In this document: positions 1 to 46,035 of the stretch, in pieces
Layout of the letters: each line of letters starts with the position of its first letter
Numbering within the stretch: the stretch's first letter is position 1
NCBI GenBank assembly: GCA_017416065.1
Contig: JAFQDM010000006.1
Coordinates: 1 to 46,035 of the forward strand
Direction of reading: 5' to 3'
From: Ruminococcus sp.
GTDB taxonomy: Bacteria > Bacillota > Clostridia > Oscillospirales > Acutalibacteraceae
DNA: 46,035 bases
The notes under the pieces: model-generated
What the model was told of the DNA's origin: nothing
The model's database searches: none
Seen by the model: the letters and a program-made list of their open reading frames with translations, nothing else
Position numbers and translations under genes: made by a program

Positions 1-3000
1 GTAGTTTGCATCTACTACGTCAAAGTATACCTCGTCAAGTACCTGACTCTGGTCATTCGTTCCAAACAGGACTGCCTTGTATTCTCCTGTGTAGAAGATG
101 GGGTCTAACGTTTTATCCTTTGCGTTGTATTTTAACGTCCTGATATCCAGAGGTCTGCCGTCACATCCCTCTACATAATACCAGTATGAGGAGTAGGTGT
201 TTTCATAGTCCGTTGTGTCCGCCTTATATATTCCTACCCATGTTCCGCCGGATGCTGTTACGTAGATGGATTCTCCAAGCTTGAACTCTTCTTTGCTTGT
301 TACTACGTAGGGCTCTGTGGAGGCTGCCTTATCCAAGAGGCTTGTGTCGCCTGCTGTACCGCCTTCGTCCAGCAGAGATGTGTGGTAGATCTTCAAGGTG
401 TTAGTGCTGATTCTGTACTCGAACTCGTACGTTCCGCCAAGAGCTACCAAAGTAGTAGTATTGTCAACCTGAGTAGATCGTGTATTTTCTCTCTGGATTC
501 TGGGAGTGAGTACTATGCCGCTGTCGTCTGTTACATTGTCAATGACAACGGGATTTTCGAACCAGGTTTCAAAATTGTTAAGCTTGAACTCGTAGATACC
601 ACGCTTAAAGGTTAGTGATGCTGTAACTAAGTCATCGTCATCCAACGATTTCTCCATTACAACTCCCTCTTCCCAATTATTAAAGCTACCGCGTACATAG
701 TAATTTCTGTCTATGTCTTCAAAAATTCTCAGGGGAAGCTCTGCTCTTGTAACAACCTCTGTATTAGTTGCAGCCGCAGTAACTATTACTGATGTATGAG
801 TGGGTATTGTGTCTCCTACTGCAACAGGAGTTACATAGCCATCCTCTGTTACGGTAACAATGTCTGTGTCGGAAGAAATAAATGAAAGATCTCTGTTTTT
901 ATCATTCTTGATGTAATCTTCTTTATTGATGCTCTCTGTAAGAGAAAGTGCTACGTCATCCTTGGTAACTGCTACGTCCTGATTATACAGAACACAACAA
1001 GCCTCGGGAATCCAATTACCTGTTTTGAAATCTCTGCCTAAGATGGCAATCTTGTTGGAGTATACTCGAACATAATAGCCTGTTGATGAAGCATCAGTAA
1101 AAGCGGTCAAGCCGGTTCCATCGAAATGCCTTGAAAATCCAACAGTACCTGCACTAACAACAACAGGAAGTGTATCGTCTCCTCCAAAAACCAAGTTCTT
1201 ACTTGACAAATCATAAAGATTATGACCTGAGAAAACATACACGTTATTATATTTTTTTGTAACCTCTGCAATCTCGTCAGTATTGGTAATGGCGCCGTAA
1301 GGTGTTACTACCGTGTCTGCAAGAACATCATGCAGAAGAATGAACACAGGCTTGCCGGCGTTTTCCTGTTTATTGTCAGCAAGCTCATCATCCAGCCACT
1401 CAAGCTGTTCGACTGAAAGCTCCTTATCGCCCGCATCGCATGCAAGGAAGATGAACTTATAGCCGGAAATCATCGTAGAGTAATAGAGCTTGTCTTCAGA
1501 TACACTTCCGCCGTTTGCGTTTACATAATCAATAAACGCATTGTAGCCTGTACCCTCTTCGTCATTGTCTGAATCTCCTAACGAGATATAGACAGGGGGT
1601 ACTGTTTTGCCTGTGGAGGATTCCACAGAAGATTTAATGGAATCAAGAAGCGCAAACTCTGCTCTGGCACCTGAATATGTAGCATCACCTGAAATGAAGA
1701 TACCTGCACTCTTTGTGCTGTTGTTAACTATATCTCTTAGAGCCAAATCATAATTTTCGTTGCAATCGTACTCTATTTCGTTGGAGGTGAGCTGTGCATC
1801 TGCAAGGATCTGAAACTCAGAAACTATGCCCTTGTCAAGATTTGAGTAAGTCTTTGCATCCTCAGGAAGCTCTACAACGTAACCTGTTGTACCCTGTACA
1901 CCGTTAAACTCAACGTATGCAACAAGACCAGTTGCTCCCTCGGGAATAATTGAATAAGGATGCATATCAAAGGTTACGATATTCTTGTCAAGAGGAATCT
2001 TTGCAAAGGATTTGTACCCTGCAAGGGGCAGACCATCTTCTCCTGCCCAGTAAATCACTGCGTATGTATTTTCATTACCAACATAACCGTAGCAGTTCTC
2101 TGTATCGATCTCTAAGGCAACTCTGCCGTTTGCAAAGCCGTCAGAGAGGGTGTCGAGCTCATATGCGCCGTTTATAAATTCACCTGTAACTGCGCCTGAA
2201 ACGGTAACGGTCTGCTTTGTAACTGTGTCAGTATATCCATCATTACCAAGGAGATGTAACGTGTGACTGCCATTGGGATACAAGCTTGAGCTGGTATTAC
2301 TTGCTAATGTCTTGCTCAGATCCTGAAGGACCACTGCTCTTTGGTTAACGTTTTTCAGATGATACCAACCCTCGGAAGGCGTAGTGCCGAGTGTTGCATC
2401 TGATGTATAAATTCCCACTCTCTCATATTCAGAGCTGTAAGTAGGAATAGCCGTGTTGTGTCTGCGGAAGGTAAGCTTGATCTCGTTCTGCTGTGTGTAG
2501 CTACGGAACAGCCAACCTGTGAATCCGCCCACCTGAACCTTGATCCAGCAGTTATTACCATATTCCAGGTAGTTGAATGCTGTGCCTACAGGTAAGCCTG
2601 AAACTATCTTACTGCTGCTGTTGGAAAGTGATCCGCCAAGACCGGTGTTAACACCAATGCTTGTGTACAGATCTGCCGCCTTGGTAAGCACACCGTAAAT
2701 CTTAACGTCTGAACCGGAGGCAGCATTCAGATAAGTCTTTGCCCAACCTACGGTTCCGTTGGCTGCTGAACCGTAGGAAGCTTTTTTGCTAACCTTTATA
2801 CGAGCCCAGTTATAGGTGGAATGTCCGCTTGTTTCAAGCAATTCAAGGATCGCTCCGTTGGCAACCGTACCGGGAGAGTTCACATAGTTACCATTGTTTG
2901 CAGTACCTGACAAACCGGAAGTAGTACTACTTGATGACAAACCTGCAACAACAAGTGTATTAGCTATGTTTACGTCTGACGTGTTGTACGTATCAGCTAC

Positions 3001-6000
3001 AGATATAATATCCTCGCCATAGCCGTAGGAGGTCTTGTCGGTACTCAGAGTACCGTACTGCACCTTGAACGTAAGAGATGCAAGCTTTGTGGAGGTTGGG
3101 TTCTTGTCTGCAAAGAGGTGAATGTCGTACTCACCTGCTTCAAGCTCCATATTTGTGTTTACTACCGAACGGTAGATTACGTCGGTATTGACCTCTGAAT
3201 ATCTTGTTGAATAACCTGAACCAACAAGAATTACATACTCGGGAGCTGTGGTCTGGGTATTAGCACCCTTTTGGTAAACGCCAACCCATGCATTAGCATT
3301 ACTTGCAGCCTTAGCCTTCATAACGATAGGCTCACCATAGTTATAGACGGTTCTGTTGGTTTCCAGATATGTGTTAGCATTTACCGAAATAACGTTAGCG
3401 TGAGTAATATTTACCGCAACGGGACCTGCGGCAACCGTGTAAGCATCATCCGCAAACAGGAAGATGTTGTATTTTGCCTGTGTGAGATAAGGCTTAACGC
3501 CGCTGTCTGAATGATATTCGCCCGTTCTGATATCTACGACCTGTCCCTCGTGACCTTCAAGGTCAAAGGTATAAACAGGCTTATCAGAGCTGGTAGGAGC
3601 TGTAACGCTGCCGGGATACAGAGCAAGTCTTGTACCGTAGTCTGCTGTTACAAGAATGGGGCTTTCTATCTGATAAGAGGGTTTTGCCAGCTTGATATAC
3701 GGCTGTGTGGAATCAGCCTCTTCAAACAATGTGTCGTCACCGCTGACTCCGCCCATTGAATCTATATACACAAAGTCATCAACGTATGAATCTGAGCATA
3801 CTGTACAAGTGTAGGTTGTATATCCTCTCTCTGTGTCTGTGGGAGGAGTTACAACCGAGGTGTAGCTATGCTCAGGTTTTGAAGCAGAGTTTGTATATCC
3901 TACCTCTGAATCATCAGCACAGGATAAGTCGCCGTAATATACTCTGTCATCGTGGAGCAAAGGATAAGAATCTTCTCCAAGAGTCTGACCCCAGATGTTT
4001 TCTGTCTGTGTACCCTGGAGGAGATATGCCACCTCACCGCTTGCAAACTCTGCTGCAGTTTTTGCCTCTGCGGAGCCTGTAACGTCGCTACCATCAATAC
4101 CGCGTTCTTTGACAGTATCAAGATAATAGCAGTTTGTTATTGTACCCAGATTATTTGAACCGACTACAATTCCTGCGTAATCGGTACTACCACTTACGGT
4201 ACCCGTTGAATAACAGTTACTGATAACAGAATCGCCTGTGATATATCCTGCTATTCCACCGCAATATCCGCTTACACTGGATACATCGCCTGTATTGTAG
4301 CAATTCAGGATCTTTCCGCCGTTAATGATACCTGAACTGGTGTGGCAATCACCTGCAATACCGCCTACATACTGAGCACCGCTTACCGTACTGCTGTTAA
4401 AGCACTCGGAAATAAGCGCTGTATTAGAACTGTATCCGGATATTCCTCCTACGAAATTACCTATAGCTGTAATCTCCGAATCAGTTACGCTACAGCCTTT
4501 TATGGTTCCGTAGTTGTGAGCCACAATAAATCCGATATGTGAATTAGCTGAAATATATGAATTAGTAATATTTACATTGGTAATTAAAGCTTCTGCATCA
4601 GCATAACCCACCAAACCAATGTCGTCATTTGATGAATTATGATATAAGCCTGAAATAGACTTTGAATTACCGTCAAGATGTCCGGCAAAACGGAAATCCT
4701 CACTGCCTATGGGAGTCCATGCTCTTGCACCGGTAGATGATGATGTAATCTCCCCCTGGTTAATGACAATGTTTTTAGTAAGCTTTCCGTTTATTGAAAC
4801 ATTGCCGGCGTTTACCTGCTCTGCAAACCAATAAAGCTTACCTGCATTGTCTATCTCGTAATATCCGTCTGAATCTGTATCCTTTGCGGGCTCGTAGCCA
4901 TCGCAGATGGTACAGAAGCCGTTTACGTAGTTATGATCTGTGATCTCGGAAACGTTTGCATAAAGCTCAACCGTCTCGTTTGCACAGTTAGTTGTGACAA
5001 GATATACCTTATCATCAAAGAGTAAAGGATATTTATCTTCCCCTACTGTCTGACCCCAGACCTCGTCTGCCTGTGTACCCTGGAGAAGATATGCAACTTT
5101 ACCGCTTGCAAACTCTTCTGCAGTTTTTGCCTCTGCGGAGCCTGTAACGTTACCTCCGTCAATACCGCCTGCATGAGCAGTGTTCAGGAAATAGCAATTT
5201 TTAACCGTGCCCTCGTTGTTTCTGCCAACTACACCACCATCGTAAGTGGTACCTCCGCTGACCTTACCTGTGGTATAGCAATTAGTTACAGTAGAGCCTG
5301 AGCTTGTATTATATCCTGCAATTCCACCGCAATATCCGCTTGTGCTGGAGATATCTCCTGTATTATAGCAATTAAGAATATCTGCACCGCCGTGATTGTC
5401 TCCTGCAATACCACCTACATACTGAGCGCCACTGACAGTGCTTTCGTTGTAACACTCGGTAATGCGTCCGGTTGTTGAGCTATATCCTGCGATACCGCCT
5501 ACAAAATCACCTGAACCAACACATTCGGAATCTGTTACGGAACAACCTGAAATTGTACCATAGTTATCGCCTGCAATAATAGCACAATGACCCTTGCCTG
5601 AAATATACGAATTGGTAACATGAACGTTTGAAATTATACCGCCATTTTCCAGATTACCAACTAAAGCGGCGTTGTCGATTGCTGCTTTATGATATAAGCC
5701 TGAAATAGATTTGGAATTACCGTCAAAGTGACCTGCAAACGGTTCGTTGTCATTACCAATGGGAGTCCACGCTCTTGCATTTGTGGTTGATGATGTAATG
5801 TCACCCTGGTTAATAACAATATCTTTGGTGAGCTTTAATTTAATTGCAGTATTGCCGCCGTTGACCTGCTGTGCAAACCAATAGAGCTTACCTGCATTGT
5901 CTATCTCGTAATACCCGTCTGAATCTGAATCAACTGCAGGCTCGTATGCATCACAAACAGAGCAGAAGCCGTTCACATAGTTATGGTCAGGATCCTCGGG

Positions 6001-7569
6001 GCTGTTTGAATAAACCTGAACAGAGCTACCGCCGCAACCTGCATTTACCAGGTAGACCTTGGCATCACTAAGCTGAGGAGTCGGATCCTCTCCGATGTTC
6101 TGACCCCAGATCTGCTCTGTCTGAGTTCCCTGAAGAGTGTATGCTATCTCACCGCTTGCAAACTGCTCGGCAGTCTTTGCCTCTGCTTTGCCTGATGTGT
6201 CATTGCCGTTAATACCGCCTGATGCTGATGTGCTTAAATAATAACATCCTGTGCAAGTAGCAGGGCTGTATCCCGTTATACCGCCTACATAAGAATTGCC
6301 TGTTACAGTACCGGAATTATAGCAGTTCCTTAAGATACTGCTGCTGTTATTACTGCCCGAAATACCGCCTGAGTAGTTAGCAGTGCTGGTAACTGAGCCG
6401 ATATTATATGAGCTGACAATAGTTGACGAGGAAGTGTTTGAACCTGTAATACCACCGCAATAGTTAGCTGTTGCGCTGACACTACCTGTATTACTACTTG
6501 TCAGAATATCAGCATTTGAACCGTAATTATATCCTGCAACACCGCCCACATAGCCTTTACCGGAAACATTGCCTGAGTTTGAACAATCGGTAATGGTACG
6601 AGTATTGTATCCGACTATACCGCCCGTATAGCTGCTTGTACCGGTAACGGAACCTGAATTGATACAGTTCAGAACCTGTCCTGTGTTGTAACCGACTACA
6701 CCGCCTGTTTGGGACTTTCCCTCAACACTGCCAAGGTTTATACAATTGACAACCTGGCCTTTTGTATTATCTACAGTACCTGCAATACCACCGTGTCCGG
6801 TTTGAGCATCTGCAATAACATTACCATAATTGTGGCAATCAGTGATGATTGTTGCGCCGGTAGCATAACCAACAATACCGCCTGCGTGTAACTGACCGTA
6901 AACCGTGCTGGTATTGGTACAGCCAGTGACCTCTGTGCCGTTACCATAACCAACAACACCACCGGTATACTTAGCAGTTTCATCCAGTCTACCCATAAGG
7001 ATATTGTCTATACTATGGCAATTGATAACTGCTCCGTAAGAGTAACCAACAATTGCACCAACTGAGTCGTCTGCATGAATGTAAGAGTTCTTAACGGTTA
7101 CATTCTGAATAACAGCAGCTGAAGTAACTCTTGCAAACAAGCCCTTATAGCTTGAAGATGTGCCGACGTGGTAAAGTCCGGAAATAGAATATCCGTTACC
7201 ATCAAACGTTGTTGCATATTGTGTAGAACCTCCACCGATAGGGTCCCACGATCTGTATGATCCATTTTCGTCTGTAATTCTGCCTTCATTAACAACGATA
7301 TCAGCAGTAAGCTCACCTTTGATAGTTGTCTTACCGCCATCTACGAGCTCTGCAAAGGCGTACAGATCGTCTGCCGTGCCGATATCATAAAATCCGTCTC
7401 CGTCGTTGTCTGAAATAGTTACAGATGCTCCGGTATCAATGGTGACAGTCAATGGATTGACACCAACACTCGAAAGATCTGCAACCGCCGCAGGGATACC
7501 TATAGTGAACATAGATAAAAGTATTATCAAAGCTAACACAAAAGATAATAACTTTTTAAACATATTCAT
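1..7569 (-). CDS. Giant secreted GLUG-repeat surface protein with metallophosphoesterase-like domain (C-terminus outside window)
   Basis: One open frame of 2,523 codons runs from ATG 7569 to the left edge with no stop; AGGAGG lies 7 nt before the ATG. Residues 1-30 are a signal peptide (MNMFKKLLSF then a hydrophobic run ending PAAVA). Residues about 40-1240 form three modules, each with a start like 'DGYYEIDNAGKLYWFA', many GLUG motifs (YVGGIAGY, YCGGIAGYN) and an end like 'LQGTQTE.IWGQ'; 'HNYVNGFC..CD' links follow. Residues about 1260-1540 are Ig-like modules and about 1540-1690 two SH3-like domains (GWAKTYL, TGWLF). Residues about 1915-2200 resemble calcineurin-like phosphoesterases (ADAQL, ISGDA, LSVEQLEWL, LLHD, SGHNL, then YYVRVYSNKIAILGRDF), but the GNHD and GHxH motifs read GDSD and GHNL. 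Further Ig-like modules follow. The role is inferred as an extracellular adhesin or wall-associated protein; the anchor would lie beyond the window. Confidence 0.88.
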   Translation of the reverse strand, partial: MNMFKKLLSFVLALIILLSMFTIGIPAAVADLSSVGVNPLTVTIDTGASVTISDNDGDGFYDIGTADDLYAFAELVDGGKTTIKGELTADIVVNEGRITDENGSYRSWDPIGGGSTQYATTFDGNGYSISGLYHVGTSSSYKGLFARVTSAAVIQNVTVKNSYIHADDSVGAIVGYSYGAVINCHSIDNILMGRLDETAKYTGGVVGYGNGTEVTGCTNTSTVYGQLHAGGIVGYATGATIITDCHNYGNVIADAQTGHGGIAGTVDNTKGQVVNCINLGSVEGKSQTGGVVGYNTGQVLNCINSGSVTGTSSYTGGIVGYNTRTITDCSNSGNVSGKGYVGGVAGYNYGSNADILTSSNTGSVSATANYCGGITGSNTSSSTIVSSYNIGSVTSTANYSGGISGSNNSSSILRNCYNSGTVTGNSYVGGITGYSPATCTGCYYLSTSASGGINGNDTSGKAEAKTAEQFASGEIAYTLQGTQTEQIWGQNIGEDPTPQLSDAKVYLVNAGCGGSSVQVYSNSPEDPDHNYVNGFCSVCDAYEPAVDSDSDGYYEIDNAGKLYWFAQQVNGGNTAIKLKLTKDIVINQGDITSSTTNARAWTPIGNDNEPFAGHFDGNSKSISGLYHKAAIDNAALVGNLENGGIISNVHVTNSYISGKGHCAIIAGDNYGTISGCSVTDSECVGSGDFVGGIAGYSSTTGRITECYNESTVSGAQYVGGIAGDNHGGADILNCYNTGDISSTSGYCGGIAGYNTSSGSTVTNCYTTGKVSGGTTYDGGVVGRNNEGTVKNCYFLNTAHAGGIDGGNVTGSAEAKTAEEFASGKVAYLLQGTQADEVWGQTVGEDKYPLLFDDKVYLVTTNCANETVELYANVSEITDHNYVNGFCTICDGYEPAKDTDSDGYYEIDNAGKLYWFAEQVNAGNVSINGKLTKNIVINQGEITSSSTGARAWTPIGSEDFRFAGHLDGNSKSISGLYHNSSNDDIGLVGYADAEALITNVNITNSYISANSHIGFIVAHNYGTIKGCSVTDSEITAIGNFVGGISGYSSNTALISECFNSSTVSGAQYVGGIAGDCHTSSGIINGGKILNCYNTGDVSSVSGYCGGIAGYITGDSVISNCYSTGTVSGSTDYAGIVVGSNNLGTITNCYYLDTVKERGIDGSDVTGSAEAKTAAEFASGEVAYLLQGTQTENIWGQTLGEDSYPLLHDDRVYYGDLSCADDSEVGYTNSASKPEHSYTSVVTPPTDTERGYTTYTCTVCSDSYVDDFVYIDSMGGVSGDDTLFEEADSTQPYIKLAKPSYQIESPILVTADYGTRLALYPGSVTAPTSSDKPVYTFDLEGHEGQVVDIRTGEYHSDSGVKPYLTQAKYNIFLFADDAYTVAAGPVAVNITHANVISVNANTYLETNRTVYNYGEPIVMKAKAASNANAWVGVYQKGANTQTTAPEYVILVGSGYSTRYSEVNTDVIYRSVVNTNMELEAGEYDIHLFADKNPTSTKLASLTFKVQYGTLSTDKTSYGYGEDIISVADTYNTSDVNIANTLVVAGLSSSSTTSGLSGTANNGNYVNSPGTVANGAILELLETSGHSTYNWARIKVSKKASYGSAANGTVGWAKTYLNAASGSDVKIYGVLTKAADLYTSIGVNTGLGGSLSNSSSKIVSGLPVGTAFNYLEYGNNCWIKVQVGGFTGWLFRSYTQQNEIKLTFRRHNTAIPTYSSEYERVGIYTSDATLGTTPSEGWYHLKNVNQRAVVLQDLSKTLASNTSSSLYPNGSHTLHLLGNDGYTDTVTKQTVTVSGAVTGEFINGAYELDTLSDGFANGRVALEIDTENCYGYVGNENTYAVIYWAGEDGLPLAGYKSFAKIPLDKNIVTFDMHPYSIIPEGATGLVAYVEFNGVQGTTGYVVELPEDAKTYSNLDKGIVSEFQILADAQLTSNEIEYDCNENYDLALRDIVNNSTKSAGIFISGDATYSGARAEFALLDSIKSSVESSTGKTVPPVYISLGDSDNDEEGTGYNAFIDYVNANGGSVSEDKLYYSTMISGYKFIFLACDAGDKELSVEQLEWLDDELADNKQENAGKPVFILLHDVLADTVVTPYGAITNTDEIAEVTKKYNNVYVFSGHNLYDLSSKNLVFGGDDTLPVVVSAGTVGFSRHFDGTGLTAFTDASSTGYYVRVYSNKIAILGRDFKTGNWIPEACCVLYNQDVAVTKDDVALSLTESINKEDYIKNDKNRDLSFISSDTDIVTVTEDGYVTPVAVGDTIPTHTSVIVTAAATNTEVVTRAELPLRIFEDIDRNYYVRGSFNNWEEGVVMEKSLDDDDLVTASLTFKRGIYEFKLNNFETWFENPVVIDNVTDDSGIVLTPRIQRENTRSTQVDNTTTLVALGGTYEFEYRISTNTLKIYHTSLLDEGGTAGDTSLLDKAASTEPYVVTSKEEFKLGESIYVTASGGTWVGIYKADTTDYENTYSSYWYYVEGCDGRPLDIRTLKYNAKDKTLDPIFYTGEYKAVLFGTNDQSQVLDEVYFDVVDANY
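3830..7500 (-). repeat. Three tandem GLUG modules of roughly 1.0-1.5 kb within the giant surface gene
   Basis: The coding sequence repeats itself: the stretches near 4834-4890 and 5873-5935 are almost identical, as are those near 3990-4080, 5050-5140 and 6100-6190 (encoding LQGTQ and EAKTAEEFASG-type text). The spacing between the first and second copies is about 1.04 kb. The third copy (6000-7500) is longer, with more GLUG units, and more diverged. Such arrays expand and contract by recombination, and an assembly may have collapsed copies. Confidence 0.8.
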
Positions 7570-7570
7570 T

Positions 7571-7735
7571 CGATTACCTCCTAAAAAAGATTTCGAGTTT
7601 AAGAAGAGATTCAAGCCTTGGCCCGAACAGCGTCTGACCCCGCCGATGCTATGTATTATAAACCACCGGATATGCAGTGGCTGATAATACACAGCATAGT
7701 GCCAAAAGGGCATAGCAATCCCATCCTATTTTACT
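7571..7735 (-). promoter_or_regulatory. Structured 5' leader of the giant surface gene
   Basis: Between the promoter and the ribosome binding site lies a long imperfect hairpin (arms 7646-7666 and 7677-7697: 21 bp with one true mismatch and two G-U pairs, 10-nt loop). A smaller TGCC/GGCA hairpin lies just upstream (7701-7711), and a GC-rich segment (7616-7645) follows downstream. There is no T-run, so this is not a simple terminator. I do not recognise a known riboswitch. It could be a regulatory or mRNA-stabilising element. Confidence 0.5.
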
Positions 7736-7740
7736 TATTT

Positions 7741-7770
7741 ATTATATATCTATATATAGGCAAAAAGCAA
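7741..7770 (-). promoter_or_regulatory. Promoter of the giant surface gene
   Basis: On the minus strand, TTGCTT (7770-7765) and TATAAT (7746-7741) are separated by 18 bp. The predicted transcript carries a leader of about 165 nt. Confidence 0.55.
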
Positions 7771-7827
7771 CAAATATTGTGCCAAAAATTACAAAACTGT
7801 TAAATTGTATCAAAACGGTTTCAAAGT

Positions 7828-7844
7828 TTAGTCAAATTGACTAA
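7828..7844. promoter_or_regulatory. 17-bp palindrome, candidate operator
   Basis: TTAGTCAA, one central base, TTGACTAA: a perfect 8-1-8 inverted repeat about 60 bp upstream of the -35 box of the surface gene. Its position fits an activator or repressor site, but no regulator is known. Confidence 0.4.
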
Positions 7845-8012
7845 CAGATTTATTTGACAAAAATTTTTAGGGTATTATTACACAAATTTCCGGCAAGTTA
7901 ATTGTTGATATCAACGAAATTATCAATGCATTAATTCAATCAATTTTATGTATTTATGGATAACAATTGGATAACTTAATTCCCTATTTTATGCTGAAAT
8001 AAGATGTAAATA
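7845..8012. other. AT-rich intergenic stretch without a recognised gene
   Basis: No credible ORF. The only notable text is a plus-strand TTGACA (7854-7859) with a TATTAC 16 bp downstream, which would drive transcription antisense to the tRNA genes. This may be chance in AT-rich DNA. Confidence 0.35.
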
Positions 8013-8042
8013 ATAAAAAACGGCAAGCCTTAGCCTGCCGTC
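8013..8042 (-). terminator. Intrinsic terminator after tRNA-Pro
   Basis: On the minus strand, ACGGCAGGC, a 4-nt loop and GCTTGCCGT are followed by TTTTTT, starting immediately after the encoded CCA of the tRNA. Confidence 0.85.
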
Positions 8043-8043
8043 T

Positions 8044-8120
8044 TGGTCGAGGTGACGGGATTCGAACCCACGACTTCTTCGTCCCGAACGAAGCGCGCTA
8101 CCAAACTGCGCTACACCTCG
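8044..8120 (-). tRNA. tRNA-Pro (anticodon CGG)
   Basis: The 77-nt cloverleaf includes an encoded CCA. The acceptor stem is CGAGGTG/CACCTCG with discriminator A. The D-arm is GCGC...GCGC. The anticodon stem CTTCG/CGAAG encloses loop TTCGGGA, giving anticodon CGG. The T-arm contains TTCGAAT. A terminator follows directly. The 5' flank consists of truncated copies of this same gene. Confidence 0.95.
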
Positions 8121-8365
8121 ATATTTACTTATATTTTTTAATAACACATCTTGACGAAGAATCCTCTTCGTCCCGAAGGTCGCGCGCTACCAAACTGCGC
8201 TACACCTCGATATTTACTTATATTTTTTAATAACACATCTTGACGAAGAATCCTCTTCGTCCCGAAGGTCGCGCGCTACTAAACTGCGCTACACCTCGAT
8301 ATTTACTTATATTTTTAATTACATATCCTGACGAAGAATCCTCTTCGTCCCGAAGGTCGCGCGCT
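8121..8365 (-). repeat. Tandem array of truncated, remodelled tRNA-Pro 5' halves
   Basis: Two 89-bp units (8121-8209 and 8210-8298) differ by a single base, and a third (8299-8365) is partial. Read on the minus strand, each begins like the adjacent tRNA-Pro (CGAGGTGTAGCGCAGTTTGG, then TAGCGCGC), keeps TTCGGGACGAAGA (the anticodon CGG region), and lacks the T-arm and 3' acceptor strand. The 5' anticodon-stem bases are changed so they cannot pair. Instead GACGAAGA pairs perfectly with TCTTCGTC across a GGAT loop. An AT-rich spacer (GTGTTATTAAAAAATATAAG) joins the units. They precede the intact tRNA-Pro in the direction of transcription. No full tRNA can fold from any unit. Confidence 0.85.
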
Positions 8366-8490
8366 TCCTGTTGCAACCGGGACTCTGTCTGCGTGAGCAA
8401 CGCTCACTTGCCAATCGTCAGGTTGCTGCCACTCCTTTTTCCTCGCTTCATCCGCCCCCGGCGGCGCTCGGAAACGTCCCCAAACTGCGC
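8366..8490. other. GC-rich insert splitting the third tRNA-Pro-like unit
   Basis: At the point where units A and B continue with ACCAAACTGCGC (plus strand), unit C has about 114 nt of much more GC-rich sequence (8366-8479). After this, CCAAACTGCGC resumes (8480-8490) but the acceptor strand is missing. The insert contains a GTGAGC-AAC-GCTCAC hairpin and a CCGCC...GGCGG inverted pair. It has no convincing ORF. It may be a small palindromic mobile repeat. Confidence 0.55.
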
Positions 8491-8523
8491 AATATATTTC
8501 AATTAAATGGTAATTACCTCGGT

Positions 8524-8554
8524 AAAAAGACGACCCCGAATTTCTTCGGGGTCG
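8524..8554 (-). terminator. Intrinsic terminator after tRNA-Gln
   Basis: On the minus strand, CGACCCCGAA, a 4-nt loop and TTCGGGGTCG are followed by TCTTTTT, 4 nt after the encoded CCA. Confidence 0.88.
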
Positions 8555-8558
8555 GACT

Positions 8559-8632
8559 TGGCTGCGGAACTAGGATTCGAACCCAGACAAACAGAGTCAG
8601 AGTCTGCTGTGCTACCCTTACACAATTCCGCA
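8559..8632 (-). tRNA. tRNA-Gln (anticodon CTG)
   Basis: The 74-nt cloverleaf includes an encoded CCA. The acceptor stem is TGCGGAA/TTCCGCA with discriminator G. The anticodon stem GCAGA/TCTGT has loop CTCTGAC, giving anticodon CTG. The T-loop is TTCGAAT. It has its own promoter upstream and a strong terminator downstream, so it is probably a single-gene unit. Confidence 0.93.
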
Positions 8633-8648
8633 ACGAACAGCATTAACT

Positions 8649-8676
8649 ATTATATCCAATTTAAGAAAAAAGTCAA
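8649..8676 (-). promoter_or_regulatory. Promoter of tRNA-Gln
   Basis: TTGACT (8676-8671) and TATAAT (8654-8649) with a 16-bp spacer on the minus strand, about 17 nt before the tRNA 5' end. Confidence 0.8.
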
Positions 8677-8695
8677 TACTATTTTTAAAATTTTT

Positions 8696-9688
8696 TTAAT
8701 TTTTTTTCATTGCTCTTATGTCATTACCCAAAAAATCAAGTTTATCGCATTCTCCCATAATTCTGGATGCAAAACGTTGCGAATAGGTTGACTCCAGTTC
8801 ACGAATGGTCATATTTGTATTGATTATCATAGGTTTGTTCTTAAGCAATCTGTTATTAAAAATATTATAAATAGCAGTCTTTGTGTACTGACTTATGTAT
8901 TCTGTACCCAAATCGTCAATAATAAGCAGATCGCAATCACACAATGTCTGAATCAGGTGCTCTTCCTCATTGCTGTTATAATCAAAGTGAGAGCTCTCAA
9001 GCTTTGACAGAATTGAGGGCGCACTGACGTAAACCACATAATATCCTTTTTCCAGCACCTCGTTTGCAATAGCAAGAGAAAGATGTGTCTTGCCTAAACC
9101 TGTTGCGCCACGCATAAGAATTGATTTGCCGAAACCATTGAAGTTTTTTGCATATTCTTTGCAATACGCAAGCATTCTGCTCATACGAAGATACGGAGAT
9201 GGTGTATCAGGGGTTGACTCCTTTGGATAATAATCCAGACTGAAGGTTTCAAAGGTTGAAAGCTTTAAGGGAGAAAGCCTGTTGATCTCCTCACAAGCAC
9301 ACTCTTTAAGAAGGCTTAGAAAACAGGGACAATAGATAGTTTTTCCGTCTTTTTCAACAGATCCCGTGTCCTTGCAAGCAGAGCAGAAATAATGCGGCTC
9401 CATATAATCTGCGGGATACCCCTCTGAGGTAAGTATAGCCTTTTGTCTTGCCTGAAGCTCCATACTTCTGTCTGCAAGAAGTCCCAGCTGCTCCTTAACG
9501 TCGCCGCCTCTGAGCACTGCCTTGGCTGCAGATATTGAACACGATGCCAACTGGCGGCTTATGCTCTCTGCCTCGGGGTATTTTGAATATATCTCCTCCG
9601 TATGCTTCTGAGCTAAAGTGTCGGCCTTTGAACGGCGTTCATTCATAAGCTGATAAGCCTGAGAAAATATCTCTTTGCTGTATGTCAT
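8696..9688 (-). CDS. DnaI/DnaC-type helicase-loader ATPase
   Basis: AAA+ ATPase of about 330 residues, expected to load the replicative helicase at the origin or at restart sites. The N-terminal half (1-150) is helical and carries a zinc-like cluster (FCSACKDTG...YCPC, near residue 105). The ATPase domain has Walker A (GATGLGKTHL, near residue 200), Walker B (LLIIDDLG) and an RFASRIM arginine-finger-like motif near the end. The ATG at 9688 has AAAGGTG 6 nt upstream; an earlier in-frame GTG (9697) lies inside that ribosome binding site and is rejected. It begins 11 nt after the DnaD-domain gene ends, so the two are co-transcribed. IstB-type transposition helpers share this fold, but no transposase is adjacent and the neighbours are replication genes. 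Confidence 0.88.
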   Translation of the reverse strand: MTYSKEIFSQAYQLMNERRSKADTLAQKHTEEIYSKYPEAESISRQLASCSISAAKAVLRGGDVKEQLGLLADRSMELQARQKAILTSEGYPADYMEPHYFCSACKDTGSVEKDGKTIYCPCFLSLLKECACEEINRLSPLKLSTFETFSLDYYPKESTPDTPSPYLRMSRMLAYCKEYAKNFNGFGKSILMRGATGLGKTHLSLAIANEVLEKGYYVVYVSAPSILSKLESSHFDYNSNEEEHLIQTLCDCDLLIIDDLGTEYISQYTKTAIYNIFNNRLLKNKPMIINTNMTIRELESTYSQRFASRIMGECDKLDFLGNDIRAMKKN

Positions 9689-9699
9689 AGGTATCACCT

Positions 9700-10707
9700 T
9701 TAATCATCAAAAATACTGTAATTCTCGTATTCATCAATATTGTAGGAAGCTTTGTTGCCAGCGGATTTTCCGGACTTCTTCCCTTTCTTGGCAGGTATTG
9801 CATCTGCCTTGTGAACATCCTCGGGCTTTTTGAGTCCCTGCTCATTCCAGCGCTTTAAGATACCGTTAATATAAGAAAGATTCACCTCTCCCTTTGCATC
9901 AACACAACGCTCATAGGCTAAACGGAGCATTTCTTCACTAAAGCCCCACTCATTTATCCATCTGCCTGAATACTCAAGCTGTTTCTTTGTAGGAGAACCG
10001 CTGAGATGGATTCCAAACACCACGCATACCCTGCCCCAAGCAGAGGTTGACTCGCTGTATTGCTTGATCTTCTCCTCTGCAAGGTTGATGGTTGTAATGC
10101 CATCGCTCCCCCACTGTATTCCAACGCGTTCAATGTATCGCATATTGCCCTTGTCGATCTGTACACAATGCTCCAGAAGCATCAGAATAACCTCTACGGG
10201 AAGACCGTCAGTATCATGAAGCATAATAAGGGTTGCGGTATCGGAATTAGATAAAACCTTGCCTAAAATCCTCTGTGCTTCATCCATAAGCAGTATAAGA
10301 TTTTTGTCTGCTTTCAGGCGCTTGGCAACGTATCCCGGCTCAGGCTTTGTGGGTCTTGAGACGGGACGGGGCTTATCTGATGCTTTAAGGATATCAGGTT
10401 GAGGTTCCTGCGTAAGCTTTGGAGTTGAAGCTTCTGCAGAAGTTGTCTTTGGCATGGTAACAGCACCCCCTGCAGATACAAGGAGCCCTCTTTCAGCCCA
10501 GTATTCTATTGAGTCCCGAACATCTTCGGGGTGAAGAGCCAATGCCTCTGCCACAAGCTCATCTGTGAGAGTGTCACCACTGTGCCTGAGCAGAAACAAA
10601 AGCACCTTAAGCTGAGCTTCGCTTGCAAGCTTAAGCCCCTTGTCCACAACGCCGACGGGCACCGCAAACACTGATCCCCAGCCGCCGAAATCTATTTTAT
10701 ACGCCAT
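9700..10707 (-). CDS. DnaD-domain primosome protein
   Basis: 335 residues. The N-terminal third (about 1-90) looks like a winged-helix domain (KVLLFLLRHSGDTLTDELVAEAL), followed by a variable linker (90-135). A DnaB/DnaD C-terminal domain (about 140-290) follows, with 'LSNSDTATLIMLHDTDGLPVEVILMLLEHC' style text and a second copy-like segment (WGFSEEMLRLAYERCVDAKGEVNLSYINGIL). A basic tail (KKGKKSGKS) precedes the end. DnaD/DnaB proteins remodel origin DNA and recruit the helicase loader, which here is the next gene. ATG at 10707. It lies 72 bp downstream of rpoD with no terminator seen between them. Confidence 0.85.
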   Translation of the reverse strand: MAYKIDFGGWGSVFAVPVGVVDKGLKLASEAQLKVLLFLLRHSGDTLTDELVAEALALHPEDVRDSIEYWAERGLLVSAGGAVTMPKTTSAEASTPKLTQEPQPDILKASDKPRPVSRPTKPEPGYVAKRLKADKNLILLMDEAQRILGKVLSNSDTATLIMLHDTDGLPVEVILMLLEHCVQIDKGNMRYIERVGIQWGSDGITTINLAEEKIKQYSESTSAWGRVCVVFGIHLSGSPTKKQLEYSGRWINEWGFSEEMLRLAYERCVDAKGEVNLSYINGILKRWNEQGLKKPEDVHKADAIPAKKGKKSGKSAGNKASYNIDEYENYSIFDD

Positions 10708-10779
10708 AATTCACCAATTGATCTTGATTGATACTTAAAATAAAAGTATATATTTAAATACTTGTTCTCTTAATTCTGA

Positions 10780-11880
10780 TCAATCAAGAAAATCCTTGAG
10801 TTTTTTGCTTCTTGAGGGATGACGGAGCTTTCTGAGCGCCTTTGCCTCGATCTGACGGATACGCTCACGGGTAACGTTAAACTCCTTGCCTACCTCCTCA
10901 AGAGTACGGCTTCTGCCGTCTTCAAGTCCAAAACGCAGACGGAGCACCTTCTCCTCTCTGGGAGTGAGGGTATCAAGCACCTCCATAAGCTGCTCACGCA
11001 GGAGGGTATGGGATGCGGCATCTGCAGGAGCAGGAGCATCATCATCGGGGATGAAATCGCCAAGATGGCCGTCTTCCTCTTCGCCAATGGGAGTTTCCAG
11101 AGAAACAGGCTCCTGAGCAACACGCATTATCTCACGCACTTTATCCACGGACATATCAAGCTCAGCGGCAATCTCGTCTGCTGTGGGCTCGTGTCCGTTC
11201 TGGTGAAGAAGCTGTGAAGATATCTTTTTAACCTTGTTTATAGTCTCAACCATATGAACGGGGATTCTGATAGTACGTGCCTGGTCAGCAATAGCTCTTG
11301 TAATAGCCTGACGGATCCACCAGGTTGCATAAGTGGAGAACTTAAAGCCCTTGGAGCAATCGAACTTTTCAACTGCTTTGATAAGTCCCAGATTGCCCTC
11401 CTGGATCAGATCCAAAAACTGCATACCTCTGCCAAGATATCTCTTTGCAATACTTACAACAAGACGTAGGTTAGCCTCTGAAAGGCGCTGTTTTGCTGCA
11501 ACGTCTCCATCCTTGATGCGGATGGCAAGCTGGATTTCCTCCTCACTTGAAAGCAGAGGAACGCGACCTATTTCCTTAAGATAAACTTTTACCGGGTCAT
11601 CAATTGCAACCGCATCTACAGAATCTGCATCATAGGAATCGCCATCCACTGCAGAGGTAACCTCCAAAGCAATGTCATCAAACTGAAGATCGTCGTTGTC
11701 TTCAACGATCTCAATTCCCATACTCTCAAGGTTATCATAGAGTTTTTCAAGCTGTTCCGGGTCGAAATCTATCTCACCAATTGCATCAAGAATGTCTTTG
11801 TTGGTAAGCTGACCCTTGGTTTTTCCAAGCTCTGTAATTTCTTTGATAACTGTCTTTTTATCCTGTATTGAACCTGCCAT
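10780..11880 (-). CDS. rpoD: RNA polymerase primary sigma factor RpoD/SigA
   Basis: 366 residues, the usual length of a Gram-positive SigA without the long non-conserved insert. The N-terminal acidic region 1.1 spans about 1-95. Region 1.2 starts at [11 protein letters not shown]. Region 2 contains [10 protein letters not shown], then [15 protein letters not shown] (core binding and -10 recognition). Region 3 follows ([11 protein letters not shown]). Region 4 ends with a helix-turn-helix ([20 protein letters not shown]) and [15 protein letters not shown]. The promoters annotated here fit its TTGACA/TATAAT preference. It starts 33 bp after dnaG, the conserved dnaG-rpoD arrangement. Confidence 0.98.
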
Positions 11881-11913
11881 AATAAAATTCCTTTCTTATG
11901 CACAAATAATATA

Positions 11914-13677
11914 TTAATTATTTTTCTTTTTATTCATTAAAGACTTGAGAATATCCTCAGGAGACATCTCTGAGACCTTGTCGGGAGTGAGCTTGTGCTT
12001 CTCTTCCAATATGGTATCTATGTATTCATCCATAGCCTGACGGGTTGCCGCCTGGGAGTTGTATGAAGACAAGATCGAATGAAATTTTGATACTTCCTGA
12101 GATGTAAAGTCTCTGCTGAGGGTGGTTTGCGGAGATATTCCCTCTGATATTTTACGAAGTATGTAGGCATACAGATCCGCATTGAATTTTGTAACAAAAT
12201 CATCAGGAGTTATGCGTTTTTGAGCAAGCGGCGCCATATCGTTGTTAAAAACAAGGTAGGCAATGAGCATTTCTTCCGCCTTGGCAGCTCTGATGTTTTT
12301 TGCTTTTTCTGTATTCACCTTATCCTTTACTCCTGTGAGCTCCTCTGAAAGTCTGGTAAACTCTTTTTTCTCTCTGCTTCCGTAGGTTTTGCGGCTGAGC
12401 TTTCTGAGGTCTTGAGTAATCGACGCTTTATCAATGCTCAGCTCGGAGGAAAGCTTTGATATATAAATATCCTGCTCAACAGCACTTTCCAAAGAGGCAA
12501 TTATCTTCAAAGCCTCCGTCATATATGCAACCTTGGAATCCGGTCTTGTAACGTCATAACGCTGCCTTAGCTTAAAAAGTCTGTATTCCACGTCATTGCC
12601 GCTGCTCTCAAGCACATTCTTGAAGGCAGCAGGACCTTTGTCCCCATGATTGCGGATAAATTCATCCGGATCTTTTCCGTCGGGAATGGTGATTATTCTG
12701 ATGACCAGCCCGGCATCCCTCAGAATTGAAATTGCACGGGAGGTGGCTTTTTGCCCCGCTTCGTCAGCATCGTAGCATATGATCACTTCGTCAGCATACC
12801 TCTTCATAAGCAACGCCTGCTCTGATGTAAGGGCAGTGCCCAAGGTTGCAACAGCATTGCAGAATCCCGCTTGATTCAGAGCTATAACATCCATATAGCC
12901 CTCGCAGAGTATAAGCGTCCTCTCCCCCGTATTTTTTGCATTATTCAAAGAAAAGAGGTTGGAGCTTTTTTTGAACGCCAACGTGTCTGAGGTGTTGAGA
13001 TATTTGGGTTTCTGGTCAGACATAATTCTGCCGCCAAAAGCTATTACGTTACCCCTCAGATCAATAATGGGAAACATAGCTCTGTCTGCAAATCTGTCAA
13101 CGATCCGTCTGCCGTCATTACTTTTAAAAGCAAGATTTGCCGCTACGATCTCGTTGTCTGTAAAACCTTTGCTTCGCAGATGATCACAAAGAGCAAATCT
13201 GCTTCCCGGAGAATATCCAAGGCCGAATCGTCTTATGGTTTTATCAGACAACGCTCTGCCGTGCAGATACTCCAGAGCATGGCTTCCTGCAGGAGTATAG
13301 AGCTGAGAATAGAAAAACCTGGCGGCTTCTCTGTTAGCCTCAAGGATACGGCTTCTAAGCTTACCCACTCCATCATCGTAGGAATTCTCCGGCATTTCCA
13401 TTCCTGCACGCTGAGCAAGGAACCTGACAGCCTCGATGTAATCCAGGTTTTCTATCTTCATTACAAAGGTGATCACATCTCCGCCGGTACCGCATCCGAA
13501 GCAGTAAAAGGATCCGTTTTCGGGATAGATGTTGAAGGAAGGTGTTTTTTCTGAATGAAAAGGACAAAGCCCAACAAGATTCCTGCCTCGCCTTTTAAGA
13601 TTAACATAGCCCGAAACCACGTCGGAAATGTCACATCTTGACTTTAGCTCCTGCAGAAAATAGTCAGGTAATGCCAT
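11914..13677 (-). CDS. dnaG: DNA primase DnaG
   Basis: 587 residues. The N-terminal CHC2 zinc finger (residues about 35-65) shows CPFHSEKTPSF and YCFGCGTGGD. The primase core carries the Toprim motifs EGYMDVIAL (catalytic Glu) and CYDADEAGQ (Asp pair). The last 130 residues are the helicase-interaction domain. The ATG at 13677 (MALPDYF) has GGAGGGAG 5 nt upstream; an in-frame TTG 18 nt earlier lies within or before that site and is rejected. It synthesises RNA primers at the fork and is the first gene of the cluster with rpoD. Confidence 0.97.
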   Translation of the reverse strand: MALPDYFLQELKSRCDISDVVSGYVNLKRRGRNLVGLCPFHSEKTPSFNIYPENGSFYCFGCGTGGDVITFVMKIENLDYIEAVRFLAQRAGMEMPENSYDDGVGKLRSRILEANREAARFFYSQLYTPAGSHALEYLHGRALSDKTIRRFGLGYSPGSRFALCDHLRSKGFTDNEIVAANLAFKSNDGRRIVDRFADRAMFPIIDLRGNVIAFGGRIMSDQKPKYLNTSDTLAFKKSSNLFSLNNAKNTGERTLILCEGYMDVIALNQAGFCNAVATLGTALTSEQALLMKRYADEVIICYDADEAGQKATSRAISILRDAGLVIRIITIPDGKDPDEFIRNHGDKGPAAFKNVLESSGNDVEYRLFKLRQRYDVTRPDSKVAYMTEALKIIASLESAVEQDIYISKLSSELSIDKASITQDLRKLSRKTYGSREKKEFTRLSEELTGVKDKVNTEKAKNIRAAKAEEMLIAYLVFNNDMAPLAQKRITPDDFVTKFNADLYAYILRKISEGISPQTTLSRDFTSQEVSKFHSILSSYNSQAATRQAMDEYIDTILEEKHKLTPDKVSEMSPEDILKSLMNKKKNN

Positions 13678-13731
13678 ATAACTCCCTCCTTCCAAACTAC
13701 AATTTAATCTGTATCGATTATATATACGATG

Positions 13732-13775
13732 AAAAAATGAATTTTCCTGCCTAAAAAAACAGAAAAATTCATTTT
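13732..13775 (-). terminator. Terminator after the YigZ-family gene
   Basis: Inverted repeat AAAATGAATTTTTCTG/CAGGAAAATTCATTTT (arms 13775-13760 and 13749-13734, one G-U pair), ending in a T-run on the minus strand. Confidence 0.6.
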
Positions 13776-13827
13776 AAATTAAAACACTGCAAATAAACCG
13801 CGAAAAAGCGCTTGGTGCAAGTGATAT

Positions 13828-14463
13828 TTACTTGGTATATTTATGAGGAAAATACTGAGTTGTTTCAGATTCAACGGTAACACTGCCGCTTGTAGCATCC
13901 GTAATAAGCTTCTGAAGCCTTGCAAGCTCAGAAACAGGAATATGAAACTCCAGCTTTACTATGTCTGAGAAATCTGTGTTATCAATTGTACCTCCATTTT
14001 CAGGCACAAGAGATGAAAGCTTTCCGTATTGATTATACGTACACTGCAGACTGCACATACTGCAGCTGCGCATCTGAATCAATCCCGCTGCCTCTACAGC
14101 AAGTGAAGCACTGTGAGAATATGCACGTACAAGACCCCCTCCGCCCAGGAGTATCCCACCGAAATATCTGGTTACAACAATGCATACGTCTGTGATACCG
14201 CTTTTACGGATAACATCCAGCACAGGCATCCCTGCTGTGCCCTGAGGCTCGTTATCGTCTGAATATCGGCAGGTATTCTGTTCTCTGAGCACATAGGCGT
14301 ATACATTATGGGTAGCATCCCAATGCTTTGAGCGTATGGAGTTTATAAAATCAAGAGCCTGCTGCTCTGTGGTGACAGGCTTTATATAGCCAATAAAGCG
14401 CGAACGCTTTTCCACAAACTCGGGGGAAGCTTCCATTTCAACAGTAATATAATCTGCTGGCAT
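13828..14463 (-). CDS. YigZ/IMPACT family protein
   Basis: 211 residues. The N-terminal IMPACT/UPF0029 domain reads EKRSRFIGYI, then SKHWDATHNVYAY, then NEPQGTAGMPVLDVIRKSG, then VTRYFGGILLGGGGLVRAY, all family hallmarks. The C-terminal part (about 140-205) is the YigZ ferredoxin-like domain. The ATG at 14463 (MPADYIT) has AGGAG 8 nt upstream; an upstream in-frame start would lie within the terminator of rpmE. The family's biochemical role is unsettled; translation-related and peptidase-like roles have been proposed. The gene follows only about 20 nt after the rpmE terminator T-run, so its expression may depend on read-through. Confidence 0.93.
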   Translation of the reverse strand: MPADYITVEMEASPEFVEKRSRFIGYIKPVTTEQQALDFINSIRSKHWDATHNVYAYVLREQNTCRYSDDNEPQGTAGMPVLDVIRKSGITDVCIVVTRYFGGILLGGGGLVRAYSHSASLAVEAAGLIQMRSCSMCSLQCTYNQYGKLSSLVPENGGTIDNTDFSDIVKLEFHIPVSELARLQKLITDATSGSVTVESETTQYFPHKYTK

Positions 14464-14481
14464 CACTATCACTCCTATAAA

Positions 14482-14518
14482 AGAAAAAAACAGGCGGCCC
14501 TTCAAATGAAGTGCCGCC
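14482..14518 (-). terminator. Terminator after rpmE
   Basis: On the minus strand, GGCGGCACTTCA, a 2-nt loop and TGAAGGGCCGCC are followed by TGTTTTTTT. The next gene's ribosome binding site is about 8 nt beyond the T-run. Confidence 0.88.
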
Positions 14519-14531
14519 GCGTGATATACTA

Positions 14532-14732
14532 TTACTCGATGCCGTAACGCTTCTTAAATCTGTCTACGCGTCCGCCGGTATCAACGAGCTTCTGCTTTCC
14601 TGTGAAGAAAGGATGGCACTTTGAGCAAATTTCAACACGCTGGTTGGGCTTTGTGGAGCCTGTCTCAATAACGTTGCCGCAAGCGCAGGTAATAGTAGTC
14701 TGCTGATAATTAGGATGGATATTCTCCTGCAT
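14532..14732 (-). CDS. rpmE: 50S ribosomal protein L31
   Basis: 66 residues, full length. It starts [10 protein letters not shown] and carries the zinc-binding cysteines CACG (16-19) and CSKC (36-39), so it is the zinc-containing C+ form. It ends [20 protein letters not shown] precedes the ATG, with a strong promoter about 45 nt upstream and a terminator directly after: a monocistronic unit. The C+ paralog normally predominates when zinc is plentiful; no C- copy is in this window. Confidence 0.98.
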
Positions 14733-14774
14733 TTCTTGTTCACCTCTTTCGCTGATGCCGTTAGTAACAGATGA

Positions 14775-14803
14775 ATTATACTACAAAACATTTGAAATTG
14801 CAA
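14775..14803 (-). promoter_or_regulatory. Promoter of rpmE
   Basis: TTGCAA (14803-14798), a 17-bp spacer and TATAAT (14780-14775) on the minus strand. Confidence 0.85.
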
Positions 14804-14865
14804 GATATTTTTTATAATTCTTTAAATTTCCTGCAAAAATGTATAATTCTACTAAATTTTAGTTG

Positions 14866-15639
14866 TTATCTGATGGTAACATGGTATGAATATGACTCAA
14901 GAATCATATCAAATCGACGCATATTCAAAGCGTGCTCTTCTCCTACATACCTGTACACATCGGGAGCATAAGTCAGTCCCGTGTTGCCTTCTTCTCCCTC
15001 GGGATATCGCAGAACAAATCCGTAATTGACAGAGTACTTCTCCAGCCACTTGCCTGCACGGGTCTTTGCAAAATCTCCCTTTTCATCCGTTGCAAAGGAT
15101 AAAAGCATACCTGTCTGGTTCTCACTGCAACCTGCTCTGGGGCAGATCTTCATTGTTTCAGACTCTGCTTTTATTTCTGAATAATCGTTGTCCTTCTTGA
15201 CCTTTTTAAAGGTTTCGTCAAAGAGCTTCTCTTGCTCTGAATAGGAAACATAACCCTTTTTAACGGTAATGGTGATTCCCTGGGAAGCGGCATCCTTTAT
15301 AAGATCATCAAGGCTTTCAAACGCAACCTTTGCAACACGTATCCCGCCAAAGCTTACAAGCTCGGGTTCGTAGTCAGCTTCAAGGGGATAATGTTCATTT
15401 ACAATATGAAGCAGCTGTTCATCTGAAACAGTATCTGCTTCGTCAACGGTTGCAGGAGCAGGCAGCTTGGGCCTTTGCTTCATTTCTGCATTATAACCCA
15501 GATATACACCCAAAAGCACTACAAGCACAATAAGGACAGGTATTAAGAAAAGAAATAAGACCTTGAGTCCCATACGTTCGTTTACTCTTCTGCCCCTGTG
15601 GTTATATTTATTTCTTACATCATATCTTTTATAAGGCAT
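14866..15639 (-). CDS. Membrane-anchored VanY/M15B-like protein lacking the zinc-site residues
   Basis: 257 residues: a basic cytoplasmic N-terminus (1-24), one membrane helix (about 25-48, VLFLFLIPVLIVLVVLLGVYLG), a linker, then a domain with the layout of D-alanyl-D-alanine carboxypeptidases of the VanY type (KKGYVSYSEQEKLFDETF, then SENQTGMLLSFATD near 172-185, then YAPDVYRYVGEEHA near 227-240). In active members the first motif is SxHxxGxAxD and the last contains ExWH. Here His is Asn, the Asp position is not Asp, and the terminal His is absent. I infer a non-hydrolytic wall-binding or regulatory protein. The ATG has GGGAG 5 nt upstream and starts 10 nt after thrS ends, so it shares the T-box-controlled transcript. 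Confidence 0.75.
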   Translation of the reverse strand: MPYKRYDVRNKYNHRGRRVNERMGLKVLFLFLIPVLIVLVVLLGVYLGYNAEMKQRPKLPAPATVDEADTVSDEQLLHIVNEHYPLEADYEPELVSFGGIRVAKVAFESLDDLIKDAASQGITITVKKGYVSYSEQEKLFDETFKKVKKDNDYSEIKAESETMKICPRAGCSENQTGMLLSFATDEKGDFAKTRAGKWLEKYSVNYGFVLRYPEGEEGNTGLTYAPDVYRYVGEEHALNMRRFDMILESYSYHVTIR

Positions 15640-15649
15640 AATACTCCCG

Positions 15650-17593
15650 TCAGTTGATTACTTTTGATTCAATTTCTTCGAGAGCACGTGCAATATAATC
15701 TTCAAGGCTCATTGCTCCAAGGTCGCCTGCCTTACGTGCACGGACAGAAACAGTATTGTTCTCAATATCCTTATCGCCCAGAATTATCATATAAGGAACC
15801 TTCTCGAGCTGAGCCTCACGGATCTTGTAGCCGACCTTCTCTGAGCGATCGTCAACCTCTACTCTCATGCCCTTTGCCTCAAGAGCCTTCTTAACATTCC
15901 AAGCATAGTCGTGATGTCTGTCTGCAATGGGCAGTATCTTGACCTGTGTGGGAGCAAGCCACATGGGGAATGCTCCTGCATACTTCTCAATGAGAAGAGC
16001 AAGTGTACGCTCGTAGCAGCCAATAGAGGTACGATGGATAATATAAGGATTCTTTTTGCTTCCGTCTTTGTCCACGTATACCATACCAAACTTCTCTGCA
16101 AGGAGCTGGTCAACCTGGATAGTAATGAGAGTATCCTCCTTGCCGTATACGTTCTTTATCTGAATATCCAGCTTGGGACCGTAGAAGGCAGCCTCACCGA
16201 TACCTATCTTGTAATCAATGCCAAGGTTATCAAGGATCTTGCCCATAACGCCCTGAGCCTCATCCCACTGCTCGGGAGTACCTATATACTTTTCCTTATC
16301 CTCAGGATCCCACTGAGAGAAACGGAAGGAAACATCCTCGTAAAGTCCCAGAGTCTTGAGCATATATACTGCAAGCTCAAGGCAGCTCTTGAACTCGTCC
16401 TCAAGCTGTTCGGGAGTACACATAAGGTGACCCTCGGAAATGGTAAACTGCCTTACGCGGATAAGACCGTGCATCTCTCCGCTTGCTTCATTTCTGAAGA
16501 GTGTGGAGGTCTCGTTATATCTCAGGGGAAGATCGCGATAGGAACGACCGCGGTTAAGATATGCCTGATACTGGAAGGGACAGGTCATGGGACGAAGTGC
16601 AAACACTTCCTTGTCAACCTCCTCGTCACCCATAACAAACATACCGTCCTTGTAGTGATCCCAGTGTCCGCTTACCTTGTAAAGGTCTGACTTTGCCATA
16701 TAGGGAGTTTTGGTAAGGAGCCATCCTCTTCTCTGCTCCTCATCCTCTACAAAACGCTGAAGAAGCTGAATGATTCTTGCGCCCTTGGGAAGCAAAATAG
16801 GAAGTCCCTGACCGATAAGCTCAGAGGTCGTGAAGAGTTCGAGCTCTCTGCCCAGCTTGTTGTGATCGCGAAGCTTTGCCTGCTCCATCATCTCGAGATA
16901 CTCCTCAAGCTGAGAAGCCTTGGGGTAAGCTGTACCGTAAACACGGCACATCTGAGCCTTGCTTGCATCGCCTCTCCAATATGCACCTGTGCAGGCAGTA
17001 AGCTCAAATGCCTTAAGAACAGATACATTCATAAGGTGAGGACCTGCACAAAGATCCACAAAATCGCCCTGCTTATAGAAGCTGATGTTCTCGCCCTTAT
17101 CTGCGTGCTCACGCACAAGCTCAACCTTGTAATCTTCGCCCATATCAGCAAGAAGCTTCTCTGCCTCAGAGGGCTCAAGCTCAAATCTTTCAAGCTCAAG
17201 ACCGGACTTAACTATTGCCTTCATTTCCTTTTTGATTGCTTCAAGGTCTTCCTGAGTAAAAGGCTTCTCTACGTCGAAGTCATAATAGAAGCCGTTATCC
17301 ACAGCGGGACCGATTCCAAGCTTTGCCTTGGGATAAAGATGCTTGACTGCCTGTGCAAGCACATGGGAACACGTATGCCAGAATGCACGCTTACCCTCTT
17401 CCTCGTCAAAAGTAAGCAGCTCCAGCTTGCAATCAGCGGTAAGCGGTGTGCGCAGGTCACAAAGCACACCGTCAATTTTACAGGCACAGACTGCTTTGTA
17501 GAGTCCTGCGCCAAGAGATTTAGCAACTTCTGCAGCGGTAGTATTCTCGTCAAACTCCTTGATTACTCCGCCTTTAAGCTCAACATTGATCAT
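15650..17593 (-). CDS. thrS: Threonyl-tRNA synthetase
   Basis: 647 residues, the normal bacterial length. An N-terminal TGS domain (1-62) is followed by the editing domain with HTCSHVLAQ and an HxxxH arrangement. The class II catalytic core shows RPMTCPFQYQAY (zinc Cys), FRNEASGEMHGLIRVRQF (motif 2) and IHRTSIGCYERTLALLIE (motif 3). The C-terminal anticodon-binding domain spans about 540-647. The ATG at 17593 (MINVELKGG) follows AAAGGATG; longer in-frame starts would lie inside the T-box terminator. It charges tRNA-Thr and is controlled by the T-box directly upstream. Confidence 0.97.
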   Translation of the reverse strand: MINVELKGGVIKEFDENTTAAEVAKSLGAGLYKAVCACKIDGVLCDLRTPLTADCKLELLTFDEEEGKRAFWHTCSHVLAQAVKHLYPKAKLGIGPAVDNGFYYDFDVEKPFTQEDLEAIKKEMKAIVKSGLELERFELEPSEAEKLLADMGEDYKVELVREHADKGENISFYKQGDFVDLCAGPHLMNVSVLKAFELTACTGAYWRGDASKAQMCRVYGTAYPKASQLEEYLEMMEQAKLRDHNKLGRELELFTTSELIGQGLPILLPKGARIIQLLQRFVEDEEQRRGWLLTKTPYMAKSDLYKVSGHWDHYKDGMFVMGDEEVDKEVFALRPMTCPFQYQAYLNRGRSYRDLPLRYNETSTLFRNEASGEMHGLIRVRQFTISEGHLMCTPEQLEDEFKSCLELAVYMLKTLGLYEDVSFRFSQWDPEDKEKYIGTPEQWDEAQGVMGKILDNLGIDYKIGIGEAAFYGPKLDIQIKNVYGKEDTLITIQVDQLLAEKFGMVYVDKDGSKKNPYIIHRTSIGCYERTLALLIEKYAGAFPMWLAPTQVKILPIADRHHDYAWNVKKALEAKGMRVEVDDRSEKVGYKIREAQLEKVPYMIILGDKDIENNTVSVRARKAGDLGAMSLEDYIARALEEIESKVIN

Positions 17594-17610
17594 AATAAAC
17601 ATCCTTTCAT

Positions 17611-17862
17611 AAAAAAATAAACCGCCCGATAATTCTCTGAGAGAATATCGGGACGGCGATAAAATACGACGTGGTTCCACCCAACTTTGGCACATAAAAT
17701 GCCCTTTGAGCATATAACGGTGCTGACCGCCGTGCCATTTCCTGCACGGACTCAGAGGTGGTATTCCGCAAAGACCCTGACCGCAGATATTTCAGCCGTG
17801 TATCTGCTCTCTGAAGGTAGGCTCAAGGGGACGTTGTCCTCGTCAAAGTTCAATATTGATTA
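17611..17862 (-). promoter_or_regulatory. T-box riboswitch controlling thrS
   Basis: The T-box core TGGGTGGAACCACG lies at 17683-17670 (minus strand). It is followed by an intrinsic terminator (stem CCGTCCCGATA/TTATCGGGCGG, 17657-17621) and a T-run. Upstream lies the stem I region with a specifier context GAATACCACC, in which ACC would pair with tRNA-Thr. Uncharged tRNA-Thr is expected to stabilise the antiterminator and allow read-through into thrS and the VanY-like gene. Confidence 0.93.
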
Positions 17863-17868
17863 ACAAAA

Positions 17869-17897
17869 ATGATATCACTATTTTGAAATAAAGTCAA
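17869..17897 (-). promoter_or_regulatory. Promoter of the thrS T-box transcript
   Basis: TTGACT (17897-17892), a 17-bp spacer and TATCAT (17874-17869) on the minus strand. Nothing else is seen between here and 17944. Confidence 0.8.
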
Positions 17898-17944
17898 TCA
17901 TATTTTTTGTATTTTTAAAAAATTCTGCCGATTAAAAACTACGA

Positions 17945-19357
17945 TCAATCTACGCCAACAAGCTTTTTCTGAATGCTTGTGGCATCACGAACGTTAATAA
18001 CACCGTTAAAATCCGTGTCTGCTTTAAGCTCTGCAGAAAAATCCAGAGTCAGAAGTCCTGCTACAGACTTGCGTATGTGAGTAGAGTCACGCACATTGAG
18101 CTTTCCGTCTGAGTTACAATCTCCGATCTCATTTACTTTTACACCATACTGCTTGAGTATATCCCCAACGTGTTCATCGGTATCACACCAAACAGTAAGA
18201 TCATCACAACCATCAAAAGCATTCTGAGCAATGAAGGATACAGAGCCGGGCAATGACATCTCCTGCAATGATTCACAGCCGTAAAATGCATAGCTTCCTA
18301 CGGATTCGGTGTTTGCGGAGATCATAACAGATCTGAGCTTTGTACATCCTGCAAAAAGTCCTGTGCTGATGGGTGCATCGGTACAAACTCTTGCATTTTC
18401 AAGTGAGGTGCATCCTAAAAATACGCTGTCTCCCAAAATTTTGACAGTTTCAGGGATGGTTACCTCTTTGAGAGAAGTGCAGTTATAAAACGCTTCTGCT
18501 TCAACCGACACAACACTTGCAGGTAGCTGCACACTCTCTAATGATGTACACTGAGCAAATGCACCCTTGCCGATAGAAGTCACTCCCTCGGAGATTGCAA
18601 CAGATTTAAGAGAGCTGTTTTCTGCAAAGGATGCAGCTCCTATCTGCTTTACATCTGAAGGGATCACAACACTTTCATCTTCGCTGTTTACATCCACAAG
18701 TATTCCGTTACCCAGTACCAAAAATTCGTCGGTCACAGAATTCAGATACTTTGTTCCTTCAAAGGCATATCCGCCAATATGTGAAACTTTGCTGCTGACA
18801 GATACGGCTTCAAGTGCAGAACAGTTCCAAAATGCTCCTTCCCCAACAGACGAAACATTGTCGCCTATTGCAATGGAGGTAAGCTTTTTATTCTGCGCAA
18901 ATGCATAGGGCGAAATTGCTTTTATATTCTCAGGAATAGTGTATACACCTGATGCCTTGCTATGCACAAGAACTGAGCCCATAACCAGGTCCTGGTTAGG
19001 GTTTTGCTCCTGAAAAGGAGTTCCGTAAAAAGCGAAAGCACCGCAAGAGGATAAGTTATCATATTCCGTGACATCTGCAAGTGAAGTACAATTCCGGAAG
19101 GCATCGTTGCCGATTATTGTTACGTTATTAAGCTCCACAGATCTGATGCTCTTGTTATCTTTAAACGCATTATCCGCTATAAAATAAACATCAGAGGGAA
19201 CGGAAACGTTCTTTGCACTGCCGTTATATGAGAGCAACACGCCGTTTTCCACCGTGAATTCTGAGCTTGCTGACACGGTAAAAACACAGAAGGATATTGA
19301 TAATACTAATATTAAAACAGCAGAATATACTTTTACAAACTTGTTTTTAAAAAACAT
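17945..19357 (-). CDS. Secreted BspA-type leucine-rich-repeat protein with C-terminal type I dockerin
   Basis: 470 residues. A signal peptide (about 1-30, ending SVSASS-like text) is followed by about 15 LRR_5 repeats of the form 'IGxxAFxxCTSLxxVxIPxSVxxI' (residues about 45-395). The last 60 residues are a dockerin: two calcium loops, DCNSDGKLNVRD and DTDFNGVINVRD, match DxNxDGxxNxxD and are each followed by a helix (STHIRKSVAG, ATSIQKKLVG). Dockerins bind cohesins on scaffoldins, so this protein should dock to an extracellular complex; no cohesin is encoded here. The ATG at 19357 follows GGTGG; longer in-frame starts lie across the upstream gene's terminator. A terminator separates it from the gene upstream and no separate promoter is evident. 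Confidence 0.9.
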   Translation of the reverse strand: MFFKNKFVKVYSAVLILVLSISFCVFTVSASSEFTVENGVLLSYNGSAKNVSVPSDVYFIADNAFKDNKSIRSVELNNVTIIGNDAFRNCTSLADVTEYDNLSSCGAFAFYGTPFQEQNPNQDLVMGSVLVHSKASGVYTIPENIKAISPYAFAQNKKLTSIAIGDNVSSVGEGAFWNCSALEAVSVSSKVSHIGGYAFEGTKYLNSVTDEFLVLGNGILVDVNSEDESVVIPSDVKQIGAASFAENSSLKSVAISEGVTSIGKGAFAQCTSLESVQLPASVVSVEAEAFYNCTSLKEVTIPETVKILGDSVFLGCTSLENARVCTDAPISTGLFAGCTKLRSVMISANTESVGSYAFYGCESLQEMSLPGSVSFIAQNAFDGCDDLTVWCDTDEHVGDILKQYGVKVNEIGDCNSDGKLNVRDSTHIRKSVAGLLTLDFSAELKADTDFNGVINVRDATSIQKKLVGVD

Positions 19358-19386
19358 ACTACCACCCATATACTTCATAAAAACAT

Positions 19387-19410
19387 AAAAGGGCGGAGAT
19401 CCGCCCTTTT
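19387..19410. terminator. Symmetrical terminator between the acidic-tail membrane gene and the LRR-dockerin gene
   Basis: The perfect palindrome GGGCGGAGATCCGCCC (19391-19406) is flanked by AAAA and TTTT, so it can act in both directions. Confidence 0.85.
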
Positions 19411-19412
19411 CA

Positions 19413-20924
19413 TTATTCTTCTTCGCTTTGAGCATCGTCGCCCTGAAGACTGATAATGAGCTTATCGATCTCGTCAAGACGCTCTTCATAGCTTTTCTTG
19501 GTTCGGGTCTCTTCCCTGGGTCTGTCCTGCTTTTCAAGGATGAATGCGGAAATATCTTCGTCCTCATCAAAAACAGGTTCCTTTGCCTCTGCACCGTCTA
19601 CAGAGAGGATAAAGTCATCATCTTCATACATAATCGCTTCTCTTGATGTGGGACCCTTGGGCTTATCCCCTGAGCTGCCGGAGCTCTTGGAAAAAGCTGC
19701 GATGGGTTCCACATTGCCGTCTATAATCACGTTACCGTCACTTCCTGTTTGATTATTCTGAGATGAATCATCTGCAGACTTTTTGTCTTTTCTTTGTGCT
19801 TCCATAAAAAGCTCACTTGCTGATGAATCCTCACCTTCATCTTCTGCGCTATCCTCTGCAACGCGAACAACCGCAGGGGCAACAGAAACAACCTCTTCAA
19901 CTACATTATCAGCTTCGAATGAGTCGTCAAATAATATAACATCCTCTTTTGAAGCGTTATCAGCGTCCTGAGTATTGTCGTCTTCAGCAGTAGAATCCTC
20001 CAAAGCGCCTTCAGGAATAAAACCGGAAGTTTCCTCCTCAGACTCTGATTCATCATCGTCGTAATATTCTGAAGAGATATCCTCTTCTGCTTCAGCCTCA
20101 AGAATGATCTGCTCAGCATTTGTTTTTGAGAAAAAGGAAAGCTCAACCGTAAAGCCCAAAGCATACAGGCCTACAAGCAGATAAACCAGTGCAGGAAGCA
20201 TTGCAAGGAAATCAAAATGCTCTGCATTAATTACGCCGAAAGCTAATGACAGACCATATACAAAAGAAACTATAACAGTCGGGAAACCGAAATTCACACC
20301 GGCCTTGACTGCATTCTTGCCCGGGATAACCGCATGAACCATTGCAATATTGATAAAGAACATTGCCATAGCCACAAACATGATCAGATCCATTGTATCT
20401 GCTGCTGCAACAGGTGAAGCAGTATGACCGAGGAATCTGTCTATCAGGTGAGCTCCGCACCACAAGGGCAAAGAAAGATACAAAATAGATATACTCTTAG
20501 GTGAGTTTTTGCCCGAAAAATGGTTAAGACCCAGGTAAAGCATCGCAATTCCACTCACGGCAGTGAACATGATTGTTATCACGGGCATGAGCTCCACAGT
20601 CCCTGCATTTATCATCAGAGTTAGCTCGTAAGCGGCACAAGCTGCCATTGCAAGTGCAGAGGTTACGGCCACAACCCCACAGAAAGGATTCTTCCTGAGC
20701 ATATGAACGGGAGAAGTCTTTCTGTCAAACAAAGACAATACAAAGCAAACGATAAACAGACCCAGAACAGTAAAAGCAATGATCTCAGCAATACCGTTCT
20801 GATCTGTGCCGAAGAAATCAGGGATAGTGCCCGGCATCGATCCGTTAAGTGCTGCTATGGTCACAGACATAAGGCAAACGGGGACAAACAATATCCACTT
20901 TATTAGAGAATTGATAGATTTCAT
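19413..20924 (-). CDS. Polytopic membrane protein with long acidic disordered tail (unknown function)
   Basis: 503 residues that I do not recognise. Residues 1-270 contain about seven hydrophobic helices (ILFVPVCLMSVTIAAL; EIIAFTVLGLFIVCFVLSLF; GVVAVTSALAMAACAAYEL; and others). Residues 275-503 are soluble, very rich in Asp, Glu and Ser (YYDDDESESEEETS; EDSAEDEGEDSSASELF) and end in a charged, coiled-coil-like stretch (SYEERLDEIDKLIISLQGDD). The tail is probably cytoplasmic and disordered. AAGGAG lies 6 nt before the ATG. A strong promoter is upstream and a terminator directly downstream, making it a single-gene unit. It may be a scaffold or division/envelope-associated protein, but this is a guess from architecture alone. 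Confidence 0.75.
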   Translation of the reverse strand: MKSINSLIKWILFVPVCLMSVTIAALNGSMPGTIPDFFGTDQNGIAEIIAFTVLGLFIVCFVLSLFDRKTSPVHMLRKNPFCGVVAVTSALAMAACAAYELTLMINAGTVELMPVITIMFTAVSGIAMLYLGLNHFSGKNSPKSISILYLSLPLWCGAHLIDRFLGHTASPVAAADTMDLIMFVAMAMFFINIAMVHAVIPGKNAVKAGVNFGFPTVIVSFVYGLSLAFGVINAEHFDFLAMLPALVYLLVGLYALGFTVELSFFSKTNAEQIILEAEAEEDISSEYYDDDESESEEETSGFIPEGALEDSTAEDDNTQDADNASKEDVILFDDSFEADNVVEEVVSVAPAVVRVAEDSAEDEGEDSSASELFMEAQRKDKKSADDSSQNNQTGSDGNVIIDGNVEPIAAFSKSSGSSGDKPKGPTSREAIMYEDDDFILSVDGAEAKEPVFDEDEDISAFILEKQDRPREETRTKKSYEERLDEIDKLIISLQGDDAQSEEE

Positions 20925-21027
20925 TATGTACTCCTTTTCCGCAAACTTGTATGAGCAAAGTTACATTACCCCATGCATACGGGACCCTGCTCACAAATAT
21001 ACATTAAAATATAAATATACATTAAAT

Positions 21028-21056
21028 ATTTTATTCCAAACCATATGTAATGTCAA
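21028..21056 (-). promoter_or_regulatory. Promoter of the acidic-tail membrane gene
   Basis: TTGACA (21056-21051), a 17-bp spacer and TAAAAT (21033-21028) on the minus strand. The roughly 95-nt leader contains a small GAGCA/TGCTC-closed hairpin. Confidence 0.75.
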
Positions 21057-21086
21057 GGTCTTTGGGGTTAAATAAAGGAATGTATT

Positions 21087-21719
21087 TTGAAAAAAAGCGG
21101 TGAATTTATGAAGAAATCCATTCTCTGGATAATTTTACTTATAATACTGACTGCCATCATACCAATAACAGCAGGAATAAAACAGGAGACTGTTTCTGCT
21201 AATACCAATAATGACACAAACCAAAAAAGCGAAATTATTGCTGATATTGAGCTGACTGAAGAAGAAAAGAAAGCTGTAATCAGCAACGTAATGGTACATA
21301 TATCAGAGGACTACAGCACAGAGTGCAAGAAAGCCCTCGTTGCTTTATGCAAAAACAACGCACTTGTGCAAAAGATAAAAGGACTTGAAACCCAAAGTGT
21401 GCAGATAAGCAAATACAGCGATGCTTTTTACAATGAGCTTGCAGAGCTTCTGAAAGAGGATGAAACGTGTATCAGTCTAAACGGAGAAAGGCAGTATATT
21501 CCTATTATAAATATTTCTCCCGGATATATTGTAGAAGATCCTGAATATCCGTATATAACTTCCGTTGCTTGTCCTTGGGATCTGCAAAGCCCGCAATATC
21601 AGAAAAGCGCTGACTACAAATGCGGAATAAGCATAAACGGAATCGAGTCCCTGTGTTCTCTTGGATTTGTGAAGGATTACGCACTGTCTTACTTTCTGCC
21701 AATGTTCAGCATAAATTAA
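21087..21719 (+). CDS. Exported SpoIID-like protein, apparently degenerate
   Basis: 210 residues. An N-terminal signal/anchor helix (SILWIILLIILTAIIPITAG) is followed by a domain reminiscent of SpoIID/LytB: 'VMVHISEDYSTECKKALVALCKNN' sits where active members have a V-x-E-M-P...EALKAQAVAART segment, and 'IPIINISPGYI...YPYITSVACPWD' resembles the SpoIID 'FxSxSxG...PYLxSVxSPWD' region. The catalytic Glu of the EMP motif is not there and the protein is short for the family. The start is uncertain: TTG 21087 has AAAGGA 7 nt upstream, while ATG 21108 has GGTGA. SpoIID is a lytic transglycosylase for engulfment in spore formers. The assignment is tentative. Confidence 0.5.
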   Translation: MKKSGEFMKKSILWIILLIILTAIIPITAGIKQETVSANTNNDTNQKSEIIADIELTEEEKKAVISNVMVHISEDYSTECKKALVALCKNNALVQKIKGLETQSVQISKYSDAFYNELAELLKEDETCISLNGERQYIPIINISPGYIVEDPEYPYITSVACPWDLQSPQYQKSADYKCGISINGIESLCSLGFVKDYALSYFLPMFSIN

Positions 21720-21721
21720 AA

Positions 21722-21751
21722 AGCAACCGCACAAATACTTGCACGGCTGCT
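21722..21751. terminator. Shared terminator between convergent genes
   Basis: Stem GCAACCGCACAA/TTGCACGGCTGC (21723-21750, with G-U pairs). On the minus strand TTTTTAATTT follows, serving the carboxypeptidase gene; on the plus strand TAAAATAA follows. Confidence 0.75.
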
Positions 21752-21760
21752 AAAATAAGA

Positions 21761-23089
21761 TCACATTCTTCTGTATTTTTTTACATTTCGGCGCTTGTTC
21801 CTGCTTCTGACGTTGGAGATAAGAGCGATATAAACTATCACAAGAATAATTGCAATCACAAAAGCTATCCAGAACTGCCACGAAGAGAGAATGGATTTGA
21901 ACACGTGCATTGTATAAGCAAATCCGCTTTTTTCTACATCCTCGCCTGCAACAAGCTCTACCGTCTGCACAGCTTCGCCCTTGTAATAAACAGTAGCTTT
22001 ACCAATAACGTCACCTTTCTTTATGGGTGCATCCACAGAATCGGGAATATCTGACTCCACCCTGACATCCTCCTCCAGGCGCTCCTTGGGAAGGATTGCG
22101 TTAACGGTCTTTGCAGGATAAAGAAGGATCGTATCCTCACCTGCTGAGAAATTAATATCCGCTTCACAAACCGGGGTTTCGGGAGTTATCATACGGGCAA
22201 GCTCAAGATCAAGCAATGCCCAGCGAAGGATCTCACGGGCATCAAGCATAGCTCCGTTGTTGACAGAATCCGCATAAGGTGCACCCATACAAATACACAT
22301 ATAAGCATAGCCGTCTGCAATACCTGTTGTGATAAGGCATCTGCCTGCTTCGTCGGTTGTGCCGGTCTTGATACCCTGTGCGTAGGTGTAATAGTATTCG
22401 CCTCCACGGTTAACGTCAATCATAAAATTGGTTGTAACAAGAGGATAGTCGTCTCCCTCACAGTAGTAAGTTGCTGTGTTTGAGATCTCGGAAAACAAAG
22501 GCAGGGTCAAGGCATAAGACGTGATCTTGTACAGGTCATTGGCTGTGCTGTAATGATCCTCGTGATGAAGTCCGTGAGGATTTACAAAGTGAGTATCGTT
22601 GCATCCAAGCTCCTTGGCCTTTGCATTCATCATATCAACAAATTTCTCTGTGTCCCCGTTGCCCACATAATCTGCAAGAACTAAGGCTGCATCATTGCCC
22701 GAAGTTACCATGAGGCAATAAAGCAGATCAATGACGGTGACCTTCTCGCCTACTTTGTAATCAAGACCTGACATACTGCTGCCTGTGCCCAAAAGAGGAT
22801 CAAGCACATCTTGTCTGATCTTGACCCGAGTATTGTACACATCATCTATGTTTTCCATAGCTATAATATAGGTCATGATCTTGGTAAGAGATGCAGGATA
22901 TCTTACTTTGTCAGCATTTTTCTCAATAACGGGAATTCCTGTGTCCATATTTACAAGCAAGATCGTATCGGAAACCATTTCCCTCTCGATTTTAGAATAA
23001 TCGTATGTAATTGCGCTTGAGGAAAATACAGACAATACAATTATTAAAAGTGCAGAAAAACAGCACAGGACTCTCTTTAATTTTTTCAT
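21761..23089 (-). CDS. dacA: Penicillin-binding D-alanyl-D-alanine carboxypeptidase (DacA/PBP5 type, peptidase S11)
   Basis: 442 residues. After a signal peptide (CCFSALLIIVLSVFSSSA) the serine peptidase motifs are intact: SLTK (near residue 66, nucleophile Ser), SGN (near 129) and KTGTTDEAG (near 240). A PBP5-type C-terminal beta domain (about 285-385) is followed by a transmembrane helix (FWIAFVIAIILVIVYIALI) and a basic tail, so it has an integral anchor rather than the amphipathic helix of E. coli PBP5. It trims the terminal D-Ala of peptidoglycan pentapeptides. The second of two nearby ATGs (23089) is preferred because AAAGGG lies 7 nt upstream of it. Several S11 paralogs (DacA, DacB, DacF) exist in spore formers and I cannot say which this is. 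Confidence 0.9.
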   Translation of the reverse strand: MKKLKRVLCCFSALLIIVLSVFSSSAITYDYSKIEREMVSDTILLVNMDTGIPVIEKNADKVRYPASLTKIMTYIIAMENIDDVYNTRVKIRQDVLDPLLGTGSSMSGLDYKVGEKVTVIDLLYCLMVTSGNDAALVLADYVGNGDTEKFVDMMNAKAKELGCNDTHFVNPHGLHHEDHYSTANDLYKITSYALTLPLFSEISNTATYYCEGDDYPLVTTNFMIDVNRGGEYYYTYAQGIKTGTTDEAGRCLITTGIADGYAYMCICMGAPYADSVNNGAMLDAREILRWALLDLELARMITPETPVCEADINFSAGEDTILLYPAKTVNAILPKERLEEDVRVESDIPDSVDAPIKKGDVIGKATVYYKGEAVQTVELVAGEDVEKSGFAYTMHVFKSILSSWQFWIAFVIAIILVIVYIALISNVRSRNKRRNVKKYRRM

Positions 23090-23130
23090 ATACATACCCT
23101 TTCCGAAGTTTAATTAACACAAACAAGCCT

Positions 23131-23159
23131 TTGACATCTGAATTAGGCTGTGATAATAT
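23131..23159 (+). promoter_or_regulatory. Promoter of the small metallophosphoesterase gene
   Basis: TTGACA (23131-23136), a 17-bp spacer and TAATAT (23154-23159) on the plus strand. Confidence 0.85.
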
Positions 23160-23225
23160 ACTATTATACAATAGTCAGAAAGCTATTTCAATGAGTTTGA
23201 GCTTTTTTCTAAGGAGTTTTTAGCC

Positions 23226-23912
23226 GTGATTTACGTTACAGGAGACACCCACGGGGATATAAACCGATTCAAAAAAAGAGAACTGAAAAAACTGAGCGCA
23301 CAGGATTACCTGATAGTATGCGGAGATTTTGGCTTTTTGTGGAACGACAGTCCACAAGAATCAGAAAAGCTCGAGTTTTTGAAATCACAAAAGTACACCA
23401 TCCTTTTTGTTGACGGTACACACGAAAACTTTGATACACTTGAAAGCTTCCCCACCGTGGAGCTTGGCAACGGCAGAGCCGGAAAGATTGCTGACAACAT
23501 CTACCACCTTAAACGCGGGGAGATCTACAATATCAACGGAAAATTCATCTTTACCTTTGGCGGCGGAGTAAGCTCGGATCTGCAACAGATCATGGATTCA
23601 AACGCATGGTTTGAAAGAGAACTGCCCACTGTGGAAGAAATGAAATACGCAGTTGCAAACCTTAAGGCTTACAACTGTGAGGTAGACTACATTATAACCC
23701 ACGAAACCTCTGCCACCTACAAACACAAAATATGGCGAAACTGCGAGACAAACCCCGTCAATGATTTTCTGGAGCAGCTCTCCTGCGAGGTAAGGTACGA
23801 CAAATGGTTCTTTGGTAACCTGCACGTTGACTTTGCAGTGGACAGCAATGCTTTTGCTGTGTTTGAGGAAATCATCCCCATTGACGGTGTGAGAAAAAGC
23901 AGAAGCTTTTGA
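23226..23912 (+). CDS. Small cytoplasmic calcineurin-like metallophosphoesterase with altered ligands
   Basis: 228 residues, no signal peptide. Motifs in order: GDTHGD (residues 6-11), GDFG (33-36), DGTHENF (near 63), ITHE (near 159) and FGNLHVD (near 197). The usual forms of the third and last motifs are GNHE and GHxH; here the Asn is Thr and the first His is Asn. The first metal site is largely intact, so residual or altered activity is possible. The substrate is unknown. It starts with GTG, with AGGAG 9 nt upstream, and is a single-gene unit with its own promoter and a shared terminator. Confidence 0.85.
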   Translation: MIYVTGDTHGDINRFKKRELKKLSAQDYLIVCGDFGFLWNDSPQESEKLEFLKSQKYTILFVDGTHENFDTLESFPTVELGNGRAGKIADNIYHLKRGEIYNINGKFIFTFGGGVSSDLQQIMDSNAWFERELPTVEEMKYAVANLKAYNCEVDYIITHETSATYKHKIWRNCETNPVNDFLEQLSCEVRYDKWFFGNLHVDFAVDSNAFAVFEEIIPIDGVRKSRSF

Positions 23913-23939
23913 TACTAATTAATTAATCAGGATATAGCT

Positions 23940-23977
23940 AAGACCGCACAAGGAAACAATAGCCTTGCGCGGTCTTT
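23940..23977. terminator. Shared terminator between convergent genes
   Basis: Stem AAGACCGCACAAGG/CCTTGCGCGGTCTT (one mismatch). TTATTCTTTCTT follows on the plus strand, and it also lies just beyond the stop of the minus-strand regulator gene. Confidence 0.8.
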
Positions 23978-23996
23978 ATTCTTTCTTATTCTCTTT

Positions 23997-24203
23997 TTAT
24001 TTTTGATATTCAAGAATATCTCCTGCATCACAATCAAGTGCCTCACAGATTGCCGCAAGGGTTGAAAAGCGAATAGCAGTAACCTTATTATTCTTGATTT
24101 TGGAGAGGTTAACGTTGGAAATTCCAACTCGCTCTGCAAGCTCATTCAAGGACATTTTTCGCTCAACCATCATTCGGTCAAGTCGAAGAACAATATTTCC
24201 CAT
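23997..24203 (-). CDS. XRE-family small regulator (YozG-like)
   Basis: 68 residues, essentially one helix-turn-helix domain: NIVLRLDRMMVERKMSLNELAERVGISNVNLSKIKNNKV followed by FSTLAAICEALDCDAGDILEY. The ATG at 24203 has AGGAGG about 5 nt upstream; longer in-frame starts overlap the preceding gene and are rejected. It lies 10 nt after the DUF2975 gene. This gene order (DUF2975 membrane protein, then a YozG-type regulator) is a widespread two-gene cassette. It probably binds the repeats upstream of the pair and autoregulates. Confidence 0.9.
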   Translation of the reverse strand: MGNIVLRLDRMMVERKMSLNELAERVGISNVNLSKIKNNKVTAIRFSTLAAICEALDCDAGDILEYQK

Positions 24204-24213
24204 ACTTACCTCC

Positions 24214-24771
24214 TTACAGCAAGCCGTCCACTTCGTCCTCAAGCTTTGTTCCGTGAACAATGAACTGAGTCAGACACAAAACGATGATTCCCATAAATAT
24301 TCCGCCAAGATTTATGCTGATTTCTGCAAAATCCACGCCGATTACCAAACGAATGATCACACTCATAATAAATCCTATAACAGGCACGGAAATTGAGAAG
24401 ATGCCAATTTCTTTGAATCTGCGGACATTACCCTTGCGAAAAGGAGTTGAATTCTCTGAAGCCTTAAAGATAAGATAAAGATTGCGGAAAACCATTGCCA
24501 TAAAAAGCAATATGATTACAGCACCTATGCCAAAAAGCAAAAATGTTTTCATATCTGCAGATCCGTTTACAACAGGAGCGTTTACCTCAAATCCGTAAAC
24601 ATTCAGATTTGCCCCGCAGCATTCCTTAGCATCAAATCCAACAAAATACTTCACCCAACCCGGAGCTGCCGCAGAGCATACGGTTGCTGCCGCCATAAGT
24701 GCCGCACCCACCCAATGGAATACCTCCAGAATTTTGGTGATGACTTTTCCTAATGTGTTAATACCTTTCAT
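24214..24771 (-). CDS. DUF2975 family membrane protein
   Basis: 185 residues with four predicted membrane helices (VGAALMAAATVCSAAA; FLLFGIGAVIILLFMAMVF; IFSISVPVIGFIMSVIIRLVIGV; LGGIFMGIIVLCLTQFIV) and the FRKGNVRRFKEIG segment typical of DUF2975 between helices 2 and 3. GGAGG lies 8 nt before the ATG. First gene of a two-gene operon with the XRE regulator, from a consensus promoter. The family's function is not established; a membrane-stress or transport-linked role is only conjecture. Confidence 0.85.
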   Translation of the reverse strand: MKGINTLGKVITKILEVFHWVGAALMAAATVCSAAAPGWVKYFVGFDAKECCGANLNVYGFEVNAPVVNGSADMKTFLLFGIGAVIILLFMAMVFRNLYLIFKASENSTPFRKGNVRRFKEIGIFSISVPVIGFIMSVIIRLVIGVDFAEISINLGGIFMGIIVLCLTQFIVHGTKLEDEVDGLL

Positions 24772-24804
24772 AATTAAAACCTCCGTTTTTTATTCAGTGA
24801 GGTC

Positions 24805-24833
24805 AGTATAACACACAATTTATCGTTTGTCAA
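24805..24833 (-). promoter_or_regulatory. Promoter of the DUF2975-XRE operon
   Basis: TTGACA (24833-24828), a 17-bp spacer and TATACT (24810-24805) on the minus strand: close to consensus, so regulation by repression is likely. Confidence 0.9.
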
Positions 24834-24893
24834 GTGTTTTTTATCGTTTATCGTTAATTGTTTTATCTTTTACATATCATTATTAACGATTAT
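24820..24893. promoter_or_regulatory. Iterated TTATCGTT boxes, candidate XRE operator
   Basis: On the plus strand TTATCGTT occurs at 24820-24827 (within the spacer and touching the -35 box) and at 24841-24848, with an overlapping TATCGTTA at 24848-24855. An inverted AACGATTATC lies at 24884-24893. The neighbouring regulator is the obvious candidate ligand. The inner boxes overlap the promoter, fitting repression. Confidence 0.6.
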
Positions 24894-24929
24894 CATTACT
24901 GCTGTTTCGCAGTAAGTTCAATTCTTCAG

Positions 24930-26972
24930 TTAATTCATCGTGCCCTCTGTGTCTTTGAACAAGCGCTTGACGGCACCTCTGAGGCCTTTGTATTTATCAT
25001 CTGATAAATCGGGGGATTCTGATATTATATCCTCGGCCATAGCCTGAGAAAGACTGAGAGAATCCATATCTGAAAATTCTGCTATGGAAAGCTTTGGCAG
25101 TCCGTGCTGACGTTCGCCAAAGAAATCACCCGGTCCACGAAGTTTCAGGTCTTCATCTGCTATCTTAAAGCCGTCTGTGGTGGAGCACATTACCGAAAGG
25201 CGTCTTTGAGTGTTTTCGGATGTGCTGTCTGAAACCATGATGCAATAGGACTTGCCCTCTCCTCTGCCTACTCTGCCTCTGAGCTGATGAAGCTGAGAAA
25301 GTCCGAAGCGCTCCGCATTCTCTATCATCATAATGGTTGAACGGGGTACGTCCACGCCTACCTCGATTACCGTTGTGGCAACAAGCAGATCAAGCTCCCC
25401 TGCGGCAAAGGCCGCCATTGTTTTTTCTTTTTCAGAATATTTCATCTTACCGTGAATGATTCCTACCGCATAGTCAGAAAACTCCTTGAGCATAAGCTCT
25501 GCAGCATACTCCTCTGCCGCCATAAGGTCAGATTCATCCTCTTCGACCAAAGGACAGACAATGTAAGCCGCGTTGCCCTTGTCAATTTCCTTGCGGATAA
25601 AACCATAGGCTCTGTGTCTTTTGTCTGAGCTTATAAGGAGAGTATCTATAGGTTGTCTGCCTGGTGGGATCTCGTCCACAATGGAAATATCAAGGTCACC
25701 ATACACAATAAGTGCAAGAGTCCGCGGAATAGGAGTTGCACTCATTACAAGCAAATGCGGGGTTTCGCCCTTCGCAAGGAGCTTTGAGCGCTGAGATACT
25801 CCAAAGCGGTGCTGTTCATCCGTCACAGCAAGCCCCAGGGACATAAAAATCGTTTTATCCGTAATGAGGGCATGAGTACCTACGATAATATCTATCTCTC
25901 CCTCTGAAAGCTTTCTGCGGATCTCCTTTTTTGCAGAAGCAGTGCAAGAGCCTGTGAGCAAGCCAAGCTTTACGTCAGTGTTGGAGAAAAGCTTTGAAAG
26001 AGTTGCAAAATGCTGCTCTGCCAAAATCTCCGTCGGAGCCATAAAAGCAGCCTGCTTGCCGTTTTTTGCCATATTATAGCAAGCACAAGCGGCAATTGCA
26101 GTTTTTCCTGAGCCAACATCTCCCTGCACAAGTCTGTTCATCGGAGATACACTGTGGAGCATATCACGGGTACAATCCCCCATTGCTCTGAGCTGTGCAC
26201 CCGTCGGCTTAAAAGGTAAGAGATTTAAAAAATCCTCTGTATAATCTACTTTTATATTACTTCCCTTGCGTCTGGTGTTTTTGCCCCTCAGAACACGAAG
26301 GCCAAGGCTCAGCACCAAAAATTCCTCTGCCGCAAGTCTTTGGCGAGCCCTTGCAAGTGCCGAAGGAGAAGCTGGAGAATGAATGTTGACTATTGCTTCC
26401 CTTAAACCGCAAAGTCCATATTCGTTCCTGATATCCTCAGGGATAGGGTCGGACACCTTTTGGGGTAAAAGCTCAAGAGCTTGCTTTACGGCATTCTGCA
26501 CCGCTTTATTTGTGAGCCCTGCTGTGAGGGCATACACAGGATGCATAGACGGCTCGTCATTCTTAAACACTCTGAACTCAGGCGACACCATCTGCACACC
26601 GCTTAGATCCTTAGAAGCCTTGCCGTAGAAAAGATACTCCGTGTCGTACTTGAGCATAGAGGTTATGTATTTATTGTTAAAGAAAACAAGGCGCATGGCA
26701 TCAAAGCCGTCAGAAACCTCTGCACGGACCATAAACCTGTTGCCGGGCAGCCTTGACTCGCGCATAGTGGCTGAAAGCTTGCCACGCACACAGCAAAGCT
26801 CTCCTCCCTGAACCTGCGAGATAGGTACAGGCTTGCTCCAGTCCTCGTATTCTCTGGGGAAATGATAGAGCAACTCCCCTACGCTGTTTATATTAAGTTT
26901 TGAGAAAAGCTTTGCTTTGACGGCGCCAACACCCTTCAAAGCAGATACAGATAGCTCAAATAAAGAGGACAC
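24930..26972 (-). CDS. recG: ATP-dependent DNA helicase RecG
   Basis: 680 residues. An N-terminal wedge/OB domain (about 1-220, with KGVGAVKAKLF and VQGGELCCVRGKL) precedes the SF2 helicase motifs: GDVGSGKTAIA (Walker A), APTEILAEQH, GTHALI, VTDEQHRFG (DEQH box), MSATPIPRTL, then ATTVIEVGVDVP and QLRGRVGRG. The C-terminal TRG-like region follows. It reverses stalled forks and processes branched intermediates. GTG at 26972 has AGGTG 6 nt upstream and is preferred over the GTG at 26987, which lacks a site. It lies downstream of the FakA/YloV gene, a conserved Firmicutes neighbourhood, though a terminator intervenes. Confidence 0.96.
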   Translation of the reverse strand: MSSLFELSVSALKGVGAVKAKLFSKLNINSVGELLYHFPREYEDWSKPVPISQVQGGELCCVRGKLSATMRESRLPGNRFMVRAEVSDGFDAMRLVFFNNKYITSMLKYDTEYLFYGKASKDLSGVQMVSPEFRVFKNDEPSMHPVYALTAGLTNKAVQNAVKQALELLPQKVSDPIPEDIRNEYGLCGLREAIVNIHSPASPSALARARQRLAAEEFLVLSLGLRVLRGKNTRRKGSNIKVDYTEDFLNLLPFKPTGAQLRAMGDCTRDMLHSVSPMNRLVQGDVGSGKTAIAACACYNMAKNGKQAAFMAPTEILAEQHFATLSKLFSNTDVKLGLLTGSCTASAKKEIRRKLSEGEIDIIVGTHALITDKTIFMSLGLAVTDEQHRFGVSQRSKLLAKGETPHLLVMSATPIPRTLALIVYGDLDISIVDEIPPGRQPIDTLLISSDKRHRAYGFIRKEIDKGNAAYIVCPLVEEDESDLMAAEEYAAELMLKEFSDYAVGIIHGKMKYSEKEKTMAAFAAGELDLLVATTVIEVGVDVPRSTIMMIENAERFGLSQLHQLRGRVGRGEGKSYCIMVSDSTSENTQRRLSVMCSTTDGFKIADEDLKLRGPGDFFGERQHGLPKLSIAEFSDMDSLSLSQAMAEDIISESPDLSDDKYKGLRGAVKRLFKDTEGTMN

Positions 26973-27014
26973 GGATATCACCTGCACTTTATAAAAACAT
27001 TGCTGAAAATTCAG

Positions 27015-27044
27015 AAAAAGGCGGACAAAATCTGTCCGCCTTTT
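27015..27044 (-). terminator. Terminator after the FakA-like gene
   Basis: AAGGCGGACAGATTTTGTCCGCC followed by TTTTT on the minus strand. It is symmetrical enough to work in both directions. Confidence 0.88.
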
Positions 27045-27065
27045 AATATATCATAATTACTGTGC

Positions 27066-28724
27066 TTATTCAACACCAAGAATGTAATAGTAGATGGGCT
27101 GTCCGCCGTTTATCATATTGATATCCACATTCTCGCCGTATTTGAGAATGAGCTCATCGTAGGTTTCCTGAGCATCCTGCTCGGAAATACCTGCACCGTA
27201 GATAAGAGTTACAAACTCAGAATCCTTATCTATCATAGTCTTTGCAAGCTTGAGAAGTGCCTTCTTGGGGGATTTGTCTGCTACTGTGAGCTTGCCGTTA
27301 TCAAGGCCGATTATATCTCCTTCCTTGATCTTCTTCATACCAAACTCAGAGTCGCGAGCTGCAAAGGTGACCTGTCCTGTGGATACATTTGCAAAAGCAT
27401 CCATCATTGCACCCTTGTTGATAACAGCATCGCTGTCGGGATCAAAGCTGAGCATTGCAGAAATACCCTGGGGGATGGTCTTTGTGGGAAGAATGATTAC
27501 CTCTCTGTCCTCAACGATCTTTGCTGTCTGCTCTGCAGCCATAATGATGTTCTTGTTGTTAGGAAGAACAAAAACTGTCTTTGCAGGAGTAGCCATAACA
27601 GCCTCATAGATATCGTCTGTGCTGGGGTTCATACTCTGTCCGCCGGAAACAACGTGAGTACAGCCAAGATCTGTGAAGAGGGTCGTGAGTCCTTCGCCTG
27701 AAGCTACTGCAACAAATCCGATCTCTTCCTCAGGAGCTGCAACCTCCAGCTTGACCTTCTCCTGACGCTTCTCGTTCTCTGCCTTCTGCTGCTCGTGCTG
27801 CTGGCGCATATTCTCAACCTTAACGGTGAGGAGCTGACCGTACTGCAGACCTCTCTGAAGAGCCTTTCCGGGATCCTCTGTGTGTACGTGAACCTTGATG
27901 ATCTCATCATCGTCTACCACAACTACACAGTCGCCGATAGTCTCAAGATAAGCACGGAGCTTGAGAGGTGAAGTTGTAACAGATGCATCTCTGCCAACAA
28001 TGAACTCTGTGCAATATGTGAAGTTGATAACCTCGTCAAATTCTGCTGCTGCATTTCTGAACACATCGTCAGAAGAGGAATCCGTGTTGAATTCCTGAGC
28101 AGAATACTCTATCATCTTACCATCCTGAATAAATGAAAGCATACCCTCAAAGATAACAAGGAGGCCCTTGCCGCCTGCATCTACAACGCCTGCCTTTTTA
28201 AGCACGGGAAGAAGCTCGGGAGTTCTGTCCAGAGACTCCTGTGCTGCTTTGCAAACGATTGCCCAAACCTCTGCAGGATCTGTTGTCTTCTTGACTGCCT
28301 TAGCACCCTCCTCGAAGGCTTCTCTTGCAACAGTGAGGATAGTGCCCTCTGTGGGCTTCATAACTGCCTTATAAGCTGCGTCAACACCCAAGCCGAGTGC
28401 CTTTACAAGGTCCTTGCCGCTTGCCTGCTCTTTGCCCTCAAGGCCCTTTGAGAAACCTCTGAAAAGCAAAGAAAGGATAACGCCTGAGTTGCCTCTGGCT
28501 CCTCTGAGCATTGCAGAAGCAATAACCTTGGCAACCTCACCTGCATTGTCAGACTCACAAGCAGAAACCGCCTTAACAGCCTCGCTGATAGTCATTGACA
28601 TATTGGTACCTGTGTCTCCGTCAGGCACAGGGAAAATATTGAGATCGTTGATTCTTTCCTTCTGGGAACAAATGTTGTTAGCGCCGGAAATAACAGCCTG
28701 CTTTAACATAGATCCTGTCAGCAT
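27066..28724 (-). CDS. DAK2-domain fatty acid kinase-like protein (FakA/YloV family)
   Basis: 552 residues. The N-terminal DhaL/DAK2 ATP-binding domain (about 8-200) shows NIFPVPDGDTGTNMSMT (metal-binding Asp residues), RGARGNSGVILSLLFRG and VVDAGGKGLLVI. A middle domain and a C-terminal FakA-type domain follow (FVLPNNKNIIMAAEQTA; PTKTIPQGISAML). Such proteins phosphorylate fatty acids presented by a DegV/FakB binding protein; no FakB is in this window. The start follows AAGGATG 8 nt upstream. It has its own strong promoter and terminator. Confidence 0.92.
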   Translation of the reverse strand: MLTGSMLKQAVISGANNICSQKERINDLNIFPVPDGDTGTNMSMTISEAVKAVSACESDNAGEVAKVIASAMLRGARGNSGVILSLLFRGFSKGLEGKEQASGKDLVKALGLGVDAAYKAVMKPTEGTILTVAREAFEEGAKAVKKTTDPAEVWAIVCKAAQESLDRTPELLPVLKKAGVVDAGGKGLLVIFEGMLSFIQDGKMIEYSAQEFNTDSSSDDVFRNAAAEFDEVINFTYCTEFIVGRDASVTTSPLKLRAYLETIGDCVVVVDDDEIIKVHVHTEDPGKALQRGLQYGQLLTVKVENMRQQHEQQKAENEKRQEKVKLEVAAPEEEIGFVAVASGEGLTTLFTDLGCTHVVSGGQSMNPSTDDIYEAVMATPAKTVFVLPNNKNIIMAAEQTAKIVEDREVIILPTKTIPQGISAMLSFDPDSDAVINKGAMMDAFANVSTGQVTFAARDSEFGMKKIKEGDIIGLDNGKLTVADKSPKKALLKLAKTMIDKDSEFVTLIYGAGISEQDAQETYDELILKYGENVDINMINGGQPIYYYILGVE

Positions 28725-28784
28725 TAGAACACATCCTTAATATACTAAAATATTTAGTGCGGTATTTCCAAATGATACCATTGT

Positions 28785-28813
28785 AATTATAAATGAACAA
28801 AAGGTTACTTTCA
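28785..28813 (-). promoter_or_regulatory. Promoter of the FakA-like gene
   Basis: TTGAAA (28813-28808), a 17-bp spacer and TATAAT (28790-28785) on the minus strand. Confidence 0.82.
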
Positions 28814-28893
28814 AGCGAAAAAAGCAAAAATTGGTTATTTGCATAAAATAATCAGAACAAAAACAGAACATTTGACAATTAATACATATTGAT

Positions 28894-29667
28894 TTATTCA
28901 ACGGTAAAACTCTCTGCAAACAGGGTTTTTCCTGTTTTTTCATCTATCTCAAACAATGCACAATCCATAGTGCATTCCCCTTGCAACGGCTCAAAACGAA
29001 CGGGCATTTTATTGCGAAAGCTCTCCACCGTGATCTCCGGATTAACACCCAAGACCGAGTGGCGGGGACCCGTCATACCTGCATCCGTGATATATCCTGT
29101 TCCCTTGGGAAGAATCTGGCAATCTGCAGTGCGCACGTGGGTGTGGGTACCAAACACAGCAGACACTCTGCCGTCAAGATAAAATCCCAGGGAACGTTTT
29201 TCGCTGGTAGCCTCTGCGTGTATGTCAACAATGATAATATTTACATCTAAATCCTTTAATATACCATCCACAGTGCGAAACGGGCAATCAAGGGCCGTTG
29301 CACTGAACACGTTACCCATTATATTGATAACAGCCATTCTGTATCTTCCGCAATCAAGCACACACACTCCCCTGCCCGGTGTTGTGGAGGGTGGGAAGTT
29401 TGCAGGACGGATTATATACTCGTTTTCTTCAAGATACGGATATATTTCTCTGCGGCGAAAGGAATGGTTGCCAAGAGTTATAACGTCAACACCACTTTGA
29501 AAAAGATAATCTGCAGACGTAGGCAGAACTCCGTTACCGTCTGCGGAGTTTTCTCCATTGCAGATAACAATATCAATATTCATAGAGCGTTTAAGGGCAG
29601 GAAGCTTCTCCCTAAGGAATCTGCATCCAACGCCTGCAACTACATCACCAATACATAAAACACGCAT
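28894..29667 (-). CDS. ymdB: YmdB-family metallophosphoesterase (TIGR00282 type)
   Basis: 257 residues. It starts MRVLCIGDVVAGVG, then NGENSADGNG, then VITLGNHSF, DIHAEATSEKRSLG and FGTHTHVRTADCQILP, in the order and with the ligands of the YmdB family, including its hallmark TDAGMTGP. YmdB hydrolyses cyclic nucleotides such as 2',3'-cAMP and affects biofilm and sporulation decisions in Bacillus. ATG at 29667 follows GGGTGAT; the upstream GTG is rejected. It lies 46 bp downstream of yqfD and is probably its co-transcribed neighbour. Confidence 0.93.
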   Translation of the reverse strand: MRVLCIGDVVAGVGCRFLREKLPALKRSMNIDIVICNGENSADGNGVLPTSADYLFQSGVDVITLGNHSFRRREIYPYLEENEYIIRPANFPPSTTPGRGVCVLDCGRYRMAVINIMGNVFSATALDCPFRTVDGILKDLDVNIIIVDIHAEATSEKRSLGFYLDGRVSAVFGTHTHVRTADCQILPKGTGYITDAGMTGPRHSVLGVNPEITVESFRNKMPVRFEPLQGECTMDCALFEIDEKTGKTLFAESFTVE

Positions 29668-29713
29668 ATTATCACCCATTTCATTATTAAATCTTATTAT
29701 ATCACAGAAAGGG

Positions 29714-30883
29714 TTAATTTACAATAATGTTTTCTTTGTATCCAATTTCCTCTGTACAAGTATAGCTCACATCTACCTTATAGTCATCCCCGTCTATGCT
29801 GGATGAACTTGACGTTATTTCCGCGGATTCACAATCCTTCAACACAAAGAGCCTGAAAAGTGCCTCCTCTGCAGCTATCACATCATCTCTGCTTCCCTCA
29901 TCAAGAGTGTAAGCTTTATTTTCAAACATCGTGCAGTACTGAGAAGTATATCCGCAGGGAAGCGAGGTGTTGTTGAGAAACAGCCTGTTTGTGATATTCC
30001 TTGAGGAATATTCACCGCTTACGGGACTAAAGGACACAGGAACACTCAACCATAAAAAATCAACACGGTGCCTGAGGGCTGTGTCTGCAACTGATTTATA
30101 TGTTCCTCTGAGTTTTGCTTCAAATGTATTTTGCTTTGTAGTAGCTGCAACCACCTGTGCATCCGAAGAAATAAAATTTACATTCTGCAAGGCATTCTCT
30201 ACAATACCACTCACAAGCAACTGACCTTTTTTCACGGCAGAGCCCACGGGCACCACGGCTTTTCCGTTCTTTATGTTCATACTCACGATGATTCCGTCGG
30301 TGTATGCTTTGATATTGCAAGGGGTGTTATCGTTCAAGATCTCGGGCTTTCCGTCTTTTTCTTTGACCTCTACCTGAGCCTTTGTGCCCAAGATATTTAT
30401 GGACATCCAGCCTATATCCTCCACTTCCTGCATTACCTTGCGCTGTATTGCCTGCAGATCGAGGCTTCCCTTAAACGCGCCTACAGATACACCTGACTCC
30501 TTTAAGGTTTCTGCAAATTCCACTGCACTCACCGAATCAAGGCCGTTGATCTCTACTGTCCAGATAAAGCTCTGCATAACTATAATTATTACGACAAAGG
30601 CCGCCGCACCTGCTAAAAGTCCTGACCTTGAGCGATATTTTGCAAACAAGAAAGGGAGTCCGTGTCTTTCTTTCACACGTAAAACAACACCGCATTTTCG
30701 TGCAACTGCTCTGATGTTCTTGTAATCACATAAAAGCATAGAGCCTGTGATAGTCCTGCCGTGCGGGATAGGATCAAACAAGGAGATGCCAAAACGTGCA
30801 CATATATTAATGAATCTTTCGGGAAATTTACCCTTCAGCTCAAACACCACAAAGCCCCGAAGCCACCTGATAAGCTTTACCAT
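29714..30883 (-). CDS. yqfD: Sporulation protein YqfD
   Basis: 389 residues, usual length for the family. The N-terminal cytoplasmic part (1-90: FPERFINICARFGISLFD, KCGVVLRVKERHGLPF) is followed by one membrane helix (LLAGAAAFVVIIIVMQSFIWTVEI, about 90-115) and an exported domain with GLDSVS, DIGWMSINILGTKAQVEVKE and NIKAYTDGIIVSMNIKNGKAVVPVG. In Bacillus it is part of the sigma-E-controlled yqfC-yqfD pair. It starts 9 nt after yqfC ends. Confidence 0.93.
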   Translation of the reverse strand: MVKLIRWLRGFVVFELKGKFPERFINICARFGISLFDPIPHGRTITGSMLLCDYKNIRAVARKCGVVLRVKERHGLPFLFAKYRSRSGLLAGAAAFVVIIIVMQSFIWTVEINGLDSVSAVEFAETLKESGVSVGAFKGSLDLQAIQRKVMQEVEDIGWMSINILGTKAQVEVKEKDGKPEILNDNTPCNIKAYTDGIIVSMNIKNGKAVVPVGSAVKKGQLLVSGIVENALQNVNFISSDAQVVAATTKQNTFEAKLRGTYKSVADTALRHRVDFLWLSVPVSFSPVSGEYSSRNITNRLFLNNTSLPCGYTSQYCTMFENKAYTLDEGSRDDVIAAEEALFRLFVLKDCESAEITSSSSSIDGDDYKVDVSYTCTEEIGYKENIIVN

Positions 30884-30892
30884 ACAACACCT

Positions 30893-31180
30893 CTACACGC
30901 AAAATTCTACATTCAGAAAAAAGCCCTCTATGATAAGGGATGTAGAAGATAAACATTTAAGGTTAAGTCCTCTGCCGACAAAGGCCACCGAGTAAGCACC
31001 GAAGCTTATTCTAATCACCGTGTCAGAATACTCAACTACACCCTTGCAACCCTCAACGACGGCCCTTGTGTTGTCGCAGATCTCAATGTTTGATTTTTCG
31101 CAGAACAGCTCCTGCATAGAATCCTTGAATGATAACCTGTCTTTAAGGTTTAGTTTTTCTTTAGCTTGTTTTTTACTCAA
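30893..31180 (-). CDS. yqfC: Sporulation protein YqfC (YabP/YqfC family)
   Basis: 95 residues. The YabP/YqfC core is IEICDNTRAVVEGCKGVVEYSDTVIRISFG followed by GRGLNLKCLSSTSLIIEGFFLNVEF. The start TTG at 31180 (MSKKQAKEK) has AGGTGG 5 nt upstream; a GTG at 31189 overlaps that site. It is immediately upstream of yqfD, the conserved order. Confidence 0.9.
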   Translation of the reverse strand: MSKKQAKEKLNLKDRLSFKDSMQELFCEKSNIEICDNTRAVVEGCKGVVEYSDTVIRISFGAYSVAFVGRGLNLKCLSSTSLIIEGFFLNVEFCV

Positions 31181-31250
31181 ATAACCCACCTACTTATTTT
31201 TCTGTTAATTTTTATGCAGTATAAGTCATATATATTATACGGTGAAGAAA

Positions 31251-32327
31251 ATGAGGATATATAAAATATTCAACAAAACAAAAGCGGCTTTAATCTGGGT
31301 GTTAGTGTGTGTATCCCTTGCAACGCTTCTGATCTTTCCAAAGGAATGCAGAAACGGAGGAACAAACGGAGCGTATCTTTGCATTCAGGTGCTTATTCCC
31401 TCTTTGTTTCCTTTTATGGTCTTATCTTCTTTTATAACTGAAAGCGGACTTTCTGCACACTTGCCCCAATGGATGAATAAGGCAACTATGTTCATATTCA
31501 ATCTGCCCGGATGCTGTACCTTGACCATTCTATTATCATTGGTAGGAGGATATCCTGTGGGTGCTTCGGGAATAAAATCACTTTGGAAACAAAAAATGAT
31601 TACAAAGGACCAGGCAAAAAGGATGGCTCTGTTTTGTGTTGCGGCAGGTCCGGGATTTCTTGTGACCTACATCGGAGCAGTAATGACAAGGAACCTTAAA
31701 ACGGGTTATATACTGCTTGTATCCCAGATCGTTTCGGTTTTAATATTGGGAATACTTACAGGACTGTCTGCAAAGAGAGAAGAAACCATTAATCCTTGCA
31801 GTAATGCACAAATAGAAATAGCTCCTGCAAGGGCAATAATACCCTCTGTGACAAAAGCCATTAACTCCTGTGCTCTGATGTGTGCACTGGTGGTGATTTT
31901 TTCATCTGCAAGCGAGGTGCTGATCACCCTTATCAAGGATAACCCTTCGGTAAAATGGATAGTAGCTATGTTCGAGATCACAAACGGAGTAAAAATACTT
32001 GCACAGGGGTACCCTACCGCATTACTTTCTGCCGCCTGCGGATTTGGAGGATTGTGCGTACATTTTCAGGTATTGTCACAACTCAGAGGACTGGGAATAT
32101 CAAAGCTTGTATTTTTTATTTTCAGGATACTTCAGAGCATACTGTGTGGAGCTTGCACATATATTCTTTTGAAGTTCTTCCCTGTTTCTCAGACTGTATT
32201 CTCCACGGTAGAAAATGCACAAAGCAAAATGAACAATACCACGGCAGGCTGTATAGTGCTTGTGATCTGCTGTTGCGCATTTCTGATTTCGCTTAAAGGT
32301 GCAAAATCTGCCGGGAGAACAAGGTAA
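31251..32327 (+). CDS. ylbJ: Sporulation integral membrane protein YlbJ (SpoVV-like)
   Basis: 358 residues with about eight membrane helices and the nucleoside-recognition-like core: CIQVLIPSLFPFMVLSSF, LVGGYPVGA, CVAAGPGFLVTYIG and GFGGLCVHFQVLSQL. YlbJ/SpoVV is a mother-cell protein needed for the spore cortex, linked to dipicolinic acid transfer. ATG at 31251 follows GGTGA 5 nt upstream; the GTG at 31242 has no site. It diverges from yqfC with 70 bp between them and is followed 26 bp later by asnB. Confidence 0.9.
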   Translation: MRIYKIFNKTKAALIWVLVCVSLATLLIFPKECRNGGTNGAYLCIQVLIPSLFPFMVLSSFITESGLSAHLPQWMNKATMFIFNLPGCCTLTILLSLVGGYPVGASGIKSLWKQKMITKDQAKRMALFCVAAGPGFLVTYIGAVMTRNLKTGYILLVSQIVSVLILGILTGLSAKREETINPCSNAQIEIAPARAIIPSVTKAINSCALMCALVVIFSSASEVLITLIKDNPSVKWIVAMFEITNGVKILAQGYPTALLSAACGFGGLCVHFQVLSQLRGLGISKLVFFIFRILQSILCGACTYILLKFFPVSQTVFSTVENAQSKMNNTTAGCIVLVICCCAFLISLKGAKSAGRTR

Positions 32328-32353
32328 ATACATAACAATTCGGAGGTAATATA

Positions 32354-34186
32354 ATGTGCGGAATAGCCGGCTGGATAAACAGTGTACAGAATATGTGTGA
32401 AAAGGCGTATGTTCTTGAGAAGATGTCAGACACTCTGAAAATGAGGGGCCCGGATGAAAACGGAATATACATTGAAAGAAACGCTGCCCTTATTCACAGA
32501 AGGCTTGCGGTTGTGGATATTGAAAACGGCAAACAGCCTATGGTATATGCTGACAATGAAGAAAAGTATATACTTGTCTACAACGGAGAATTATATAACA
32601 CTCACGAGATAAAATCCGAGCTTATGCTGGCAGGGTTTGAATTTGAGGGACATTCCGACACAGAGGTGGTGCTGAAAGCCTATGTTAAATGGAAGGAAAA
32701 ATGTGCAGAAAAGTTCAACGGCATCTTTGCTTTTTCTGTATATGAAACAAAAAGAAAACGACTTTTTCTGTGCAGAGACAGAATTGGGGTCAAGCCTCTG
32801 TTCTATGCATATAAAAACAATAATTTTATATTTGCATCTCAGATAAAGACCATACTTGCAAGCGGGCAAATACCTGCGGTTATAGACGAGCAGGGGCTGG
32901 AAGAGATATTCTTTTTGGGGCCTGCAAGGACTCCGGGTAACGGTGTGTTTAAATACATTGAAGAAATTCTGCCCGGTGAATACGCATTCTTTGAAAACAA
33001 TAGTCTGCAAAAGCACAAGTATTTTATCATAAAAGCAAAAGAACACACAGAAAATGAGAAAGAAACAATTGAGCATACACGCTTCCTGATTCAGGATGCA
33101 ATCAGACGACAGCTTGTGTCGGATGTTCCTTTATGTTGCTTTCTGTCGGGGGGACTTGACTCAAGCATCATCACTCAGACAGCCTCAGATTACCTGAGAG
33201 AAACAGGCAAAGGAACGCTTGATACCTACTCTGTTGAATACGTTGACAACGACAAATACTTTGAAAAAAGTCTGTTTCAGCCAAACAGCGACACACAGTT
33301 CATTAACCTGATGACAGACAGCGCAAAAACAAAACACCACCAGGTTATTCTTGACAATATTGAGCTGGGCAAAGCACTCCCTGCCGCAACTTTTGCCCGT
33401 GATCTGCCAGGAATGGCAGACGTTGACTCTTCCCTGTTGCTGTTTTGCAGAGAGGTCAAGAAGAATTTCACCGTTGCACTGTCCGGAGAATGTGCAGATG
33501 AGCTGTTTGGCGGTTATCCATGGTATCACAACAAAGATATACTCTTTGAGGAAAGCTTTCCATGGTCAAGAAGCCAGGATGTGCGCAGACGAATACTCAA
33601 AAAAGGACTGCTTCCAAAGGGTGAAGAATATGTAAAGGAAAAATATCTGCAGACAATAAAGCTTGCTGATAAGCTTCCCTCAGACACAAAGCTCTCTGCC
33701 CGAATGAGAGAGATGTTTATGCTGAATTTCAATTGGTTTATGCAGTGTCTGCTTGACAGGAAGGACAGAATGAGCATGGACTGCGGACTTGAGGTAAGAG
33801 TACCCTTCTGCGATTACAGAATCGTAGAATATGCCTACAATATGCCTTGGGAGCTGAAGTCGCTCTTTGGCAGAGAAAAGGGCATTGTTAGAAAAGCCTT
33901 TGAGGGCATACTCCCCGAGGGCATCGTCTACCGTAAAAAGAGTCCCTACCCCAAGACCCACAACCCAATATACTTTGAGTATGTGTCAGGAAGGGTCAGA
34001 GAAATAATGAATCAAAAATCTATTCTTTCTGAACTGCTTGACAAAGATGGAATAAAGAAAATAACAGAAAATCCTGAATCCATCCCCTCACCCTGGTACG
34101 GTCAGCTCATGCGTGCTCCCCAGATACTCGCATATATAATCCAGCTTGACACATGGTTTGAAGAATTCAAAGTTCAGATAATATAA
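32354..34186 (+). CDS. asnB: Glutamine-hydrolysing asparagine synthetase
   Basis: 610 residues. Cys2 (MCGIAGW) is the glutaminase nucleophile. The Ntn domain (1-210) shows MRGPDENG, LIHRRLAVVD, LVYNGELYN and HSDTEVVLKAY. The synthetase domain starts near 230 with the PP-loop CFLSGGLDSSII, then SGECADELFGGYPWY and RKDRMSMDCGLEVRVPFCDY. It makes asparagine from aspartate, ATP and glutamine; in some firmicutes an AsnB paralog instead amidates peptidoglycan or acts in sporulation. CGGAGG precedes the ATG by 7 nt. It is probably co-transcribed with ylbJ. Confidence 0.95.
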   Translation: MCGIAGWINSVQNMCEKAYVLEKMSDTLKMRGPDENGIYIERNAALIHRRLAVVDIENGKQPMVYADNEEKYILVYNGELYNTHEIKSELMLAGFEFEGHSDTEVVLKAYVKWKEKCAEKFNGIFAFSVYETKRKRLFLCRDRIGVKPLFYAYKNNNFIFASQIKTILASGQIPAVIDEQGLEEIFFLGPARTPGNGVFKYIEEILPGEYAFFENNSLQKHKYFIIKAKEHTENEKETIEHTRFLIQDAIRRQLVSDVPLCCFLSGGLDSSIITQTASDYLRETGKGTLDTYSVEYVDNDKYFEKSLFQPNSDTQFINLMTDSAKTKHHQVILDNIELGKALPAATFARDLPGMADVDSSLLLFCREVKKNFTVALSGECADELFGGYPWYHNKDILFEESFPWSRSQDVRRRILKKGLLPKGEEYVKEKYLQTIKLADKLPSDTKLSARMREMFMLNFNWFMQCLLDRKDRMSMDCGLEVRVPFCDYRIVEYAYNMPWELKSLFGREKGIVRKAFEGILPEGIVYRKKSPYPKTHNPIYFEYVSGRVREIMNQKSILSELLDKDGIKKITENPESIPSPWYGQLMRAPQILAYIIQLDTWFEEFKVQII

Positions 34187-34189
34187 AAG

Positions 34190-34220
34190 CACCCTGCCGA
34201 CTTAAAATCGGCAGGGTGTC
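34190..34220. terminator. Terminator after asnB
   Basis: CACCCTGCCGA, a 7-nt loop and TCGGCAGGGTG, then TCTGCTGTTT on the plus strand. It lies between convergent genes and may serve the hydrolase gene too. Confidence 0.82.
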
Positions 34221-34241
34221 TGCTGTTTAAAAGATATTAAA

Positions 34242-37200
34242 TTACTCCTTGGCGGCTTCAATAATATCGGAGTAAACAGTCTGGATCTGACCCTGAGCAT
34301 CTCTGTACTGAACGTAAGCTTTTGCTACCCAGGTCTGACCTGATGCAACGTTTGACTTAGTCCAGGTGAAGGTGTTTACGGGCTTCAGGTTATCTCCTGA
34401 AGGGATTCTGTCGTAAACATTTGCGTCAGAGGAGCCTGCAACGAAGGTTGCTTCGTTGTAGTTATCCTTATTAACTGCCACGATTCCTGCCTTAACAAAG
34501 GTGTACTGCTCAGGGCAGTACCAGCTGTAGGTAAACACGTTCTTGCCGGCAACTGTTGTGGTGTCAATAGAATCCATACTTACCAGGATCTGATAATCAA
34601 TTGCCTCGTCTTCATCTACAAACACAGCAGTAACTATTGTGTCTGCTGAGGGGAAGAATGTGTACTCTGCATTGTAGCTTCTGATGTTACCCTCTGCGTC
34701 TGTCCAGTAGGCAAACTTCTGACCCATCTCTGCCTCGTTTGCAGTAACTGTTACCGCATTGTTTGCATAGTAGGTACCGGAGCCTGTGCCGCCGTTAACT
34801 GTAACCTCTACGGGCACAAGTGACTTAGTCCACAAAGCTACAACAGTTACATCCTCACCCTTTGCAATAGCAGACTGGATCTCTGCCTCTGTCATACTCC
34901 AACCAGCAAAGACGTATCCTACCTGAGTAGGTGCATCGGGGAAGGTGACTGCATCTGTGGATGCATAATACTGAGAATCCAGAATTCTGTTTGACTTGTC
35001 ATTCTTGAAGGTTACAACCTGCACACCATCAATCATAGTATTGAACATAGCGTTAATCGCATCGTTACCCGAGGAGATAAAGGTATACTCAAAATCAGCA
35101 GAAAGAATAATTCCCGTTGCAGGATTCATCCAACCTACAAAGACTGCATCAGCGGTCTCTTGTGCCACAACTGTGACTTCTGTGCCGAGCGCTATCTTTG
35201 TGTTGCGATATGCAGAGCCCTGCGGACGAGGACTACCGCCGTCAAGTGCAATGGTAAAGCCCGTTCCGCCTACAACTTCAACCTTGAGCCTACCTGTTGC
35301 AGGCAGAGTGGGAGTTGCTGTCTTCTTGTACTGAGCTGTAACCGTTGTATCACCGTTTATATTATCAAAGGGTACGTCCCAGCCTGTGAAGGTGTAGCCA
35401 TCTACAACAGGGGCTTTGGGTGCAACTGCCGCCATACCCGAAGCTACTGTTTGTTCGCTTAAAACCGTTCCGTCAAAGCCTATGAACGTTACCGTATATT
35501 CCTTAGTTGCAGGATCCGATGCATCCTCAACTGTAAGGATCAGAAGGTTAATGTCTCCACGAACATCCGGAATTATATATACTCCGTCAACTGCTTCAAG
35601 AATCTGCATATCATAGATAACAGCATAAATCCTGAAGCCTTCAGACGGTTTTACGGTAAATTCATAATCATCGCCTTGCTCAACAGAAGTGTCGCCTGTT
35701 AGGGTGTAATTCTCGCTTTCATTGTATGAAATCGAGTAGGAAGGTAATTGAGGTGGAATCTCTCTTGTTTCTGTATGAGAAGGATCAATTTTACAGGTTC
35801 TGGTCTCTTCACCTGCCTCAGTTTCTGTAGGTGATTTCGTTACGACCCATTCGCCCCAATCGTGACCGAGAGGATCCGTATTGCGGGTTTCTTCTAAATC
35901 GCAAATATCGCAAACTCTCTTTTGAACTCCTCCCTGTGTACAGGTAGCCTCTGTTTCATTCAGCCAATCACCAAAGGTGTGAACGATGGGCTCTTCTACC
36001 CAATCGAGGTTTTGTGCCGTAACGTTTACTATTTTTTCAGATTCTTCTATAGCGGCATTTACGTTGGATATCCAGGCCGTCTGGCCGTTATAATCCACCT
36101 TCAGCCACTTCTCATTCTGTATCTCTCCAAGATACTCAAACCTGTCGCCGTTAAAGCCGTTGCCTAGTACTGAGTAAGATGTATCGGGACCGCTTCGGAT
36201 GTTAACCTCATAAGATGTAACAACAACGTACTTCGGAACATTTACAAGTGATGAAAGGTTGTTGTTGACAGAGATCCAAGCAACCTGTCCGTTATAATCG
36301 ATCTTATGGAAATTCCCCTGAGCCTCACCAAGATACTCAAAGCTGTCGCCGTTATAAGCTATACCTATGGACGGATAAGAGGTACCGGGACCGCTTCGGA
36401 TGTTAACGTCTGCGTTGACCTGCAAGATCTGAGGCTCGGTCTGCGTAAACGTGTAGCCTTCCAGCCCCAAAGAATCGCTTCCGCCTAGGATCACGTCAAA
36501 TCCGCCGGAATCATTTGCAACAAGAATCACGTTTTCTTTAAGTATTCCGACCACACTTTCAACGTCTAATCCGTCTGCGGATATCTCTGAGTTACTCCAA
36601 AGATTGGAATCTGTTTTCACGATCTCAAAACCGCGTTTGAGCACGATTGTTTCTATCTCTTCTCCGTGACCTTTTACACCTTGAACACGAAGTCGGGACG
36701 TATCTGCAATGTCAATTCCCAGGTAAGCATTGCCCTCTCCTGCTCCGTATATCCAGATATTATTTAGGATCTGAGTTCCCGAACGGCTTTCCCATTTCTC
36801 CCATGTTCTGCCGTTTATCATTATTTTATCTTTGTTTGTTCCGTAATTTTCCAAGCCCTTGTAGCTGTTGGAATCTTCTCTGAGTCCGGTAATATACACG
36901 TTGGGGTTGTTGGAATTATTATTTTCCTCAGGCACGGAAGAACCCGCCGCATAGCTTGAATTCTTAATAGAATCAGCATCTACGGATACATTCATACCTT
37001 CTGCAACATACGCAGAATTAGTGGCAGTTACCTGAATCGTGTCTGAATTAAGGGTTGCATATCCTGTGCTGCCTTTGTATGAGACCTGTGCATAACCGCC
37101 GTCAAAACCGGTCACGTCAAACATCTCGTACTTTCCAACCGTAAAAGCTGCTGAGCCGCCCTTTGTAGCAGAAACACTGAGAGTTGCGTTATTTGTTATG

Positions 37201-38816
37201 TACTGTCCTTCGGTCTTGTTCTTGCCGGAATAATCAACCTTAGGTGCCTTGTCGTTGGTGGGATAAGGAAGTATTCCGTATCCGCAGATCTGCGTGTCAC
37301 TCAAAGAATAGCTTGTAAGGATAACGTGATTGTGTCTGTTGCCCTCAAGAGTATAAACCTTTGAGCCGTCACAATACCTGACAAGACCTATGTGATTGGT
37401 CCAGGCTGTTCCGCCACCGTCCATTTTGAAGAAGATAAGATCTCCGGCCTTGGGAGTGTACGTGCCGCGCTCGTTGTACATATTGAATCTTTTAAGCTGA
37501 TCTGCCCACTGATAACAGGAGCACTCACGCCAGATATAGGTTTTGTTGCCTATATTGTTTCTGCAGGATTGAGCATGGGTGGAGTGATTTGCTGTGCGCG
37601 ACTGATAGATCGCCCAGGAGCAAAAAGATGCACACCATGCCATTTTGTATCCACTGCTGTCTGCATCACCGTAGTTGTATACATACTCTGTAGTTTTGTT
37701 AGTGGTATATTGGTCATAAGTGTTATAAAGTCCGCTGTAGGGATTGCTTGCAGTTCCCTCGTAGTATCCAAGCTGAGAAAGTCCTGCGGCAAGGGTATCT
37801 GTTACACCGTCACCGGTCAGACCGATGCTTGTAACGTGGGTATAGTACTTGCTGTTCAGGTAAGTAGAGGCAGGGGCATTCGCTCCCGTTCGGTAAACAA
37901 GAGGTTGGGTCTGGAACTTTTCATTTCCTGTGTAGCCGTTATATCCGCCGTTTTTAATGATGCTGGGATAATCAACGTAAGAAACATTAAGGTCTACGAT
38001 CGCTCCGCCGTCACCATAATAAATTCCGTCGATCTTGCCTGCACCCGTGTACTGCCAAATGGTAACGTTATCATCGCAGAGAGAAAGCTTTTCTCTCTTG
38101 CTGTGGTCGATGCTTCCTGCATCGGCAGGTCCCGTACCTGCATAGATCTGCTTATCTCCCGACCTTGGATAAGAGGCAAGCCAAAGGTCGTAATCCTGCA
38201 CGTTCTCCATACCGATCTTGGCCTCGTAGTACCATGCATATGAATATACCATAGGATAGTAACCGTTAGCATCCAGAATATCGCAGAAAGTCTTGCAGGC
38301 GCTGCCCGCAAAACTGCCGATATCATAAATATCATTGCCGGAAACATTGGGGTCATCCGTAGTATCACCGTCTTCTGCATCAAACACAATCGGGAAGGAA
38401 AAAACTCCGGGATACTTGTTAAGCTCGTTAACAACCATCTCAGCTTCTCCCTTGACTGCATCAAGGGTCTGAGCATAGCTGAAGAAATACGCTCCAAGCT
38501 GAATGCCGTACTTTTGTGCCTCACGGACATTTCGCTCAAACTGCTCGTCCAACTCGTAATTTGGGGTGTTCTTCAAATGATGGAAAACTCTCACTATGGC
38601 AAACTCAACCCCTGCATCCTTAACCTTTGCCCAGTCTATCTCCTGATTCCAGGAAGAAACGTCGATACCCACCATAGGCACGCTCAGTCTTTCGGTTGCA
38701 TTGGGAGCCTGAAGGCTTGCAGAGTCAATGCTTGCCGCACTAACTGCAGGGAGTGCGCAAACAGATAAAATCATACTGAGAAGCATCACTATGCCGATAA
38801 ATCTTTTCCACTTCAT
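34242..38816 (-). CDS. Secreted bifunctional cell-wall hydrolase: GH25 muramidase plus CHAP, SH3b and InlB-type repeats
   Basis: 1,524 residues. Signal peptide 1-27. A GH25 domain at about 46-280 starts VGIDVSSWNQEIDWAKVKDAG and has PIVFDAEDGD with the acidic pair, plus WQYTGAGKIDGI and DLNVSY. A CHAP amidase/peptidase domain at about 385-510 has Cys in YKMAWCASFCSWAIY, GDLIFF, His in TNHIGLV and YTLEGNR. A linker with YITG-type text follows, then two SH3b domains (about 797-925: ADVNIRSGPGTSYPSIG and YEVNIRSGPDTSYSVLG). Cys-rich motifs (CTQGGVQKRVCDIC), InlB B-repeats (about 1110-1340: GYTFTGWDVPF, GYVFAGWSM) and a C-terminal Ig-like domain complete it. It should cleave both glycan and peptide in peptidoglycan outside the cell. 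AGGGG lies 7 nt upstream of the ATG. It has its own promoter. Confidence 0.92.
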   Translation of the reverse strand: MKWKRFIGIVMLLSMILSVCALPAVSAASIDSASLQAPNATERLSVPMVGIDVSSWNQEIDWAKVKDAGVEFAIVRVFHHLKNTPNYELDEQFERNVREAQKYGIQLGAYFFSYAQTLDAVKGEAEMVVNELNKYPGVFSFPIVFDAEDGDTTDDPNVSGNDIYDIGSFAGSACKTFCDILDANGYYPMVYSYAWYYEAKIGMENVQDYDLWLASYPRSGDKQIYAGTGPADAGSIDHSKREKLSLCDDNVTIWQYTGAGKIDGIYYGDGGAIVDLNVSYVDYPSIIKNGGYNGYTGNEKFQTQPLVYRTGANAPASTYLNSKYYTHVTSIGLTGDGVTDTLAAGLSQLGYYEGTASNPYSGLYNTYDQYTTNKTTEYVYNYGDADSSGYKMAWCASFCSWAIYQSRTANHSTHAQSCRNNIGNKTYIWRECSCYQWADQLKRFNMYNERGTYTPKAGDLIFFKMDGGGTAWTNHIGLVRYCDGSKVYTLEGNRHNHVILTSYSLSDTQICGYGILPYPTNDKAPKVDYSGKNKTEGQYITNNATLSVSATKGGSAAFTVGKYEMFDVTGFDGGYAQVSYKGSTGYATLNSDTIQVTATNSAYVAEGMNVSVDADSIKNSSYAAGSSVPEENNNSNNPNVYITGLREDSNSYKGLENYGTNKDKIMINGRTWEKWESRSGTQILNNIWIYGAGEGNAYLGIDIADTSRLRVQGVKGHGEEIETIVLKRGFEIVKTDSNLWSNSEISADGLDVESVVGILKENVILVANDSGGFDVILGGSDSLGLEGYTFTQTEPQILQVNADVNIRSGPGTSYPSIGIAYNGDSFEYLGEAQGNFHKIDYNGQVAWISVNNNLSSLVNVPKYVVVTSYEVNIRSGPDTSYSVLGNGFNGDRFEYLGEIQNEKWLKVDYNGQTAWISNVNAAIEESEKIVNVTAQNLDWVEEPIVHTFGDWLNETEATCTQGGVQKRVCDICDLEETRNTDPLGHDWGEWVVTKSPTETEAGEETRTCKIDPSHTETREIPPQLPSYSISYNESENYTLTGDTSVEQGDDYEFTVKPSEGFRIYAVIYDMQILEAVDGVYIIPDVRGDINLLILTVEDASDPATKEYTVTFIGFDGTVLSEQTVASGMAAVAPKAPVVDGYTFTGWDVPFDNINGDTTVTAQYKKTATPTLPATGRLKVEVVGGTGFTIALDGGSPRPQGSAYRNTKIALGTEVTVVAQETADAVFVGWMNPATGIILSADFEYTFISSGNDAINAMFNTMIDGVQVVTFKNDKSNRILDSQYYASTDAVTFPDAPTQVGYVFAGWSMTEAEIQSAIAKGEDVTVVALWTKSLVPVEVTVNGGTGSGTYYANNAVTVTANEAEMGQKFAYWTDAEGNIRSYNAEYTFFPSADTIVTAVFVDEDEAIDYQILVSMDSIDTTTVAGKNVFTYSWYCPEQYTFVKAGIVAVNKDNYNEATFVAGSSDANVYDRIPSGDNLKPVNTFTWTKSNVASGQTWVAKAYVQYRDAQGQIQTVYSDIIEAAKE

Positions 38817-38870
38817 AATTCTCGCCCCTTTAATTTTACTAAATATTATTTAGATAAACTTTATAATGCA

Positions 38871-38899
38871 ATATTAACAAAATTCATTGCGCTCGTCAA
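38871..38899 (-). promoter_or_regulatory. Promoter of the GH25-CHAP hydrolase gene
   Basis: TTGACG (38899-38894), a 17-bp spacer and TAATAT (38876-38871) on the minus strand. Between this and the plus-strand promoter at 39107 the AT-rich gap (about 200 bp) shows no ORF or other recognisable element. Confidence 0.8.
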
Positions 38900-39106
38900 C
38901 AACTTTTAAGCAGAAAGCTAAGCAATCATCAATTCAACCTCTTTTCAAATCTTCAGAATCATTTATTAATAAAAAGCAATTCATACAATGAAAAATGCGC
39001 AGTCGAAGCAATACACTAAAAAACATACTTAATGAGCTTATATATAGGATTTTGTTAGCACATTTATTTAATCCTAAGCATCTCAAAAAAACAACTATAA
39101 ATCTTA

Positions 39107-39135
39107 TTGTAAAAAGACAAATAAGGTGATAAAAT
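39107..39135 (+). promoter_or_regulatory. Promoter of the PAP2 phosphatase gene
   Basis: TTGTAA (39107-39112), a 17-bp spacer and TAAAAT (39130-39135) on the plus strand. Confidence 0.65.
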
Positions 39136-39155
39136 AAACGAAGGAGTGAATAAGT

Positions 39156-39650
39156 ATGAATGACAAACTCTACATAAAAATGCTTAATATAATAAATAGT
39201 AACAGGGTAGCATTTACAATACTAGGTGTTATGTATAAATGGCTTCCTTTGCTTGTGTTTTTGTGCTACCCCGTAATGCTTACACTCAAAGGATTGCAGG
39301 GATTTGACAAAAGCTTTTGGCTTTTGCTGTGTGTGCCTGCAGGAGTGCTTGTGCTGGTAACTGTGTTGAGAAAGCTTTTTAAACGGCAAAGACCCTATGA
39401 AATATTCAGCACTCCTCCCCTTTTTGAGCGCGAAGGCAAGGGAGACTCCTTCCCAAGCAGACACACGGCATCTGCTTTCATTATTGCCATGGGCGGATTT
39501 TTGCTGAGCATTTGGCTCGGTACTGCCCTGCTTATAACTGCGGCTATGATCGGAGCTGCAAGGGTGCTTGCAGGTGTGCACTATATCTCTGACGTATTGG
39601 CAGGCGCAGTGCTGGCAGTTGCTGCAGGGAGCTTATTCTTTATCATTTAA
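39156..39650 (+). CDS. Membrane PAP2-family phosphatase
   Basis: 164 residues with about five membrane helices. The three PAP2 phosphatase motifs are present: KLFKRQRPYE, PSRHTASAF and RVLAGVHYISDVLAG (histidine in motifs 2 and 3). Likely substrates are undecaprenyl pyrophosphate or phosphatidylglycerol phosphate; the sequence alone does not decide. GAAGGAG lies 9 nt before the ATG. Single-gene unit with a promoter and terminator. Confidence 0.92.
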   Translation: MNDKLYIKMLNIINSNRVAFTILGVMYKWLPLLVFLCYPVMLTLKGLQGFDKSFWLLLCVPAGVLVLVTVLRKLFKRQRPYEIFSTPPLFEREGKGDSFPSRHTASAFIIAMGGFLLSIWLGTALLITAAMIGAARVLAGVHYISDVLAGAVLAVAAGSLFFII

Positions 39651-39655
39651 AGCAA

Positions 39656-39700
39656 AGATCACCGTACAATGTATGCTGTACATTGCACGGTGATCTGTTT
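39656..39700. terminator. Shared terminator between PAP2 and tcdA genes
   Basis: Long stem AGATCACCGT...ACGGTGATCT with inner pairing of ACAATGTA/TGTACATTG, then GTTTTTATT on the plus strand. On the minus strand the flank is TTTGCTTTAAA. It sits between convergent genes. Confidence 0.83.
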
Positions 39701-39706
39701 TTATTA

Positions 39707-40408
39707 TTAGGTTTTTGCCAGATCCTTGATAACCTCTGAGGCTATGACAAGTCCTGCCACGGAAGGCACAAAAGCTACGCTTGCCACAGTAGGCTTGCCT
39801 GCCGAATCCATAGGACAAGCAGGGGTTGTGGGAATCTCTTTTGAATATACTGTTTTAATATGAGTGATACCCTTTTCTCTGAGAAGTCTGCGCATGGTAC
39901 GCGCCAAAGGGCACACGCTGGTCTTCTGAAGATCGGCTACCTCCACCTGAGTCGGGTCAAGCTTGTTGCCAAAGCCCATACTGCTGATAATGGGGATATT
40001 CAAAGCTTTTGCGCGGACACAAAGCTCTACTTTGGCAGGTACCGTGTCTATGGCATCTATAATGTAGTCGTAAACGGAAAGATCTATGCTGTCTGCATTT
40101 TCGGGCAGATAGAAAACTTCAAAGCAATTAACCTCAGCCGTGGGATTTATCTGCAGAGTGCGTTCCTTAATAACCTGTACCTTGCTTTTGCCCACGGTGG
40201 ATTCAAGAGCTATTATCTGACGGTTAAGGTTGCTTTTGGAAACAAGGTCAGGGTCCACAACGTCTATTCTGCCCACACCGCTTCTGGCAAGCGCCTCAAC
40301 AGCATAGCCACCAACACCGCCAACACCAAAAACAATTACTTTTGAACTTTTGAGTTTCTCCATTGCATCAGCACCAAACAGTGCCTGAGTACGGATGAAT
40401 CTGTCCAT
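39707..40408 (-). CDS. tcdA: tRNA threonylcarbamoyladenosine dehydratase TcdA (ThiF/E1-like)
   Basis: 233 residues. The E1-like Rossmann core is VIVFGVGGVGGYAVEALARSGVG, DPDLVSKSNLNRQ (ATP/Mg and Arg), DYIIDAIDTVPAK and SMGFGNKLDPTQV. CPLARTMRRLLREKG and CPMDSAG in the C-terminal half are characteristic of TcdA/CsdL. It cyclises t6A to ct6A at position 37 of ANN-decoding tRNAs. It starts 14 nt after the PfkB kinase gene and is probably in its operon. Confidence 0.93.
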   Translation of the reverse strand: MDRFIRTQALFGADAMEKLKSSKVIVFGVGGVGGYAVEALARSGVGRIDVVDPDLVSKSNLNRQIIALESTVGKSKVQVIKERTLQINPTAEVNCFEVFYLPENADSIDLSVYDYIIDAIDTVPAKVELCVRAKALNIPIISSMGFGNKLDPTQVEVADLQKTSVCPLARTMRRLLREKGITHIKTVYSKEIPTTPACPMDSAGKPTVASVAFVPSVAGLVIASEVIKDLAKT

Positions 40409-40422
40409 ATTACAAACACACC

Positions 40423-41322
40423 TTACTTTTCCATAAGTTTAAGAAGCTCTTCTTCGCTTATAAATCCCTTGCTTGCTCCGTTTTCTCCTATCTTATAGGA
40501 TGCAAAGCACACCGCATATTGCAAAGATCTGAGTGCATCGTGAGTTTTTGCAAAAAAATGCACAAAAGCAGAATACAAGCTGTCACCTGCGCCTACGGTA
40601 TTCACTACGGGTCTGGTATACACAGCAGGCACGAGGGTTAAACTCTCAGTCTCTCTTGTGTAGAGCATAGCGCCCTTATCCCCCATACCCACAACGATGA
40701 TCTTCGCAGAGTAAGCACCGGCAAGCTCTCTTATAAACTCCTCTTCTTTGCCAATAATATTTTCGTTACTGAGAAAGAGAATATCCGCCGCTTTCATAAA
40801 TCTGCTGTTGTACTCATCGTAAACATCCCAAAGACAATGAACGTCAGTGGCAATGGGCACACCTGCTTCTTTTGCCGCAGGAATAAGCGCTGCAGCGTAG
40901 TTTATATTACATAGGCAGGCAATATCACAATCCTTGAGGGCTTCCTTGAAGCTTTGCACATCATATGACTGCTCCTGATTATCTGCAAGATCTGTGATGA
41001 TATACCGTTTGCCCGTTGCATCAAACAGCACCACAGACTGGGCTGTGGCTTTATTCTGAGCAAGAACGTAATTCACAGGGATTCCCCTTGAGGAAAGCTC
41101 TGACTTGATTATCTGCGCAGGAGCATCATTACCGCAAAGCGAACACAGGCTTACGTCATCACCCAAGGTCTTCAGCGCCAAAGAGACGTTGTATCCAACT
41201 CCACCGGGAGAAGTGTTGATACCAAAAAATTTATAGTCAACGGGTCGGTAAGTTATCGGAAACTCTTCAACAGGGGCCGAAGTTTCCATATTCACAAGTC
41301 CGCAAACAAGGATTTTGCTCAT
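40423..41322 (-). CDS. PfkB-family carbohydrate/nucleoside kinase
   Basis: 299 residues. The ribokinase fold is indicated by SPGGVGYNVSLALKTLG near the N-terminus and VNTVGAGDSLYSAFVHFF near residue 245 (catalytic Asp of the GAGD motif). The substrate cannot be read from the sequence; pseudouridine, ribose and fructose kinases all look like this. ATG at 41322 has GGTGAT upstream; an upstream in-frame ATG is less well placed. Consensus promoter upstream. It is divergent from the EIIC-like transporter, which hints at a shared substrate. Confidence 0.9.
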   Translation of the reverse strand: MSKILVCGLVNMETSAPVEEFPITYRPVDYKFFGINTSPGGVGYNVSLALKTLGDDVSLCSLCGNDAPAQIIKSELSSRGIPVNYVLAQNKATAQSVVLFDATGKRYIITDLADNQEQSYDVQSFKEALKDCDIACLCNINYAAALIPAAKEAGVPIATDVHCLWDVYDEYNSRFMKAADILFLSNENIIGKEEEFIRELAGAYSAKIIVVGMGDKGAMLYTRETESLTLVPAVYTRPVVNTVGAGDSLYSAFVHFFAKTHDALRSLQYAVCFASYKIGENGASKGFISEEELLKLMEK

Positions 41323-41348
41323 ATTATCACCACACATAATTTTTATAA

Positions 41349-41377
41349 ATTATATTACTTTTTTCTTCCATCGTCAA
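41349..41377 (-). promoter_or_regulatory. Promoter of the PfkB kinase-tcdA operon
   Basis: TTGACG (41377-41372), a 17-bp spacer and TATAAT (41354-41349) on the minus strand. Confidence 0.85.
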
Positions 41378-41441
41378 CTTTTGTTTCCTGCAATAAATGC
41401 ACAACACGGGGTAAATAATAGTGAAGTGCAAAGGAGTGAGA

Positions 41442-42590
41442 ATGATGAAAGAATATAAACATACCAAAGCCAAAGAAGCAAGTCTGAAATCTGAGGATAA
41501 GAATGAGCTTGGTGCAAAGCTCTCTGCCCCCGTAATACTTGCAAGTGTTATACTTTTGTCACTTGCTTACATCACAGATATCATATACACAAAAAACACA
41601 GTCTCTGCAGTAGGTGAAACATTTATCATCTCCCGATTTCTGCTTGAAGCAGGGAATCTGCTACAAAAGCTTATATTTCCCCTGATAAGTACAGGCATTG
41701 CCGCAGTCTACGGAGGTTTGGGAGCAATTCCCGGAGGTTTGCTTGGAGGAATGCTTGCGGGGATTGGTTCGACCTATGAAAGTGCAAATGCCAATGCTAC
41801 AAGTGTTTCCGGGGTATTCTGCAGCTTGCTTGCAGGATTTATTGCAGGATCGTGCACAAGATCAGCTCTGAAAATCTTTCGCAGACACAGCCAAAAGGAT
41901 GAGGTCACTCCATTTATATTTGTCCCTGCGTTCTCATTGATTATAACGCTTTTTGCTGTATTACTTCTGAACACAGTCTCGGGATATATAAACTACCTTG
42001 CTTGTACTCTTGCAGGACTTGCAGGCAAAACAAACCCATTGGCAGTATCTGTGATCCTGGGAATATTTATGACCGCAGATGCAGGCGGACCACTCTATCT
42101 TGCAGGTTACACCTTCGGGGTGGCATCTATCTCCACAGGAAACCCTGAATATATGGCAATAGTGATAGCGGCAGGTGCAATTCCACCTCTAACCATGGGG
42201 CTGTACACAATTGCTTACAAAGAAAGAACACAAGGATATGAGAAAGCACTTGGAATTGCAGGGATAGGCGGGGGACTTTTGGGGCTTCCGCAGTCAGCCC
42301 TTGTCTTCTACACCAAAAAGACCTACAGGTTTATACTTGCTTGCATACCCGGTGGGATACTTGCAGGGATGCTCTCCTTATCTCTCAACTGCAGCAGCGA
42401 ATTGCCCGCAGGCGGAATCCTGAGCTTCACAAGCTACGGCAGACCGTTGTTTTTTATATTCGCACTTGCTTGCGGAGCAATGGTGTCCACATTCCTTCTG
42501 AGTCTGACGGACGGATATAATTACATTACCGAAACACAAAACCATAAGGAAGGCCCTGAAGCAGCAGAAAGCCTATCTGTGCAGATATAA
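41442..42590 (+). CDS. Fructose-type PTS EIIC-like membrane protein, stand-alone
   Basis: 382 residues, about nine or ten membrane helices after a hydrophilic N-terminus (1-30). The order of motifs follows fructose-family EIIC: GGLGAIPGGLLGGMLAG, then GVFCSLLAGFIAGSCTRS, then PLAVSVILGIFMTADAGGPLYLAGYTFG. In typical FruA the last motif reads GGPxNKAA; here NK is replaced. No EIIA (His) or EIIB (Cys) domain is fused or nearby, so PTS phosphorylation of its cargo is doubtful unless supplied in trans. AAGGAG lies 5 nt before the ATG at 41442; an ATG at 41445 is equally possible, and the GTG at 41421 is rejected. Confidence 0.72.
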   Translation: MMKEYKHTKAKEASLKSEDKNELGAKLSAPVILASVILLSLAYITDIIYTKNTVSAVGETFIISRFLLEAGNLLQKLIFPLISTGIAAVYGGLGAIPGGLLGGMLAGIGSTYESANANATSVSGVFCSLLAGFIAGSCTRSALKIFRRHSQKDEVTPFIFVPAFSLIITLFAVLLLNTVSGYINYLACTLAGLAGKTNPLAVSVILGIFMTADAGGPLYLAGYTFGVASISTGNPEYMAIVIAAGAIPPLTMGLYTIAYKERTQGYEKALGIAGIGGGLLGLPQSALVFYTKKTYRFILACIPGGILAGMLSLSLNCSSELPAGGILSFTSYGRPLFFIFALACGAMVSTFLLSLTDGYNYITETQNHKEGPEAAESLSVQI

Positions 42591-42592
42591 AA

Positions 42593-42617
42593 TCAGCCAC
42601 TCCTGTGAGTGGCTGAC
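42593..42617. terminator. Terminator between EIIC-like and mnmA genes
   Basis: TCAGCCACTC, CTGT, GAGTGGCTGA: a perfect 10-bp stem between convergent genes. The T-run is weak on both sides. Confidence 0.65.
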
Positions 42618-42630
42618 ATATTTGCAAATA

Positions 42631-43671
42631 TTAACTTATGATCTTGCCTCCTGCAAGGAGCATCTCACCACTATACAACACTAAAGACTGACCCTGAGTA
42701 ACGGCTCGCTGAGGTGAATCAAACCTGACACACAAGTTTCCTTCTTCATTTACATAAGCAGTACCCTTTTGCTCAGGTTGGTTATAGCGCACTCTTGCCA
42801 TAACCGGCACCTCTTCTTTTATTTCTCCAGCAGAAACAAAATTTACATCTTCTGCTGTAACCAACGAGGAAAACAGATCCTCGCTAAGCCCTAAAGTGAC
42901 GGTGTTGTTAACCATATCCTTTGAGAGCACGTACATTGGCTGAGGAAGCGCCAGCCCCAAGCCTTTGCGCTGACCGCGGGTATAGCACACAGCACCCTTG
43001 TGTTTGCCGAGAACTCTACCGTCCAAATCAAGAAAATCCCCCGGTTCAAGGATTATGCCGCAGTTATCGCGCAGATAGTCATAATAATTCCCGTTTATAA
43101 AGCAAATATCCTGACTGTCACGCTTCAAAGCATTCACAAAGCCTTGCTCTGCAGCAATTCTTCTGACCTCGTCCTTTGACAACCTCCCTACAGGCAAAAG
43201 CAGCTTAGAAAGGATATTCTGAGTAAGATTATAAAGCACGTAGGACTGGTCTTTGGTTTTGTCCAAACCTTTGAGAAGGCAATATCTGTCTGAGTCGGGG
43301 TCGTATTTTACACAGGCGTAATGACCTGTTGCTATATAATCAAAGCCGTTATTCACAGCATAATCATAGACAAAGGGAATCTTTACATAGCGGTTACAGT
43401 CAACACAGGGGTTTGGGGTCTCCCCTGCAAGATACGAGGAGGCAAAGCGGTCTATTACCTCTGCCTTGAACTGCTGCCTGTAATCGGGATAAAGAAAGTC
43501 TATGTTCAGTTTTCTGCACAGCTCCTGCGCATCATAAGCGTCTGTAGAATCAGGCTTGTCGTAAAGACGAAGCATTATCCCCGTTACGTCATAGCCTTCC
43601 TTCAGAAGCAGATAGGCAGCTACTGCGCTGTCTACCCCTCCGCTGAGAGCCACTAATGCTTTTTTCTTCAT
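42631..43671 (-). CDS. mnmA: tRNA-specific 2-thiouridylase MnmA
   Basis: 346 residues. PP-loop ALSGGVDSAVAAYLL (residues 8-22); nucleophile region TPNPCVDCNRYVKI; ATGHYA; second catalytic cysteine in RDSQDICFI; and C-terminal beta domains with YTRGQRKGLG and MARVRYNQPE. It thiolates U34 of the Glu, Gln and Lys tRNAs. The ATG start has its own promoter 35-60 bp upstream and diverges from pnuC. Confidence 0.96.
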   Translation of the reverse strand: MKKKALVALSGGVDSAVAAYLLLKEGYDVTGIMLRLYDKPDSTDAYDAQELCRKLNIDFLYPDYRQQFKAEVIDRFASSYLAGETPNPCVDCNRYVKIPFVYDYAVNNGFDYIATGHYACVKYDPDSDRYCLLKGLDKTKDQSYVLYNLTQNILSKLLLPVGRLSKDEVRRIAAEQGFVNALKRDSQDICFINGNYYDYLRDNCGIILEPGDFLDLDGRVLGKHKGAVCYTRGQRKGLGLALPQPMYVLSKDMVNNTVTLGLSEDLFSSLVTAEDVNFVSAGEIKEEVPVMARVRYNQPEQKGTAYVNEEGNLCVRFDSPQRAVTQGQSLVLYSGEMLLAGGKIIS

Positions 43672-43704
43672 AAGAATCTTCCTTATATACTCATTTGCCT
43701 TTTC

Positions 43705-43733
43705 ATATTATCACAGCAAGGTAAAACCTGCAA
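43705..43733 (-). promoter_or_regulatory. Promoter of mnmA
   Basis: TTGCAG (43733-43728), a 17-bp spacer and TAATAT (43710-43705) on the minus strand. Confidence 0.82.
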
Positions 43734-43743
43734 GTATAATTAT

Positions 43744-43772
43744 TTGACAATGTAAGTATTATCTGCTACAAT
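43744..43772 (+). promoter_or_regulatory. Promoter of pnuC
   Basis: TTGACA (43744-43749), a 17-bp spacer and TACAAT (43767-43772) on the plus strand, back to back with the mnmA promoter. Confidence 0.88.
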
Positions 43773-43778
43773 AGAGAT

Positions 43779-43869
43779 CACAAAATTCTATAACTGCCAC
43801 CGGGTAGGAAATGCTCAGCATTCGCAACACATCGTTAGGTCTTAGAAGATGTGTTTCGGATGTTTTTTG
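43779..43869 (+). promoter_or_regulatory. Attenuator-like leader of pnuC, candidate riboswitch
   Basis: The roughly 90-nt leader ends in an intrinsic terminator. Its arms CATTCGCAACACATC (43819-43833) and GATGTGTTTCGGATG (43848-43862) pair over 15 bp with one mismatch and one G-U pair, followed by TTTTTT (43863-43868). Just upstream, AATGC-TCA-GCATT (43810-43822) forms a hairpin that shares bases with the terminator's 5' arm, so the two folds exclude each other at the base. A conserved-looking CCACCGGGTAGG precedes it. PnuC genes are regulated by riboswitches in other bacteria (for example NAD+-II in streptococci), but I do not recognise this one. Confidence 0.6.
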
Positions 43870-43887
43870 TTTATTGGAGGGTTTACC

Positions 43888-44580
43888 GTGAAAAACAAAA
43901 TCAGAATCGGAGGACTTAACAGATTTGAAATCATCCTTTGGAGTGCATCGGCTGTTGTTATAATAGCATCATCTTTATTATCGGGTCATATCGACTATTT
44001 CTCCGTTATAGGCTCGCTTATCGGAATCACATCCCTGATCTACCTTGCAAAGGGATACGCAGTGGGTCAGGTGTTGATGATAATCTTCTCTTTATTCTAC
44101 GGAACTGTTTCTTATTTCACTCAATACTACGGAGAAATGATCACCTATCTTTGTATGACTATGCCAATGGCTGTGGTGGGTCTTGTGCAATGGCTCAGGA
44201 ATCCGTACAAAGACACAAAGGAGGTAAAGGTCAGCAAGGTATCCAAAAAGCAAGCTGCCCTTATGTATTTTTCTGCAGTATGCGTTACTGCCGCATTTTA
44301 CTTTGTGCTAAAGGCACTGGGTAACGCTTCCTTGATCATAAGCACGATCTCCATAACCACAAGCTTTATTGCGGCATACCTGACAGCATTGCGAAGCCCC
44401 TACTGTACTCTTTGCTACGGATGCAACGACGTGGTGCTGATCGCATTGTGGACTATAGCCTCCATAAAAGATCCTCAGAACATCTCTATGGTTGCCTGCT
44501 TTGCAACCTTCCTGGTCAATGACCTTTACGGTTTTTACAGCTGGAAGAAAATGGAAAAAAGACAAAATAAGAATTTGTAA
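43888..44580 (+). CDS. pnuC: PnuC-family nicotinamide riboside/vitamin transporter
   Basis: 230 residues with about seven membrane helices. PnuC features include FEIILWSASAVVIIAS, a long helix pair with YLAKGYAVGQVLMIIFSLFYG, and the W/N-rich C-terminal region YGCNDVVLIALWTIASI then FLVNDLYGFYSWKKM. Family members import nicotinamide riboside, thiamine or riboflavin by facilitated diffusion; which one is not decidable here. The start is GTG 43888 with GGAGGG 6 nt upstream; an earlier ATG (43849) lies inside the leader terminator and is rejected. Expression is probably governed by the leader terminator. Confidence 0.9.
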   Translation: MKNKIRIGGLNRFEIILWSASAVVIIASSLLSGHIDYFSVIGSLIGITSLIYLAKGYAVGQVLMIIFSLFYGTVSYFTQYYGEMITYLCMTMPMAVVGLVQWLRNPYKDTKEVKVSKVSKKQAALMYFSAVCVTAAFYFVLKALGNASLIISTISITTSFIAAYLTALRSPYCTLCYGCNDVVLIALWTIASIKDPQNISMVACFATFLVNDLYGFYSWKKMEKRQNKNL

Positions 44581-44616
44581 AAACACACCCGCCGTGAAAG
44601 AAACCACGACGGGTGT
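44579..44616. terminator. Terminator between pnuC and the LysR gene
   Basis: Stem ACACCCGCCGTG/CACGACGGGTGT (44585-44616). On the minus strand it is followed by GTTTTTAC, so it terminates the LysR gene best; it may also stop pnuC. Confidence 0.8.
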
Positions 44617-44622
44617 TCTGCA

Positions 44623-45495
44623 TTAATCAAGAGTAGATTTTACCCTGCTGATAAGAAAATCATAAAAGCTTTGTGCATAGCTTGATTCCGGCAAGGTGCT
44701 GTGAAGCTCAATAATAAGATCTCGAGAGCAAGCGGGAGCGCTTATGGGCAGCAGAGTAACATTTTCGTTGTTGATATCGCCCCAGGAATGCTCGGGCCAA
44801 AACGCAACTCCCGTGCCTGTACTGATAATGTTCTGCACTGCTGTACGTGAATCGGATTCAAACAGTATTTTGGGATAAAACCCTGCCTCTTTGCAGAATT
44901 CGTTACAAAGAGCACCAAAAAGCCTGGCACTTGAAAGCATTATAAACCCCTCTTCCTTTACGTCGGAAAGATTGACGGAAGTCATTTTTGCATAATCCGA
45001 GCTTTTGGGAACAGCAAGGTATATATTTTCTTTTTTTATGTATCTGCTCAGCTCAGATTCAGAGTTTGTAGGCACAAGTCCGTTTGTGTAAATAACTATA
45101 TTACAACCGGATTTCTGCTCACTTTGCTCGTAATCAAATACTACGTCGGGATTATTCCTTCTGAACTCAACAATGCTGTCTATAACAAAAGCAGATGCTG
45201 CAAGAATATTAAGCCTGACGGTCTTGGTTTCCTCCCCTTTCAGCTTGGCTATTTCAATAGGAATGCTGTCAATCTCAGGAAGTAAGGATTCAAGTCGATG
45301 AAACAGAAACTCCCCGTAAGCTGTAAGCACAATGTTCCTGCCCTTCTTAAAAAACAAAGGAACATCCAGCTCCTTCTCCAAAGATTTTATAGCCTGAGAA
45401 AGCGCCGGCTGAGCCAAAGATAGATACTCCGCCGCTTTGGTCATATGCTGAAGTTTTGCCACCGTGTAAAAATATCTTAGCTTGTGAAGCTCCAT
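44623..45495 (-). CDS. LysR-family transcriptional regulator
   Basis: 290 residues, typical length. The N-terminal winged helix-turn-helix reads MELHKLRYFYTVAKLQHMTKAAEYLSLAQPALSQAIKSLEKELDVPLFFKKGR, then a linker helix, then a substrate-binding domain (about 90-290) with AVQNIISTGTGVAFWPE. It is divergent from the small membrane-protein gene at 45605, the usual arrangement for a LysR regulator and its target. The effector is unknown. Its promoter and a palindromic site lie in the 109-bp intergenic region. Confidence 0.94.
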   Translation of the reverse strand: MELHKLRYFYTVAKLQHMTKAAEYLSLAQPALSQAIKSLEKELDVPLFFKKGRNIVLTAYGEFLFHRLESLLPEIDSIPIEIAKLKGEETKTVRLNILAASAFVIDSIVEFRRNNPDVVFDYEQSEQKSGCNIVIYTNGLVPTNSESELSRYIKKENIYLAVPKSSDYAKMTSVNLSDVKEEGFIMLSSARLFGALCNEFCKEAGFYPKILFESDSRTAVQNIISTGTGVAFWPEHSWGDINNENVTLLPISAPACSRDLIIELHSTLPESSYAQSFYDFLISRVKSTLD

Positions 45496-45508
45496 AGCAC
45501 TCCCACCT

Positions 45509-45523
45509 ATAAGTATTACTTAT
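45509..45523. promoter_or_regulatory. Palindromic LysR-type box
   Basis: ATAAGTATTACTTAT, symmetrical about its centre except the middle base, with the T-N11-A form of LysR sites. It lies between the lysR -10 box and the lysR start codon, fitting autorepression. Confidence 0.55.
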
Positions 45524-45536
45524 GATTTCTATAAGA

Positions 45537-45565
45537 ATAATATATTTTACTTTTCAGTCTGTCAA
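45537..45565 (-). promoter_or_regulatory. Promoter of the LysR gene
   Basis: TTGACA (45565-45560), a 17-bp spacer and TATTAT (45542-45537) on the minus strand. Confidence 0.82.
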
Positions 45566-45604
45566 GTGTATTATAAATAAAAATGAAAAGGAAGGTAGTT
45601 TATT

Positions 45605-45880
45605 ATGACACAAGTTTTCGAACTTATTATGCTGATTTGCTTTGGGCTTTCCTGGCCTATATCCGTTTATAAAAGTCTTACATCAAGGTCAATTCAAGGA
45701 AAAAGCCTGGCATTTATGATCGCTATAATCATAGGATACATCTGCGGTATTTTAGGCAAGATAATTGGTGGTGAGTTAAATTACGTAATAACTCTGTATC
45801 TGCTGAATCTGTTTTTTGTTTCTATGGATCTGGTCCTTTATTTCATAAATAGAAAACACAATAAAATACATCACAAATGA
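45605..45880 (+). CDS. Small three-helix membrane protein, PQ-loop/SemiSWEET-like
   Basis: 91 residues with three hydrophobic helices: FELIMLICFGLSWPISVYKS, SLAFMIAIIIGYICGILGKII and VITLYLLNLFFVSMDLVLYF, then a basic tail. The WPISVYKSL and GYICGILGK segments and the size match single-bundle SemiSWEET-type PQ-loop proteins, which work as homodimeric sugar (or other small molecule) carriers. The start ATG follows AAGGAAGG. It is divergently transcribed from the LysR regulator, so it is probably that regulator's target. The family call is moderate and the substrate unknown. Confidence 0.65.
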   Translation: MTQVFELIMLICFGLSWPISVYKSLTSRSIQGKSLAFMIAIIIGYICGILGKIIGGELNYVITLYLLNLFFVSMDLVLYFINRKHNKIHHK

Positions 45881-45899
45881 AAAAGCAGGGCGGATAATA

Positions 45900-46035
45900 T
45901 GCACCCCAAAAGTTAGACACTTTTGGAGGTGCATATTTTTATGTCAAAAAAAGGTCACAAACACAAAAAGTATAGTGCAGAATTTAAAATAGGTGTTATA
46001 ATGGACATGCGAGAACATCATTTAGGATATTGTGA
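45900..46035 (+). mobile_element. Left end of an IS3-family insertion sequence (truncated by window)
   Basis: The terminal sequence TGCACCCCAAAAGTTAGACA (45900-45919) is typical of IS3-family (IS150-like) ends. It forms a hairpin with CTTTTGGAGGTGCA just inside. Transposase reading starts 41 nt in. The right end and any target duplication are outside the window. Confidence 0.85.
45941..46035 (+). CDS. IS3-family transposase OrfA, N-terminal fragment at window edge
   Basis: Only 31 codons are visible, starting MSKKGHKHKKYSAEFKIGVI, matching the beginning of IS3-family OrfA helix-turn-helix proteins (the KYSAEFK signature). GGAGGT lies 11 nt before the ATG. The frame is open to the end of the window, so completeness cannot be judged. 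Confidence 0.85.
   Translation, partial: MSKKGHKHKKYSAEFKIGVIMDMREHHLGYC

Follow-up and report, generated by a model that had tools for sequence, protein, structure and literature searches.

The locus examined here raises the question of why a Ruminococcus genome should carry three broken tRNA-Pro 5' halves upstream of an intact tRNA-Pro. Mobile DNA is well known to integrate into tRNA genes, where its usual sites are the anticodon and the region nearer the 3' end. In the window, by which we mean the whole 46,035-nt stretch of DNA analysed, the intact tRNA-Pro(CGG) (ARAGORN; Rfam tRNA, 65.1 bits) lies at 8044..8120 on the minus strand, as do all features of the locus given below. A distance of 438 nt separates it from tRNA-Gln(CTG) (8559..8632), which was identified by tRNA calling and is the upstream neighbour in the relatives' loci too. 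This interval contains an array of 89-bp units, each consisting of an A/T-rich leader and a tRNA-Pro 5' half, with units at 8121-8209 and 8210-8298 and a third starting at 8299.

Sequence and repeat register place the leader of the intact tRNA-Pro at 8121..8152; it recurs identically before copy A (8210-8241) and as a 31-nt variant before copy B (8299-8329), and is absent from the 11 same-genus tRNA-Pro loci compared. The 5' halves of copy A (8165..8209, also placed by repeat register) and copy B (8254..8298) differ at a single base, position 8280, so that the two near-identical 89-bp units and the third described in an earlier, sequence-only reading are indeed present. As that reading also stated, the units carry the acceptor 5' strand, D-arm and anticodon region without the T-arm and 3' acceptor strand; the 5' strand of the anticodon stem is altered, GACC replacing TTCG, and a new 8-bp partner pairs perfectly with the 3' strand. 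The resulting fold-back hairpin, GACGAAGA-GGAT-TCTTCGTC on the minus strand, occurs three times: hairpin A at 8153..8172 (pattern match 8153-8179, and fold), hairpin B at 8242..8261 (pattern match 8242-8268) and hairpin C at 8330..8349 (pattern match 8330-8356). The pattern CCTTCGGGACGAAG-N6-CTTCGTC, which spans the hairpin, has three matches in the window genome, all in the array, and none among the other 299 family genomes searched. That a unit could fold was likewise borne out by comparison with shuffled sequences, relative to which it is more stable (z -2.83 for 8165-8253 and -3.27 for 8254-8342).

The third unit had been taken for a partial one ending at 8365. A third copy exists, but its end at that position does not stand, since a 115-bp insert, here called E, interrupts it from 8367. 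More specifically, copy C is split after the D-loop GG: the portion after E, from the D-stem 3' strand to the anticodon stem, lies at 8342..8366, E itself at 8367..8481, and tRNA sequence picks up beyond E with the D-arm 5' strand GCGCAGTTTGG at 8480..8490, the first GG of E overlapping the D-loop GG of copy C. The two-hairpin repeat in this D-loop scores 95.4 bits with covariance model R1, the window E being one of the 28 copies from which that model was built. A possible acceptor 5' remnant of the original 5' half, CGAGGT at 8516..8521, is a weak assignment from a 6-nt match only. A consensus scan, the only basis for both statements, gives a terminator-like hairpin after tRNA-Gln (8531..8554) and no promoter-like site between that hairpin and tRNA-Pro; judged from its position between the two tRNA genes, the array may be co-transcribed with both.

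Comparison with relatives shows that the array is not a fixed part of the locus. Among 23 same-genus genomes searched, it was absent at 11 of the 11 tRNA-Pro loci compared; in ten of them tRNA-Gln lies 31-60 nt upstream of tRNA-Pro, and in the eleventh (L013) no upstream tRNA was called and the spacer is short. The array was therefore either gained in the lineage of the window or lost in others. Absence from close relatives, named earlier as a sign against the array, thus holds for these 11 loci and fails at two others with the same composite. A goat-colon metagenome-assembled genome (L171) has tRNA-Gln, a broken 5' half with E, the hairpin GACGAAG-N6-CTTCGTC, a second 5' half and intact tRNA-Pro; L111 has E, the window-type hairpin and intact tRNA-Pro, with an integrase-like ORF just past the tRNA. 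A third genome, G131, assembled as one contig, has a tandem array upstream of tRNA-Pro(TGG). That such arrays arise in metagenome assembly is very unlikely. The draft assembly that contains the window has 36 contigs, and contig ends close to these repeats are frequent among the relatives, but the window array is internal to a 46-kb contig, and arrays of the same class occur in G131 and on a 775-kb contig (L253).

E is the most widely recurring part of the window array. As a discrete repeat it measures about 107-117 nt, and AAGGAGTGGC separates its two different hairpins. In the order sample, 74 of 295 genomes have at least a partial match (E-value 0.001), many of them partial, and by our count from the match list 38 of the 295 have matches covering at least 90 of 112 nt. 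The family sample has matches in 38 of 200 genomes, short matches included, and the phylum sample in 2 of 149 under stricter filters (E-value 1e-6), one of the two being the window's own genome. A degenerate pattern for E found at least 116 stretches in GTDB genomes, among which 80 titles name Clostridia, Clostridiales, Oscillospiraceae, Ruminococcaceae, Eubacterium and one Candidatus Coliplasma. In all, the pattern scans, which demand an exact 5' motif, yielded at least 128 copies in at least 117 stretches. The sole stretch from viral contigs among these is L213: this 4847-bp IMG/VR contig carries several copies and fragments of E and a frame read as terminase-like. Searching the INPHARED phages with one copy of E as query gave no match. 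Elsewhere in the window, 732-828 on the plus strand has a very weak match to the E model, probably due to chance (15.1 bits, E-value 0.0046). The window genome has a second, divergent E (G000:C19:1823-1940, L090) beside sequence read as a tRNA-Met 3' fragment, and a tyrosine integrase domain lies on the same contig at C19:9144-9716. Another genome of the genus, G480 (L228, L233 and others), has 15 model matches, mostly of 62-63 nt, perhaps a shortened E subfamily.

The pairing of E is seen across copies. In alignment A2 (28 copies), which was not fitted to a model although the structure was read from the same 28 copies, 95.4% of pair cells are standard, with 68 double-change cells compared to 16.5 after shuffling and two one-sided changes. 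Alignment A3, with 117 distinct copies among the matches listed, fitted to the covariance model, gives 95.8% pairing, 371 double changes against 84.7 shuffled and 14 one-sided changes; the inner part of the second hairpin pairs less well (82.7%). G-U intermediates are nearly absent from the stem changes in A3, and double changes with almost no G-U steps suggest that the stems are conserved as DNA pairing. Folded alone, the window E is no better than its shuffles (z -0.29 on the minus and -0.82 on the plus strand); its structure rests on the comparison between copies. Neither the window's E (E-value up to 1) nor E at eight other loci (up to 0.5) is covered by a match to Rfam 15; matches in the window to flavivirus xrRNA and SpF41 fall far below the gathering score and were taken as chance. 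A Gut-1 RNA (Rfam RF01706, 77 bits) lies directly downstream of one tRNA-Ser locus with E (L072:1171-1245, minus strand).

Because the 128 copies were found by pattern, their selection is independent of tRNA. Across the order, E recurs at a fixed position directly after the conserved GG of the tRNA D-loop, within truncated tRNA 5' halves. Among the matches listed, the left flank resembles a D-loop in 96 of the 128, with one error allowed. An intact tRNA follows on the same strand less than 700 nt downstream in 83, and two copies have a tRNA on the opposite strand within 700 nt; for 16 of the D-loop-like copies, the stretch examined contains no intact tRNA. The tRNAs at the 83 copies are Ser(CGA) (31), Ser(TGA) (22), Pro(TGG) (17), Pro(CGG) (12) and Asn (1). 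For 50 of these 83 listed copies the gap between E and tRNA measures 42-92 nt, and for the rest it reaches up to 452 nt; a tRNA 3' half was found in the gap at none of the 83. Random loss of integrated elements would not account for such short spacing. The left flank aligns to the 5' end of the downstream tRNA in 66 of the 71 listed copies tested, the end of E not being found in the others of the 83. The right junction is irregular, reading GG-A where intact D-loops read GG-T, and the exact ends of E are approximate. E also occurs in an anticodon loop or variable region (L042, L020, G131). Vertical inheritance at one tRNA-Ser locus found no support as a general account: the largest clusters of shared flanking genes, counted apart from frames overlapping E itself, comprise 5-6 of 75 loci.

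Duplication of the flank distinguishes tRNA copies from the others. The flank-recurrence test covered 119 of the 128 copies, nine being dropped for short flanks, and among the matches listed the left flank recurs downstream of E in 77 of 92 tRNA copies and 3 of 27 others (controls, which differ per class, 0.16% and 1.3%, respectively). With 3 of 27 in the latter class, duplication is not a by-product of every E insertion. The hairpin at the break also recurs. In 22 of the 66 aligned copies, among the matches listed, a perfect stem, 7 bp or longer, lies within 45 nt after E, compared to 1.5% of shuffles, which supports the earlier view that the changes are not random decay; 44 of the 66 have no such stem. 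By our reading, one arm of the stem is local tRNA sequence in 19 of these 22 listed cases, and the arm types, AACGGGGC, AACGAGC, TACGTTC and GACGAAG, track the local tRNA, which points to repeated fold-back rather than a single inherited motif. The window fold pairs the acceptor strand with the altered strand GACC, but this pairing is not supported by L161, which retains ACCTTCG although the acceptor sequence of its broken copy differs.

Truncated 5' halves also occur without E. Genome G052, which is outside the set of order-sample genomes with an E match, has two 5' halves and an intact tRNA-Ser at 78-bp spacing (L253/L255, G052:C1:756000-766000), with an integrase-like ORF adjoining the tRNA-Ser and GACGCCC repeats in between. 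Genome G269 has two 5' halves upstream of tRNA-Ser without E there and an E elsewhere (L042). Under one strict pattern such E-free halves are rare (2 of 394). In longer loci, direct repeats, for example TTTGACCAC twice, lie between the broken half and the tRNA, and these may be integrase arm sites. Integrase ORFs stand beside the tRNA in 6 of 75 tRNA-E loci, including L111 and L157, the latter resting on 40 aa. An integrase between displaced half and intact tRNA was seen in none of the loci scanned, the window spacer being 32 nt, and an integrase 3' end within 600 nt in 0 of 19 examined. With no integrase seen in that position, the attachment-scar step is one that we infer from the arm-like repeats.

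E is also found in other settings, away from tRNA genes among them. On the 861-kb replicon of Vescimonas fastidiosa (NZ_AP023416.1) the model has 37 matches, which fall into two or more subfamilies (L214, L245-L248); all of the 22 that were read are intergenic by a gene table known to be incomplete, and many sit within larger palindromes such as GGGCCGATG..CATCGGCCC. Nesting in an outer hairpin fits these copies and was rejected as a rule, as it does not fit the 23 non-tRNA copies tested, whose outer stems have a mean of 3.74 compared to 3.64 with shuffled partners. At L207 and L169, the latter just under the threshold of the flank-recurrence test, E lies near the start of integrase-like genes in the order broken start, E, intact start. 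Two copies with a different second hairpin lie in frames read as Rhs-like (L091, G180:C28), and at a contig end (L017) copies stand head to tail behind a tRNA-Ser-like flank with the junction CAACAGG-GGACG.

Taken together, we consider it somewhat better than an even chance that the array is debris of tRNA-Pro 5' halves hosting a mobile, D-loop-directed repeat, brought about by two independent processes. Elements with an attachment site in the anticodon arm, or local duplication, would give the tRNA a new leader and 5' half, displacing the old half. E, probably recognised as folded single-stranded DNA, would insert after the D-loop GG by means of some mobilising enzyme, and its insertions would last where an intact tRNA is left. 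The hairpin would then stem from fold-back copying where the displaced half ends, and tandem amplification of the leader-plus-half unit would yield copies A and B. Of the origins proposed in the sequence-only reading, integration scars and a mobile repeat both fit when combined, as E sits inside one 5' fragment; its interpretation as a whole is partly supported.

The main question is whether insertion and duplication are separate. If they were coupled, insertion of E would stall replication, and the nascent strand would fold back into the hairpin and re-copy the leader and 5' half, the gene being restored in the same event. We regard this as unlikely, while noting that the layout of leader, 5' half, E, continuation, leader and intact gene at several kinds of tRNA and at two integrase-like genes favours it; so do the regular spacing and, among the matches listed, the flank recurrence in 77 of 92 tRNA copies and the perfect stems in 22 of 66. 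Separate processes are indicated by the flank-recurrence test, with repeated flanks at only 3 of 27 listed non-tRNA copies, by downstream leaders that differ from the upstream ones in many first copies among those listed, L171 included, and by the 5' halves that exist without E. In its strongest form, with E as the first recognised site-specific mobile family targeting tRNA D-loops, moving as folded single-stranded DNA, making truncated copy and hairpin in the same insertion and thereby rescuing the gene, the coupled account is one we likewise regard as unlikely.

Less probable still is that the composite functions as a leader RNA or a tRNA-derived small RNA, whether as decoy, as processing signal or by regulating the tRNA downstream. 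Compensatory changes maintain structure, the array lies between two tRNA genes, and among the matches listed 83 of 128 copies are upstream of and sense to a tRNA, with a TTGACA/TATAAT-like sequence before E, by our reading, at several loci. Yet the 11 same-genus loci manage without an array, E is scattered away from tRNAs in Vescimonas, and the near absence of G-U intermediates would be unusual under RNA selection. Under the best explanation, no host function for the array is needed. We are equally doubtful that E is a non-autonomous element of the IS200/IS605 kind. Elements of that type have hairpin ends and transpose as single strands 3' of a fixed short motif with no target duplication, and E resembles them in its two hairpins, DNA-like covariation, insertion after a fixed left GG and the head-to-tail junction in L017. 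No mobilising enzyme was found and, with PF01797 as the family compared, E showed no association with a Y1 transposase: Y1_Tnp (PF01797) occurs in 29 of the 74 order genomes with E compared to 27.6 expected, which lends this enzyme no support as the mover of E.

The locus can also be set beside known systems. Rickettsia palindromic elements are palindromic repeats able to sit inside genes; E, too, is palindromic and can occur within genes, and to our knowledge no D-loop specificity is known for them. In an account of REP elements that names some of the Rickettsia elements as well (PMC3733652), the GTAG/CGTC superfamilies are defined by one short palindrome (20-40 bp) bearing an unpaired tag, GTAG or CGTC. 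E is likewise a small, dispersed, palindromic DNA repeat, presumed mobile, but it falls outside that definition, with 107-117 nt, two different hairpins, a 112-position model, no GTAG/CGTC tag and a preference for tRNA D-loops. Where a 5' piece of a tRNA precedes the intact gene, integration is the recognised cause in the Islander report, which gives 5' fragments in 159 of 3919 islands and anticodon-centred sites in 2083 (PMC4383910). Compared with these islands as described there, the window fragment is similarly upstream, in the orientation of the intact tRNA and broken near the anticodon arm, but in the window neither an island nor an integrase separates the fragment from the tRNA; the fragments there are several, short and in tandem, the D-loop contains a foreign repeat, and the break is marked by a fold-back hairpin.

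In the open-access papers listed by our searches we found no description of E or of D-loop insertions, and E is apparently a little-described genomic parasite aimed at tRNA genes; the best reading is a small mobile palindromic repeat with an unusual target. A hairpin repeat that prefers D-loops would extend the range of parasites known from tRNA genes. Matched at least in part by one in four genomes sampled from an order with many gut bacteria, E would account for recurring broken tRNA halves, and it would offer a tractable case of structure maintained at the level of DNA rather than RNA.
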